Below are positions 1 through 52,373 of a stretch of DNA of 52,373 nucleotides, in pieces. The notes below the pieces were generated by a model. That model saw nothing but the letters and a program-made list of their open reading frames with translations. It made no database searches and was not told where the DNA came from. Source of the stretch: Bacteroidales bacterium (GTDB taxonomy: Bacteria > Bacteroidota > Bacteroidia > Bacteroidales > VadinHA17). The DNA lies in the NCBI GenBank assembly GCA_027028505.1, contig JALVJE010000236.1:1-52373 (forward strand), written 5' to 3'. Numbering within the stretch: position 1 is the stretch's first letter; the number at the start of each line of letters is the position of its first letter. Made by a program: the position numbers and the translations under genes.

Positions 1-40
1 ACTATGAACTATGAACTATGAACTATGAACTGTGAACTCA
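1..40. repeat. Heptamer tandem array (GAACTAT)n at the corA stop codon
   Basis: About five consecutive 7-nt units of GAACTAT/GAACTGT run to the TGA stop codon of corA (complement of positions 38-40), so the array starts where the gene ends. The left part is cut by the window edge. The same heptamer forms a longer array at 10455-10559, also next to the stop codon of a minus-strand gene. Confidence 0.85.
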
Positions 41-982
41 CAGCCACTTCTTCCGTTTGAAGTACAGCAGGGCCGCCATCGAAGAGAGCACCATGGCCAG
101 GAGGGCCAGGGGATAGCTGTAATGGCCGTACAATTCCGGCATATATTTGAAGTTCATCCCATAGATGCTGGCGATGAGTGTGGGAGGCATGAAGATGACC
201 GTCATCACGGTGAAGATCTTGATCACCTTGTTCTGTTCGAAATCCACCAGACCCAGGAAGGTGCTCTGCAGGAAGTCCAGTCTTTCAAAACTGAACTGGG
301 TATGGTCGAGAAGGGAACCCAGGTCCTTGAGCATGATGCGGATCAGCTCATAGCTCTCCTCTGGGAAAAAGTCGCTTTTGAGCATGGCTGAGAAAATACG
401 TTGTTTGTCCACGATGTTCTCATGGATCATCATGGTGGTCTCCTGCAGGGTGCCGATATTGATCAGGATGTCCTCGTCGAGGTCCTGTTTGATGTTCACC
501 TGTTTGCTCAGACGGGAGATCTGCCGCGTGATGGCCTCCAGGTAGTCGGCATCCAGATCGATACGCGAGTCGAACAGGGCCAGGATGATCTGATAACCGT
601 TGGTGATGGATTTGTTGCGGTTTTTGATCTTGCGGATGGTGTCGCCGAAGGTCTGCAGTTTGGTGTTGCGGGAAGAGATCAGCACGTTGTTCTTCAGGAT
701 GAGCGATACCGGTTGGGCGGTGTAGGTATCATCCTCCTTGACCATGAAGTTGGAGTTGATGATGATCTGGTTCTCGGTCTCCGAGAATTTCGAACTGGAC
801 TCGATCTCTTCGATCTCTTCCCGCGACTGCAGCTTGATAGTGAAGAGTTCTTCCGCAAAATCCCGTTCTTCAGGGGTGGGTTGCACCAGGTCGAGCCAGA
901 TGAGATCCTCGATCTGGAACCCCTCCCGGATCTCATCAAACCCTTTCACATAACCTCTCGACCTGAAGAACGCATATACCAT
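38..982 (-). CDS. corA: CorA family magnesium/cobalt transporter
   Basis: This is a 314-residue CorA-type divalent-cation channel, which in this family forms an inner-membrane pentamer for Mg2+ (and Co2+/Ni2+) uptake. The long N-terminal region is acidic and helix-rich, as in the CorA cytoplasmic funnel. The C-terminus has two membrane segments: one ends at the signature YGMNF (about residues 274-278), the second is at about 291-309 and is followed by a basic tail (FKRKKW), the usual CorA ending. The loop after GMN carries the acidic residue of MPEL, as in typical family members. Length matches the family. A Bacteroidota-type -7 element (TACTTTTG) lies 19 nt upstream of the ATG, so the gene probably has its own promoter. 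A heptamer repeat array begins at its stop codon. The family assignment is firm; the ion specificity is inferred from the family. Confidence 0.95.
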   Translation of the reverse strand: MVYAFFRSRGYVKGFDEIREGFQIEDLIWLDLVQPTPEERDFAEELFTIKLQSREEIEEIESSSKFSETENQIIINSNFMVKEDDTYTAQPVSLILKNNVLISSRNTKLQTFGDTIRKIKNRNKSITNGYQIILALFDSRIDLDADYLEAITRQISRLSKQVNIKQDLDEDILINIGTLQETTMMIHENIVDKQRIFSAMLKSDFFPEESYELIRIMLKDLGSLLDHTQFSFERLDFLQSTFLGLVDFEQNKVIKIFTVMTVIFMPPTLIASIYGMNFKYMPELYGHYSYPLALLAMVLSSMAALLYFKRKKWL

Positions 983-1001
983 AAGCCTGCTGCTTTGGTG
1001 A

Positions 1002-1009
1002 CAAAAGTA
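1002..1009 (-). promoter_or_regulatory. Candidate -7 element for corA
   Basis: On the minus strand the octamer TACTTTTG matches the Bacteroidota -7 consensus TAnnTTTG exactly and lies 19 nt before the corA ATG. The upstream -33 region is T-rich without a clear TTTG, so this rests mainly on the -7 match and its position. Confidence 0.4.
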
Positions 1010-1058
1010 AAATAATTTTTAAAAAAGAGCAGACCATCGATGAGAATAATTCCGTTGG

Positions 1059-3209
1059 TCAGAGCACGAACCGCCAGATCAGTTTTGCCTGAACAGTGGT
1101 GGTTTTTACCTTGAGCCCGTTGGCGGTCTCATAGTACTGATTGACCACGAAATAGAAATTGGTGCCGGGTTTGGGGATCCAGTTGACCCTGAAATTGACC
1201 AGGACCTCTTTGTCTTCATTGTTCCATTGTCCAAACAGCGAGCCGAAGAGATTGGGATTGATGGCGGTGTTGATCCTGCCCCCCACTTCATGCACCATGA
1301 AAGATCCTTCCGGCAGGGTGATCTTGTTCAGCGTATAATCCCCGCTGATACGGAAGTGGGGACTAGGCTGCCAGGTCAGCTCCTGCGACCATTCTGTTCT
1401 TGTGCCATTGTAGAATCCGCCCCATCGGACCTTGAGTGCGGTGTACAAGGGTCTGCCGTCAAAGGTCTCAGCCTGTATCTCCCAGTCGGTGAACCAGTAC
1501 CGGCCTTTGGGGATGGTGATCCCCGGATGGATATGAAAATCCTCTGTCAGGTTCTCACCTCTGTACTGGAAGTTGAGTTCAAAGAATTCGCCGCTTTTGG
1601 TATCGAAGCCCAGGGGTCTGAACTCGGTGTACAGCGACTGCATCTCTTTGGTCCTGTCGTCAAAGTAGTAATTGAAATCGAAGGGCTTGAAGACCAGTCT
1701 CTGCATCCAGGGCAGCCATTTGGGGCGGGGTTTGATATGCATGTCGGCCGTGACCATCTGGTAGTTCCTTCTGCGCAGGAAGCCGGTTTCGGGGTTGAAC
1801 CTTTCACCTGCGCGGTACCAGGCAGCAGAAAAATCGAGGTTGTCATTGGGATATTCCAGGAACAGTCGGTGGGTCAGGCCTGTCTTGTGATCCGGCAGGC
1901 TGTCGGAGGTGTAGCTCTGGGCGATGGCGCCGCCGAAGACCAGGTTCTTGTTGCCCCGGAAATGAGAGTTGGAATAATATACATCGGCGCCATATACCAG
2001 GTTATCTCTGCCGTTCTCTGCCCTGTTCACACCGATAAGGCCTACGGTCACGTCGGAGCCTATATCCTGTTTCCAGCGGAGAACGGAAAAGTTGGCGGTG
2101 GGGATGGTATCCTTTTGGGCCGTTTGTATGCTCATGCCGCCCAGACTGGTCTTCCCGGCTTTCCCCATCAGCCGGAGGCCGGCGATGATAGGTATGGCGG
2201 TACGGTCGGGTGCCAGCCCTATGCGCCGTGAATAGAAAGGCTGGATGCTGTAGCCCAGACCGAAATCGAAATAGTTTTTGCCTTCCAGAAAGAACTCCCT
2301 TTTCTCAGGGTAATAGAGGGAGAAGCGGGTGAGGTTCACCTGGGTGCGGTCCGACTCCACCTGGGCGAAGTCGGTATTGATGGTGAGATTGAGCTTCATG
2401 GTGGGGGTGATCAGGTAGTTGACATCGCCCCCCGCATTGAGCTTCTTCTTGTTCTCCCCGCTCCATGAATATCCTCCTATGGCATAGGGTTTCAGTTCCA
2501 CCAGGGTGGTTTTGGATACACCGCTCACGCCGGTCATGGTGCCGGCGCGGGACACCTGAAAGAGGTTGGCATCCCTCGACCAGCCCTGCCAGACATCCTC
2601 TTCCCGTTTCCTGCGTATGTTGCGCTGGAAGTTGATCCCCCAGGTCTGCTGTTCATTCGTTTTAAAACGTAAGGTTGAGAAAGGGATCACGAACTCGGCA
2701 AACCACCCCTGGCCGGTGCGTTTGGCCTTAACGTTCCATACGCCGTCCCAGCTGACGTTCATTTTACGGCCGTTGTCGATCACCATGCCGTCGAGACGGG
2801 CTCCGTTGGGGTTGGTGACGAAAAAATACCCGTTCCTTTTGTCTCCGTATGTGTCGATGATGATGGAAAAGTTATCGTCCGTCCCCGGATCAAAATCCCT
2901 TTTCAATTGCGTGGCCCGGATACCGGAGGGGTCATTGTCATAGCACCAGACCCCTATGTAAAGGTTTTTATCGTCATACAGGATCTTTACCACGGTCTTC
3001 TCGGTAGCCGGCTCTCCCAGGTGCAGCTCGCGTTGTGTGAAATTGTGGATGCCCGGAGCAGACTGCCAGGCAGGCTCGTTCAACCTGCCGTCCAGGGTGA
3101 TCTTTCCTGAAAGAGGGAAAGCCCGTATCGTGTCGGGAAGAGAGATCTGGCCCCAAAGTCCGGTCGCCGACACCAGAAAAAGAAGTATGACTAAACCCTG
3201 CCTGCTCAT
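1059..3209 (-). CDS. Secreted DUF5916 protein with N-terminal CBM9-like domain
   Basis: The protein has 716 residues and an N-terminal signal peptide (hydrophobic stretch LVILLFLVSATGLWG). Residues about 30-230 resemble a family-9 carbohydrate-binding fold: it begins IRAFPLSGKITLDGRLNEPAW and continues with VVKILYDDKNLYIGVWCYD and WFAEFVIPFSTLRF. The remainder is rich in alternating aromatic beta-strands and ends in a C-terminal strand finishing IWRFVL, which suggests an outer-membrane barrel. This is the arrangement of Bacteroidota DUF5916 proteins, whose function is not established. Length is typical for the family. The gene is followed by corA, 76 nt downstream on the same strand. Surface or outer-membrane localisation is inferred; the substrate is unknown. 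Confidence 0.85.
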   Translation of the reverse strand: MSRQGLVILLFLVSATGLWGQISLPDTIRAFPLSGKITLDGRLNEPAWQSAPGIHNFTQRELHLGEPATEKTVVKILYDDKNLYIGVWCYDNDPSGIRATQLKRDFDPGTDDNFSIIIDTYGDKRNGYFFVTNPNGARLDGMVIDNGRKMNVSWDGVWNVKAKRTGQGWFAEFVIPFSTLRFKTNEQQTWGINFQRNIRRKREEDVWQGWSRDANLFQVSRAGTMTGVSGVSKTTLVELKPYAIGGYSWSGENKKKLNAGGDVNYLITPTMKLNLTINTDFAQVESDRTQVNLTRFSLYYPEKREFFLEGKNYFDFGLGYSIQPFYSRRIGLAPDRTAIPIIAGLRLMGKAGKTSLGGMSIQTAQKDTIPTANFSVLRWKQDIGSDVTVGLIGVNRAENGRDNLVYGADVYYSNSHFRGNKNLVFGGAIAQSYTSDSLPDHKTGLTHRLFLEYPNDNLDFSAAWYRAGERFNPETGFLRRRNYQMVTADMHIKPRPKWLPWMQRLVFKPFDFNYYFDDRTKEMQSLYTEFRPLGFDTKSGEFFELNFQYRGENLTEDFHIHPGITIPKGRYWFTDWEIQAETFDGRPLYTALKVRWGGFYNGTRTEWSQELTWQPSPHFRISGDYTLNKITLPEGSFMVHEVGGRINTAINPNLFGSLFGQWNNEDKEVLVNFRVNWIPKPGTNFYFVVNQYYETANGLKVKTTTVQAKLIWRFVL

Positions 3210-3360
3210 ACAAAATCAGGTTTGTGGTTTGCTATCGGATCATTTTCTTACAGGAACACTACTATCAAGTCAATCATAAAACAAGGTATTATCAAATTTT
3301 TCCCGCCTGCTCTGACCAGGTAAGAAGTTTGGAGTTATTTTCGCAACATCAATAATTTAT

Positions 3361-3468
3361 TCCTCTCTTCTTACTTTTCCCACTCTTTCCACTCTTTGAC
3401 TCTTTGACTCTTCGACTGTTTGCCTTTCGACCTTCACTGTTCCCATCTTTTCACTTTCTCTCCTTTCC
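3361..3468. repeat. Degenerate 8-nt pyrimidine-rich array (CTCTTTGA)n
   Basis: The array is built of variants of CTCTTTGA/CTCTTCGA/CCACTCTT and runs to the TAG stop codon (complement of 3469-3471) of the minus-strand gene. In gene sense it reads as AGTCAAAG/AGTCGAAG units. It is one of several short-period arrays in this window that start at stop codons. The remaining spacer at 3210-3360 shows no gene. Confidence 0.7.
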
Positions 3469-4161
3469 CTACTCCATGCTGCGGTCCGGTTTTTTGGGAG
3501 GGATCACTGTGAAGTTATCGAAAGAGGTTTTTCCGTCTGCTTTTACCCAGAGGCCAACCCCTCCGGCGTTCTTAAACGTGGGATCTTTGACCTCCAGGTA
3601 TTTATTCCCGTCCAGGTATCCGATGATCCTGTCGTTGTTGACGATAATTTTCAGCTCAAACCATGTATGTGCGGGGATGGTCACGCGTGCGCTGGCGAGC
3701 ATCCGCCGGTCACCGTCCTTCACATAATAGATCCTGAAGTTGTTTTCCAGGGGGTTGTATCGGGCGATATAGTAATTGCTTTTATCCCGGGCTCTCCAGA
3801 TCACGCCGCCACCCTGGTCTTCCTCGCCCTGGTTGGCTTTGATCATAACACTTATCTCACCGTTGAGGAAAGAATAGCCGGGGGTCCAGCAGAGGTTGAA
3901 AGTGCTTCCGGAGATGTGATTGGTGCGGGTGAGGGCGAGCACCTTGTCTCCGGAGGGAGCCGTTTTGTCCTCGGTGACCTGCCAGGTGGCGAGAGGCCCC
4001 CGTTGGTTGGTGGCTTCTGTCTTCCAGCCGTCGGGGATCTTGCCTGTGGCTACCTGTTCAAAATCCAGAAAGAGCTTCTCAGAACTTTGCGCCCATGTTA
4101 CGGGAGAGAGAGCGAAAAGCCCTGCCAGAAGCAAACCGGGGATCGATCTTTTTCTTCTCAT
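3469..4161 (-). CDS. Secreted LamG/DUF1080-like beta-sandwich protein
   Basis: The protein has 230 residues with a basic start and a hydrophobic signal peptide ending near VTWAQS. The mature part reads like a single concanavalin-type sandwich (LamG, or the DUF1080 '3-keto-disaccharide hydrolase' type). Typical segments are FLDFEQVATGKIPDGWK at the start, GGVIWRARDKSNYYIARYNPLENNFRIYYV in the middle, and WFELKIIVNNDRIIGYLDGNKYLEVKDPTF followed by GGVGLWVKADGKTSFDNFTV at the end. No catalytic residues can be assigned. It starts 13 nt after the sensor-kinase stop codon, so it is probably the last gene of the regulator-kinase operon. A role in sensing or binding an extracellular ligand is inference from that context only. 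Confidence 0.8.
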   Translation of the reverse strand: MRRKRSIPGLLLAGLFALSPVTWAQSSEKLFLDFEQVATGKIPDGWKTEATNQRGPLATWQVTEDKTAPSGDKVLALTRTNHISGSTFNLCWTPGYSFLNGEISVMIKANQGEEDQGGGVIWRARDKSNYYIARYNPLENNFRIYYVKDGDRRMLASARVTIPAHTWFELKIIVNNDRIIGYLDGNKYLEVKDPTFKNAGGVGLWVKADGKTSFDNFTVIPPKKPDRSME

Positions 4162-4174
4162 GGTCTTGGGCTTT

Positions 4175-5563
4175 TTATGATAATATATCCGGAAAAAAGA
4201 TGATGAATGTATTGCCTTTTTCTGTGCCGGGTTCTACGGTGAGGATCCCTCCCTGTATCTCCACCGCCCATTTGGCGATGGCAAGTCCCAGCCCGCTTCC
4301 TCCCAGCTCTTTGGAGCGGCTTTTGTCCAGCCGGTAAAAACGCTCAAAGATCTTCTCCTTGTGGTCGGCGGGAATGGGTGTTCCCATATCGGAGACCTCT
4401 GCCTGGACGTTGTGTCCCGAAACTTTCAGCCGCACGGTGATCACAGACTCACCGGGGGCATATTTGATCGCGTTGTCGAGAAGGTTGAGCAGGGCCTGTC
4501 TGAAAAGGGTTTTATCGGCTTCTATTTTGACCGGTTCTTTTTTCTCAAACAGGATCTGTTGTTTTTTTTCTTCGGCCAGCGGAAGGATGAAGTCGATGGT
4601 CTGGGCGATGAGACGGGTGAGATCAACAGGCTCGCGGGTAAGCTTGTACGCATCTGAGTCGGCCCTCGAGAGAAAGAGCAGGCTGTTGACCAGATGGGTC
4701 AGCCGGTTGTTCTCTTCCAGTATGCTGCCGATGATTTCCCTGTAGTTTTCACTGCTCTGGGGGTCCTGCAATGCCACTTCTCCGGTACTCCGTATGGCGG
4801 TCAGAGGGGTGCGCAGCTCATGGGCGGCATCGTAGGTGAACTGTTTCAGCCGGTTGAAAGAGTCTTCAATACGGTCCAGCAGATCATTGAAGGTCAAGGC
4901 CAACTGTCCCAGCTCGTCGGCAGGGTTGTCCACGGGCAGGCGCTCATGAAGGTTATGACTGCTGATCATGTGGGCTTTGTCCGTCATCTTGCCCACCGGT
5001 GACAGAAGACGTCCCGCCAGCCAGTAGCCTCCCAGGGTGGCCACGATCAGGGCCAGCGGCAGACCGATCAGCAACAGCAGCAGGAATTTCCGGAGCTCGG
5101 TATACATAGGCTCCTCGGGCCGGAAAAGCCGGAAAATGAATTCATGCCCCTCGATATTGGCCTGGCCGGTGAGCGAGCGCAACCGTACCTGGTTCTTGGT
5201 GCGAAGTGACGAAAAGGTCAGGGCTGTAACCGGCTCTTTCAGGGGCGACCATTCCGGCAGATCACGGCCCGAGAAAGGCCGGCTGTTATACAGTAACTTC
5301 CCGCCGGGAGACCAGATCTCCACCCAGCGTTCCTGCAGAAAGGAGATGTCGTCTTCGTCGATACGGACCGTATCTCCGGGACCCGTTTCGACCATCTCTT
5401 CGATCACCTCATAATCTTTTTCCAGCAGTTTGTCCAGATCCCTTCGCAGGTTCATGAAGGTCAGGAGCAGGGTGATACCTGCATACAGGGCCAGAATGAT
5501 GAGCAGGGTGATCGAGTACCACCACGTGAGTCTGAACCGTATGTTGGTTTTATTCAGATTCAT
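4175..5563 (-). CDS. Membrane sensor histidine kinase (HAMP-HisKA-HATPase)
   Basis: The protein has 462 residues from the ATG at 5563. An open frame continues upstream, but the first 26 codons overlap the regulator gene and carry no signal. Domains: TM1 at about 14-37, a periplasmic sensor region of about 120 residues, TM2 at about 159-180, HAMP (about 181-235), HisKA with the phospho-acceptor in DAAHELRTP (H248), and a C-terminal HATPase with N-box NLLDNAIKYAP and G-boxes (VSDMGTPI, GGSGLGLAIAKW). The start codon overlaps the end of the response-regulator gene by 14 nt, which implies translational coupling and a cognate pair. The small secreted LamG-like gene follows 13 nt later. The signal sensed is unknown. 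It matters that its partner regulator carries a nonsense codon here. Confidence 0.94.
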   Translation of the reverse strand: MNLNKTNIRFRLTWWYSITLLIILALYAGITLLLTFMNLRRDLDKLLEKDYEVIEEMVETGPGDTVRIDEDDISFLQERWVEIWSPGGKLLYNSRPFSGRDLPEWSPLKEPVTALTFSSLRTKNQVRLRSLTGQANIEGHEFIFRLFRPEEPMYTELRKFLLLLLIGLPLALIVATLGGYWLAGRLLSPVGKMTDKAHMISSHNLHERLPVDNPADELGQLALTFNDLLDRIEDSFNRLKQFTYDAAHELRTPLTAIRSTGEVALQDPQSSENYREIIGSILEENNRLTHLVNSLLFLSRADSDAYKLTREPVDLTRLIAQTIDFILPLAEEKKQQILFEKKEPVKIEADKTLFRQALLNLLDNAIKYAPGESVITVRLKVSGHNVQAEVSDMGTPIPADHKEKIFERFYRLDKSRSKELGGSGLGLAIAKWAVEIQGGILTVEPGTEKGNTFIIFFPDILS

Positions 5564-6254
5564 GGTTCTCTTTTCTCTTGTCTGAAAGGATGAAGCCCAC
5601 CCCTCTGACCGTGTGAAGAAGCTTGGGCTCAAAAGGCTCATCGATCTTATGCCTCAGTCGTGTTATATGCACATCGATGAGATTGTCCATGGGGGTGACC
5701 CGGTTGACCACTTCCCATACCTGCCGGGCCAGCATCTCCCGGGAGACGATCTGCTCCTTGTTCTCGAGAAGATATTTCAGCAGGTCATATTCCTTGTTGG
5801 TCAGGGAGATACTGGTGTTGCCCCGTTTTACGGTATGATGGATCAGGTCCATCTCCAGATCGGCCAGGGTCCGTTTTGCCTCCGGTTTTTGACCGCCCCG
5901 TCGCAGCAGCACCCGTATACGGGCCAGCAGCTCGGGAAAAGCAAAAGGCTTGCCCAGGTAATCATCGGCCCCCATGTCCAGACCGGTCACCTTATCATCG
6001 GTGCTGTCACGGGCCGAAAGGATCAGCACCGGGATCTTCATACCTTTTTTACGTAAGGTACGCAGGATGTCGTATCCGCTGTGTCCGGGAAGCATCAGGT
6101 CCAGGAGGAGCAGATCGTATGTTTCGGTGTTCAGCAGGAAGAATCCTTCCTCGCCGTTGGAGGCCGTGTCTACCTTATAATCGTGGCGCTGCAGACCTTC
6201 CTGCAGGGCCTACGCCACCTTCTTTTCATCCTCTATGACCAGTATGCGATACAT
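5550..6254 (-). pseudogene. OmpR-family response regulator interrupted by in-frame TAG
   Basis: Read from the ATG at 6254 the frame encodes a complete OmpR/PhoB-type regulator of 234 codons plus stop. It contains a receiver domain with acidic pocket (VIEDE, residues 6-10), phospho-acceptor D52 (LLLLDLMLPG), LILSARDS and GKPF, then a winged-helix DNA-binding domain (SLTNKEYDLLKYLLENKEQIVSREML, DVHITRLRHKI, LLHTVRGVGFIL). Codon 15 is TAG (complement of 6210-6212), where homologues have a sense codon; no other stop or frameshift is visible. The longest uninterrupted frame starts at Met54 (6095), after D52, so a restart product could not be phosphorylated normally. Options are a recent nonsense mutation, a sequencing error, or suppression. 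The kinase gene downstream is intact. The regulator identity is certain; the loss of function is not. Confidence 0.85.
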
Positions 6255-6571
6255 GTGCGTATCTTTGAAGGGTAAAATAAATAATTTATTGAGACCTGGC
6301 GGCTTAAAGTTTTCTTAAAAGTTGTTAAGATAATACGTTTACCCGGCCTGCCCCGCCATTCCTGAGCATTTAACAAGTCTGAAGTCCCGCAATCCGGGAT
6401 TTGCGGTATTTGCTGTTTTCGGGGTATATCGGGATTTTTTCGGGATATATCCGGAGGTATAACGTAGGGGCACAAAATTTTGTGCCCCTACGTTTATTTA
6501 TCTGTTTGCCTTTTATTACATGGAGATCTGTAAAAAAGATTATTTTTACCACTTCTTTTTACATCGTATAT
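6255..6571. other. Divergent spacer with inverted repeats
   Basis: No gene is visible in this 317-nt spacer between the regulator (minus) and the epimerase (plus). It holds a short palindrome at about 6386-6407 (CCGCAAT, then CCGG, then GATTTGCGG) and a long perfect palindrome at 6461-6494. A codon frame runs through the palindrome into the epimerase, but its residues do not belong to the enzyme family. Confidence 0.7.
6461..6494. repeat. 34-nt perfect palindrome, copy 1
   Basis: The half-site AACGTAGGGGCACAAAA is followed immediately by its exact reverse complement. The core (GTAGGGGCACAAAA plus complement, 28 nt) recurs at 35482-35509, also in a spacer. As RNA or single-stranded DNA it would form a long hairpin. 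There is no T-run, so it is not a classical terminator. Confidence 0.9.
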
Positions 6572-7546
6572 ATGAGAACAGGTGTCACAGGTGCTGCCGG
6601 CCATATCGGATATACGCTGGTGCGCAGGCTGCTTGCCGAAGGCCATGAGGTGCGGGTTTTCTTGCGGGAGGAACAGTCATTGCCGGAGGAGGTGACGCTG
6701 GATATTTTCCGGGGGGATCTTCTGGATGCAGCGGCCGTCCGTAAATTTGTGGAAGGGTTGGATGCGGTTATCCATGCGGGGGCGCGGATTTTTGTCAACG
6801 GGAAGAAAAAATGGCAATATTTCAGGGAGAACATTGCGACGGCAGAAAATGTGCTGCAGGCAGTGAAAGAGGAAGGATGCCGGTATGTTTATTTCAGTTC
6901 CATACATGCCTATGATCCTTTTCCCCGTGACGAGCCTTTGGACGAACGAAGGCCCCTGGTCACGAACGACCGCTTCCTGTACAGCCGTTCCAAGGCACGG
7001 GCCCAGGAGACGGTGATGCAGGCAGCTGCCGAAGGGCTGGAAGCCCTGGTGGTCAACCCTTCGGCGGTCATCGGCAGGTACGACTATAAACCTTCCTTGC
7101 TGGGGAAGGCGGTACTGCTGATGGCGAAGAACAAAATGCCGGCCCTCATCCCAGGGGGATACAACTGGGTGGATGTACGGGATGTGGCCGAAGGCACGGT
7201 GAATGCCCTGGAGAAGGGCAGACCCGGAGAAGCTTATCTGCTGGCCGGGCACTGGGAAAGCCTGCAGGGACTCTACGAGCTGGTTAGCGAACGAATGGGC
7301 AGGAAAAAGAAACTGCCTGTATCCCCTGTATGGATGGCCCGCGCAGGTATCCCTTTCATGGGACTGGCGGCCCGTATAAAAGGAGAGGAGCCGCTTTATA
7401 CGCAGGAATCCATTACGATCTTGCAGGAATCCAATCCCCATGTCAGCACTGACAAAGCTTCCCGTGAACTGGGATACCGGCCCCGGCCACTCCAGGAGAC
7501 CGTGGAAGATACACTCCACTGGTTCCGGGAAAGGAAATATTTATAA
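6572..7546 (+). CDS. NAD(P)-dependent epimerase / dihydroflavonol-reductase-like SDR
   Basis: This is a 324-residue extended short-chain dehydrogenase. The chosen ATG at 6572 puts the nucleotide-binding motif TGAAGHIG at residues 5-12, as expected; the 57 codons upstream come from spacer and palindrome sequence. Other landmarks are the acidic residue and DxxD-like turn in IFRGDLLDAAAV, the catalytic Ser region YVYFSSIHAYDP, and the segment FLYSRSKARAQETV, which supplies the YxxxK motif (YSRSK). The C-terminal half is the variable substrate domain (VNPSAVIGRYDYKPS, NWVDVRDVAEGTVNALEKG). It resembles dihydroflavonol-4-reductase/NAD-epimerase proteins. The steroid-reductase-like gene starts 19 nt downstream, so both may act on a hydrophobic (sterol- or terpenoid-like) substrate; that is inference. 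Confidence 0.88.
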   Translation: MRTGVTGAAGHIGYTLVRRLLAEGHEVRVFLREEQSLPEEVTLDIFRGDLLDAAAVRKFVEGLDAVIHAGARIFVNGKKKWQYFRENIATAENVLQAVKEEGCRYVYFSSIHAYDPFPRDEPLDERRPLVTNDRFLYSRSKARAQETVMQAAAEGLEALVVNPSAVIGRYDYKPSLLGKAVLLMAKNKMPALIPGGYNWVDVRDVAEGTVNALEKGRPGEAYLLAGHWESLQGLYELVSERMGRKKKLPVSPVWMARAGIPFMGLAARIKGEEPLYTQESITILQESNPHVSTDKASRELGYRPRPLQETVEDTLHWFRERKYL

Positions 7547-7565
7547 TTCAACAAACAACAGGATC

Positions 7566-8333
7566 ATGATCGATCTGCACTGGTTCAATATTTTTCTCTA
7601 TGCCTGGATGGGTCTGGCCGTAGTGATCTTCATCTTCATGACAGGGATGAAGATCACAGCACCTTACGGACGCTATACGCGGGAAGGATGGGGCGCATTT
7701 ATCGGCAACCGGGCTGCCTGGGTGCTGATGGAGATCCCGTCCCTGATCCTGTTCATGGTCTTTTTCCTGACAGGATCCCTTCATCATGATGCGGTGACCT
7801 GGTTCTTTTTTGCCGTGTGGGTGTTCCACTATACCAACCGGTCGCTGATCTATCCTTTCCGGACACGCACGCAGAAGAAAAAGATGCCTCTTTCCGTCAT
7901 GTTCATGGGGATGTTCTTTAACCTGGTCAATGCCACGACCAATGGCTATTACCTGGGATATATTCAGCCTGTATATCCGGCGGGATGGTGGCACGATCCC
8001 CGTTTCCTGGCGGGTGTTCTTATTTATCTGGCAGGGGTGGTGATGAACTGGTGGGCCGATGGCCGCCTGATCGGTCTGCGCAAGGACAAAGGTACGGATT
8101 ATGCCATTCCTTACGGAGGCATGTTCCGCTATGTGAGTTGCCCCAATTACCTGGGGGAGATGATGGAGTGGGGCGGTTTTGCCCTGATGGCGTGGAACCT
8201 GCCGGCACTGGCTTTTTTTGTATGGACGGTCTCCAACCTCTTGCCCCGCGCACTGAACCACCATGCCTGGTACCGGCAGAAGTTCCCGGATTATCCCGGG
8301 GAGAGAAAAGCGGTGGTCCCGTTCATTATATAG
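7566..8333 (+). CDS. Steroid 5-alpha-reductase-like (DUF1295) membrane enzyme
   Basis: The protein has 255 residues from the ATG at 7566 (MIDLHWFN); earlier in-frame codons overlap the epimerase gene and are not conserved-looking. There are six or more hydrophobic helices. The C-terminal signature is that of the 3-oxo-5-alpha-steroid 4-dehydrogenase/ICMT-like superfamily: GGMFRYVSCPNYLGEMMEWGGFAL, then RALNHHAWYRQKFPDYPGERKAVVPFII. These enzymes are integral membrane NADPH-dependent reductases or methyltransferase relatives. The physiological substrate cannot be deduced. Co-orientation with the preceding short-chain dehydrogenase (19-nt gap) suggests a shared pathway. Confidence 0.9.
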   Translation: MIDLHWFNIFLYAWMGLAVVIFIFMTGMKITAPYGRYTREGWGAFIGNRAAWVLMEIPSLILFMVFFLTGSLHHDAVTWFFFAVWVFHYTNRSLIYPFRTRTQKKKMPLSVMFMGMFFNLVNATTNGYYLGYIQPVYPAGWWHDPRFLAGVLIYLAGVVMNWWADGRLIGLRKDKGTDYAIPYGGMFRYVSCPNYLGEMMEWGGFALMAWNLPALAFFVWTVSNLLPRALNHHAWYRQKFPDYPGERKAVVPFII

Positions 8334-8387
8334 ATATTCCACTTTATCTGCGTATATTCGGATTGAATTTCTGAGGAGTTCATATAC

Positions 8388-9590
8388 TTGTCTTTGATGA
8401 AAAGAGCGAAAATAGGCGGCCTGTTACTTATACTCCTTGCGGTTCTTCCCGTATACTCCCAGACGGACACCTCCGGGGTACAGATACAGGATACGGCCCA
8501 TCCCAACCTGCTGCAAAGGATGGCGCTGAAACGTGAAATGAAGATCAGGGAAAGCAAGCTGATGATCACGCCTTTTCTGGCACCCGGCTATACGCCCGAA
8601 CTGGGCCTGACCTTTGCGGCCGGCGGTCTGGTGAGCTTCAAGACCGACAAGAAAGATCCCCTGATGAAAAGGTCTTCCATCCCTGTTTCTATCTCTTATT
8701 CCACCCGGAAAGCCCTGGTGTACAGTACGCAGCTGACCTCTTACTGGTTGCATGACAAGCTGCGTATCAACGGGGATTTCTGGTTGAAGAACATGTCCGA
8801 TAACTACTGGGGCATAGGCTATGAGAAAGCTTCGACGATCCCCAAATCAGACAGCACCACGGCATACCACCGGAAATGGTGGTGGATCAATCCCCGTTTT
8901 CTGTATCAGATCTTTAATGATTTCTTTATAGGGTTGAATGTGGACTATAACTTTACCCAGGGCAAAGATGCTTGTCTCACCGTCGCTGACGACCCCTATT
9001 ATGTGGAATACAATGACAGGCCTCTGAACGGTGGACTGGGGATCATCATAAGGTATGATTCAAGGGATGTGCCGGTAGATGCCCGGAAGGGGTGGTTTTT
9101 TAATTTTACTACCACTGCTTATTCGACGAAACTGGGTGGCGATAATAACTACCAGATCTATCTGGTCGATTACCGGCAGTACAAAACGATCAAACGTGAC
9201 GGCAGCACCCTGGCCTGGCAGCTCAAGGGTCGTTTTGGATCGGGAAGCATCCCCTACGGGGAGATGGCACAACTGGGCACGCCTTTTGACCTGCGGGGAT
9301 ATCTCTGGGGACAATACCGCGACCGCAATATGGCATTTGCCCTTCTGGAATACCGGTACATGTTCTGGAGGAAAAAGAAGGAACGGCTCAGCAAAAGCGG
9401 TTTGGTGGGATGGCTGGGGGCCGGAACGGTCTTTCACGAATGGAGGAAGACGACCAGCCTGAACCGCTGGATGCCTAACGGGGGTATAGGATATCGTCTG
9501 GAGGTGCAACCCCGCATGATGGCCCGTGTCGATCTGGGATTTGGCAGGAATACCAAAGGATTTTATTTTAACTTTTATCAGGCGTTCTGA
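8388..9590 (+). CDS. BamA/TamA (surface antigen D15)-like outer-membrane barrel
   Basis: The protein has up to 400 residues with a signal peptide (LLLILLAVLPVYSQ). The mature part is a beta-barrel of alternating aromatic strands typical of Bacteroidota BamA/TamA-family proteins without clear POTRA domains. Examples are GLGIIIRYDSRDVPVDARKGWFF, the characteristic post-barrel segment FGSGSIPYGEMAQLGTPFDLRGYLWGQYRD, and the final strand FYFNFYQAF with a terminal aromatic residue. The start is ambiguous: TTG at 8388 lies 9 nt after GAGGAG, and ATG at 8397 lies 18 nt after it. A strong terminator follows directly. Function beyond outer-membrane assembly or translocation is unknown. Confidence 0.88.
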   Translation: MSLMKRAKIGGLLLILLAVLPVYSQTDTSGVQIQDTAHPNLLQRMALKREMKIRESKLMITPFLAPGYTPELGLTFAAGGLVSFKTDKKDPLMKRSSIPVSISYSTRKALVYSTQLTSYWLHDKLRINGDFWLKNMSDNYWGIGYEKASTIPKSDSTTAYHRKWWWINPRFLYQIFNDFFIGLNVDYNFTQGKDACLTVADDPYYVEYNDRPLNGGLGIIIRYDSRDVPVDARKGWFFNFTTTAYSTKLGGDNNYQIYLVDYRQYKTIKRDGSTLAWQLKGRFGSGSIPYGEMAQLGTPFDLRGYLWGQYRDRNMAFALLEYRYMFWRKKKERLSKSGLVGWLGAGTVFHEWRKTTSLNRWMPNGGIGYRLEVQPRMMARVDLGFGRNTKGFYFNFYQAF

Positions 9591-9593
9591 TAC

Positions 9594-9623
9594 AAAAAAA
9601 AGACGCCTTCGGGCGTCTTTTTT
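9594..9623. terminator. Bidirectional intrinsic terminator
   Basis: The stem AAAAAAGACGCC, a TTCG tetraloop and GGCGTCTTTTTT form a perfect hairpin with an A-run before it and a T-run after it. It lies between the convergent BamA-like gene (plus) and the peroxiredoxin gene (minus) and can serve both. Confidence 0.95.
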
Positions 9624-9635
9624 AGATGATCATTC

Positions 9636-10274
9636 TTATTTTTCGTGTTTTGCGAGAAACTTCGCGATGCCGTCCTGTGTGGGCTCAATGGCTTCATCAC
9701 CGGGATGCCAGTCGGCCGGACAAACCTCACCGTGCTCTTCATAGAACTGCCAGGCGTCGATGACACGAAGCACTTCGTCAACACTCCGTCCCAGCGGCAT
9801 GTCGTTGACCACCTGGTGGCGGATGATGCCGTCCAGATCGATCAGGAACAAACCCCGGTAGGCCATCGGAGTACCTTCAAAACTGACCTCTCCGTCATCA
9901 TCATATTCATATTCCCCGGCCAGGACATCATAACTCTCCGAGATCACCAGCGACTGGTCGGATATGAGAGGGTACTTCACCCCTTTGATACCTCCGTCAT
10001 GCAACTCGGTCTGTAACCATTTCCAGTGTGAGAACTGTGAATCCACCGAACAGCCTACCACTGCCGTATTCCTTTTCTCAAACTCCGCCATCCGCTCCTG
10101 GAACGCCAGGATCTCAGTGGGACAGACAAAGGTGAAATCGGCCGGGTAAAAGAATAGTATTACATATTTTTTGCCCAGATACTGATCAAGCGAGAAGTTC
10201 TCCACAATATCGCCTCCGTTGATCACTGCCGGAGCAGAGAACGTCGGGGCCTTTTTTCCTACTAATACACCCAT
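9636..10274 (-). CDS. Typical 2-Cys peroxiredoxin (AhpC/TSA family)
   Basis: This is a 212-residue thiol peroxidase that reduces H2O2 and organic peroxides in the cytoplasm. The peroxidatic site is FYPADFTFVCPTE (C51) and the resolving Cys lies in EVCPADW (C185), the arrangement of typical 2-Cys enzymes. The catalytic Thr/Pro (PTE) and the later Arg (GRSVDEVLRVIDA) are present. Length and the ending KFLAKHEK are normal. It stands alone and is separated from its convergent neighbour by a strong hairpin terminator. No AhpF or thioredoxin gene is nearby, so the electron donor is not indicated. Confidence 0.95.
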   Translation of the reverse strand: MGVLVGKKAPTFSAPAVINGGDIVENFSLDQYLGKKYVILFFYPADFTFVCPTEILAFQERMAEFEKRNTAVVGCSVDSQFSHWKWLQTELHDGGIKGVKYPLISDQSLVISESYDVLAGEYEYDDDGEVSFEGTPMAYRGLFLIDLDGIIRHQVVNDMPLGRSVDEVLRVIDAWQFYEEHGEVCPADWHPGDEAIEPTQDGIAKFLAKHEK

Positions 10275-10454
10275 TTTTTTCTGAATTTTTGTTATACTTA
10301 TTTTGACTTATTAAACAGTGGATAAAGATATAAAGTTTTTTTATTCCCGCCATGACCCGTGATCTTTTTATGAAATCCTGAACAAAAGGGGTAGGATCGA
10401 TGATCCCCGTCCGAACGATGAACGACGAATGATTATCGATTAACCGTAAACTAA

Positions 10455-10559
10455 GAACTGTGAACTGTGAACTGTGAACTGTGAACTACGAACTATGAAC
10501 TGTGAACTTTGAACTGTGAACTGTGAACTATGAACTATGAACTACGAACTCTGAACTAT
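10455..10559. repeat. Heptamer tandem array, 15 units of GAACTRT
   Basis: Fifteen uninterrupted 7-nt units (GAACTGT, GAACTAT, GAACTAC, GAACTTT, GAACTCT) fill 105 nt and end 1 nt before the TGA stop codon (complement of 10561-10563) of the minus-strand barrel gene. The invariant core is GAACT; units differ only in the last two positions. The same heptamer sits at the corA stop codon at positions 1-40. The rest of the spacer (10275-10454) has no gene. Confidence 0.95.
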
Positions 10560-10560
10560 T

Positions 10561-12480
10561 TCACCTAAAATCGATAATCTCCGGCTTGTGCGGGCGGAAA
10601 TGGTAAGGGGTATAATTCTTTTCGCCGGAGAGGACGATGGTCTGGTAGTGGGCTTCTTCGGGGAGTACGGGATAATAGGCAAAGCGTATCTGAAAAGTAT
10701 TGAAGATGAGGTTTTCATTCCGGATGCGCAGACCTATCCCCAGTCCGGAGTAGAGCCGGCTGTCGGTGAAGGGTTTTTCAGCCAGGTCCAGGACGCCGAG
10801 ATCGGCAAAGGCAAAAAAGACGAAACGGAACCCGTACAGATAGAAGGGGCTGAAGGCCACGGTCTCTGTTTTGATGGCCAGGCGCCGTATGCCCGTGAGG
10901 CTGTCGCTGCGCAGGCCGCGGATGCCGAATTTGTCGTTCAGCGTCAGCAACTCGTCACTGTACCGGTTGATGCCTGTCGTATATTTTACATTTATAAACT
11001 GCCGGTAATAGAAACGCCCTATGGCGAACAGTGGACTGAAATAGTCGGTATATAGATTGAGCACTCCCTGGGCGATGGTGTTTTTTTCTATGGGATGGAA
11101 CCCGCCGAAGGTCGCCCCCGCATTGATGTAGCCGAGCCGTGGAAAATACTTGCCGGCGGTGATCTCAGCGCCCAGGTAATACCGGTTCATGAACTCGTTC
11201 AGCTCATATCCGCCGGTGATCCCCATAAGGATCCCTTCGGGGATGTCTTCGGTGGTGCCGTAGTTGTAGATCAGGCTGGTCTTGTAATACCGGTCGGCGG
11301 AGACAGAGATCTCTCCCAGGAATAACTGATATTCCTGGTATTTGTAATACTCATCCTCTTCCAGTTCAGGTCGTTTGGAAATATCGTTAAAATGATATCT
11401 TCCGGCGAAAACGATCCTCCTTCTCTTCTCCTTGTCCAGCAGGATCGACCGGGCGTACCAGGTATCATAAGCATTGTAACGGATAGGAACCTCTAAGGTG
11501 TCTCCCATCAGCAGATCCTGGGTGAACATGTACTGTGCATCCAGTCCGCCGGCATTTTTCATGAACTGGCTGAGGAAAGGGCGCTGGAATGAGAGCGTAT
11601 AGTTCTGTGTATTGAATGCACTGAGTACACGTATGTCGCCGCTGATGAAGCTGCCTGCCAGGTTATCGATCCGGTAACGGCCATAGCCTCCGAAAGGGTC
11701 ATGCTCTTTGAAATTGTACAGTATGCCTCCTCGTATCTCATGGCCCAGACCCAGGAAATTCTTGTCCAAGATGGAGATACCGCCGGAATTGAGTCCGTGA
11801 TAATCGAGGGCAGCGCCCAGGGAGAAGACATCGCGTGTCACCACGAGCACATCCACCATATCCCCTTCTACCGGGACCAGCAGGAAACGGGCATCCCGGA
11901 TGTAAGGCAGATGACGCAACAACCGTTCGTTGTCATCCAGCTTCTGTGCCTCTACTTTGTCGCCGGGTTTGAAGAGCAGATTGTGTTGGATCGTTTGCCA
12001 GCGTGTAGTGATATGCAGTTTGTTCAGGAAGTTACTGCTTCCTTTTTTCGGGGGTAACAGGACCGTATCCCGGACGATGACCCCGAAGGGATCCATCCGG
12101 TAGTACCAGATTGTACGGATGATCTTTCCCTGATATTTCATATACTCTGCCAGAGAGGACGACACCTCTGCCCTGTTCTTTCTGCTGGGAACAAAAATCA
12201 GTCGATATAGACGATTGGTCCATTTTTTCCGGGAAGCTTTGGTCTGCAACGAATCATACATCTGTTGCGACCGGTCGTAGTTGCCCTTTATCTTCAGAAC
12301 GGCCATACCCGGCGGGACAATGATGACAGTATCTTTTTCAAAAGCGACCAGCGAATCATTGAAAAGCAACAGGTCGTTTTTTTTTACAAAGATCGTGTCC
12401 TGGGAAGCATAAGCAAAGGTGACACTGAAAAGAAAAACGATCAGCAGGCATATTCTCTTGTATACCGGCATAATATCCAT
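10561..12480 (-). CDS. POTRA plus BamA/TamA-like outer-membrane barrel protein
   Basis: The protein has about 639 residues. The start is placed at the ATG at 12480 (MDIMPVYKR; the ATG at 12471 is equally possible), so the signal peptide KRICLLIVFLFSVTFAYASQ is near the N-terminus and the gene does not overlap its upstream neighbour. A POTRA-like section is visible around residues 150-215 (LLFKPGDKVEAQKLDDNERLLRHLPYIRDARFLLVP, VDVLVVTRD). A long beta-barrel follows with FGIRGLRSDSLTGIRR near the end, which matches the conserved post-POTRA barrel loop. The C-terminus is shorter on barrel signal than canonical BamA, so it is better called BamA/TamA-like. It starts 20 nt after the unknown gene on the same strand and is probably cotranscribed with it. 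Confidence 0.85.
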   Translation of the reverse strand: MDIMPVYKRICLLIVFLFSVTFAYASQDTIFVKKNDLLLFNDSLVAFEKDTVIIVPPGMAVLKIKGNYDRSQQMYDSLQTKASRKKWTNRLYRLIFVPSRKNRAEVSSSLAEYMKYQGKIIRTIWYYRMDPFGVIVRDTVLLPPKKGSSNFLNKLHITTRWQTIQHNLLFKPGDKVEAQKLDDNERLLRHLPYIRDARFLLVPVEGDMVDVLVVTRDVFSLGAALDYHGLNSGGISILDKNFLGLGHEIRGGILYNFKEHDPFGGYGRYRIDNLAGSFISGDIRVLSAFNTQNYTLSFQRPFLSQFMKNAGGLDAQYMFTQDLLMGDTLEVPIRYNAYDTWYARSILLDKEKRRRIVFAGRYHFNDISKRPELEEDEYYKYQEYQLFLGEISVSADRYYKTSLIYNYGTTEDIPEGILMGITGGYELNEFMNRYYLGAEITAGKYFPRLGYINAGATFGGFHPIEKNTIAQGVLNLYTDYFSPLFAIGRFYYRQFINVKYTTGINRYSDELLTLNDKFGIRGLRSDSLTGIRRLAIKTETVAFSPFYLYGFRFVFFAFADLGVLDLAEKPFTDSRLYSGLGIGLRIRNENLIFNTFQIRFAYYPVLPEEAHYQTIVLSGEKNYTPYHFRPHKPEIIDFR

Positions 12481-12499
12481 AAGATGATCCTTCGGGCTT

Positions 12500-13192
12500 C
12501 TATTCTTCCAGAACATCGTCGGAATTGAACTGAAATCCGAGGCGCTTCCCTGTTTGCTGCAGGGAGGTCAGTATCTTGGCCGACATCTGTTCTACGGAAA
12601 TGATCTTGACATTGTCATAGGGCGGGACCAGCAGGTCGAACTGCATGGAATACAGGATGGCCCTTTCCACGATCTCTTTGAGAGATCTTTTGCTCACGGT
12701 CAGCTTGCTGAAGTTCTTGTACTGAAAAGCGGTCTGCCTTTTCCCTTCCACGAAGAAATGGTTCTCTCTGTTGATGAAGATGCGGGCGATGAGGTACCCC
12801 AGGTCCTGGAGACGATTGTACTTGAAAGAGTCGGTCAGGAAATTGTAAATATTGATAATGCCGCAATAAGAGTTCAGCGGATCCTTTTTAACATAGGGAA
12901 CCTCCCAGATCTTGTGCTCCCTGTTGAACTCGAAGATATTGGTATGCATGCTGCATACCAGCGTATCACCCGCCACACGTACCTGGGCGGCAAATTTTCC
13001 GTAATCCTTGAACTCGGGAACGATCCGGGGGTCCGGGTCCTGCATTTGCCCGGCCAGATCATGGACCAGCTCTTTCATAGAATCCTTGAGCAGGTTAAAG
13101 GCACCGGTGGTATGGTCATAGATGACCTGTTTCAGGGCGGCTTTGGTGGTCAGGATCCCGAGGATCTCCTCCTGGCTGTTGTTCTTCTTCAC
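12500..13192 (-). CDS. Conserved Bacteroidota protein of unknown function
   Basis: The protein has 230 residues, is soluble and has no signal peptide. I do not recognise a named family. Visible features: a helical N-terminus (EEILGILTTKAALKQVIYDHTTGAFNLLKDSMKEL), a central beta-rich part (VRVAGDTLVCSMHTNIFEF, CGIINIYNFLTDSFKYNR, GYLIARIFINRENHFFVEGKRQ), and a C-terminal helical part (VERAILYSMQFDLLVPPYDNVKIISVEQMSAKILTSLQ). It is intact, uses codons like its neighbours, and is followed 20 nt later by the POTRA/barrel gene, so they likely form a transcription unit. A cytoplasmic role tied to envelope biogenesis is possible but unsupported beyond context. Confidence 0.8.
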   Translation of the reverse strand: MKKNNSQEEILGILTTKAALKQVIYDHTTGAFNLLKDSMKELVHDLAGQMQDPDPRIVPEFKDYGKFAAQVRVAGDTLVCSMHTNIFEFNREHKIWEVPYVKKDPLNSYCGIINIYNFLTDSFKYNRLQDLGYLIARIFINRENHFFVEGKRQTAFQYKNFSKLTVSKRSLKEIVERAILYSMQFDLLVPPYDNVKIISVEQMSAKILTSLQQTGKRLGFQFNSDDVLEE

Positions 13193-13267
13193 GGGTAAAG
13201 CTTTAAGGTTCTTTCAGACCCTTAAAGATAAGGTATAATTTTGTTAATGGGATATCAGGACGGGAAA

Positions 13268-13343
13268 ATGGTTTGAGGTTTGAGGTTTGATGCGCCTGCG
13301 GCGCGTTTGAGGTTCATCGATCATCAATCGAACTTCATCCTTC
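13268..13343. repeat. Short-period degenerate repeat (TTTGAGG)n plus small palindrome
   Basis: The array is TTTGAGG/TTCATCG-type units with an embedded palindrome TGCGCCTGCGGCGCG. It runs to the TGA stop codon (complement of 13344-13346) of proS. It is weaker than the GAACTRT arrays but has the same position relative to the gene end. Confidence 0.55.
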
Positions 13344-14816
13344 TCAATACGCTCTCGCAAAGACCACCCGTCGGGGGGAGGGTTTGCCCGTGACGATACA
13401 TTTGCCCGGTTCCGGATCGCCTTCTGTGGGGATGATGCGTATGGTCGCTTTGGTCTCTTCCTTGATCTTCAGCTCCGTTTCGGTGGTGCCGTCCCAGTGG
13501 GCCAGCACAAACCCGCCTTTTTCGATGGCTTCTTTGAAGGCTTCGTAACTATCCACAGTATGTATGCCGGCATCCCGGAAGCGGAGGGCTTTCCGGTAGA
13601 TCTGTTGCTGTATCTCCTCCAGCAGGGGAGGGATCTTTTCCGCCAGGCCTTCCAGGGGAAGGGTGTTCTTCTCCAGCGTATCGCGGCGGGCCACCTCGGC
13701 CGTGCCCTGGGCCAGGTCGCGTGGTCCTATGGCGATGCGCACAGGAACGCCTTTCATCTCATATTCGGCGAATTTCCATCCCGGCTTGTGGGTGTCCCGG
13801 TCATCATATTTCACAGTGATGCCTGCTTTTTTCAGTTTGCTCATCAGCTCTTCCGCTATATTACTGATCTGATCGAGTTCTTCTTTCTTCTTGTAGATCG
13901 GTACGATGATCACCTGGAGCGGTGCCAGTTTCGGAGGCAACACCAGTCCGTTGTCGTCGGAGTGGGCCATGATCAGAGCGCCCATAAGACGGGTGGAGAC
14001 ACCCCAGGAGGTAGCCCACACATATTCCAGCTTGCCCGAGCGGTCCAGGAATTTTACATCAAAAGCTTTTGCGAAGTTCTGTCCCAGGAAGTGCGAGGTG
14101 CCTGCCTGCAGGGCTTTCCCGTCCTGCATGAGGGCTTCGATGGCATAGGTCTCCACGGCGCCGGCGAAGCGTTCGTTCTCCGATTTGACCCCTTTCAGCA
14201 CAGGCATGGCCATATAATTCTCGGCAAAATCGGCGTACAGGTTGATGATCTTTTCCGTCTCTTCCACCGCCTCCTCACGGGTGGCATGGGCGGTATGCCC
14301 CTCCTGCCACAGGAACTCGGCCGTGCGCAGGAACAGACGGGTGCGCATCTCCCAACGCACCACATTGGCCCATTGGTTGATCAGCAGCGGCAGATCACGG
14401 TACGACTGTATCCAGCCCTTATAAGTGTTCCAGATGATCGTCTCTGAGGTGGGACGTACGATCAGCTCTTCTTCCAGTTTGGCATCCTCGTCCACCACCA
14501 CCCCCTTGCCGTTGGGGTCGTTCTTCAGCCTGTAATGGGTGACCACTGCACATTCCTTGGCAAAACCTTCCACATGCGCCGCCTCCCTGCTGAAAAAGGA
14601 TTTGGGGATGAACAGCGGGAAATAGGCGTTGGAGTGACCGGTCTCCTTGAACATCCTGTCGAGCTGTGCCTGCATCTTTTCCCAGATCGCATAGCCGTAC
14701 GGCTTGATGACCATGCATCCTCTTACGGCGGAGTTCTCGGCCAGATCTGCCTTGACTACCAGGTTGTTATACCATTGAGAATAATCTTCCGAACGGGGCG
14801 TGATCTCTTTTGCCAT
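13344..14816 (-). CDS. proS: Prolyl-tRNA synthetase, eukaryote/archaeal-like type
   Basis: This is a 490-residue class II aminoacyl-tRNA synthetase that charges tRNA-Pro. The start is set at the ATG at 14816 ([16 protein letters not shown]), the usual N-terminus of this type; the longer frame adds 15 unrelated codons. Class II motifs are visible: motif 1 region [17 protein letters not shown], motif 2 [28 protein letters not shown], and motif 3 near [17 protein letters not shown]. An anticodon-binding domain ([36 protein letters not shown]) and a C-terminal zinc-binding-like domain ending in RAY follow. The absence of the long editing insertion and the terminal Tyr identify the ProS type found in eukaryotes, archaea and most Bacteroidota. 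Confidence 0.97.
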
Positions 14817-14902
14817 GATGTTTGGTATAGTATTTGAACTTAATGCATAAAAGAAGTGCAAAGAAAAAAATTATCCACGACAAATAAAAACGGGAGGTCA
14901 TC

Positions 14903-16204
14903 ATGAAAACAAAAAACACATATCACAAAGCAGCTCTTCTTGCAGCATCCCTTCTCATGCTCCTCATTCTGTCACCAACTGTTCCTGCGGCGGCCTCTCC
15001 CCCCGGAGGAACCGGTTACTTTCATGCTTCTTTTCATGCCGGCGTTTCATTCCATGTGCCGGTAGTATCTTATGCCACCCGCATTCATATGTTCGCTTAC
15101 CCATCGGTAAACTTGGGATATATCTCCGACTATGATCCTTATTATTACCCGGATTACGGATATCCGTCCTACGGACCTTCGTACGGTGGCGGCGGATATT
15201 ATTACAGCGGTGGTTACGGGACATTCTCCGTATCCTTCTCTTTCGGGTATCCTGCCTGGTATCCCGCCTGGTATCCGGTTTACTATCCGGTCGTTTATCC
15301 GGTATATTATCAGCCGGTATGGTATTCCTACTATTACTATCCGGTGAGATATTCCTATCCGCGGCCCTATTGCTATCCATACCGTTATCCCTATCACTAC
15401 CATTATCCTCCGGCCCATATCTGGTCGGATGGGAGAGGGGGTGATCCCAATGGATATGCCGGGAACGGTGGTGGCGGTCATCACAACAACGGTGGACACC
15501 ACGGATCTGATCGCAGCGGACACAATGGATACAACGGAACTTATCATCATAACCGGGACGGCCGTGTGGAACCTGGTACGAACGGTCGCGGAGGTCATCA
15601 GGGCCATGGCCACGGCGAAGGACATCCTGCCAACAGGGGATCCCACAGCAGATTGCAACAGAGCGGTTCCGCCACGGCCGGGACATCCGTCTACAGACCG
15701 AAGGAATACGCTGTCAGGCGTTCGGCCGGGAGCAGCCGGAATGTGTCGGGAAGAACCACCTGGGGAAGCCGGGAGACAGCCCACAGGACCGTGAACTATA
15801 ACCGCAGTACCAGGGTGTCCGGGACAGCCCGGAACCAAACGGGAAAAGTTTACCGGTACGGATCGCCGGCAACCTCTTCGCCGCGCAGGAGTTCGGCGCA
15901 GACGCACAGGCCGGCAACGGTGCAGACCTACAGGTATCACGGACGTTCTCCGGTGGCACGGAAAGCAACCACAGGCGTGACCAACAGGCGTATTGCCACA
16001 CCGGTACACAGGAGCAATCCACCCGCACAGTACCGCAGTACAAGTGTACGGAATACCGCCCATACCTCTACAGCCCCTGCGGTGAGAAGAAGGACCGGAA
16101 CGCCGTCCCACACGCTTCACGCTACTGCACGGACAACGCATTCGGGGTCTTCAGCTTCACACAGGTCTTCACCGGCCCGCAGCTCATCACCCCGGAGAAG
16201 ATAA
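14903..16204 (+). CDS. Secreted Tyr/Pro/Gly-rich low-complexity surface protein
   Basis: The protein has 433 residues with a clear signal peptide (ALLAASLLMLLILSPTVPAAAS). After a short segment (SYATRIHMFAYPSVNLGY) it becomes extremely Tyr/Pro/Gly-rich (YPSYGPSYGGGGYYY, YPAWYPAWYPVYYPVVYP), then Gly/His-rich, and ends in a basic Ser/Thr/Arg-rich tail. I see no enzymatic motif. The same order (SYASRINHFYYPSVGFGY, Tyr/Pro/Gly block, Thr/Arg/Ser tail) occurs in the lipoprotein at 17033-18430, so the two are paralogues. GGGAGG precedes the ATG with normal spacing, and a terminator follows. A structural or adhesive extracellular role is inference from composition. Confidence 0.82.
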   Translation: MKTKNTYHKAALLAASLLMLLILSPTVPAAASPPGGTGYFHASFHAGVSFHVPVVSYATRIHMFAYPSVNLGYISDYDPYYYPDYGYPSYGPSYGGGGYYYSGGYGTFSVSFSFGYPAWYPAWYPVYYPVVYPVYYQPVWYSYYYYPVRYSYPRPYCYPYRYPYHYHYPPAHIWSDGRGGDPNGYAGNGGGGHHNNGGHHGSDRSGHNGYNGTYHHNRDGRVEPGTNGRGGHQGHGHGEGHPANRGSHSRLQQSGSATAGTSVYRPKEYAVRRSAGSSRNVSGRTTWGSRETAHRTVNYNRSTRVSGTARNQTGKVYRYGSPATSSPRRSSAQTHRPATVQTYRYHGRSPVARKATTGVTNRRIATPVHRSNPPAQYRSTSVRNTAHTSTAPAVRRRTGTPSHTLHATARTTHSGSSASHRSSPARSSSPRRR

Positions 16205-16232
16205 CCTTCCGGACTACCGGAAAGAATGAAAG

Positions 16233-16260
16233 AGAGAGGAAGATTCCTCTCTTTTTTTTT
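16233..16260 (+). terminator. Intrinsic terminator after the Tyr-rich protein gene
   Basis: The stem AGAGAGGA, loop AGAT and TCCTCTCT are followed by a run of at least eight T. It lies 28 nt after the stop codon. Confidence 0.88.
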
Positions 16261-16290
16261 GAGTACAAATTGGATTAAAGGATGGTAAAA

Positions 16291-16333
16291 TGCCTGCCTG
16301 CCCTGCCTACCGGCAGGCAGGCGGTAGGCAGGG
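16291..16333. repeat. CCTGCC-type palindrome
   Basis: A 12-bp perfect stem (CCCTGCCTACCG at 16301-16312, CGGTAGGCAGGG at 16322-16333) encloses the loop GCAGGCAGG, which can alternatively pair with the preceding TGCCTGCCTG. Smaller relatives occur at 26396-26414 and 38734-38752. Confidence 0.85.
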
Positions 16334-16412
16334 AATAATGGGAGTAGTGAAGAAGGGTGAATTTTGATTTTTGATTGCTGAATTCTGAATGGGGTTCACG
16401 CAATGAACGCAA

Positions 16413-16608
16413 TCCTTCGATACGCCTTCGGCTACTCAGGAACCTCCTTCGGTACGCCTGGCGGCTACTCAGGAACCATCCTTCGGTACGCCTGGCGGCT
16501 ACTCAGGAACCTCCTTCGATACGCCTTCGGCTACTCAGGAACCTCCTTCGGTACGCCTGGCGGCTACTCAGGAACCTCCTTCGATACGCCTTCGGCTACT
16601 CAGGAACC
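16413..16608. repeat. Six-unit tandem repeat of 32/33 bp in two variants
   Basis: Units begin TCCTTCG and end GGCTACTCAGGAACC. Variant A (32 bp) has GATACGCCTTC in the middle and variant B (33 bp) has GGTACGCCTGGC. The order is A (16413-16444), B, B (after one extra A), A, B, A (16577-16608). Units are joined directly without unique spacers. One inverted copy of variant A with a single mismatch lies at 28052-28083. Confidence 0.95.
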
Positions 16609-16638
16609 AGTGATAAGTAATGAGTTGACGATCAATGA

Positions 16639-16800
16639 CGTCCCGACGCAGTCGGGGCTAATTTCGCGAGCGAAGCGAGCTAATTACAACCTAATTTCAT
16701 CCCGATGCAGTCGGGGTTAATTTCGTGAGGGCGCAGCCCGAACTAATTTCACGAGCGTTAGCGAGCTAGTTTCTACTTAATTTCTACCTGATTTCAGCTA
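16639..16800 (-). repeat. Geneless AAATTA/hairpin array related to the hut-operon arrays
   Basis: Read on the minus strand, variable GC-rich cores (for example CCCCGACTGCGTCGGGACG, TTCGGGCTGCGCCCTCACG, CTCGCTTCGCTCGCG) are each joined to GAAATTAG, and the upstream part has GTAGAAATTAAGTAGAAA. A 27-nt stretch at 16639-16665 is the exact reverse complement of 41583-41609. No four-helix-bundle gene or recognisable remnant is next to this copy. Confidence 0.85.
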
Positions 16801-16828
16801 CGAAGTGAGCTGATTTATAAAAAATGTA

Positions 16829-16861
16829 TTTGTCATTATTAGAAAAGTTTTTATACATTTA
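16829..16861 (+). promoter_or_regulatory. Candidate promoter of the Tyr-rich lipoprotein gene
   Basis: TTTG at 16829-16832 and TACATTTA at 16854-16861, separated by 21 nt, resemble the Bacteroidota -33/-7 pair (TTTG and TAnnTTTG, one mismatch). Transcription would begin just beyond the AAATTA array and give a leader of about 165 nt. Confidence 0.4.
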
Positions 16862-17032
16862 CCTTGTGTTTGCTGTGTACTTTGCTCAGGGAACAAATGG
16901 GAAGAAAGTTCTTCCCGGTGAAAAATGTGTTGAAAAATATAAGCTAAATACAGTCCCGGACGGGGCCTCATAAGGATTTTGGTATGAAATTTGCTCATTT
17001 TTAAGTGAAGACAACAAACTGGAGGAAAAAAA

Positions 17033-18430
17033 ATGAAAGCAAAGATCTCTACATTATTATTCATTGCCGGATTACTTCTGCTGGCGGGTTGTGCATCAAA
17101 CAGTTATGTGGTGGATGATGTATATTACACGCCGGATCTTGCTACACCATCCGGTAGTACGACCGTTGTTTCGAACCAGAAAAGCACAGAGGCAACTCAG
17201 ACAGCCCAGGCAACCAACGGCGATGAGGTGTTTTCAGCTATAGATGATTATTACAGGGATAATACCTACAATGAGGATACACTCCGTGCCAGCGGCGCCG
17301 ATCTGGTGAGTGGCGACGGCAATGTGATCATCAATAATTACAACGACCCCATGATGTCCTATGCCTCCAGGATCAATCATTTTTATTATCCTTCCGTGGG
17401 CTTTGGGTATTATGATCCGTTCTATGATCCCTGGTTTTACGGAAGCGGGTTCTCCATGTCGATAGGTTTTGGTTTCGGATACGGATACGGTTACGGAGGG
17501 TATATGCCTCCTTACTATCCTTACACACCTTACATGCCTTATTATCCTCCGTATTATGGCTATTATCCGCCTTATTACGGTCCGGGTTACGGTGGCTGCT
17601 GCTGCTGTGCAGGGGTCCCTTACTATCCTTACTACAGTGATACTTATGTCAACAAAGGCTCTACCTACGGTCCGCGGCGTACCACGGCCTCCAACCGGAT
17701 GGTTTCGGGCGGCGGTATAGAGACACCGGTCAAGAATGCTGTGATCCCTGCCACTACCACCGGCACGACTTCTGCAGCTTCTTCAGGTGCACAGATCACT
17801 TCGCGTCGTACCGCTGCAGGCAGCACACGGGGTACGGCTACCGGCAGCACCACCGGAGGCACGGTAAGAACCTCGCGTGCAGGTACTGCTTCATCCACAG
17901 CAGGTACCCGCGATCGCAGCAGGGCTGCTGTCAGCACTCAGAACAGAACGACGGCCGGCACCACCCGGGTTTATGAGCCCAGACGTGCCTCTACAGGTAC
18001 CACGACCCTGCGTACCACCCGTCTTTCCACGTCCTCCCCGACAGCTGCAAAATCATCCGCAGCCAGGAGCGCCGGTGTTACGGGAAGGACCAGGACGGTG
18101 ACGACAACTACGGGTACCCGCTCGTATGTGCCGCGATATACCAATACACGTTCCACCAAAGCGTCGGTGAGGCCTTCCTATAATACCTACCGCAGCACGA
18201 CCTCCACGCGGTCCCGCTCGGTGACTTCCACCCCTGCGGCAAGAAAAAGCTATTCCTACCCTGTCCGGAGAAGCAGCGGTACTTCTACCTACAGCACCCC
18301 GAGAAGGAGCAGCTCATCCTACAGTTCGCCTTCGAGGTCCTACTCGAGCCCGTCACGTTCGACCTCGACACCCACGCGCAGTGTGAGCACCTCTACTTCC
18401 ACACGCTCCTCCGGCGGCAGAAGGCGGTAG
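17033..18430 (+). CDS. Tyr/Pro/Gly-rich lipoprotein with Thr/Ser/Arg tail
   Basis: The protein has 465 residues. The N-terminus is a lipoprotein signal (LLFIAGLLLLAGCASNS), so Cys20 is the likely lipidation site. The mature part has an acidic region, then the motif SYASRINHFYYPSVGFGYYDPFYDPW, a Tyr/Pro/Gly block containing CCCCAG, and a long basic Thr/Ser/Arg/Gly tail of about 220 residues ending SSGGRRR. It is paralogous in design to the protein at 14903-16204. No catalytic motif is seen. An outer-membrane-anchored structural role is plausible. The basic, probably disordered tail could bind anionic polymers, which is inference. GGAGG precedes the start. Confidence 0.82.
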   Translation: MKAKISTLLFIAGLLLLAGCASNSYVVDDVYYTPDLATPSGSTTVVSNQKSTEATQTAQATNGDEVFSAIDDYYRDNTYNEDTLRASGADLVSGDGNVIINNYNDPMMSYASRINHFYYPSVGFGYYDPFYDPWFYGSGFSMSIGFGFGYGYGYGGYMPPYYPYTPYMPYYPPYYGYYPPYYGPGYGGCCCCAGVPYYPYYSDTYVNKGSTYGPRRTTASNRMVSGGGIETPVKNAVIPATTTGTTSAASSGAQITSRRTAAGSTRGTATGSTTGGTVRTSRAGTASSTAGTRDRSRAAVSTQNRTTAGTTRVYEPRRASTGTTTLRTTRLSTSSPTAAKSSAARSAGVTGRTRTVTTTTGTRSYVPRYTNTRSTKASVRPSYNTYRSTTSTRSRSVTSTPAARKSYSYPVRRSSGTSTYSTPRRSSSSYSSPSRSYSSPSRSTSTPTRSVSTSTSTRSSGGRRR

Positions 18431-18550
18431 AGAATGAACCCAACCCGTATGGATCCTTTTTATTGACCTTGTTGCCGGAAACGGCAAAAGAAAAGGCTCT
18501 TTGTTCTGTGTGGTGGCCATTTTACACCGATCATTAAAATACTGTAAAAA

Positions 18551-20041
18551 ATGAAAAAACATTTCATCATATCCCTCGCATTACTTTTTCTGTCCGCTTC
18601 CTTTCTGACAGCCCAGAACGAAGAGGACGCCCTGCGGTATTCCCAGCTTTTTGATGTGGGCGGTACAGCCCGTTCCATGGGCATGGGCAATGCTTTTGGA
18701 GCCCTGGGGGGCGACCTCTATTCCCTGAGCATTAACCCTGCAGGCCTGGGCGTCTTCAGAAAAAGTGCCATCATAATGACACCCACTTTCATGCACGACA
18801 AGACCTCATCCACCTACCTGGGAACCTATGATGATGATGTGGACAACCATTTTTCAATGGGCAACGCCGGTGGCGTTTATGCCGTTAATACGGGAAGCAC
18901 CACCGGATGGGTAAGCTTCAATATGGGTTTTTCGTATGCCAAGCGAACGGATTACTGGCGTACACTGGATGTAAGAGGCATCAATGACCACAGCTCCATG
19001 CTGGATGACTTTGCCAACAGGGCTGACGGTTATGCTGCCGAAGATCTCGATCCTTACAATGAACTGATGGCCTTCAATACCTGGCTGATCGATACGGTCA
19101 GGGGAAACCCGTATGAATACGAGACCGTGCTCTCCCAGTACGGTGATCTGCCCAACTCCACTTACGGAGAGCTGCAGCGTCGTACCCTCTATACCAGTGG
19201 CTCCAGTAATGAATATATCTTTGCGTTCGCTGCCAATTACAGTTATAAATTTTATGTGGGAGCGACTTTTACAATACGGAACCTGAACTACCAAAGCAAT
19301 ATGCTCCATTCGGAGGATGATGTGGACGGCTCCATTTACGATTTCAATTATTTTGATTTCAGGTATAATCTCAGTACGTACGGGTCTTCATACAGCGGGT
19401 CACTGGGGATGATCTTCCGGCCTGTCACACCTCTGCGGGTCGGTGCCGCCGTTCATTTTCCGAGTGTTTTCCGTCTGCATGATTCTTATTTTTCTTCGAT
19501 GGAATCCAGTTTTGATACCCCCGATGATGAGGGAAACTCGGTGTACAATGATAACTCTCCCAACGGGTTTTATGATTATAAGCTGAACACCCCCTGGCGG
19601 TTCGTGGGAAGTGTGGCATTCCAGATCAAGACCCTGGCACTTCTGAGTGTGGATTATGAATTTGTGGATTACAAAGGCATGAAACTGCGCAGCATGGATG
19701 GCATGTATGATTTCAACCAGGAGAATAACAATATTCGTACCGCTTACCGTGGTACGAGCAATATCCATGGCGGGGCAGAGGTGAACCTCGGGACTTTTGC
19801 CATACGTGGAGGCGCCACCTGGTATGGGAGCCCATACAACAGTAGCGAACTTAACAAGGATGCCAGCTCGATGGCCTATACCACAGGGATCGGTTTCCGG
19901 TCCCATGGTTTTGCCGTAGATCTGGGGTACATGTATATGACCCACAATGAGAATTATGTGCTGTATGGCGGTACCACCGATTATGCAGCCACGACATCCA
20001 ACAGGCACAGGGTATCGGCCACCTTTACTTTCAGGTTCTGA
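18551..20041 (+). CDS. PorV/FadL (OMPP1)-like outer-membrane barrel
   Basis: The protein has 496 residues with a signal peptide (IISLALLFLSASFLTAQ). The start of the mature part is the hallmark of the Bacteroidota OMPP1/FadL-like group: ALRYSQLFDVGGTARSMGMGNAFGALGGDLYSLSINPAGLGVF. A 14-strand-type barrel follows, with GSLGMIFRPVTPLRVGAAVHFP and a terminal strand ending SATFTFRF with a C-terminal aromatic. Family members transport hydrophobic compounds or, as PorV, act in type IX secretion; the sequence alone does not decide between these. The last 11 nt overlap the convergent wbqC-like gene, and no terminator separates them. Confidence 0.86.
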   Translation: MKKHFIISLALLFLSASFLTAQNEEDALRYSQLFDVGGTARSMGMGNAFGALGGDLYSLSINPAGLGVFRKSAIIMTPTFMHDKTSSTYLGTYDDDVDNHFSMGNAGGVYAVNTGSTTGWVSFNMGFSYAKRTDYWRTLDVRGINDHSSMLDDFANRADGYAAEDLDPYNELMAFNTWLIDTVRGNPYEYETVLSQYGDLPNSTYGELQRRTLYTSGSSNEYIFAFAANYSYKFYVGATFTIRNLNYQSNMLHSEDDVDGSIYDFNYFDFRYNLSTYGSSYSGSLGMIFRPVTPLRVGAAVHFPSVFRLHDSYFSSMESSFDTPDDEGNSVYNDNSPNGFYDYKLNTPWRFVGSVAFQIKTLALLSVDYEFVDYKGMKLRSMDGMYDFNQENNNIRTAYRGTSNIHGGAEVNLGTFAIRGGATWYGSPYNSSELNKDASSMAYTTGIGFRSHGFAVDLGYMYMTHNENYVLYGGTTDYAATTSNRHRVSATFTFRF

Positions 20042-20714
20042 CCGGGCCTTCCCCCGGCAGGGAGCGCTGTAGTACATACAGGGCCTCGGGACCTTCGTTG
20101 AACAGCAGGTCCACCGTGCTCAGCCCTTCCAGAAAACCGAAACAGTCTTCAAAAACCTGATGATATACGACCGGATGATAAAAGGGATCCGGTCGTTCTT
20201 TTTTCGGATGTATGCTCTCCCGGTAGTCCAGAAGATCTTCTCCCTGTAGCGGACGGATATATTTCCCGGTGGTCCGTATCCGGCGATCTATGCCCAGGGC
20301 CTCTTTGAGACTCTCCAGCAACCACAGATTGAGATCAAAAAGGAAAACAGGTTTCTTTTTGTAGATCGCCGTCAGCTCATCAATGTAATATTCGTAAAAA
20401 GGGGAGGAGCGGTAGGCGGCACTGAGCGCCCTCAGGTGGAGGGTCTCCCAGGGTGTGGAGTAGTCCACCCGTACATCCCGGATATGGACCTTGTGAAAGC
20501 TTCCCTTTTCGACAGGTACCGTGAGGGGCTGCGGACCGTTGGGTCCGGCGATGTAACAACGGTTGCGGTAGGTCTGTTTGAGATAATTCTCGTCGTTCTC
20601 GATCAGCACCTCTCCCGGGAGCAGCAGCTTGCTCATGTACTGCACGGGCGGGAGGTAAGCTGTCGACAGGAGGATCTTACGGGCAGGTTGTCCGGCGCTC
20701 TCTGCAGGGCTCAT
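20031..20714 (-). CDS. WbqC family protein
   Basis: The protein has 227 residues from the ATG at 20714, which overlaps the larB stop codon as ATGA and has AAAGGAG upstream; the 29 codons further upstream lie inside larB. Family landmarks: LLSTAYLPPVQYMSKLL near the start, NRCYIAGPNGPQPLTVPVEKG, VRVDYSTPWETLHLRALSAAYRSSPFYEYY, and KYIRPLQGEDLLDYRESIHPKK. WbqC proteins are named after an O-antigen locus gene, but the biochemical activity is not established. Here it is the fourth gene of the lar operon, probably by translational coupling. Whether it belongs functionally with the nickel cofactor genes is uncertain. Confidence 0.9.
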   Translation of the reverse strand: MSPAESAGQPARKILLSTAYLPPVQYMSKLLLPGEVLIENDENYLKQTYRNRCYIAGPNGPQPLTVPVEKGSFHKVHIRDVRVDYSTPWETLHLRALSAAYRSSPFYEYYIDELTAIYKKKPVFLFDLNLWLLESLKEALGIDRRIRTTGKYIRPLQGEDLLDYRESIHPKKERPDPFYHPVVYHQVFEDCFGFLEGLSTVDLLFNEGPEALYVLQRSLPGEGPVRT

Positions 20715-21466
20715 TTTTCTCCTTTCCTGTTGATCATGCTGGCGAAGTACCCAGCCCCGAAGCCGTTGTCGATATTGACCACAGCGATACCTCCGGGACA
20801 ACTGGTGAGCATGGCGAGAAGTGCCGAGATCCCCTGGAGGTTGGCGCCGTAGCCCACACTGGTGGGTACCGCCACGACAGGGATGTCGATCAGGCCGGCC
20901 ACGATGCTGGCCAGGGCCCCTTCCATGCCGGCAATGACGATGGCCACGCTGGCCCGGCGTATCTCTGTGATGCCGGCCGTAAGACGGTGGATACCCGCCA
21001 CCCCTACATCATAGAACCTTTTCACGTTATTCCCCAGCAGTTCGGCCGTGATGGCCGCCTCTTCGGCCACAGGAATGTCGGAGGTGCCGGCCGTGATCAC
21101 GGCAATGTACCCTTCGGGCCGGCGCAGCTCTTTTTTTGTGATACTGATGATGCGGGCTTCCGGATGATAGACCGCTTCCGGTGCCAGCTTGCGCACCACC
21201 TCATATTTTTCAGGCGAAGCCCGCGTGATCATGATGTTGCTGTCATGCTCCAGCAAGGCCTCCGTGATCCCTTTCAACTGCTCCGACGATTTCCCTTCGG
21301 CGTAGATGATCTCCGGATATTTCCTGCGCAATTCCCGGTGATAGTCCAGCTTGGCATAGCCCAACTCCTTGTACCCGAAAGAGCTGAGCTCTTCCATGGC
21401 ATCCCGGACATCCAGGTCGCCATCCTTTACCTTTTTCAGAAGCTTTTCCAGTTCTTTGTGGTCCAT
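20711..21466 (-). CDS. larB: LarB, pyridinium-3,5-biscarboxylic acid mononucleotide synthase
   Basis: The protein has 251 residues. LarB carboxylates and hydrolyses nicotinic acid adenine dinucleotide to start synthesis of the nickel-pincer nucleotide cofactor. The C-terminal half is an AIR-carboxylase (PurE)-like domain with the typical blocks ITAGTSDIPVAEEAAITAELLG, YDVGVAGIHRL, VAIVIAGMEGALASIVAGLIDIPVVAVPTSVGYGA and GIAVVNIDNGFGAGYFA. The N-terminal helical part (LEKLLKKVKDGDLDVRDAMEEL) is also normal. It follows larE by 4 nt and overlaps the WbqC gene by 4 nt. Family identity is very clear; the reaction is known from characterised LarB. Confidence 0.97.
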   Translation of the reverse strand: MDHKELEKLLKKVKDGDLDVRDAMEELSSFGYKELGYAKLDYHRELRRKYPEIIYAEGKSSEQLKGITEALLEHDSNIMITRASPEKYEVVRKLAPEAVYHPEARIISITKKELRRPEGYIAVITAGTSDIPVAEEAAITAELLGNNVKRFYDVGVAGIHRLTAGITEIRRASVAIVIAGMEGALASIVAGLIDIPVVAVPTSVGYGANLQGISALLAMLTSCPGGIAVVNIDNGFGAGYFASMINRKGEK

Positions 21467-21470
21467 GATA

Positions 21471-22292
21471 TTATTTTTTTTCCTGTAATGCCTGATCGTA
21501 GCTGCCGCTGCGGAAACCCTCCAGGTCGAGGGTCACGAAGAGATAACCCAAACCTTTCAGTTCACGGACGATCTCTTCCCGCAATTCCTTGTTGTGGAGT
21601 CTTTCCATCTCTTCGGAGGAGAGTTCCAGTCGGGCCAGATCGCCGTGTGTCCTGACGCGTACGCCGGTGAAACCCTTTGCATGCAGGAACGTTTCGGCTG
21701 CTTCGATCCGGCGCAACAGATCTTCTGTTACCTTATGATCATAAGGCAGGCGGGTCAGCAGACAGGCATTGGACGGTTTGTTCCAGGTGGGCAACCCCAG
21801 TTCTCTGGAGAGCATCCGTACCTCATTTTTTCCCAGACCGCTTTCCAGAAGGGGACTGAGGATCCCCAGCTCCTTCAGCGCTTTCCTGCCCGGCCTGTAT
21901 CCCTCCGTGTCATCGGTGTTGGTGCCGTCGAAGAGGTATATTATTCCGTCCTGTTCAGCGGTTTTCCTGAAGGTGGTGAACAGGGCCAACTTACACAGAT
22001 AACAACGGTTTCTGGGGTTGTCCAGGATGTCTTTGGGTATAGGCATTGGCAATACCCTGTGCGGGATCTCATAGCGTCCGCAGAACTGACGGGCCTCCTC
22101 CAGCTCCGACCGGTTCATATAGGCCGTATCAAAGGTGTAGGTCATGAACTGCCCCGGAGGGATCACGCGCGATGCCACATAAGCCAGGAACGCGCTGTCA
22201 GTGCCGCCGGAAAAAGCCAGAGCGGAAGGGGTATGACCTTTCAGGAAGCTGACCAGATCCTGAAAACCCTTGTGTCGTATCTTATTGATCAT
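21471..22292 (-). CDS. larE: LarE, ATP-dependent sulfur transferase of the nickel-pincer pathway
   Basis: The protein has 273 residues from the ATG at 22292 (MINKIRHKGFQ), which overlaps the end of larC by 11 nt; the earlier in-frame Met codons lie inside larC. The PP-loop SGGTDSAF (about residues 28-35) activates the substrate as an adenylate. LarE then inserts sulfur into the pyridinium ring carboxylates. C177 in KPSNACLLTR aligns by position with the sacrificial cysteine described in LarE. Two further cysteines (RCYLCK, C97 and C100) could make this a three-cysteine, iron-sulfur-type LarE rather than a single-turnover enzyme, but that subtype needs an alignment. It is the second gene of the larC-larE-larB-wbqC operon. 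Confidence 0.95.
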   Translation of the reverse strand: MINKIRHKGFQDLVSFLKGHTPSALAFSGGTDSAFLAYVASRVIPPGQFMTYTFDTAYMNRSELEEARQFCGRYEIPHRVLPMPIPKDILDNPRNRCYLCKLALFTTFRKTAEQDGIIYLFDGTNTDDTEGYRPGRKALKELGILSPLLESGLGKNEVRMLSRELGLPTWNKPSNACLLTRLPYDHKVTEDLLRRIEAAETFLHAKGFTGVRVRTHGDLARLELSSEEMERLHNKELREEIVRELKGLGYLFVTLDLEGFRSGSYDQALQEKK

Positions 22293-23472
22293 TACTGTCC
22301 AGCATCTTTTGGATCTCATTGTATACCTGCCTGAGGGGAATATCCCTTTCCGCTGCGATCCGGCGGCAGTCGTCATATTCCGGTTTTCGGGTGATCAACT
22401 GTTCCTGCAGGTATGATTCTTTTATGCGCACCTCGCCGTAGGGGGTTTTCAGGGTACGTGTCTTTCGCTCCAGTACCTGTTTGACCACCCGCCGCCGGCG
22501 GTACCCTATGGTGGTACTTTCGGTCAGGAGGATCCTGCCGAGGGCAGCTGTTTTTTCCAATGGCGAGAGCACTGTGATGCGCGTACCCGGGCGCCCTTTC
22601 TTCATGATCACCGGTGTCAGGGCCACATCCTGGGCTCCTGCTTTCAGGAGTCTGGCCGTCAGCCACTCGTACCATTGCGGGTCCATATCGTCGATGGTAC
22701 ACTCCAGTTCTTCGGCCTCTTCTTCATACCCGTTTTCCGGAAGGATGGCTTCTCCCAGGAAGACCCGCAGCATATTGGGCCGTTGCTTCCCCGGGTGGTG
22801 GCCGATGCCGTATCCCGTGGCCCGGATACTGAGGGCAGGTTCATCGGTAAATTTCGTGGCCAGGGTGGCCAGGATGGCTGCGCCCGTGGGGGTGGTCGTC
22901 TCAAAATCCGTCCCTCCCAGATGCACGGGCATGTCCTGCAGGATCGCAGCCGTGGCCGGTGCCGGCACCGGCAGCACACCGTGGGCGCTTTTGACAAAGC
23001 CGCTGCCCAGCTCTACCGTCGAAGCCCACACTTCATCTACCTGCAGGTAATGATATGCCAGGGCAGCGCCCGTGATGTCAATGATGGCATCCTCACCCCC
23101 CACCTCATGAAAATGGATCCTGTCGGGCGGTTTATTGTGTATCTTCCCCTCGGCCTCCGCCAGCCGGGCAAAGATCTTTTGGGCCGTCGCCGTCACAGCC
23201 GGAGCCAGGCCTGCTTCCTCAATGATCTCATATACATCCTGCAGACGCCGGGAAACACCGGTGGGATGAGATACCTCCACCGTTACTTTTGTTCCGTGGA
23301 TGGCATTTTGTGAATCCTTATCAAAACGGATCTTTACATTGGAAAGATCCAGTTTCTCCAGCTCTCCGGCAAGGTATTCCGCCGGCACCCCCAGATCGGT
23401 CAGGGCCGCCAGGTTCATATCGCCGCTGATGCCGGAAAAACACTGGTAATATAGTATCTTTTTATTTGCCAT
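22282..23472 (-). CDS. larC: LarC, nickel insertase of the nickel-pincer cofactor pathway
   Basis: The protein has 396 residues and is full-length (LarC1 plus LarC2 in one frame, without the ribosomal frameshift known in Lactobacillus plantarum). LarC inserts nickel by CTP-dependent cyclometallation. Landmarks: YYQCFSGISGDMNLAALTDLG at the N-terminus, IHFHEVGGEDAIIDITGAALA, SAHGVLPVPAPATAAIL, TPTGAAIL, and in the LarC2 part ECTIDDMDPQWYEWL and GYRRRRVVKQVLER. It is the first gene of the operon. Its upstream region shares a promoter-like element with the divergent DUF362 gene. No larA (the racemase that uses the cofactor) is in the window. Confidence 0.97.
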   Translation of the reverse strand: MANKKILYYQCFSGISGDMNLAALTDLGVPAEYLAGELEKLDLSNVKIRFDKDSQNAIHGTKVTVEVSHPTGVSRRLQDVYEIIEEAGLAPAVTATAQKIFARLAEAEGKIHNKPPDRIHFHEVGGEDAIIDITGAALAYHYLQVDEVWASTVELGSGFVKSAHGVLPVPAPATAAILQDMPVHLGGTDFETTTPTGAAILATLATKFTDEPALSIRATGYGIGHHPGKQRPNMLRVFLGEAILPENGYEEEAEELECTIDDMDPQWYEWLTARLLKAGAQDVALTPVIMKKGRPGTRITVLSPLEKTAALGRILLTESTTIGYRRRRVVKQVLERKTRTLKTPYGEVRIKESYLQEQLITRKPEYDDCRRIAAERDIPLRQVYNEIQKMLDSNDQ

Positions 23473-23520
23473 GGATGTGTAATGTTTTAAAAGAACGGCC
23501 AGCCGGCAGGCATGGCTGAT

Positions 23521-23583
23521 TCTGGGTTAAAAGTAGTGTTTTTTTGTATGTTATTGAACATAAAACGTTATCTTTAACCCAGA
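23521..23583. promoter_or_regulatory. Mirror-image promoter/operator elements between larC and the DUF362 gene
   Basis: TCTGGGTTAAA (23521-23531) and its exact reverse complement TTTAACCCAGA (23573-23583) lie 41 nt apart in the 128-nt divergent spacer. Each arm overlaps a -7-like octamer facing its own gene: TACTTTTA toward larC (complement of 23528-23535) and TATCTTTA toward the DUF362 gene (23569-23576, with TTTG at 23543-23546). Both transcription units would therefore carry the same sequence at the -7 and start region, which suggests one regulator acts on both. This is read by eye; no binding factor is known. Confidence 0.5.
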
Positions 23584-23600
23584 TTCTTAAAAGAAAGTGT

Positions 23601-24521
23601 ATGAAGCGAAGAGACTTTTTTCTCAGGACGGCCGGAGCCGGTCTGGGTCTGAGTGCTGTGGCCAGTCTGGGAGGGCTCCATCCCCTGATGGCGAGGCCTG
23701 CCATGGCGGCAGCGGCTGACATGGCAGCCGTACGGGGCGGTGAACCAAATGTGATGTTCGACCGGGCCATTGCTGCCATGGGGGGTATGGGCCGGTTCGT
23801 GAAGAAAGGCCAGAAAGTGGTCATCAAACCCAATATCGGCTGGGATGTGCCGCCCGACAGGGCTGCCAACACCAACCCCCTCCTGGTGAAGAGGATCGTG
23901 GAGCACTGCTTCAATGCCGGAGCCAAAGAAGTCCTGGTGTTTGACAATACCTGCGATGCCTGGACCAAATGTTACCGTACCAGCGGCATCGAAAAATATG
24001 TCCGTGAAGCTGGCGGGAAAGTCGTCCCCGGAAATACCGAAGGGTATTACCAGGAGGTGGAGATAAAGAACGGGAAAAAACTGAAGAGCGCCAAGGTACA
24101 TGAGCTTTACCTGGAAGCGGATGTGATCATCGACGTGCCGGTGCTGAAAAATCATGAGTCCACCAAGCTGACCATCGCCATGAAGAACCTGATGGGCGTG
24201 GTGTGGGACCGTCGCTACTGGCACCGCAACGACCTGAACCAGTGCATTGCCGACTTTGCCGGGTTCCACCGCCGGCCCGACCTGGTAGTGGTGGATGCCT
24301 ACAATGTGATGATGCGTCACGGTCCGCGTGGCGTCTCCAAAAGCGATGTGGTCAATATGAAAGCCCAGATCGTCTCCACCGATATGGTGGCTGCCGATAC
24401 GGCGGCCGCCAAAATGTTCGGCACCGACCCGGCTTCCATACGTTACATCCGCCTGGCCCAGGAAATGGGCGTCGGCACCATGGACCTCTCCTCACTCAAT
24501 ATCAGCCGTATCAAGATATAA
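23601..24521 (+). CDS. Tat-exported DUF362 protein
   Basis: The protein has 306 residues from the ATG at 23601 (19 further in-frame codons upstream lie in the promoter region). The N-terminus is a twin-arginine signal, KRRDFFLRTAGAGLGLSA, so the protein should be exported folded, probably with a cofactor. The body shows the DUF362 pattern: VVIKPNIGWDVPP, NTNPLLVKRIVEHCFNAGAKEVLVFDN, KVHELYLEADVIIDVPVLKNHESTKLTIAMKNLMGVV, and LVVVDAYNVMMRHGPRG. It has no ferredoxin motif of its own. The polyferredoxin gene starts 9 nt later, so the two likely form a periplasm-facing redox pair. Its promoter element mirrors that of the divergent lar operon. The function of the domain is unknown. Confidence 0.88.
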   Translation: MKRRDFFLRTAGAGLGLSAVASLGGLHPLMARPAMAAAADMAAVRGGEPNVMFDRAIAAMGGMGRFVKKGQKVVIKPNIGWDVPPDRAANTNPLLVKRIVEHCFNAGAKEVLVFDNTCDAWTKCYRTSGIEKYVREAGGKVVPGNTEGYYQEVEIKNGKKLKSAKVHELYLEADVIIDVPVLKNHESTKLTIAMKNLMGVVWDRRYWHRNDLNQCIADFAGFHRRPDLVVVDAYNVMMRHGPRGVSKSDVVNMKAQIVSTDMVAADTAAAKMFGTDPASIRYIRLAQEMGVGTMDLSSLNISRIKI

Positions 24522-24530
24522 CCAGGGGAG

Positions 24531-26135
24531 ATGAAGGTACACCGGCTGAAGATCATGAGGATAGTGCTGTCGTTGTTCTTCCTCATTATCACTTCCTTAC
24601 TGTTCCTTGATTATCGCAGGATCATCCCTGACAGCTGGTTCCATGTCATCCTTTCGCTGCAGTTCGTGCCTTCGCTCCTGAAGTTCTCCACCCTGCTAAG
24701 CCTTTCTGCTTTTGGCTTCCTGGTGGTCCTCATCCTCTCTTTTCTGTTCGGACGTATCTATTGCTCGACCATCTGCCCGTTGGGGATCATGCAGGATGTG
24801 ACCGCCTGGTTGTCCCGGAAAATGAGATCGAAAAAAAACCGGAGATACCATCATGCCAAGGCGCACAATATCCTGCGCTACAGCATCCTGGGGATCACGG
24901 TGGCAGCGCTGCTCTTCGGATCGACCTGGCTGCTGCTGTTGCTGGATCCCTACAGCAACTACGGCAGGATCATGACCTACTTCCTCAAGCCGGTGGTGGT
25001 GGGCCTGAACAATGTGCTGGCCTCCCTGTTACAGAAGAAGGACATCTATACGCTTTATCCCGTTTCTATTCCGGCGGTCAAGGCGGCCGTCTATGCCGTG
25101 CCGGGGGCCATCCTCGTGCTGACCCTCTGGATGTCGGCCACCAAAGGACGCCTCTACTGCAATACGGTGTGTCCCGTGGGTGCTTTCCTGGGACTTATCT
25201 CCAAAGTATCCCTCTTCCGGTTCAGGATCAACAAAACCGCCTGTACCTCCTGTCGTCTGTGTGAGTTCTCCTGCAAGTCGGCCTGCATCGACCTGAAGAA
25301 CATGACAGTGGACAACAGCCGCTGCGTGACCTGTTTCGACTGTCTGGACTCCTGTAATTTCGGGGCCATCAGCTATACGGTCCGCAGACCGGCGGCATCC
25401 GTGAAAGAGCCTGAGCTGGTCCCCGTGACCCCGGCCGGCAAAAAAAAGGATTTTGACGCTTCGAAGCGTGCCTTCCTGCTGGGAACCGTGGCCTTCCTGG
25501 CAGGCGCCGCAAGGATATCTTCCGCCAAAGAGTATCCGAAGAATGCCCGCCCTACTACCATCCCGGAAGAGAAGGAGTTCCCGGTCACGCCGCCGGGCTC
25601 CATTAGCATACAGCATTTCACCGATCACTGTACGGCCTGCTCCCTTTGTATCGATGCATGTCCTTCGGATGTGCTGCAGCCGGCCTTCCTGCAGTACGGC
25701 CTGGCCGGGATGATGCAGCCGGTTATGGATTACCATGCAGGCTACTGCAACTATGACTGCGTGCGTTGTACGGAGGTATGTCCCACAGGAGCGATCCTCC
25801 CTCTGGAACCGGAAGCCAAGAAGCTGGTGCAGATGGGGCTGGCGGTCTTTGTAAAAGAGAGTTGTGTGGTCTTTACGGATGAGACCAACTGCGGCGCATG
25901 TGCCGAGCACTGTCCCACCAAGGCAGTGCACATGGTGCCTTATAAGGATGATCTCGTGATCCCCGAGACCACCGACGATATCTGTATCGGCTGCGGCGCC
26001 TGCGAGCATGCCTGCCCCACAGAACCCTTCAAAGCCATCTATGTCAACGGCAAGAACATCCAGAGCGTGGCCAAAAAACCCAAGACCGAAAAACTGGAGA
26101 ACCCCCTGGAGGATACGGAGGATTTTCCTTTTTAG
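24531..26135 (+). CDS. NapH/NosR-like membrane polyferredoxin
   Basis: The protein has 534 residues. The N-terminal half has about five membrane helices and two CxxxCP motifs on the membrane edge (CSTICPLG, CNTVCPVG), the signature of the NapH/NosR/PceC-type electron-transfer family. Iron-sulfur motifs follow: CTSCRLCEFSC with CVTCFDCLDSC, then after a hydrophobic linker CTACSLCIDACP, CVRCTEVCP, CGACAEHCP and CIGCGACEHACP, enough for about four to six [4Fe-4S] clusters. Such proteins pass electrons between the quinone pool and periplasmic or cytoplasmic enzymes. It starts 9 nt after the DUF362 gene with AGGGGAG in front. The partner reaction is unknown. A GTGTGGA heptamer array begins at its stop codon. 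Confidence 0.9.
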   Translation: MKVHRLKIMRIVLSLFFLIITSLLFLDYRRIIPDSWFHVILSLQFVPSLLKFSTLLSLSAFGFLVVLILSFLFGRIYCSTICPLGIMQDVTAWLSRKMRSKKNRRYHHAKAHNILRYSILGITVAALLFGSTWLLLLLDPYSNYGRIMTYFLKPVVVGLNNVLASLLQKKDIYTLYPVSIPAVKAAVYAVPGAILVLTLWMSATKGRLYCNTVCPVGAFLGLISKVSLFRFRINKTACTSCRLCEFSCKSACIDLKNMTVDNSRCVTCFDCLDSCNFGAISYTVRRPAASVKEPELVPVTPAGKKKDFDASKRAFLLGTVAFLAGAARISSAKEYPKNARPTTIPEEKEFPVTPPGSISIQHFTDHCTACSLCIDACPSDVLQPAFLQYGLAGMMQPVMDYHAGYCNYDCVRCTEVCPTGAILPLEPEAKKLVQMGLAVFVKESCVVFTDETNCGACAEHCPTKAVHMVPYKDDLVIPETTDDICIGCGACEHACPTEPFKAIYVNGKNIQSVAKKPKTEKLENPLEDTEDFPF

Positions 26136-26746
26136 GAAGTGTGGAGTGTGGAGTGTGGAGTGACGAGTTTGGAGTTAAATATGATTTAACTTTTCAACTT
26201 ATCAACTCATCAACCTGTCAACCAAATATACCTATTTAAATAGGTATTAAAATAGGTTTTTAAATAGGTAATTAAATACCTATTTTTTGAGTGTTGAGTG
26301 TGGAGTCCCGCAACTCACGAAATCTTCGATTTCGCATGAGTTGCGAGGATGCTCGCAAATCTCCGATTTGCGGCATGTGGAGTTGTTTTCGCATCCTGCC
26401 TGCGGCAGGCAGGTATCGCATTATCTCTTCATCGCTTCATCTCTTCATCGCTTCATTCTTCGCCCTTCCCCGCCCGGCTATTCCGCAAAGGTACGCCAAG
26501 GGGCCGCCAAGGTCCGCAAAGGTCTCATCGCTTCATCGTTCTCTTCCCACTTTTCGACTTTTTGACCTTTGACCCTTCGTCTTTCGCCCTTTCAGGGCTC
26601 ATCTCTCATCCCTCGTCCGCCGAAGCCTCCGGCGAAGGCGGAGCTCATCTCTCATCGCTCATTGCTGACCCTTCCCACTCTTCCGACTTTTCGACCTTTG
26701 GACTCTTCGACCTGTTCGTCATTCGCCGATCATCCTTCGCCCTTCC
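26136..26746. repeat. 611-nt mosaic of short repeats and hairpins
   Basis: No gene is visible. Contents in order: a GTGTGGA array starting at the upstream stop codon (26136-26176); AT-rich palindromes around ATACCTATTT (26228-26287); nested hairpins (CGCAACTCA...TGAGTTGCG near 26308-26345, CGCAAATC-TCC-GATTTGCG near 26354-26373); a CCTGCC palindrome (26396-26414); CTTCATCT units; a CCGCAAAGGT block (26481-26523); and a long degenerate CTTTCGAC/CTCATCTC array that ends at the aldo/keto reductase stop codon. Confidence 0.75.
26263..26287 (+). terminator. Possible intrinsic terminator after the polyferredoxin gene
   Basis: AAATAGGTA and TACCTATTT pair across a 6-nt loop and are followed by further T residues. 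It is part of a cluster of AATAGGTA palindromes. The stem is AT-rich, so the strength is uncertain. Confidence 0.45.
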
Positions 26747-27742
26747 TCAATACTCCGCCAGCAGATCATCAATAATATTCAGCTCCTCCATGGTGAAATC
26801 GGTGTTTTCGATGCACCGGAAGGAGTCGAGCAGTTGTTCCTTGTTGCGGGCGCCGATGAGCACGGAGGTGATCCTGGGGTCTTTCAGCACCCAGGCAAGG
26901 GCCATCTGTGCCAGGCTCTGGCCTCTCTTGGCCGCCAGGGCGTTCAGCTTGTTCAGGGTCTTCACCAGTCCGGGTGTGATGGCCGATCGCTGCAGGAATC
27001 CGTAGGGGTTGGCTGCCCGAGAGTTTTCCGGGATCTCCTTCAGGTATTTGTTCGTGAGCAGACCCTGGGCCAGGGGGGAGAAGGCGATGCAGCCGATACC
27101 GTTCTCATCCAGTGTGTCCAGCAGTCCTTTTTCCACCCAGCGGTCCAGCATCGAATAACGGGCCTGGTGGATCACACAGGGCGTACCCAGCGCCTCCAGG
27201 ATGCCGGCAGCCCGGCGGGTGCTGTCAGGATCGTAGTTGGAGATGCCCACATACAGGGCCTTGCCCTGCCTTACGGCATCGGAGAGGGCGGTCATCGTCT
27301 CCTCCAGCGGGGTGTCCGGATCAAAACGGTGGGAATAGAAGATGTCCACATACTCCAGTCCCATCCTGCGCAGACTCTGGTCGAGGCTGGCCAGCAGGTA
27401 TTTGCGGGAGCCCCATTCACCGTAAGGGCCGTCCCACATGCGGTATCCCGCCTTGGTGGAGATGATCAGCTCGTCGCGGTAAGGATGCAAATCGTTCTTC
27501 AGGATCTTGCCGAAGTTCTCTTCGGCACTGCCCGGTGGCGGACCGTAGTTATTGGCCAGATCGAAATGGATGATGCCGTGGTCAAAGGCCGTCAATACCG
27601 TCTCACGGCCGGTCTCAAAATCATCCACATGACCGAAATTGTGCCACAGGCCCAGCGACACCTGCGGCAGGAGCAATCCGCTGTTGCCGCTGCGGTTGTA
27701 AATGTCACGGGAATATCTGTTCTTATCGGCTGTATGGGTCAT
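26747..27742 (-). CDS. Aldo/keto reductase, L-glyceraldehyde-3-phosphate reductase (YghZ) type
   Basis: The protein has 331 residues from the ATG at 27742 (MTHTADKNRYS); 17 in-frame codons upstream are not family-like. The AKR catalytic tetrad is visible: Asp and Tyr in HFDLANNYGPPPGSAEENFG, Lys in IISTKAGYRMW, His in IFYSHRFDPDTPLEETM. The end of the barrel carries the NADP-binding loop (FSPLAQGLLTNKYL, VLIGARNKEQL). It resembles the YghZ/Kv-beta-like AKR14 group, which reduces L-glyceraldehyde 3-phosphate and methylglyoxal; the substrate here is inferred. The gene is bracketed on both sides by related repeat mosaics. Confidence 0.93.
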   Translation of the reverse strand: MTHTADKNRYSRDIYNRSGNSGLLLPQVSLGLWHNFGHVDDFETGRETVLTAFDHGIIHFDLANNYGPPPGSAEENFGKILKNDLHPYRDELIISTKAGYRMWDGPYGEWGSRKYLLASLDQSLRRMGLEYVDIFYSHRFDPDTPLEETMTALSDAVRQGKALYVGISNYDPDSTRRAAGILEALGTPCVIHQARYSMLDRWVEKGLLDTLDENGIGCIAFSPLAQGLLTNKYLKEIPENSRAANPYGFLQRSAITPGLVKTLNKLNALAAKRGQSLAQMALAWVLKDPRITSVLIGARNKEQLLDSFRCIENTDFTMEELNIIDDLLAEY

Positions 27743-28209
27743 GGTATCTGAGTTTTTTGATTCGGACCCTAAATATACGAAAGATTTGATCATCCCGGAT
27801 CAACTTTTCTTTGTGGCGCTTTGCGTAACAGCTCTTTCAGGCTATCTTCAGGTTGTTCCGCAATGTTACGCCAAGGGCCGCAAAGGTCCGCAAAGGTGGA
27901 GTGGGGCTGGTGCTTACGCCCTTACCTTGCTCCGCACGCCTGCCTCCCGGTAGGCAAGGCTGTCGCCGTTCCCGATCTATCGGGATTAGCGCAAGCGCCC
28001 GAAGCGGCTACGCATAGGCGCAGCGGGGCCTTTTTCTCATCGCTCGTCGCTGGTTTCTGAGTAGCCGAAGGCGTATCGAAGGACATTGCTGACTCTTCCC
28101 ACTCTTCGACTCTTCGACTCTTCGACTCTTTGACTTTTTGACATCACAGAAAAAAGATCCTCTTTTTCCCTTACCTATTCTGGGTTCATTTTACTACTTT
28201 TACACGACC
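27743..28209. repeat. 467-nt repeat mosaic upstream of addA
   Basis: No gene is visible. It contains a CCGCAATG/CCGCAAAGGT block (27856-27897) related to 26481-26523, a CCTGCCTCCCGGTAGGCA palindrome (about 27940-27957), CCCGATCTATCGGG, an inverted single copy of the 32-bp repeat (28052-28083), and a clean 8-nt array CTCTTCGA (28090-28142). The frame of the helicase gene is open back to 28138, but those codons fall in repeat and leader sequence. Confidence 0.7.
28052..28083 (-). repeat. Inverted single copy of the 32-bp tandem-repeat unit
   Basis: On the minus strand it reads TCCTTCGATACGCC followed by TTCGGCTACTCAG and AAACC, identical to variant A at 16413-16444 except for one base. Confidence 0.92.
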
Positions 28210-31200
28210 ATGCCCGAGGAACCCCTGAGGATATATCATGCATCTGCCGGAACCGGGAAGACCTTTACCCTGGTAGAGAACTATCTTGCTCTGTTACTGG
28301 AGAGTGAGCATACTTTCCGGCATATCCTGGCGGTCACATTTACCAACAAAGCCACTGCGGAGATGAAAGACCGGATCATCCGTGTGTTGTACGGTCTTTC
28401 GAAAGCGGGTCTGCAGGAGTTCGAGGCGACCGGCGAGGTGAATGAGGCCCTAGCCTACCTGGAAAAAATGCCTGAACCGTTGCGCAGGGACCTGCCGACG
28501 GTGAGGAGGCGGGCGCTCAGGGCTCTTCAGCTGATCCTCTATGAGTATCCTGCCTTCTCGGTGCAGACCATCGACAGTTTTTTCCAGCGGGTGCTGCGGG
28601 GCTTTGCGCGCGAGCTGGACCTTCCCTTTGCCTATGATATGGAGTTTGATGAGGACCTTGTGCTGGAGGAGATCACCGACATGCTGCTGCTGCAGGCAGG
28701 GGAGGACGAGGCCCTGCTCGGGTGGCTCCTTCGGATGATGGAGGACACCGGCGATGATACCGGCAACTGGGACATCAAAGCCCTCCTGCTGAGGCAGGGA
28801 AAGGATATATTTACCGAAGCGTTCAAATCCCTGCCGAAGGAAGTGCTGGAACAGCTGACTAGCCGGTCGTTCCTCAGGGAGTACCTCGGTGACCTGCGGC
28901 AGGTGATCCGGTCGTTCGAGGACCAGATGAAAGATCTGGGCCGCCGGGGGCTGGAGATCTTCCGTACCCACGGAGTGGAGGCCGGGGATTTCTCTTTCGG
29001 GGAGAACGGCGTGGCCGGCATCTTCCGGAAGCTGGCCGACGGCAGTGTGATCAGGGAGGGGAAACCGCTTTTCGGGGCCAGGGCTCAGGCGGCCCTGGAG
29101 GATGCCGGCCGCTGGCTGCCGAAGAAAAAGCAGAGCGATACGGCGCTGACCGCCCTGGTCTCCTCCCGGCTGCATCCGCTCCTGCATGAGATATCCCGGT
29201 ACTATGAGGAAAATGCCCCGGATTATTATACGGCCCGGGTGATCTACAAACGCCTCTATACGCTGGGCATCATGGCCGATCTGCGACAGCAGCTCTACCG
29301 CTGGATGCGGGAGAAGAACCGCCTGCTCATCTCCGAGACGGGCAGTTTCCTGCGGGGGATCATCGGGGAGAATGATATCCCCTTTGTCTATGAAAAGACA
29401 GGACAGTACTATTCCAGTTATATGATCGATGAGTTCCAGGACACCTCGCGTATCCAGTATGAAGACCTGCTGCCGTTGCTCAGGAACAGCATGGCCTCGG
29501 GAGGCTCTTCCCTCATCGTGGGGGATATCAAGCAGTCGCTCTACCGCTGGCGCAACGGCGACTGGGAGATCATGCACCGGGATATCTACCGTGACCTGTC
29601 GCTGTATCCCGGTGTGAAGCGCCGCCTGAAGACCAATTACCGCAGCCGGAAGGATGTGGTGCGATTCAACAATACTTTCTTTGTAGCGGCCGGGGATGAA
29701 CTCTGGAAGATGTACCTGGAGGGTCTCGGCGGCGTCTTTTCCGGGGATGAACCTCTGCTCGGGGAACAGAAAGAGGTGCTGGCTTCCATCTATAATCCCG
29801 GTGAGGTGGTGCAGGAGGTGCCCCAGGGTGCTGGGGGCGGCTATGTCTCCGTACGCCTGGTGGAAGGCGATGAGGAGCGGTCGTGGCGGGAGGAAGCCCT
29901 GGAAAGAACAGCCCTGCTCATCGACGAGCTGACAGGCCGCGAAGGCTGGTCGCCCGGCGCCGTGATGGTGCTGGTACGCTCCAACAGGGACGGCCGCGAG
30001 GTGGTGCGTTATCTCCTCGAAAGACAACAGCACGACCCTGAGGCTGTGCGTTATCCCGTCGTGTCGCAGGACTCCCTCTACCTGGCAGCCTCTCCTGTCG
30101 TACGTTTTCTGGTGGCTTTCCTCAGGTATGTTACCGATCCTGCCGATACGCTGGTCTTTACCACGCTCTGGTACTGGTATGAGAGGATCCGCAACATGGA
30201 CGGGACGTTCCGTCTGCCTTCCTATCATCTGCGGGATATTGCCTCTGTTCCGCCGGAGGAGAGGATCTGGCTCTTCCTGCCCGGCAGCGACCGCGCATGG
30301 CTGCAAAAGCTAATGGTACAACCCCTGCCGGAGGTGGTCAGGGAGATCGTAAGTCATTTCGGTCTGCAGGAGCGCCGGGAGGAGGTCACTTTCCTGCATA
30401 CTTTCCAGAATTTCCTGACCGATTTTGTCAACCGGGAAGGTTCGGACGCTGTGGCCTTCCTGGAGTGGTGGGACGAGACCGGCTGGCAGCAGTCGGTGCA
30501 GTTGCCTGAAGAGGTGGATGCCGTACGGGTGCTGACGATCCACAAGGCCAAAGGCCTGGGAGCGTCCGTGGTGATCATGCCTTTTGCCGACTGGGAATTT
30601 GAGAAAAAGTCAGGAACAAATACCGGTGTGCTCTGGTGCCGGCCCCGTACAGCCCCCTTCAACAAAGCCTCCCTGGTGCCGGTGGAGTACAACAGGATGT
30701 TGCTGCGCAGTCGTTTTGCCGGGGATTACATGAAGGAACGTTTCTCGGCCCACCTGGATAACCTGAATCTGCTGTATGTGGCTTTCACCCGTGCCCGCGA
30801 GCGACTGTACGCCTTCGTCCCCGCAGGGAAAGGAAAGGAATTGTCGGCCCTGCTGCTCAATACCCTGAAAGGTGTTTCTGTCGAATGGGATCCTGAGAAG
30901 AAACCGGATCCTTCCGGTGAAATATATAAAAAGGAGGAAGGTCTCTACGAGATCGGCCGGCCGGCCCCACCGGCAGGGGAAGTGGCTTCGGCGGGACAGG
31001 ATGTGCAGGACTTCCCGGCAGGGACCGCTCTGCAGCGCCTGCGCATTGCAGGCAAGGGGAGGGAATATTTCCTCCTTGAAAAAGGTGGGTATAAGGAACG
31101 TATCGACAGGGGTACCCTCTACCATGCCCTGCTGGCGGAGGTCGTGACGGAAAAAGATGTGGAGCGGGCCGTGAGAAAAGCCGTTTCTGCCGGCCTGGTC

Positions 31201-31527
31201 GGGGCCGGGGAGAAAGAGCGCCTGGAGGAAGAGATCAGGGGTTTTCTCCGTCAGGAAAAGGCCGCAGAATGGTTCTCCGGCCGGTGGCAGGTGAAGACCG
31301 AAGCCGATGTGATCCTGCCGGGAGGCCGGACCCTCCGTCCCGACAGGGTGATGATCCGTGACGGAGAGGCGATCGTCGTGGACTATAAGTTCGGGGAGGT
31401 GGAGGAGGATGCCTACAAACGCCAGGTGAGGCGATACATGGAGGTGATGAAGCAAATGGGCTACCGCAAGGTGACGGGGATCGTATGGTATGTGATACTG
31501 AACAAAATGATACAGGTGGATGACTGA
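28210..31527 (+). CDS. addA: AddA-like UvrD/RecB helicase-nuclease
   Basis: The protein has 1105 residues from the ATG at 28210 (MPEEPLRIYHASAGTGKT). It is an SF1A helicase with Walker A ASAGTGKT (residues 10-17), motif Ia AVTFTNKATAEMKDRI, motif II YMIDEFQDTSRIQYE, motif III VGDIKQSLYRWRNGD, motif IV KTNYRSRKDVVRFNN, motif V VRVLTIHKAKGLGASVVIMPF, and motif VI YVAFTRARERLYAF. The C-terminus carries a PD-(D/E)XK nuclease core (LRPDRVMIRDGEAIVVDYKFG, then QVRRYMEVMKQMGY), as in AddA/RecB. With addB 1 kb downstream it should form the double-strand-break-processing complex that feeds RecA. The stop codon overlaps the radical SAM start codon by 8 nt. The symbol is assigned by family and context. 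Confidence 0.93.
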   Translation: MPEEPLRIYHASAGTGKTFTLVENYLALLLESEHTFRHILAVTFTNKATAEMKDRIIRVLYGLSKAGLQEFEATGEVNEALAYLEKMPEPLRRDLPTVRRRALRALQLILYEYPAFSVQTIDSFFQRVLRGFARELDLPFAYDMEFDEDLVLEEITDMLLLQAGEDEALLGWLLRMMEDTGDDTGNWDIKALLLRQGKDIFTEAFKSLPKEVLEQLTSRSFLREYLGDLRQVIRSFEDQMKDLGRRGLEIFRTHGVEAGDFSFGENGVAGIFRKLADGSVIREGKPLFGARAQAALEDAGRWLPKKKQSDTALTALVSSRLHPLLHEISRYYEENAPDYYTARVIYKRLYTLGIMADLRQQLYRWMREKNRLLISETGSFLRGIIGENDIPFVYEKTGQYYSSYMIDEFQDTSRIQYEDLLPLLRNSMASGGSSLIVGDIKQSLYRWRNGDWEIMHRDIYRDLSLYPGVKRRLKTNYRSRKDVVRFNNTFFVAAGDELWKMYLEGLGGVFSGDEPLLGEQKEVLASIYNPGEVVQEVPQGAGGGYVSVRLVEGDEERSWREEALERTALLIDELTGREGWSPGAVMVLVRSNRDGREVVRYLLERQQHDPEAVRYPVVSQDSLYLAASPVVRFLVAFLRYVTDPADTLVFTTLWYWYERIRNMDGTFRLPSYHLRDIASVPPEERIWLFLPGSDRAWLQKLMVQPLPEVVREIVSHFGLQERREEVTFLHTFQNFLTDFVNREGSDAVAFLEWWDETGWQQSVQLPEEVDAVRVLTIHKAKGLGASVVIMPFADWEFEKKSGTNTGVLWCRPRTAPFNKASLVPVEYNRMLLRSRFAGDYMKERFSAHLDNLNLLYVAFTRARERLYAFVPAGKGKELSALLLNTLKGVSVEWDPEKKPDPSGEIYKKEEGLYEIGRPAPPAGEVASAGQDVQDFPAGTALQRLRIAGKGREYFLLEKGGYKERIDRGTLYHALLAEVVTEKDVERAVRKAVSAGLVGAGEKERLEEEIRGFLRQEKAAEWFSGRWQVKTEADVILPGGRTLRPDRVMIRDGEAIVVDYKFGEVEEDAYKRQVRRYMEVMKQMGYRKVTGIVWYVILNKMIQVDD

Positions 31528-32494
31528 CCGCAACGGACATACGGCTGCGAAATTTCCCTGGGGGTCGGAGCACCGCTATTTCCCGGCCTCCCTGTACTAC
31601 CGCAAGCGTTTCGGCGGGAGGGCGCAGAAGCTGTCGCTGGATGCGGGCTTCACCTGTCCCAACCGTGACGGCCGCGTGGGGCGGGGGGGATGCACCTATT
31701 GCAACAACGATGCTTTCAGCCCCTCCTACTGCGTGCCGGAGAAGAGCATTACGCAGCAATTGCGGGAAGGGATGGAATTCCATCGCCGCCGCTACCGCCG
31801 CGCCGGCAGCTTCCTGGCTTACTTCCAGGCGTATACCAACACCTATGCCCCGCTGGACGAGCTGAAGAGAAAATACGAGGAGGCGCTCTCCGTGGAGGGG
31901 GTGGACGGACTGGTCATCTCCACCCGCCCCGATTGTGTGGACGGGCCCATCCTCGATTACCTGGCCTCCCTGGCGCAGCAGGTGTTCGTGGCCGTGGAGT
32001 ATGGCGTGGAGTCCTGTTATGACAGGACCCTGCGGATGATCAACAGAGGCCACGATTTTGCGGCGAGCCGGAAGGCCATCCGCGAGACCGCGGCGCGCGG
32101 CCTGCCCACAGGAGCCCATCTGATCCTGGGCCTCCCCGGCGAGAGCCGGGAGGAGATGCTGGCCGAGGCGGAGATCCTCTCCTCCCTGCCCCTCGACATG
32201 ATCAAGCTGCACCAGCTGCAGATCGTCAAAGGCACCGTCATGGCCCGGCAGTACTGGGACGATCCGGATGCGTTCCACCTCTTCACCTGGGAGGAGTACC
32301 GCGACCTGGTGATCGCTTTCCTGGAGCGGCTGCGCCCCGACATTGCCGTGGAACGGGTGGTGGGCGAATCGCCCCCCCGTTACCTGGTCACCTCCCGCTT
32401 CGGAAAACGCCCCGACGTGCTGATGCAGGAGATCCTCCAGCGCATGGAAGAGCTGGATACCTGGCAAGGGAAAAGAAGGATGAATGATGAATGA
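31520..32494 (+). CDS. Radical SAM protein of the YhcC (TIGR01212) family
   Basis: The protein has 324 residues. The radical SAM cluster is formed by the cysteines in FTCPNRDGRVGRGGCTYCNN (a long CX11-12CxxC spacing typical of the YhcC group rather than classic CxxxCxxC). Other family blocks are ITQQLREGMEFHRRRYR, FLAYFQAYTNTYAPLDELKRKYEEAL, VDGLVISTRPDC, and EYGVESCYDRTLRMINRGHDF with GLPGESREEML. The reaction is not established for this family. The gene lies between addA and addB and overlaps addA by 8 nt, so it is in the same transcript. A short-period repeat starts in its last codons and fills the gap to addB. Confidence 0.93.
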   Translation: MTDRNGHTAAKFPWGSEHRYFPASLYYRKRFGGRAQKLSLDAGFTCPNRDGRVGRGGCTYCNNDAFSPSYCVPEKSITQQLREGMEFHRRRYRRAGSFLAYFQAYTNTYAPLDELKRKYEEALSVEGVDGLVISTRPDCVDGPILDYLASLAQQVFVAVEYGVESCYDRTLRMINRGHDFAASRKAIRETAARGLPTGAHLILGLPGESREEMLAEAEILSSLPLDMIKLHQLQIVKGTVMARQYWDDPDAFHLFTWEEYRDLVIAFLERLRPDIAVERVVGESPPRYLVTSRFGKRPDVLMQEILQRMEELDTWQGKRRMNDE

Positions 32495-32556
32495 TGAATG
32501 ATGAACGACGAACCTGGAACCTGGAACCTGAAACTTGGAACCTGGAACCTGAAACG
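32482..32556. repeat. 7-nt tandem array between the radical SAM stop and the addB start
   Basis: Units GAATGAT (in-frame codons of the end of the radical SAM gene, then beyond its TGA) pass into GAACGAC and then into CTGGAAC/CTGAAAC units up to the addB ATG. It is the only short-period array in this window that sits inside an operon. If translation began at 32491 it would add 22 low-complexity residues to AddB. Confidence 0.85.
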
Positions 32557-35451
32557 ATGATTACTTTCATCCATAAAGTTGCCGAACACATCTTCACCAC
32601 CCACGGTGAGGCGATGGGGGAGGTGAGTGTGGTGCTGCCCAACCGGCGGGCCGGCCTCTTTTTCAACCGGTCGGTGGCCACCCTGACGGACGGACCTGTC
32701 TGGGCGCCCCGTGTGGTGGACATACGTTCCTTCATGGAGATGCTGGCGGGGCGGGAGGTGTCCGACGACCTGCTGCTGGTGAAAGAGCTGTATGGTGTAT
32801 ACAAAAAGGTCCTGGGCACCGACGAACCTTTTGAAAAGTTTTACCCCTGGGGAGTGATGCTGCTGGGCGATTTTGATGATATCGACAAGTACCTCGTCGA
32901 TGCCCGCGATCTCTTCCGCAACCTCAAAGCCGTCAGGGACCTTTCTGCCGATCTCTCCTACCTGACTGAAGAGCAGATAGAGCTGATACGCCGTTTCTGG
33001 GATCATTTTCCGGCCGACGGGAAGGGGCATGCGCCGCTGTTCCTGGCGTTGTGGGAAAAACTGAATGAGATCTACGTGACATTCCGGGAAACCCTCAAAG
33101 AGAAAGATCTGGCTTATGAAGGGATGATCTACCGGGAGGTGGCGGAGCGCTTTCGGAGAGGCGATGACGGCATCGATCTGCCCCCTGTCGTATATTTTGT
33201 GGGCTTCAATGCCCTGACGCCGGCCGAAGAGATCCTTTTCAGGGGAATGCAGACCGCCGGGAAAGCTTTTTTCTTTTGGGATTATGATATCGCCTATGTT
33301 GAACGCCGGAAGGATGTGCCGCTGGCCGGTCATGATGCGGGACGTTTTATCGCCGCTTATCTGAAAAAGTTCCCGCCTCCCGTCGACCTGGGTATCTTCG
33401 ATAATCTTTCCCGTAAGGATAAAAAGGTGGAGATCTGGTCGTCGCCCAACCGCACCACGCAGTCGTGGGTAGTGAAGCAGGTGCTGGAGGCCTGGGGCCG
33501 GGAGGGGCTGCCGGAAGCAGAGAGGGTGGCCGTGGTGCTGGGCGACGAACAGCTGCTGCTGCCGGTGCTGCATGCCCTGCCGGAGTCGGCCGGCGAGGTG
33601 AACGTGACCATGGGTTATCCCCTGCGATCGTCGCCGGTATATGCTTTCTTCAGCCAGGCCCTCACGCTGGTGAAAAACCGGCGCACCACAGGGGGGAAGG
33701 TCTTCTACTACTATCACCATGATGTGCTGGCCCTCCTGCGCAACCCGCTGGTGCGGATGCAGGGAGGGGAGAAGCTGATTCGGTGGGAGAAAGAGATCAT
33801 CCGGAACAACATGATCTATATCGGATCCGATGATATTCATATCGGCGAGCCGGTATCCCGTATCTTTACGGATCCCGGCGGTCCTATTGACTACAGCGCG
33901 ACCCTCCTGGAAGTGCTCTACGATCTGATCCTTTCGGCCACACCGCAGGAAGAAGAAAAGCCGGCGGTCGATCTCAGCCTGGAGGTCTTTTACCGTCTCT
34001 CCCTGCTGGTGACCCGTTTCAACGGTTTCGTCACAGGAGAGTCCCTGCAGCTCTCCCCCGAAGGGTACCTCTCTCTGCTCCTGCACCTGGCGGAAAAAGA
34101 TTCCGTGTCCTTCTACGGCGAGCCTCTCACCGGCCTCCAGGTGATGGGGGTGCTCGAGACGCGTTTGCTCGACTTTGACCGGCTGATCATCCTCTCGGCC
34201 AACGAGGGGAGTCTCCCCAAACCGGCCTCTGCGGCCTCCTACATACCCTACAACCTGCGGAAAGGCTTCGGCCTGCCTGCCTGGGAACACCGAGACAGCC
34301 TCTTCGCCTACTATTTCTTCCGGCTGATCCAGCGGGCCCGCGAGGTGGTGCTGGTGTACCATACCGAGTCCGGACAGGGCATAACGGGAGAGAAAAGCCG
34401 TTTCATCAGCCAGATGCAGTATTTCCTGGGGATGGGAACGAGGGTGAAGAACCTTTTCTTCCGGCCGGGGATCAGCAAAAGAGAGGCTCTTGTGGTGGAG
34501 AAGGACCGGGATGTGATCCGCAAAATGATCTCTCTGTATTCGGCCGGTAAATATCTTTCTCCGAGTGCACTGAACAGCTATCTGGATTGTCGTCTGCGGT
34601 TTTATTTCAGGTATGTGGCAGGCATCCGGGAGGCCGATGAGATCACCGAGGATGTGGACCATGCGCTTTTCGGACAGCTGATCCACAAGGCCCTGGAGAT
34701 CCTGTATGATCCGGCCGGCTCATGCGTGCCGGCGGGCGGAGTGGTCACTGCGGAGGTGCTGAAAAAGATGAAGGAACAGCACCTGGAGGAGGCGGTGGAC
34801 ATTGCTATGCGTAAGGTGCTCTCCGGGGGAGAAGGCCGGCGGGAGGTACCCGTTGCGCCTCTGCACAGGATCATCCGCTCCATGGTGGTAAGCTATGTGA
34901 AGAAAGTCTTGGATTATGACCGGCAGCTGGCGCCCCTGACGATACTGGGCGTGGAGAAAGAGGTGTGTGATCCTGTTTCCCTGACCGTCGGAGGAGATAC
35001 CGTGACCGTTAGCCTGTGTGGCAAGATCGACCGGGTGGACCGGACGGCTGCAGGCGTGCGGGTGATCGACTACAAGACCGGCGGCAGGGGCGCAGAGAAG
35101 CTGAGCTTCGGGAGTCTGGACGAGCTTTTTGACCGGCAGCGCAGCACCCGCAAAAAAGAGATCTTCCAGGTGATGATGTACGCCATGATGTATCCCGGGG
35201 ACGATCCTCCCGCTACAGTGCTCTATTTCCTGAAGGATATGTTCGGCACGGAAGCCCTGCAACAGGTGCGGATTGGCAGCGGCAGGTCCAAAGAGATCTA
35301 TCGTTTCGACCGGCAGGAAAAACAGTACTTCCGCGACCGTATCACCGGCCTGGTGGAAGAGATCTTCGACCCTGCGGTGCCCTTTGATATGACTTCCCGC
35401 GAGGAGAACTGCCGCTACTGCCCTTTTAAAGAGATCTGTGAAAAGGAATGA
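32557..35451 (+). CDS. addB: AddB-like PD-(D/E)XK nuclease with Fe-S staple
   Basis: The protein has 964 residues from the ATG at 32557 (MITFIHKVAEHIF); upstream in-frame codons are repeat sequence. The N-terminal two thirds are a degenerate UvrD-like scaffold (VVLPNRRAGLFFNR, PPVVYFVGFNALTPAEEILF, IILSANEGSLPK, YYFFRLIQRAREVVLVYHT) with no clear Walker A. The C-terminus has a nuclease domain: YLSPSALNSYLDCRLRFYFRY, HALFGQLIHKALEILY, KIDRVDRTAAGVRVIDYKTGG, and a cysteine cluster ENCRYCPFKEIC. The early Cys (LDC) plus CxxCxxxxxC make the four ligands of the AddB-type [4Fe-4S] staple. It should work with the AddA-like protein upstream in recombination repair. Confidence 0.92.
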   Translation: MITFIHKVAEHIFTTHGEAMGEVSVVLPNRRAGLFFNRSVATLTDGPVWAPRVVDIRSFMEMLAGREVSDDLLLVKELYGVYKKVLGTDEPFEKFYPWGVMLLGDFDDIDKYLVDARDLFRNLKAVRDLSADLSYLTEEQIELIRRFWDHFPADGKGHAPLFLALWEKLNEIYVTFRETLKEKDLAYEGMIYREVAERFRRGDDGIDLPPVVYFVGFNALTPAEEILFRGMQTAGKAFFFWDYDIAYVERRKDVPLAGHDAGRFIAAYLKKFPPPVDLGIFDNLSRKDKKVEIWSSPNRTTQSWVVKQVLEAWGREGLPEAERVAVVLGDEQLLLPVLHALPESAGEVNVTMGYPLRSSPVYAFFSQALTLVKNRRTTGGKVFYYYHHDVLALLRNPLVRMQGGEKLIRWEKEIIRNNMIYIGSDDIHIGEPVSRIFTDPGGPIDYSATLLEVLYDLILSATPQEEEKPAVDLSLEVFYRLSLLVTRFNGFVTGESLQLSPEGYLSLLLHLAEKDSVSFYGEPLTGLQVMGVLETRLLDFDRLIILSANEGSLPKPASAASYIPYNLRKGFGLPAWEHRDSLFAYYFFRLIQRAREVVLVYHTESGQGITGEKSRFISQMQYFLGMGTRVKNLFFRPGISKREALVVEKDRDVIRKMISLYSAGKYLSPSALNSYLDCRLRFYFRYVAGIREADEITEDVDHALFGQLIHKALEILYDPAGSCVPAGGVVTAEVLKKMKEQHLEEAVDIAMRKVLSGGEGRREVPVAPLHRIIRSMVVSYVKKVLDYDRQLAPLTILGVEKEVCDPVSLTVGGDTVTVSLCGKIDRVDRTAAGVRVIDYKTGGRGAEKLSFGSLDELFDRQRSTRKKEIFQVMMYAMMYPGDDPPATVLYFLKDMFGTEALQQVRIGSGRSKEIYRFDRQEKQYFRDRITGLVEEIFDPAVPFDMTSREENCRYCPFKEICEKE

Positions 35452-35481
35452 GACGGGCGGGGCCCCGCCCGGATAACGCCG

Positions 35482-35509
35482 GTAGGGGCACAAAATTTTG
35501 TGCCCCTAC
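35482..35509. repeat. 28-nt perfect palindrome, copy 2
   Basis: GTAGGGGCACAAAA followed by its exact reverse complement, identical to the core of 6461-6494. It lies 30 nt after addB, after a GGGCGGGGCCCCGCCC palindrome (about 35453-35470), and is followed by TCGAGCA-type short repeats (35510-35543). Confidence 0.92.
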
Positions 35510-35595
35510 TTCGAGCATCGAAATTCGAGCATCGAGCATCAATTTGCTCCCTCAGAATTTATGTTTATTTTTGATCCGCAGCAAACCGGTTTTCC

Positions 35596-37341
35596 ATGCG
35601 ATCTGACTACCATCATTATAAGGTAGAGATAAAAAAACTGAAATTTACGACCCCTGAAGGGCAGGTCCTTCCCAATACGGCCATCATCACTTTTTACGAT
35701 GACGAGGATGCGAACATGGGCGTGGAACTGCTGGGCTACCGCGAGACCCGCGAGTGGTACGATCTGATCGACGCAGGGGAGCCGCTCCTGATGGACCATT
35801 GCTATGTGCGGGATTTTTCCCTTTCGGACTACCGGAATGCCAAAGGCCTGGAGAAAAGATCACGGGTCACCATACCCCGTTTTTCCGCCCGGAATGCCTT
35901 TTTTGAGGCGAAGCTCCTCAATGATTTTTCATTCGCCGACTTCACCGACGGGAATGTGGACCTGGAGTTCACCCATTTCGCTGCCGGTCCTGTCTCTTTC
36001 AACTCCTCCCGTTTTGGCGATGGCGATCCGGTATTCAACAATATGCTTTTCAGGGATGGCAATGTGGATTTCGGCAATGTGACCTTCGGGACAGGCACCA
36101 AAGGGTTCAAGAACTCCATCTACCTGGATGGCAAGAAAGATTTTCAATACTGTAATTTTGGCGACGGGGAGGTCAGTTTTAACAATACCGAGTTCAACCA
36201 CGGGGAGCTCTCTTTCATCAATGCCGTCTTCGGGACGGGCAATGTCAGTTTCAAGATCTGCCGCATTACCGGAGGTAAGGTGGTGTTCCATTATGCCCGT
36301 TTCGGCAAGGGGAACATCAGTTTTGAAAGGGTGGAATTCGGGGATGCGCGGGTTGACCTGCGTGCCGTGGAGTTCGGTGAGGGAAGGGTCAATTTCAACC
36401 GGTCGCTGTTTGGTGACGGCGAGCTGACCTTTGAGGGGAGCGAGCTGCCCCACGGACGCTTTTATTTCAAGCGGGTTGTCATGGGCAGGGGATCGGTGAG
36501 CTTTGACATGGCCGGATTTAACGATACGGAGCTGTTTTTCGAAAAAACCGATTTCGGCTCGCGGGACGTCTCTTTAGCCGGTGGCACTTTCCGTCATCTC
36601 TCCCTGCAGTCGTGCCATCTGGACCATTATTTCGACCTGCGGGTAAAGTCCTGCGGATACCTGGATCTCTCCGATACCGTGGTACGCGATATCGTTGACC
36701 TGCAGCCTTATGACCAGGATGTGGAGATCGGTGTCTTCAATATCTCCGGCATGCGCCTGCTCGGCCGTCTTTATCTCAGCTGGGAGGAGAACAGGGTCGC
36801 GGAAATGATCACCCGCCAGGAGAGCGGACATCATACCAAAGCCGAACAGTTCAGGATCCTCAAGGAGAATTTCAGCGTCACCGGACAGTATACCGATGAA
36901 GACAAAGCCTATGTCTGTTTTAAAAGATATGAAGCGCTGGCCGAACTGGAAAAACAAAAAAAGAAGGGTTTTCTTCAGGCCCTGAACGGCCGGATCCAGT
37001 ATGCTTTCAAATGGCTGGTATTCGACAGGATCGGCCTCTATGCCACCGACCCTGTGCGGGTGTTGATATCGATGGTCTTTGCCTATCTGTTCTTCACGGT
37101 CATCTATCTGGTGCTGCCCCTCTTGTTCAATACCCGCATTGTATCCTCGCTGGGCGATCCCGATCACCTTTCAACGGCAGCCGTGGCTTTTTACCACAGT
37201 GCCATTACTTTCCTGACGATCGGCTACGGTGACTATTATCCTTCAGGCATGATCCGCTGGATCTCGGGCGTGGAAGGGTTTGTGGGACTTTTTATGATGT
37301 CCTATTTCACCGTTGCTTTTGTGCGGAAGATCCTCCGGTGA
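35596..37341 (+). CDS. Two-TM K+-channel protein with an 18-copy dodecapeptide solenoid
   Basis: The protein has 581 residues. Residues 116-331 are eighteen consecutive 12-residue repeats without a gap, of the form F-x-x-G-x-[VLI]-x-F-x-x-x-x (for example FGDGEVSFNNTE, FNHGELSFINAV, FGTGNVSFKICR). The register is exact from F116 to 331, and a degenerate unit follows. This is not the five-residue pentapeptide pattern, although it probably also forms a beta-solenoid. After a linker (about 350-475) come TM1 (about 488-511), a pore helix and selectivity filter TIGYGDYYP (541-549), and TM2 (about 561-578). The filter is that of K+-selective two-TM channels. The gene stands alone after addB. A ligand- or scaffold-gated K+ channel is inferred; no ligand can be named. 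Confidence 0.88.
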   Translation: MRSDYHHYKVEIKKLKFTTPEGQVLPNTAIITFYDDEDANMGVELLGYRETREWYDLIDAGEPLLMDHCYVRDFSLSDYRNAKGLEKRSRVTIPRFSARNAFFEAKLLNDFSFADFTDGNVDLEFTHFAAGPVSFNSSRFGDGDPVFNNMLFRDGNVDFGNVTFGTGTKGFKNSIYLDGKKDFQYCNFGDGEVSFNNTEFNHGELSFINAVFGTGNVSFKICRITGGKVVFHYARFGKGNISFERVEFGDARVDLRAVEFGEGRVNFNRSLFGDGELTFEGSELPHGRFYFKRVVMGRGSVSFDMAGFNDTELFFEKTDFGSRDVSLAGGTFRHLSLQSCHLDHYFDLRVKSCGYLDLSDTVVRDIVDLQPYDQDVEIGVFNISGMRLLGRLYLSWEENRVAEMITRQESGHHTKAEQFRILKENFSVTGQYTDEDKAYVCFKRYEALAELEKQKKKGFLQALNGRIQYAFKWLVFDRIGLYATDPVRVLISMVFAYLFFTVIYLVLPLLFNTRIVSSLGDPDHLSTAAVAFYHSAITFLTIGYGDYYPSGMIRWISGVEGFVGLFMMSYFTVAFVRKILR

Positions 37342-37388
37342 GAATATTTTTATATTTTTAACGGCCATAAACCTACAACCTTCTTCTC

Positions 37389-38654
37389 ATGTACATCCCT
37401 TTGCTGGTGGTCTTTTATCTTTTCTTCCCGGCCCTGATCATTTATGCCACCCGGAAAAACAGTATCGTGGAAAAGATCGGTGCCGTGGTGATCGCCTATG
37501 CCGTCGGACTGCTCCTGGGCAATGTCGGTATCTTCCCGCAGATATCGGAAGCCTATCATAATCTCCTTCAGGGACGTGTGGCCATGCCTGCCGATGAGGC
37601 GGCCCGTTTGCTCGAACAGGGAAAGATCACGGCCGGCGACCTGCTGCGCAACCGCATCGCCACGGTCCAGGATATGATCACCACGATCACCATCCCCCTG
37701 GCCATTCCGCTGCTTCTTTTTTCCCTCAACATACGCAAATGGTTCCGTCTGGCAGGGACCACTTTTCTATCCCTGATACTGGCCCTGATCTCTGTGGTGG
37801 TGGTGGTCTTTGCCGGCTATTATATCTTCCGGGACAAGATCCCCGAGCTGGGCAAGATCGCCGGCATGCTCATCGGCATTTACTCGGGCGGGACCCCCAA
37901 CCTGGCCTCTATCAAGGAAGCTCTCGATGTGAATCCCGACATCTTCATCATGACCCATACGGCCGATCTGGTGATAGGGGCCATTACGCTGCTTTTCCTG
38001 ATGACGGTGGCCCAGCGGTTCTTTCTGTTGTTCCTCCCGCCCTTCCGCAACCCCCACAGTGCCGGCGAAACAGAACGCCTGGCACGGGAGGCGGCCGAGA
38101 TGGATGATTTCTCCGGGATCTTTACGAAAGAGAATTTCTTCCCCCTCCTCAAAGCCATCGGTCTCTCTGTGCTGATCTTTGCCATCGGGGGGGCACTGGG
38201 TCTCCTCGTTCCCAAAAAATCCATGATGGCCGTGGTGATCCTGACCATTACCACTTTGGGGATCCTGGCTTCCCTGCTCCCGGCGGTCAACAATATCAAA
38301 AAAACCTATCAGACAGGCATGTACTTCATCGTCGTTTTCTGTCTGGTAGTCTCCTCCATGGCCGACCTGCGGGGGATGATCAATGTCGAATATCTCGACC
38401 TGCTCATGTATGTGGCGCTGGTCTATTTCGGCTCCCTCTTCGTGCACATCCTCCTCTCCATGATCTTCCGCATCGACGCCGACACGGTGATCATCACTTC
38501 CACGGCCATGATCTATTCCCCGCCATTCGTGCCGGTGATCGCCTCGGCCCTGAAGAACAGGGATGTGATCATCTCAGGCCTCACCGCCGGCATCGTCGGC
38601 TATATCATCGGGAATTACCTGGGCATCTTTACCGGCTTCCTGCTGGGAGGATAG
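37389..38654 (+). CDS. DUF819 family integral membrane protein
   Basis: The protein has 421 residues and about ten to eleven membrane helices. The features match DUF819 proteins: VEKIGAVVIAYAVGLLLGNVG near the start, ATVQDMITTITIPLAIPLLLFSLNIRKWFRLAG, KIAGMLIGIYSGGTPNLASIKEAL, and a C-terminal repeat-like part PPFVPVIASALKNRDVIISGLTAGIVGYIIGNYLG. DUF819 proteins are putative transporters without an established substrate. It starts 47 nt after the channel gene on the same strand, so cotranscription is possible. A GAAGCTC array begins at its stop codon. Confidence 0.9.
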   Translation: MYIPLLVVFYLFFPALIIYATRKNSIVEKIGAVVIAYAVGLLLGNVGIFPQISEAYHNLLQGRVAMPADEAARLLEQGKITAGDLLRNRIATVQDMITTITIPLAIPLLLFSLNIRKWFRLAGTTFLSLILALISVVVVVFAGYYIFRDKIPELGKIAGMLIGIYSGGTPNLASIKEALDVNPDIFIMTHTADLVIGAITLLFLMTVAQRFFLLFLPPFRNPHSAGETERLAREAAEMDDFSGIFTKENFFPLLKAIGLSVLIFAIGGALGLLVPKKSMMAVVILTITTLGILASLLPAVNNIKKTYQTGMYFIVVFCLVVSSMADLRGMINVEYLDLLMYVALVYFGSLFVHILLSMIFRIDADTVIITSTAMIYSPPFVPVIASALKNRDVIISGLTAGIVGYIIGNYLGIFTGFLLGG

Positions 38655-38820
38655 GGAAGCTCGAAGCTTGAAGCTCGAAGGGCGAAGAGAGAACGATAAA
38701 GGATGAATGTTGAACAACGAATATCGAACACCGCCTGCCTGCCGCAGGCAGGAATTTTGAATGCTGAATTCTTATCTTTCGACCTTTCGAGCATCGCGCA
38801 TCGAGCTTCGAGCTTCCATA
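38655..38820. repeat. Paired GGAAGCTC arrays between convergent genes
   Basis: A CTCGAAG/CTTGAAG array starts directly after the DUF819 stop codon (38655-38688). A CCTGCC palindrome is in the middle (38734-38752). A mirror array of the same units (GAGCTTCGAGCTTCC, about 38776-38818) points back from the convergent barrel gene. Each of the two convergent genes therefore has its own copy in the same gene-relative orientation. Confidence 0.75.
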
Positions 38821-38827
38821 CTCATAT

Positions 38828-40216
38828 TCAGAAAAGAAAATTCAATCCTATATACAACCCCGACTTCCCGTCCTGGCTGTTCAGGGCCATGCCGTAGTCA
38901 CAGGCGATGATGAAGTTCTGGTTCATGGCGAAGTGGAGGCCGGCGCCCAGGCTGTTGTGCAGACCGTCATGCTTTCTGTCCGAGAAATAATCCGAGTAGG
39001 TCTCTCCCGGCCCCGGTACCACATGATCGGTATTGATCTTTACCTGTTGTACCACCATGCCGAAATCCCAGAAACCGCTGAGAGCGATATACCAGTTCTG
39101 TTTAATGAAATTGAAATGTGTGAATTTCCATCGCAGTTCGGCATTGCCGTAGATCATGCCTTTGCCTACCACACGGTCACGCAGCACACCCCGGATCGTC
39201 TTGGCGCCGCCGAGACCTTCGGAATAAGCTCCTTTCATGAAAGAGGTGATCAGGAGAGGGTAGGCATAGAAAGGGACTTTTCCGCCAATGGTGCCCTGAT
39301 AGGCAGCGCGGTAGGCAAAAGAGAGCCGCTCTTTCACCAGGGTGAAGTACTGCCTGTGGATGATCGAGATCTGGGTATGACCGTAATCCCCGTTGCCCAG
39401 GAAACCGGGTGCGAACAAAATGGTTGCCTCCGTCCAGATCCCTTTCATGGGGTTGGGCTCGTTGTCACGGCTGTCATAAGTAAAACCGGCTTTCAGGTTG
39501 TTGACCCAGCCCCCGTCGGCCTCATCCTCGCTGATAATACCCCATTGTACATAACGATCGTACAGCCCGGCCGTGTCGGGCAGCATATTGGCGGGATCCT
39601 TGCCCTTGTTCAGACGATCTATGTCCACCGGCCCGGTTTTGAACTGATACAAACTGAAACCGGCCACCCAGCCGAAGTCGGTCTGGCCGAACTTGCGCTG
39701 AAGGTCCAGCTTGATACGCAGCATCTTCCGGCCATAGGCATAAAAGACCCGTGAATGATAGTTCTCAGGGTCTTCGTCATCGATCCAGGAGGCATTGTAC
39801 ACCGACCCGTATCCGTTGAACCCGAAAAAACGGTTGGTCTGGTCGGTGATGTAGCTCAGGTCGAAAGAGGTACGGATCCCCGGCAACAACCTGTCGGAGT
39901 CGTAAAAGAACCGGTTGATCCCGCTGCCCTTGGTGAAACGGGAGACCTCGAAATAGAGGGAGTGGTTGTATTTGGGATAACGGCTGCCATCCCCGTAAAA
40001 GAACAGATTGACCAGGGCACCGTACTGGAAGCCCAGATCGGAATCGAAGGTGATGGTGGGCAGGATCCCGAAATTCAGACCTTTCTTGACCGTTTCTTCG
40101 GTTTTTTTGGATCCTTTGGAAGATCTCGTTTTTTCCTGTGTTTGGTCGTCCTGCTGGCCAAAGACAAAAAGTCCTGATATGAGCAGGGAAACAAGGAGAA
40201 GAGCAGGTTTTTGCAT
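38828..40216 (-). CDS. BamA/TamA-like outer-membrane barrel protein
   Basis: The protein has 462 residues with a signal peptide (LLLVSLLISGLFVFGQ) and a charged Ser/Lys-rich segment after it. The rest is a barrel of the surface-antigen D15 type: LNFGILPTITFDSDLGFQYGALVNLFFYGDG, GFTYDSRDNEPNPMKGIWTEATILFAPG, then GGAKTIRGVLRDRVVGKGMIYGNAELRWKF, which corresponds to the conserved RG loop, and a last strand GLYIGLNFLF ending in Phe. No POTRA domain is visible. This is the third barrel of this superfamily in the window. Cargo or partner is unknown. Confidence 0.88.
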   Translation of the reverse strand: MQKPALLLVSLLISGLFVFGQQDDQTQEKTRSSKGSKKTEETVKKGLNFGILPTITFDSDLGFQYGALVNLFFYGDGSRYPKYNHSLYFEVSRFTKGSGINRFFYDSDRLLPGIRTSFDLSYITDQTNRFFGFNGYGSVYNASWIDDEDPENYHSRVFYAYGRKMLRIKLDLQRKFGQTDFGWVAGFSLYQFKTGPVDIDRLNKGKDPANMLPDTAGLYDRYVQWGIISEDEADGGWVNNLKAGFTYDSRDNEPNPMKGIWTEATILFAPGFLGNGDYGHTQISIIHRQYFTLVKERLSFAYRAAYQGTIGGKVPFYAYPLLITSFMKGAYSEGLGGAKTIRGVLRDRVVGKGMIYGNAELRWKFTHFNFIKQNWYIALSGFWDFGMVVQQVKINTDHVVPGPGETYSDYFSDRKHDGLHNSLGAGLHFAMNQNFIIACDYGMALNSQDGKSGLYIGLNFLF

Positions 40217-40270
40217 TTTTTTTCAGGGTTACAGGGTTGTCGGGCAGATGCAAAAGTTGAAAAAATCAAT

Positions 40271-40285
40271 GAGTTTTCAAAACTC
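40271..40285. promoter_or_regulatory. Short inverted repeat in the barrel/hutI divergent spacer
   Basis: GAGTTTT-C-AAAACTC is a 15-nt perfect inverted repeat in the 128-nt spacer between the divergent genes. Its location suits an operator for either gene, but one short palindrome is weak evidence. Confidence 0.25.
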
Positions 40286-40344
40286 CCGTTCCCTTTTCCT
40301 TCTTTCCTTTTTTCTTAATTTAGCGCACATAATAAAAGACGGAT

Positions 40345-41583
40345 ATGATACTGATCAAAAATATTCGCTGGCTTACAGGCACGCATCAGCAGGGGAAAGG
40401 ACCCGTTGCCGGAGAGGATATGAAAAAGCTTCCTTTGTTGGAACATGCCTGGCTCCTGAGTGACGGAGACCGGATCGCTGCTTTTGGCAGGATGGATGTG
40501 ATGCCGGAGATCCCTGCCGGCACGGAGGTATTGGATGCTTCCGGCCGGATCGTGATGCCGGCCTTCTGTGATTCCCACACCCATCTGGTGTATGCCGGGA
40601 GCCGCGAGAAAGAGTACCGTGACAAGGTGATGGGGCTCTCCTATGAGGAGATCGCCCGGCGCGGAGGCGGTATCCTCAACTCGGCCAGGCTGCTCCACAA
40701 TACCTCCGAAGAAGAGCTGTATGAACAATCGCTTGTCAGGGTGGAAGAGATCATGCGCCAGGGCACCGGCGCCGTGGAGATCAAGAGCGGTTACGGTCTT
40801 AATACGGAGGATGAACTGAAGATGCTGCGGGTGATCCGCAGACTGAAAGAGACCACTCCTCTCACCATACGGGCCACCTTCCTGGGAGCCCATGCCTTTC
40901 CGGCTGAATATAAAAAGGACAGGGACGCTTATGTCGACCTGGTTATCTCGGAGATGATCCCGCGGGTGGCGGGAGAGGAGCTGGCCGACTTTATCGATGT
41001 TTTTTGCGACCGGGGTTTTTTTACGCCCCGCCAGACCGACCGCATCCTGATGGCCGGCCTCAAATACGGTCTGAAACCTAAGATCCATGCCAACGAGCTG
41101 GATTTCTCCGGTGGCGTGCAGGTGGGCGTGAAATACGGAGCCCTGTCGGTGGATCATCTGGAGTTCGTGGGGGAGGAGGAGATCGCTCTGCTCCGCGGCT
41201 CGGAAACCATCCCCACCGTGCTGCCGGGGGCTTCCTTTTTCCTGGGGCTGAACGATGCGCCTGCCCGCCGGATGATCGACGCCGGCCTGCCGGTGGCCCT
41301 GGCCTCCGACTTCAACCCCGGCTCTTCGCCCACAGGGAACATGCAGCTGATGATGTCCCTGGGGATGATCCGCCTGCGCATGCTGCCCGAAGAGGTGATC
41401 AACGCGGCTACCATCAACGGAGCCTGCGCCATGGGTGTCGAAGAGGAGCTCGGCAGTATCACCGTGGGTAAGAAAGCCAACCTGATCATCACCCGGCCCG
41501 TGCCGGGATATGAATTTCTGCCCTATGCGTATGGGAGTGATAAGGTGGAGAGGGTGATATTGAATGGAGTAGAAATTAGGTAG
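40345..41583 (+). CDS. hutI: Imidazolonepropionase
   Basis: The protein has 412 residues. It hydrolyses 4-imidazolone-5-propanoate to N-formimidoyl-L-glutamate, the third step of histidine degradation. It is a metal-dependent amidohydrolase: metal site FCDSHTHLVYAGSREKEY, substrate region GGGILNSARLL, GTGAVEIKSGYGLNTEDELKML, second-shell histidines FLGAHAFPAEYK and KIHANELDFSGGVQVG, the Asp in ALASDFNPGSSP. Length is normal. The last codons (GTA GAA ATT AGG TAG) are already part of the 11-nt repeat array that follows, so the repeat begins inside the coding sequence. The next hut gene, ftcD, is displaced by about 800 nt through the repeat/four-helix-bundle insertion. Confidence 0.96.
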   Translation: MILIKNIRWLTGTHQQGKGPVAGEDMKKLPLLEHAWLLSDGDRIAAFGRMDVMPEIPAGTEVLDASGRIVMPAFCDSHTHLVYAGSREKEYRDKVMGLSYEEIARRGGGILNSARLLHNTSEEELYEQSLVRVEEIMRQGTGAVEIKSGYGLNTEDELKMLRVIRRLKETTPLTIRATFLGAHAFPAEYKKDRDAYVDLVISEMIPRVAGEELADFIDVFCDRGFFTPRQTDRILMAGLKYGLKPKIHANELDFSGGVQVGVKYGALSVDHLEFVGEEEIALLRGSETIPTVLPGASFFLGLNDAPARRMIDAGLPVALASDFNPGSSPTGNMQLMMSLGMIRLRMLPEEVINAATINGACAMGVEEELGSITVGKKANLIITRPVPGYEFLPYAYGSDKVERVILNGVEIR

Positions 41584-41737
41584 AAATTAGCCCCGACTGC
41601 GTCGGGACGAAATTAGGTAGAAATTAAGTAGAAATTAGCTCCTTGCAGTCGCGAAATTAAGTAGAAATTAGGTAGAAATTAGCTCCTTTCAGTCGCGAAA
41701 TTAGGTAGAAATTAGGTAGAAATTAAGTAGAAATTAG
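41569..41737 (+). repeat. 11/22-bp phased AAATTA array upstream of the four-helix-bundle gene
   Basis: Twelve units abut without gaps: nine copies of the 11-mer GTAGAAATTAG/A, one 26-nt unit with a CCCGAC-TGC-GTCGGG hairpin (41591-41616), and two 22-nt units (41639-41660 and 41683-41704) with cores CTCCTTGCAGTCGCG and CTCCTTTCAGTCGCG. Every unit ends in AAATTAG or AAATTAA, so AT-rich steps recur nearly every helical turn. The first 11-mer is within the last codons of hutI and the last is 6 nt before the -7 element of the next gene. Confidence 0.95.
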
Positions 41738-41743
41738 GTATAA

Positions 41744-41751
41744 TAAATTTG
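41744..41751 (+). promoter_or_regulatory. Candidate -7 element of the four-helix-bundle gene
   Basis: TAAATTTG is an exact match to the Bacteroidota -7 consensus TAnnTTTG and lies 14 nt before the ATG, so the transcript would have a leader of only a few nucleotides. No TTTG is present at -33; that position falls within the repeat array. Confidence 0.4.
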
Positions 41752-41765
41752 AAAACTGATAGATT

Positions 41766-42173
41766 ATGAAATTGGAAGATCTTGAAATTTACAGACTTTC
41801 CATGGATATGGGTGAGAAGGTCTGGGCTATTGTGGTCAAATGGGATGGCTTTGCCAAAGATACAGTGGGCAGGCAATTGGTGAGAGCTGTTGATTCGGTG
41901 GCAGCGAATTTAAGCGAAGGTTTTGGAAGGTACCATTACCGGGAAAAGAAACATTTTAGTTATTATTCAAGAGGATCCTTGTATGAGTCAAGGACATGGT
42001 TGGTAAAAGCATATAACAGAGGCCTGTTAGATCATGAGGATTTTAATTCATTCATGAAAGATATTGACCTGATCGGAGTAAAATTGAATAACTACATTAG
42101 AACAACAGGCGGGGATCAGCTTCATGAAGATCCTGAAGAATATTATACTAATTCCAATGATGATAATATTTAA
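41766..42173 (+). CDS. Four-helix-bundle (S23 / IVP-like) protein
   Basis: The protein has 135 residues. It matches the four-helix-bundle family known from ORFs in 23S rRNA intervening sequences and related to Avd of diversity-generating retroelements: LEIYRLSMDMGEKVWAIV (helix 1), RQLVRAVDSVAANLSEGFGRYHYREKKHF (helix 2 with the RA...S.AANxxEGFGR signature), SRGSLYESRTWLVKAYNRGLL (helix 3), then a fourth helix and an acidic tail. Family members form pentameric barrels and, in Avd, bind nucleic acid. No rRNA and no reverse transcriptase are nearby. The gene is AT-rich compared with hutI and ftcD, which it separates, and 11/22-bp repeat arrays abut it on both sides. A mobile-cassette nature and repeat binding are inference. 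Confidence 0.92.
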   Translation: MKLEDLEIYRLSMDMGEKVWAIVVKWDGFAKDTVGRQLVRAVDSVAANLSEGFGRYHYREKKHFSYYSRGSLYESRTWLVKAYNRGLLDHEDFNSFMKDIDLIGVKLNNYIRTTGGDQLHEDPEEYYTNSNDDNI

Positions 42174-42371
42174 CAACTTAATTACGCGAACGCAGTGAGC
42201 AAATTACATGAGCGCAGCGAATAAATTTCCATTAATTTCGCAACCGCAGGTTGCTAATTACGCGAGCTACAGCGAGCAAATGACAACTTAATTACGCGAA
42301 CGCAGTGAGCTAATTACGTGAGCGCAGCGAACTAATTTCATTCTGAGTGCAACGAAGAATTAATTACGAAT
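42173..42371 (+). repeat. 22/11-bp TAATTACG array downstream of the four-helix-bundle gene
   Basis: It begins with the last base of the TAA stop codon. Units include TAATTACGCGAACGCAGTGAGC-type 22-mers at 42179-42200, 42201-42222, 42289-42310 and 42311-42332, a 23-mer (42255-42277), 11-mers (42278-42288, 42361-42371), a 28-mer, and one unit with a perfect GCAACC-GCA-GGTTGC hairpin. A 28-nt direct repeat (42173-42200 and 42283-42310) has an offset of exactly 110 nt. The cores share the CGAGCGCAGCGAGC style with the array at 16639-16800. The array ends 14 nt before ftcD. Confidence 0.93.
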
Positions 42372-42385
42372 AAAAAAAGAGACAT

Positions 42386-44077
42386 ATGTCAAATTTAGAG
42401 AGAATCATTGAATGCGTCCCCAACTTCAGCGAGGGGCGCGATATGGAAAAGATCAGACAGATCACCGGAGAGATCGAGAAGGTCGAAGGGGTGAAGCTGC
42501 TGGACGTGGACCCCGGCAAAGCCACCAACCGCACGGTGGTGACCATGGCCGGCGAGCCGGATGCGGTCGTCGAAGCGGCCTTCCGGGCCGTGAAAAAAGC
42601 TGCCGAGGTGATCGACATGCGCACCCACCATGGTGAGCATCCCCGCATGGGGGCCACCGACGTCTGTCCCCTGGTGCCTGTGGCCAACATCACCATGGAG
42701 GAGACGGTGGAGTATGCCCGCCGGCTGGCTCAAAGGATCGGCGAGGAGCTGCAGATACCCGTTTACTGCTATGAACATGCCGCTTTCTCTGACGAGCGTC
42801 GCAACCTGGCAGTCATCCGCGCCGGAGAATATGAGGGGCTCAAAGAGAAGCTGGCCGACCCCCGCTGGAAGCCTGACTTCGGCCCGGCGGCATTCAACCC
42901 GAAGACCGGTGCCACGGTCGTGGGGGCCCGCGACTTCCTCGTGGCATACAATGTCAATCTCAACACCACCTCCACCCGCCGCGCCAACGCTGTGGCCTTT
43001 GACGTGCGGGAAAGAGGCCGCGTGAAGCGGGAAGGCGACCCCATCACGGGAAAGATCGTCCGTGACAAGGAGGGTAATCCCGTGATGATCCCCGGCAGCC
43101 TCAAAAGCGTGAAAGCCATAGGCTGGTACATTGAGGAGTATGGCATCGCCCAGATCTCCATGAACCTCACCAACCTGTCTGTCACGCCTGTGCATGTGGC
43201 TTTCGACGAGGTGTGCCGCCGGGCCGAAGCCCGCGGACTGCGCGTCACCGGCTCGGAGCTGGTGGGACTCATCCCCCTGAAAGCCATGCTCGACGCCGGG
43301 AAATATTTCCTGAAAAAGCAAAAACGATCCCTCGGCGTACCCGACAGCGAGCTCATACGTATCGCCGTCCTGTCCATGGGTTTGAACGACCTGTATGAGT
43401 TCAAACCGGAGGAGAAGATCATCGAATATGTGCTGGCAGGCAAACCGGAGAAAAGACTCACGGACCTGACCCTCGAAGGCTTTATGAACGAGACCGCTTC
43501 CGAATCGCCAGCGCCCGGCGGAGGCTCAGTGGCAGCATATACAGGTGCAGTGGGTACGGCCCTGGGCACCATGGTGGCCAACCTCTCGGCACACAAGCGC
43601 GGATGGGACGACCGCTGGGAGGAGTTCTCCGGCTGGGCGGAGAAAGGCAAGGAGATCCAGAATGAACTGCTCCGTCTGGTGGATGAGGATACCCGCGCTT
43701 TCAACAGGATCATGGAGGCTTTCGGGCTGCCCAAAAAAAGTGAGGAAGAAAAGGCGGAACGAAACAAGGCCATCCGCGAGGCTACCCTGAACGCCATGAA
43801 CGTGCCGTTGCAGGTAATGCAGTCGGCTGAAAGGGCCCTGGAAGTACTGGAAACCATGGTGAAAACAGGAAATCCCAACTCGGTGTCGGATGCCGGCGTG
43901 GGGACCCTGGCCATCCGTACTGCGGTCGAAGGAGCCTATATGAACGTTAAGATCAATTTCAAAGGCATGGAAGAGGACGAGGAAGCCGGGAAGATCATGG
44001 GAAAGGCAAATGCCCTGAAAAAAAATGCACTGGAAAAATGCGATACCCTGGTGGGTGAGGTGTATAAGCTGTTGTAA
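42386..44077 (+). CDS. ftcD: Glutamate formimidoyltransferase / formimidoyl-THF cyclodeaminase
   Basis: The protein has 563 residues and two domains. The N-terminal formiminotransferase region (about 1-330) has LERIIECVPNFSEGRDMEKI, DPGKATNRTVVTMAGEPDAV, DMRTHHGEHPRMGATDVCPLVP and GARDFLVAYNVNLNTT. The C-terminal cyclodeaminase domain (about 355-563) has SESPAPGGGSVAAYTGAVGTALGTMVANL and DAGVGTLAIRTAVEGAYMNVKINF. It transfers the formimino group from formiminoglutamate to tetrahydrofolate and releases ammonia, directly after the HutI step. Repeat DNA and the four-helix-bundle gene separate it from hutI, so cotranscription may be changed. GC content is that of the older backbone. Confidence 0.97.
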   Translation: MSNLERIIECVPNFSEGRDMEKIRQITGEIEKVEGVKLLDVDPGKATNRTVVTMAGEPDAVVEAAFRAVKKAAEVIDMRTHHGEHPRMGATDVCPLVPVANITMEETVEYARRLAQRIGEELQIPVYCYEHAAFSDERRNLAVIRAGEYEGLKEKLADPRWKPDFGPAAFNPKTGATVVGARDFLVAYNVNLNTTSTRRANAVAFDVRERGRVKREGDPITGKIVRDKEGNPVMIPGSLKSVKAIGWYIEEYGIAQISMNLTNLSVTPVHVAFDEVCRRAEARGLRVTGSELVGLIPLKAMLDAGKYFLKKQKRSLGVPDSELIRIAVLSMGLNDLYEFKPEEKIIEYVLAGKPEKRLTDLTLEGFMNETASESPAPGGGSVAAYTGAVGTALGTMVANLSAHKRGWDDRWEEFSGWAEKGKEIQNELLRLVDEDTRAFNRIMEAFGLPKKSEEEKAERNKAIREATLNAMNVPLQVMQSAERALEVLETMVKTGNPNSVSDAGVGTLAIRTAVEGAYMNVKINFKGMEEDEEAGKIMGKANALKKNALEKCDTLVGEVYKLL

Positions 44078-44147
44078 GGTTAACAGGGAACTTATTTTAT
44101 TAATTTAAAGAAAGTTAACAATGGTTTATGGTGCGTTCCTGCCGGGT

Positions 44148-44177
44148 AGAAAGAGACCTGTCCGGACACTCTTTTCT
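44148..44177 (+). terminator. Hairpin, possible ftcD terminator
   Basis: AGAAAGAG and CTCTTTTCT pair around an inner palindrome TGTCCGGACA. It lies 70 nt after the ftcD stop codon. The T-run is short and interrupted, so termination is uncertain. Confidence 0.4.
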
Positions 44178-44301
44178 GCCCGATCGACTACCAGTCTTAT
44201 GTTTTAAGGAAATTTTTGTGCGATTTTTTTTTTTTATTTTAAGAAATATACCTATTTTCGTTCCTGTGTTAGCTTTATTATTAACCTATACATTTTAACC
44301 T

Positions 44302-44444
44302 ATGAAGAAAAACCCTTTTTTCTATTGGTTTTGTTTGTGTTGATAGGGTCAACTCTGTTGGCACAAACAAAAGTAACTACAGGTACGGTCACTGATGACA
44401 ATAAAAGTACTCCGTTACCTGGTGTGAATTTTGTAGTAATCTGA
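44302..44444 (+). pseudogene. Remnant of a SusC/RagA N-terminus
   Basis: An ATG with MKKNP starts the fragment. After a frameshift, the frame gives LLVLFVLIGSTLLAQTKVTTG and then TVTDDNKSTPLPGVNFVVI before a stop. This is the signal peptide and the start of the N-terminal carboxypeptidase-regulatory-like domain of a SusC protein; the intact gene 115 nt downstream has KGTVTNAKDGSPLPGVTVVVKG at the same place. The leader TATTATTAACCTA also occurs before both. It is a truncated, frameshifted duplicate or the stump of a replaced receptor gene. Confidence 0.85.
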
Positions 44445-44478
44445 AACACTTAATACAGTATATATTTCAGAAAATAAA

Positions 44479-44511
44479 TTTGCAATTTTTGGAAAAAAAT
44501 GTTTTATTTTG
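44479..44511 (+). promoter_or_regulatory. Candidate susC promoter
   Basis: TTTG (44479-44482) and TATTTTG (44505-44511) are spaced 22 nt apart, 48 nt before the susC ATG. The -7 match is one base short of TAnnTTTG. Confidence 0.35.
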
Positions 44512-44558
44512 TATAGTTAATGTTAACCTATTTATTATTAACCTAAAATTTTTTGTCT

Positions 44559-47500
44559 ATGAAAAAACTTACGGCTTTTTTCGTGATTCTGATGATTCTG
44601 AGTTTTCCATTGGCGAGAGCTCAAATGCAATCAGTTAAAGGGACTGTAACCAACGCTAAGGATGGTTCTCCCTTACCTGGTGTGACTGTTGTTGTAAAGG
44701 GGCAAATCCAACATGGTACAGTTACGGATGCAGAGGGGAATTATACCCTTGAAATTCCGGTAAATGCCAAAACATTGGAGTTTACTTTTGTCGGTATGAA
44801 AACGTTGGATGTAAATATCGATGGGCAAACGAAAATTGATGTACAATTGGAGCCTGACGTTTTTGGTTTAGATGAAGTTGTTGTGACAGGTGTTGCAAAT
44901 GGAACTGCAACCAAGAACCTTGGATTTGCTATGACAAAAGTTGATGAAAAAATGTTGCAAACTGTTCCGGCACTTGATGCTTCTACAGCCTTATATGGTA
45001 AAGTTGCTGGAATAAATGTTGTTCAGACTCAAGGAGACGCTGCGGCTTCCGTTACATTACGAGGGGCTAAATCTATTTTTGGTAATATTAGCCCACTGAT
45101 AATTGTTGATGGCATGCTGACAACCCAGGGTTTGGGTGATATTGACGCCAATGATATTGAAAAGATTGAGGTTATCAAAGGAGCTGCCGCTTCTTCGTTG
45201 TATGGTTCGCTTGCTGCCGGCGGGGTTATCCAGATTATTACCAAACGAGGTAGAAAAGAAAAAGGTTTGCATGTCAACTACCGGTTTGAATATGGAATCT
45301 CCGACCTTCAAAAAGACTATCCTGCGGCTATGAAACATCCATTTCAGGTAAATTCGGACGGATCTTTTGTATTAGAGTCAGGACAACGTGTATTGGATAC
45401 TGTTAATACATGGCATCCATATCAACATTATTATGATAATATAGGGACGTTGATGTCAAACCAACCCTATATGGATAATTATATTTCACTTTCCAGTTCA
45501 GGTGATAAATATTCCTTTTTCGGGTCTTTTGATGCTCAGAAAAAAGGTGGAATTGTTAGTATATTAGATCCTGATACAAAGCAGAATGTTCGGATAAATA
45601 TGGATTTATTCCCAACCCAGAAATTTACGGCAAGGATCAGTACATCATATACAAAAGAAAATTGGACACCTGTAAGCCGGAATAACCAAGGAACGTTTTT
45701 TTCAACCATCCTTTTGGTTGAGCCTTTTATTAACCTAAGTGAAAAGGATGAGGATGGAGACTATGCTGTTAAACCGGAAGGTTTTGATATCCAAAACTTT
45801 AATGGTACTAATATTATGTATCAGTATAGTAAATGGGAAACTGTTCGTGAAAACCAGAGATTCGTTGGTGGTATTGATTTGAAGTATCAATTTACGAATT
45901 CCCTTTCTGCTTCTTTTGCTCAATCTATGGATAAGAAGTGGTATTATGGTTCTACATATTATCCAAAAGGATATAAAACGGCAACCAATAATCCTACATT
46001 AAACAATGGGAATTATGCTATTAGTAGTAGTAGAAGTTCTTACATGGTTACATCAGCCCAGATCAATTATAACAAAACCTTTAATGATTTTCAAATGGGA
46101 CTTGTCGGAAAATGGTTATATGAGCATCGTCTTGAGGACGGATATAATGCTAATGGCCAGAACCTGACAACCCCGGGTATTTATGATTTGGGAATTACTG
46201 AGGTAGATAATAGAAATATGGGATCTTGGCAAAGGGAATACAAAACAGAGAATTTTTTCATTAATGGAGATTTTAATTATAAAGATAAAATCATTGCCAA
46301 TGGTTTGGTGAGATGGGATGGATCTTCATTATTTGGGGAAAATGCGAGGTGGCAAACTTTTTACCGTGTATCCTTGGCGTATCGTCTTACGAAGGATTTA
46401 AATATTCCTGGTTTCCAAGAATTAAAATTGCGTTTGTCTTACGGTACAGCTGGGAGACGTCCTGTCTGGCAAGGTCAGTATGAAACATATAGTGTTAGCT
46501 CCTCATCCATTACCGGTGATAGACTTGGAAACAAAAACCTTAAACCTGCTGTGAATAAAGAGTGGGAGTTTGGGGTTGATGGAGCTTTCCTGGAGAAATA
46601 TTCATTCCAGATAAACTATTCGCCATCTGTGGTGTATAATGATTTTATTTGGAGAAATCTTTCAGCTGTTACGGGATTTAGGCAACAATATCAGAACCTG
46701 GGAGCAGTTAAATCGAATTCCTTTGAGATACAATTTGGTGCTGATTGGATCCAAAATAAGAATTTCACCTGGACTATGAACCTGACTTTTGACCGTATAA
46801 GAAGTGAAATTACTGATTTGGGGGGTATACCTCCCTTTACAAACGGTATTTACAGAGTAGAAGTTGGGGCACCTGTGGGAATATTTTATGGTCACAAAGT
46901 CATGACTTCCTTGGATGAACTTACTACTGATGATCAAGGATATGTAAATAATGCATGGAATGTAGGTTATGATCCGGATGATATGAGTAATAATTACACT
47001 AAAGATGCATTTACCGTAAATAACCTGGGGTACGTTGTACTTAAGGAAACTATTGGTACTCCTGAAGAAGAAGCTATTTTTGTTATGGATGAAAAATCAG
47101 GTGCTAAAAAACAAATGAAAATAGGGGATAGGAATCCTTTATTCAAAGTTGGTTTGGCCAATACTTTTACCTTTTTTAAACATCTTCAATTATATTTCTT
47201 GTTAGATTGGAAACAGGGAGGAGATAAATATAACATGACACGTCAATATATGTATTTCAGTTACAGACATAATGATCAGGTTGAAATGGGAGAAAAAGGC
47301 CATCATGTTAACTTCTCATCTTCTGCAAGTTCAATCTATGATGCAAATAATTATTGCAGTGCTTTCGTAGAAAATGCAACGTATCTTAAAATCAGAGAAT
47401 TATCTCTGTCATATACATTTAATAATGTTGCAAAATTCTTTGACATGATACGTTTATCTGTTATAGGAAGGAATTTATTTACCATATCTGGTTATAATGG

Positions 47501-47582
47501 TTACGATCCAGAAGGATATTATGAATATTTCCCCTATCCTATATTTCGGACATTCTCAGGATCCTTGCAGGTTACTTTTTAA
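44559..47582 (+). CDS. SusC/RagA family TonB-dependent outer-membrane receptor
   Basis: The protein has 1007 residues from the ATG at 44559 (the frame is open to TTG at 44553). Signal peptide KKLTAFFVILMILSFPLARAQ, then the N-terminal extension typical of SusC (GTVTNAKDGSPLPGVTVVVKG, VTDAEGNYTLEIP), a TonB-box-like segment around GLDEVVVTGV, the plug (STALYGKVAGINVV, GAKSIFGNISPLIIVDG, DANDIEKIEVIKGAAASSLYGSLAAGGVIQIITKRG), and a 22-strand-type barrel ending SLQVTF. It forms the TonB-powered importer of the SusCD complex with the downstream SusD. Substrate unknown: no glycosidase, sulfatase or protease accompanies the pair. The codons are AT-rich compared with the hut genes, which suggests transfer. 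Confidence 0.95.
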   Translation: MKKLTAFFVILMILSFPLARAQMQSVKGTVTNAKDGSPLPGVTVVVKGQIQHGTVTDAEGNYTLEIPVNAKTLEFTFVGMKTLDVNIDGQTKIDVQLEPDVFGLDEVVVTGVANGTATKNLGFAMTKVDEKMLQTVPALDASTALYGKVAGINVVQTQGDAAASVTLRGAKSIFGNISPLIIVDGMLTTQGLGDIDANDIEKIEVIKGAAASSLYGSLAAGGVIQIITKRGRKEKGLHVNYRFEYGISDLQKDYPAAMKHPFQVNSDGSFVLESGQRVLDTVNTWHPYQHYYDNIGTLMSNQPYMDNYISLSSSGDKYSFFGSFDAQKKGGIVSILDPDTKQNVRINMDLFPTQKFTARISTSYTKENWTPVSRNNQGTFFSTILLVEPFINLSEKDEDGDYAVKPEGFDIQNFNGTNIMYQYSKWETVRENQRFVGGIDLKYQFTNSLSASFAQSMDKKWYYGSTYYPKGYKTATNNPTLNNGNYAISSSRSSYMVTSAQINYNKTFNDFQMGLVGKWLYEHRLEDGYNANGQNLTTPGIYDLGITEVDNRNMGSWQREYKTENFFINGDFNYKDKIIANGLVRWDGSSLFGENARWQTFYRVSLAYRLTKDLNIPGFQELKLRLSYGTAGRRPVWQGQYETYSVSSSSITGDRLGNKNLKPAVNKEWEFGVDGAFLEKYSFQINYSPSVVYNDFIWRNLSAVTGFRQQYQNLGAVKSNSFEIQFGADWIQNKNFTWTMNLTFDRIRSEITDLGGIPPFTNGIYRVEVGAPVGIFYGHKVMTSLDELTTDDQGYVNNAWNVGYDPDDMSNNYTKDAFTVNNLGYVVLKETIGTPEEEAIFVMDEKSGAKKQMKIGDRNPLFKVGLANTFTFFKHLQLYFLLDWKQGGDKYNMTRQYMYFSYRHNDQVEMGEKGHHVNFSSSASSIYDANNYCSAFVENATYLKIRELSLSYTFNNVAKFFDMIRLSVIGRNLFTISGYNGYDPEGYYEYFPYPIFRTFSGSLQVTF

Positions 47583-47613
47583 GTTTTTGTAAAATTTAAT
47601 AAATTTATATATT

Positions 47614-49152
47614 ATGAAAAAGAAAATATTGAAATATTTAGTATTTTTTATGTTGGTATTCGGACTTTTTTCCTGTATGGACTTAGAAGTCGAGAATCTG
47701 AACCAACCGGACCGTGAACGAGCATTATCGAATCCGAATGACCTTATTAACATATTAAGAGGGGGAACGATTGATGCTTTTTCCGGTATTACTACTTCTT
47801 GGGGTGTTCTTATCCAACTTATGGCGGACCAAACAACTTCAACAAATAAATATCGTGCATTTTGGGATTTTTGTGAAGAGCCGCGTTTACAGTTTCAAAA
47901 TGATGTAAACTATGATGGTGCTGGTATTAACAGGGTGCCGTGGTCTGATTTGAATAGTGGCGTTACTGCTGCTAATTCGATTCTAAGTGCTATTGAAGAA
48001 GATGAAATGGAAATTATAGTCAATGATACGGTTAACCGAACAATAGATGCTAAAGCTGCTGCATATTTCATTAAGGGTTTTTCTCAGGGCTTTATTGGTG
48101 TCATGTTTGATAAGGGATATATTGTTGATATAAATTCTGATCTGACTTCATTAGAATTTAAGGATTATCATGAAATGATTAAATCTGGGTTGGATAATAT
48201 TAAAGAGGCTATTAAAATAGCAATGGATAATCCAGATCTGAAATATGATTTTATGCTGAATGTAAATATGAATAGGGATGAGTTTGTTAAGATGTGTTAT
48301 TCATATATGGCAAGAATTGCTATTTCAGAACCACGTACAAAAGATGAACAACCCACCGCTGCATCCTGGGATGATATAAAAGGTTGGGCTGAAAATGGAT
48401 TTGATAAGGATTTCTACATTGAAACATCCCCGGGTGAATGGTGGAATTTTATGATTGACTGGGCTGCTACTGAATGGCCTCCGGGAGCTGGTTACCTGCC
48501 TTCTGATATCAAGATTTTTCATTTAGCCGAGCCGAGCCATTATGAAGAATATTATCCACAAGATTCGGTTTATGCAGATGGTCCTTTTAAAGACCAGAGG
48601 ATTCGTGGTGATAATGGGAATAAACCTTATTTTATGTACATGACAAATTTCGGGTATCTAAATGCTTCAAGAAACAGGTATTTGTTTTCTAGTTATTTCC
48701 ATTACAGGTTCTCCAATGATAATGACTTGAATCAAGCCGGATACATGAATCCGATGTTCCTGGTTGCAGAATTACAATTAATAAAAGCTGAATGTGATTT
48801 GAAGAATGGTAGTGTTAACGGGGTGGAAAGTGTCATGAATGATTCAGATTATCCAAGGATAAGGGACGGTCATTTGGATCCTGTTTCGAATATTAGTAAA
48901 GAACAAGCTCTTCAATTATTACATTCTGAATATGCGATTGAACTTGATCTTGCTGGAGGATCTACTTGTCAGTGGGCTTTTATGAGAAGGTGGGATCTTT
49001 TACAAAAAGGAACAATGACACAGTTGCCTGTTCCTGCACGTGAATTGGAATCCACTGGAAAAGAAATTTATACTTTTGGAGGTGTTAACAATGCCGGGGA
49101 CCCAGGTACAGCTTTAGGACCCGGATGGAGAACCAAAGAGAATGGACAATAA
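47614..49152 (+). CDS. SusD/RagB family substrate-binding lipoprotein
   Basis: The protein has 512 residues. It has a lipoprotein signal KYLVFFMLVFGLFSCMD (Cys21 lipidation). A SusD-like TPR fold follows: VENLNQPDRERALSNPNDLINILRGG, WSDLNSGVTAANSILSAIEEDE, AKAAAYFIKGFSQGFIGVMFDKGYI, MVAELQ-like region MNPMFLVAELQLIKAECDLKNG, and the C-terminal LHSEYAIELDLAGGSTCQWAFMRRWD. It caps the SusC channel on the cell surface and binds the substrate. It starts 31 nt after susC. A terminator-like hairpin lies 43 nt beyond its stop codon, within the reading frame of the next gene. Confidence 0.94.
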   Translation: MKKKILKYLVFFMLVFGLFSCMDLEVENLNQPDRERALSNPNDLINILRGGTIDAFSGITTSWGVLIQLMADQTTSTNKYRAFWDFCEEPRLQFQNDVNYDGAGINRVPWSDLNSGVTAANSILSAIEEDEMEIIVNDTVNRTIDAKAAAYFIKGFSQGFIGVMFDKGYIVDINSDLTSLEFKDYHEMIKSGLDNIKEAIKIAMDNPDLKYDFMLNVNMNRDEFVKMCYSYMARIAISEPRTKDEQPTAASWDDIKGWAENGFDKDFYIETSPGEWWNFMIDWAATEWPPGAGYLPSDIKIFHLAEPSHYEEYYPQDSVYADGPFKDQRIRGDNGNKPYFMYMTNFGYLNASRNRYLFSSYFHYRFSNDNDLNQAGYMNPMFLVAELQLIKAECDLKNGSVNGVESVMNDSDYPRIRDGHLDPVSNISKEQALQLLHSEYAIELDLAGGSTCQWAFMRRWDLLQKGTMTQLPVPARELESTGKEIYTFGGVNNAGDPGTALGPGWRTKENGQ

Positions 49153-49171
49153 TTATATTAGTCTAACACAT

Positions 49172-49687
49172 ATGTATTTTGGGTATATTAAAATAAAAAA
49201 AAGGAAGCTCTTTAAGAGCTTCCTTTTTTTTATTTTAATTATTTTTTTGTTGCCTTATATGGGATGTAATAATGACTATAAAATATATTCTGGGAGAGAA
49301 ATATTATTGTCTTTTGATCCATTGTATGATTATAAGGAAAAAGATTATTTTTATTTGGATCAATATGTTATTATTCATCAGTGGGAAAAAGGAGCATTGC
49401 CATATAAAAATGATACTATTTTTATTCCTCCTCGAAAAATGATTTATGATAAAAGTACCAATGTTGTGAAAAGAGAAAAAACAAACTACATTTTCATGTC
49501 TTTTATACTGAATGATGCTTTAAAAAGGATAAATTATAATAGTGATGCAAAAGAGAAATATAAAATAATTAGTGATCAGAAATTATTAGTGAAAGGGATT
49601 CTTACATTGGAAAAATGCTCGGGAGAAAAAATTAAAATTAAAATACCTGTTGGTTATCCTGTTAATATTGAAGTCATAAAAAAATAA
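49172..49687 (+). CDS. Putative lipoprotein of unknown function downstream of susD
   Basis: The protein has 171 residues from the ATG at 49172 (the frame opens earlier with an ATG at 49142 that overlaps the susD end by 11 nt). The N-terminus is basic (KIKKRKLFK), then hydrophobic (SFLFFILIIFLLPYMGC), which fits a lipobox with Cys near residue 33. The rest is Lys/Tyr/Asp-rich (YKIYSGREILLSFDPLYDY, FMSFILNDALKRINYNSDAKEKYKII, and LTLEKCSGEKIKIKIPVGYPVNIEV); I do not recognise a family. The codons for the signal peptide coincide with a perfect terminator hairpin and T-run. Position suggests an accessory surface lipoprotein of the SusCD unit, but the function is unknown. Confidence 0.7.
   Translation: MYFGYIKIKKRKLFKSFLFFILIIFLLPYMGCNNDYKIYSGREILLSFDPLYDYKEKDYFYLDQYVIIHQWEKGALPYKNDTIFIPPRKMIYDKSTNVVKREKTNYIFMSFILNDALKRINYNSDAKEKYKIISDQKLLVKGILTLEKCSGEKIKIKIPVGYPVNIEVIKK
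49195..49231 (+). terminator. Intrinsic terminator hairpin inside a signal-peptide coding region
   Basis: An A-run, GGAAGCTCTT, one T, AAGAGCTTCC and an eight-T run form an almost perfect palindrome with a classic terminator shape, 43 nt after the susD stop codon. The same bases encode the basic and hydrophobic start of the following lipoprotein. Confidence 0.85.
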
Positions 49688-49695
49688 AAAATACG

Positions 49696-50373
49696 ATGAA
49701 AAATATTTTTATAGTGATTTTAGTTATACTGATTGAATCAGTATTCTCATATGGGCAGTTACCCCAGGGAAAGATCACTAAAACGCCTGGGCTCAAAGAA
49801 ATAAATGTATCAGGAAATATTAAAACTGTTTTGTTGAAAGGTACTTATGAGGGTTTCGTAATTGATAGTAAAGATATTAAGAATACGGGTGTAACATGGA
49901 GTTTTAAGAAAGGCTGTCTAACCTTGAAAAAGAATTCAGGTGATGGTTCGAATCCGACTAGTACGGATATGAATATTACGATATATGTTTATTTTCACAA
50001 ACTATCAAGGATTACAGCAAGTGGGTTGGCTACAATAGTAAACTTATCTGTCATTGAAGTACCATATTTTGCAGTTTTTGCTTCCGGTAACACTTTTTTA
50101 AGCCTTAATCTGAAGGTGGAAAGACTAAAAGTGGATTTGAACGGACAGGCAAAATTATCTGTAAAGGGAAATTGTACCCAGGAAACTATTACTACAGATA
50201 GCTTTTCGAAATATTACGGGGGAGATTTATATGCACAGGATGCTATATGTGATGCACATGGTTCTTCATCTATAAAAGTACAGGTTTATAGGGAACTTCG
50301 TACAAATGGTTCTCCTAATATTACGTATATTGGCAATCCAACGTCCGTTAATGGAGAAAATGTTAAAAGGTAG
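49696..50373 (+). CDS. Secreted GIN-domain (DUF2807) protein
   Basis: The protein has 225 residues. Signal peptide IVILVILIESVFSYGQ. The mature part follows the 'head GIN domain' pattern: LKEINVSGNIKTVLLKGTYEGFVI at the start, VTWSFKKGCLTLKKNSG, ITIYVYFHKLSRITASGLATIVN, LNLKVERLKVDLNGQAKLSVKGN, and AICDAHGSSSIKVQVYRELRTNGSPNITYIGNP at the end. These are right-handed parallel beta-solenoid type repeats found in secreted or surface Bacteroidota proteins of unknown role. It starts 8 nt after the lipoprotein gene, so they are probably cotranscribed. AT-rich, as the rest of the island. Confidence 0.88.
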   Translation: MKNIFIVILVILIESVFSYGQLPQGKITKTPGLKEINVSGNIKTVLLKGTYEGFVIDSKDIKNTGVTWSFKKGCLTLKKNSGDGSNPTSTDMNITIYVYFHKLSRITASGLATIVNLSVIEVPYFAVFASGNTFLSLNLKVERLKVDLNGQAKLSVKGNCTQETITTDSFSKYYGGDLYAQDAICDAHGSSSIKVQVYRELRTNGSPNITYIGNPTSVNGENVKR

Positions 50374-50576
50374 AATCAAGGAACTTTTAGTACAACAAAA
50401 ATCAATAATATTTCAATAAAAAAGGTGTTTATAATCTGAGACTGGAAGGACCGTACCAAAATTATAGATGGGAGTGGTCCCCTTTCTGTCTATATTGTAA
50501 GTAAATATAATAATTTTCGGCATTCATACTAAAATAAACGGACAATTGCTATATGTAAGTTCTCATCATTGTGGTA

Positions 50577-52056
<1,480 letters not shown>

Positions 52057-52080
<24 letters not shown>

Positions 52081-52340
52081 AAAAAACATCTTACCTGTTG
52101 ATAATCAATGCGTGATGTTAATAAAAACAGGGGAATAAAAGGTTAAAATGCAAAGAAAAATGATAATTTAGCTTTTCTTCTACAGTTGGAACGCACCTTT
52201 AGAAAAACTGATCCTCATAATCAGCGAGTTACGTCTGAAATCTTCTGAAATTTCTGAAAATGTAGTGCCACAGAATATTTCAGAAACTATTGCATAATTG
52301 AGATATATGGCAGATATTTGCAGTGTCAATATATCCGATC
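52057..52340. other. Spacer between two transposase genes
   Basis: No gene is seen. It contains the probable right end of the IS5-like element (TTTAGGGTTTGCTG near 52067-52080) and AT-rich sequence with TTTCTGAAA/TTTCAGAAA motifs near 52230-52290, which may be the end of the next element. Confidence 0.5.
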
Positions 52341-52373
52341 ATGTTTGTCAGGATCAAAAAGAGCGGCAAGTAT
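52341..52373 (+). CDS. Start of a second transposase (IS1634/IS4-like), partial
   Basis: An ATG opens a frame reading MFVRIKKSGKY before the window ends. This resembles the start of IS1634-type (IS4 superfamily) transposases, which begin MFVR-x-K. Only 11 codons are visible, so the call is tentative. It would place two IS elements side by side at the edge of the AT-rich island. Confidence 0.45.
   Translation, partial: MFVRIKKSGKY

Follow-up and report, generated by a model that had tools for sequence, protein, structure and literature searches.

The window, a stretch of 52,373 nucleotides, contains at 35596–37341 on the forward strand an open reading frame (ORF) of 581 aa with an ATG start. 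The encoded protein combines a predicted N-terminal beta-solenoid with a C-terminal two-transmembrane (two-TM) K+ pore. Its parts and the two flanking genes are listed below, with the evidence for each part of the channel gene given in brackets (AF2, AlphaFold model).

35596..37341, + strand: whole gene of the solenoid-K+ channel, 581 aa (ORF, Pfam, autocorrelation, alignment)
35596..35907, + strand: N-terminal domain, residues 1–104, a small alpha/beta domain and the first irregular turns (AF2, alignment)
35908..36591, + strand: regular solenoid, residues 105–332 (autocorrelation, repeat profile, covariation, AF2)
36592..36780, + strand: irregular end of the solenoid, residues 333–395 (AF2)
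36781..37047, + strand: helical linker, residues 396–484 (alignments, AF2)
37051..37125, + strand: outer helix TM1, residues 486–510 (AF2, conservation scores)
37174..37233, + strand: pore helix and selectivity filter, residues 527–546 (AF2, family filter count)
37252..37338, + strand: inner helix to the C-terminus, residues 553–581, strongly conserved, FMMSYFTVAFVRKILR (alignment, 72-row set)
32491..35451, + strand: AddB-like PD-(D/E)XK protein, upstream neighbour
37389..38654, + strand: DUF819 membrane protein, downstream neighbour at a distance of 47 nt

Pfam analysis of the gene product returned PF07885 (Ion_trans_2) alone, at residues 494–579 with E 4.9e-10 and a score of 39.6 bits against the gathering score of 22.5; NCBIfam at E ≤ 10 gave two weak matches, neither of them to a pentapeptide family. 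The two-TM pore with its T-x-G-Y-G motif shows sequence matches to the pores of KcsA, KirBac, and Kv, and the TIGYGD filter occupies residues 541–546. The AlphaFold model of the whole protein (pLDDT 90.4, pTM 0.76) runs in the order strand-rich N-terminal domain, solenoid, helical linker, outer helix, pore helix, filter, inner helix, and end, with the linker motifs QFRILKENF..., EDxAYxxFKR, and GLYATxPxR lying ahead of TM1. Pfam matched no C-terminal RCK or cyclic-nucleotide-binding domain, and both the ORF and the model stop at the inner helix; the protein thus lacks a C-terminal sensor, which makes the solenoid the likely regulatory domain. The gating domains of KcsA, KirBac, and Kv channels differ from those of the solenoid channel, and to our knowledge none of these channels carries an N-terminal solenoid.

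To place the protein in its family, we collected relatives. A scan of genome contigs located 78 loci, nearly all in Bacteroidota MAGs, with one labelled Chlorobiota. Before the family work, 13 of 79 loci were left out as own or near-identical copies, fragments, or frameshifted or cut genes (L001, L002, L025, L032, L042, L050, L058, L061, L066, L068, L071, L074, and L078), so that 66 loci were kept and the unit count covered 67 rows with the window. Alignment A1 consists of the window protein and 52 of the 66 loci, chosen for diversity, and A2 of the 40 of 53 rows whose solenoid segment spans 291–319 residues. A 72-row set holds forward-strand frames only, includes the window's own gene twice, and takes in a number of long forms in which the added units are difficult to align; filtering for gaps and at 90% identity reduced it to 53 sequences for covariation analysis. 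PF07885 was found in 53/53 A1 members at E ≤ 1 and likewise at E ≤ 0.001, and the filter T-x-G-[YF]-G-[DE] in all 72 rows (68 distinct). The linker is also highly conserved in the family alignment. Only two positions vary among the last 16 residues of the 72 rows, a conservation that is partly circular because rows needed SYFTVAF and RK near the end; the six patterns by which loci were retrieved included FMMSYFTV, and L014, outside the 72-row set, ends in VRRVLR.

Among 295 sampled genomes of the window's order, 59 matched at E ≤ 1e-10; with four matches to the pore alone or to fragments set aside (G309, G321, G423, and G456), a long match remains in 55/295. In the phylum sample, 7 of 296 genomes matched, with the solenoid covered in the window's own genome only, and a solenoid profile at E ≤ 1e-5 detected one of 198 sampled phylum genomes, again the window's own. 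That genome contains four Ion_trans_2 matches and no Pentapeptide_3 match (the control search was positive in 9 of 14 genomes). The dN/dS ratio of the channel gene is 0.067 against its 97% relative L002, more distant pairs being near or beyond synonymous saturation; selection on the gene is purifying.

Analysis of the identity autocorrelation over residues 101–340 revealed peaks at lags 12 (z = 10.8), 24 (z = 12.1), and 36 (z = 11.2), none of which was reached in any of 2000 shuffles. A 12-position profile built from A1, window protein included, scored 275 on the window chain, compared with a maximum of 15 in 200 shuffles. The regular solenoid comprises 18 clear 12-residue units at residues 117–332 and a stretch at 105–116 that is itself a unit in many relatives. 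An earlier sequence-only reading had described 18 gap-free 12-residue repeats at 116–331, then a linker and a two-TM K+ pore with TIGYGDYYP. The autocorrelation and the profile bore out the repeats, which are those of 117–332 in our phase; PF07885 and the AlphaFold model confirmed the linker and pore, and the ORF, Pfam, and model supported the overall architecture.

To determine how many residues form one coil, we calculated APC-corrected mutual information over residues 105–332 in the 53 filtered sequences. The covariation peaked at lag 24 (0.583 sd), followed by lags 48 and 72, with lags 12 and 36 at 0.07. Lag 24 remained on top at all three redundancy cut-offs, including the tighter ones of 70% (30 sequences) and 60% (24 sequences), with z against other lags of 6.3, 5.1, and 3.9. 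In the second half of the solenoid lag 24 was again highest, and in the first half lag 72 exceeded lag 24, with 0.20 at lag 12 versus 0.46 at lag 24. The helical linker-pore region, used as a control, peaked at lags 4 and 3 and gave -0.04 at lag 24. Because the covariation peaks at lag 24 and not at 12, one coil equals two repeats, or 24 residues, and a literal dodecapeptide coil was rejected.

The number of units differs among relatives. The main size class has 19 units (38 of the 67 rows, most starting at residue 105), the shorter proteins of 559–564 residues have 17 (L052, L054, L060, and L062–L064), and L045 and L057 have 26; counts of 14–16 or 20–23 in some other rows reflect units too weak for the profile. 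The solenoids of L045 and L057 are longer by exactly seven 12-residue units, or three and a half coils, with flank lengths nearly unchanged, which indicates that half-coils can be gained; any orientation-dependent contact of the N-terminal domain would therefore be turned by half a coil in these proteins, a point against the gated-channel reading preferred below.

The repeat profile reads G-x-G-x-[VIL]-x-F-x-x-[AST]-x-F. We read the 12-mer as a pair of pentapeptides with a bulge of two residues (G-x); both five-residue stretches place a small or aliphatic residue two positions before Phe. An inward Phe preceded at this distance by a small or aliphatic residue is the i and i-2 pattern of pentapeptide-repeat proteins. 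The solenoid modelled alone reached pLDDT 97.0 and pTM 0.91, and ranks 1–36 of its Foldseek search were taken by 26 natural pentapeptide-repeat chains and 10 designed beta1-type solenoid chains (beta1 taken as a pentapeptide design from its alignment), with E values from 3.2e-4 for AlbG, the best, to 2.5e-2. TM-scores over the same ranks were just 0.13–0.29 on the query, reflecting a poor global overlay. The VIA structural aligner favoured other parallel beta-helices (Z about 20, 284 residues, rmsd 3.3–3.4), among them the Sf6 tailspike (Z 20.4, 284 residues, rmsd 3.4). Both sets of model comparisons would fit a pentapeptide-like local pattern within a wider coil. At the sequence level, Pentapeptide_3 (PF13576) matched 14 of the 53 A1 members at E ≤ 0.001, best in L045 (1e-14); in the window protein no Pfam pentapeptide family matched at E ≤ 10, and phmmer with the solenoid alone found no solved structure at E ≤ 10.

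Comparison with the pentapeptide-repeat (Rfr) proteins AlbG, MfpA, and Qnr (PF00805, PF13599, and PF13576) thus shows top Foldseek ranks and a similar inward-Phe pattern, but the Rfr coil is built as 5+5+5+5 = 20 residues, whereas the window solenoid alternates 5+7 and contains 24. Instead of a five-residue period and a 20-residue coil, we found a period of 12 and, by covariation, a coil of 24. The sequence-only reading had kept the solenoid apart from pentapeptide repeats, a separation contradicted by the decomposition of the 12-mer, the Foldseek ranks, the Pentapeptide_3 matches, and the related channels with canonical repeats described below. Its suggestion of an undescribed geometry held for the widened 24-residue coil, whose period is not five, and failed for a 12-residue coil. 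The protein appears to belong largely, though not fully, to the described pentapeptide class, from which it departs in its period, in the missing Pentapeptide match of the window protein, and in its poor superposition over the whole length; on the right-handed quadrilateral beta-helix of that superfamily, the confident solenoid model likewise brought pentapeptide-type matches together with low TM-scores. The geometry is most likely a widened, 24-residue pentapeptide-type helix that is partly new. Eight Bacteroidales Pentapeptide_3 loci (L117–L124) add intermediate periods: L117, L118, L120, L121, and L122 peak at 11 and 22, L123 shows a weak 11/22 peak, and L119 and L124 peak at 10 and 20. These repeat periods suggest a series of coils with 20, 22, and 24 residues, in which the value of 24 has covariation as its basis and the other two the periods.

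Elsewhere, N-terminal domains of other kinds precede a similar linker-pore module (13-sequence alignment; 17–26% identity outside the family). Halocatena WP_247995655.1, Halorarius WP_255152795.1, and Aeromonas L114 share a similar linker and pore and also end at the inner helix, but they are shorter proteins whose repeats are canonical or of the Pentapeptide_3 type, with no regular 12-mer seen. Aeromonas L114, from a 4.9 Mb record filed as a plasmid, carries PF00805 and PF07885; one pairwise comparison aligned its pore with that of the window protein at E 4e-13. Thirty-two plasmid records match the Aeromonas module, 20 of them annotated 'pentapeptide repeat-containing protein' under the match; the Pfam check of the repeats covered four proteins, those of Halocatena, Halorarius, Aeromonas, and Priestia. 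At E 0.01 the window linker-pore matched nothing in phage records, where the Aeromonas module had three weak matches (E 0.1–0.9). Among the literature matches listed, subscription papers being mostly beyond reach, no paper on bacterial pentapeptide-channel fusions was found, and the available main text of the 2021 pentapeptide review contains no word starting 'channel'.

The neighbourhoods of the channel gene resemble housekeeping surroundings. The AddB-like gene is the commonest recurrent upstream neighbour, lying within 1.5 kb in 37 of the 70 loci with 1.5 kb of upstream DNA, and among the 72 loci with 1.5 kb downstream a ribH-like gene lies nearby in 22 and a TPR gene in 22, these cluster families having been assigned from one example each. 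The DUF819 gene, which recurs in a cluster of the window and eight loci, is a possible operon partner of the channel. In L048, L049, and L051 the channel gene is followed within 100 nt by a co-directional NhaD antiporter gene; in L051, TIGR00775 matched at E 1.3e-107, under its cut-off, and NF038006 over its cut-off. The NhaD cluster includes eight loci; in the five besides these three the gene has another placement, and two of the five, when scanned, were just NhaD-like (E about 1e-16). Beside the Halorarius channel gene (L115), an annotated sodium:proton antiporter gene adjoins on the opposite strand. Farther along the window, 41766–42173 encodes a member of the 23S rRNA intervening-sequence protein family (PF05635).

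We assign a probability of roughly 0.6 to the reading that the gene encodes a tetrameric, K+-selective two-TM channel gated by an N-terminal cytoplasmic solenoid of widened pentapeptide type, vertically inherited and housekeeping in function. For the topology we took the usual arrangement of K+ channels, with no signal peptide seen by eye; the distant relative L142, described below, counts against this assumption. The sole regulatory module would be the right-handed beta-solenoid, with 24 residues per coil, on the cytoplasmic side. Analysis of its surface showed that positions 8 and 9 in most of units 7–16 are conserved about as strongly as the buried Phe (Jensen-Shannon conservation about 0.7). 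Position 8 scores 0.70–0.82 at K220, H232, E244, R256, N268, and E280, compared with 0.29–0.58 in units 1–5, with unit 8 (0.35) as an exception. The net charge of residues 105–332 is -8, and the family mean is -6.6. The conserved positions of units 7–16 may form a binding surface for a ligand or a partner protein, and binding there would exert a force that the helical linker and the GLYAT-P-R segment transmit to the outer helix, opening or shutting a gate at the inner helix. The physiological role would probably be homeostasis of K+, pH, or membrane potential, and not defence, a reading weakened because ion-transporter neighbours occur only in subsets of loci (DUF819 in eight loci and the window, NhaD in eight).

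Several other explanations were weighed against this gated housekeeping channel. That the solenoid is an unrelated, new fold with 12 residues per coil would agree with the clean 12-residue sequence period, the absence of a window Pentapeptide match, and the poor global overlay, but it is contradicted by the covariation at lag 24, by Foldseek ranks 1–36, and by Pentapeptide_3 in 14 of 53 members, and we regard it as very improbable. Alternatively, the solenoid might have no part in gating and serve as a scaffold or localiser, holding the channel to a partner (a transporter, or a protein of the nucleoid or envelope). Its length varies (17, 19, or 26 units) while the pore hardly changes, DUF819 or NhaD genes are adjacent in subsets of loci, and in the cases described in the available text of PMC8145042 pentapeptide domains act as receptors or inhibitors of proteins. 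Tethering appears somewhat unlikely, as the linker is also highly conserved, no other regulatory domain is present, and the best whole-model match is to HalA, a ligand-blocked channel as far as the available source text describes it.

The same match raises the question of a phage-defence effector of the Hailong type, in which a nucleic-acid ligand bound to the solenoid would hold the channel closed, to be removed on infection. HalA in complex with oligodeoxyadenylate (9nyi_A) was the best PDB match of the whole model and the sole one under 0.001 (E 1.0e-4, prob 1.00); the available text of PMC13275509 presents HalA as an ion channel blocked by poly-dA, and the corresponding parts of PMC12657230 and PMC12657218 describe single-stranded DNA as an inhibitor or decoy. 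On a Priestia megaterium plasmid (L158:3554-5157), moreover, a PF13599/PF00805 and PF07885 channel gene overlaps a nucleotidyltransferase gene by four bases; at E ≤ 1 the transferase matched nothing in the PDB except two HalB entries, both weakly (E 0.0068 and 0.0089), and the channel matches the window pore at E 2e-5 over 52 residues in a single comparison. By these sequence matches, the Priestia pair is probably a defence operon of the Hailong type, from Bacillota, whose channel has canonical pentapeptide repeats.

For the window channel, such a defence function is quite improbable. HalA has its HalB partner, but the eight window neighbours that were scanned include no nucleotidyltransferase, and none was recognised in the relatives' recurrent neighbour clusters, from which four proteins were run through Pfam; these neighbours, unlike those of Hailong, resemble housekeeping genes. 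A HalB-like search of the window's own genome, 92% complete, was empty and had no positive control, and PADLOC gave no match at E ≤ 1 with a 2023 library that may lack Hailong. The 9nyi_A alignment covers 418 columns with TM 0.24/0.39 and rmsd 14, and HalA was absent from the top 50 of the solenoid-only Foldseek search, so the whole-model match seems to need both parts and may reflect a similar architecture. HalA was also not among the 50 VIA matches listed for the whole or the solenoid model, which is absence from a list and not exclusion. The likeness to HalA comes from the model comparison, and the sequence matches listed contained no counterpart: 9nyi was not among the best 60 of 254 and best 60 of 346 matches of the pore profiles, the 58 phmmer matches of the Priestia channel, or the 19 linker-profile matches listed, the last being no evidence either way because they are mostly designed TPR proteins. 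A more speculative version of the housekeeping reading, which we consider improbable, is that the widened solenoid of these Bacteroidales K+ channels binds a nucleic acid or nucleotide without a dedicated synthase, that the family is HalA's resident ancestor or cousin, and that coils of 20, 22, and 24 residues set the width of the ligand face.

Under the preferred reading of a solenoid-gated housekeeping channel, solenoid-plus-K+-pore channels would occur beyond a phage-defence operon, in a conserved gene family that has a long match in 55 of the 295 sampled genomes of the order. The coil series further suggests that the pentapeptide helix can be widened stepwise by residues inserted in alternate turns, and if the solenoid gates the pore, the family would be tractable for learning what such solenoids sense. 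Two other proteins show variations on the design. In L117, an 11-residue-repeat pentapeptide solenoid is followed by a helical stretch and hydrophobic helices with no GYG filter near the end, making it a possible non-channel cousin of the solenoid-membrane design. In L142 (ORF of 539 aa), a distant linker-pore relative, a signal peptide, an extra hydrophobic segment, and a different membrane part seem by eye to be present, suggesting a periplasmic N-terminal domain.
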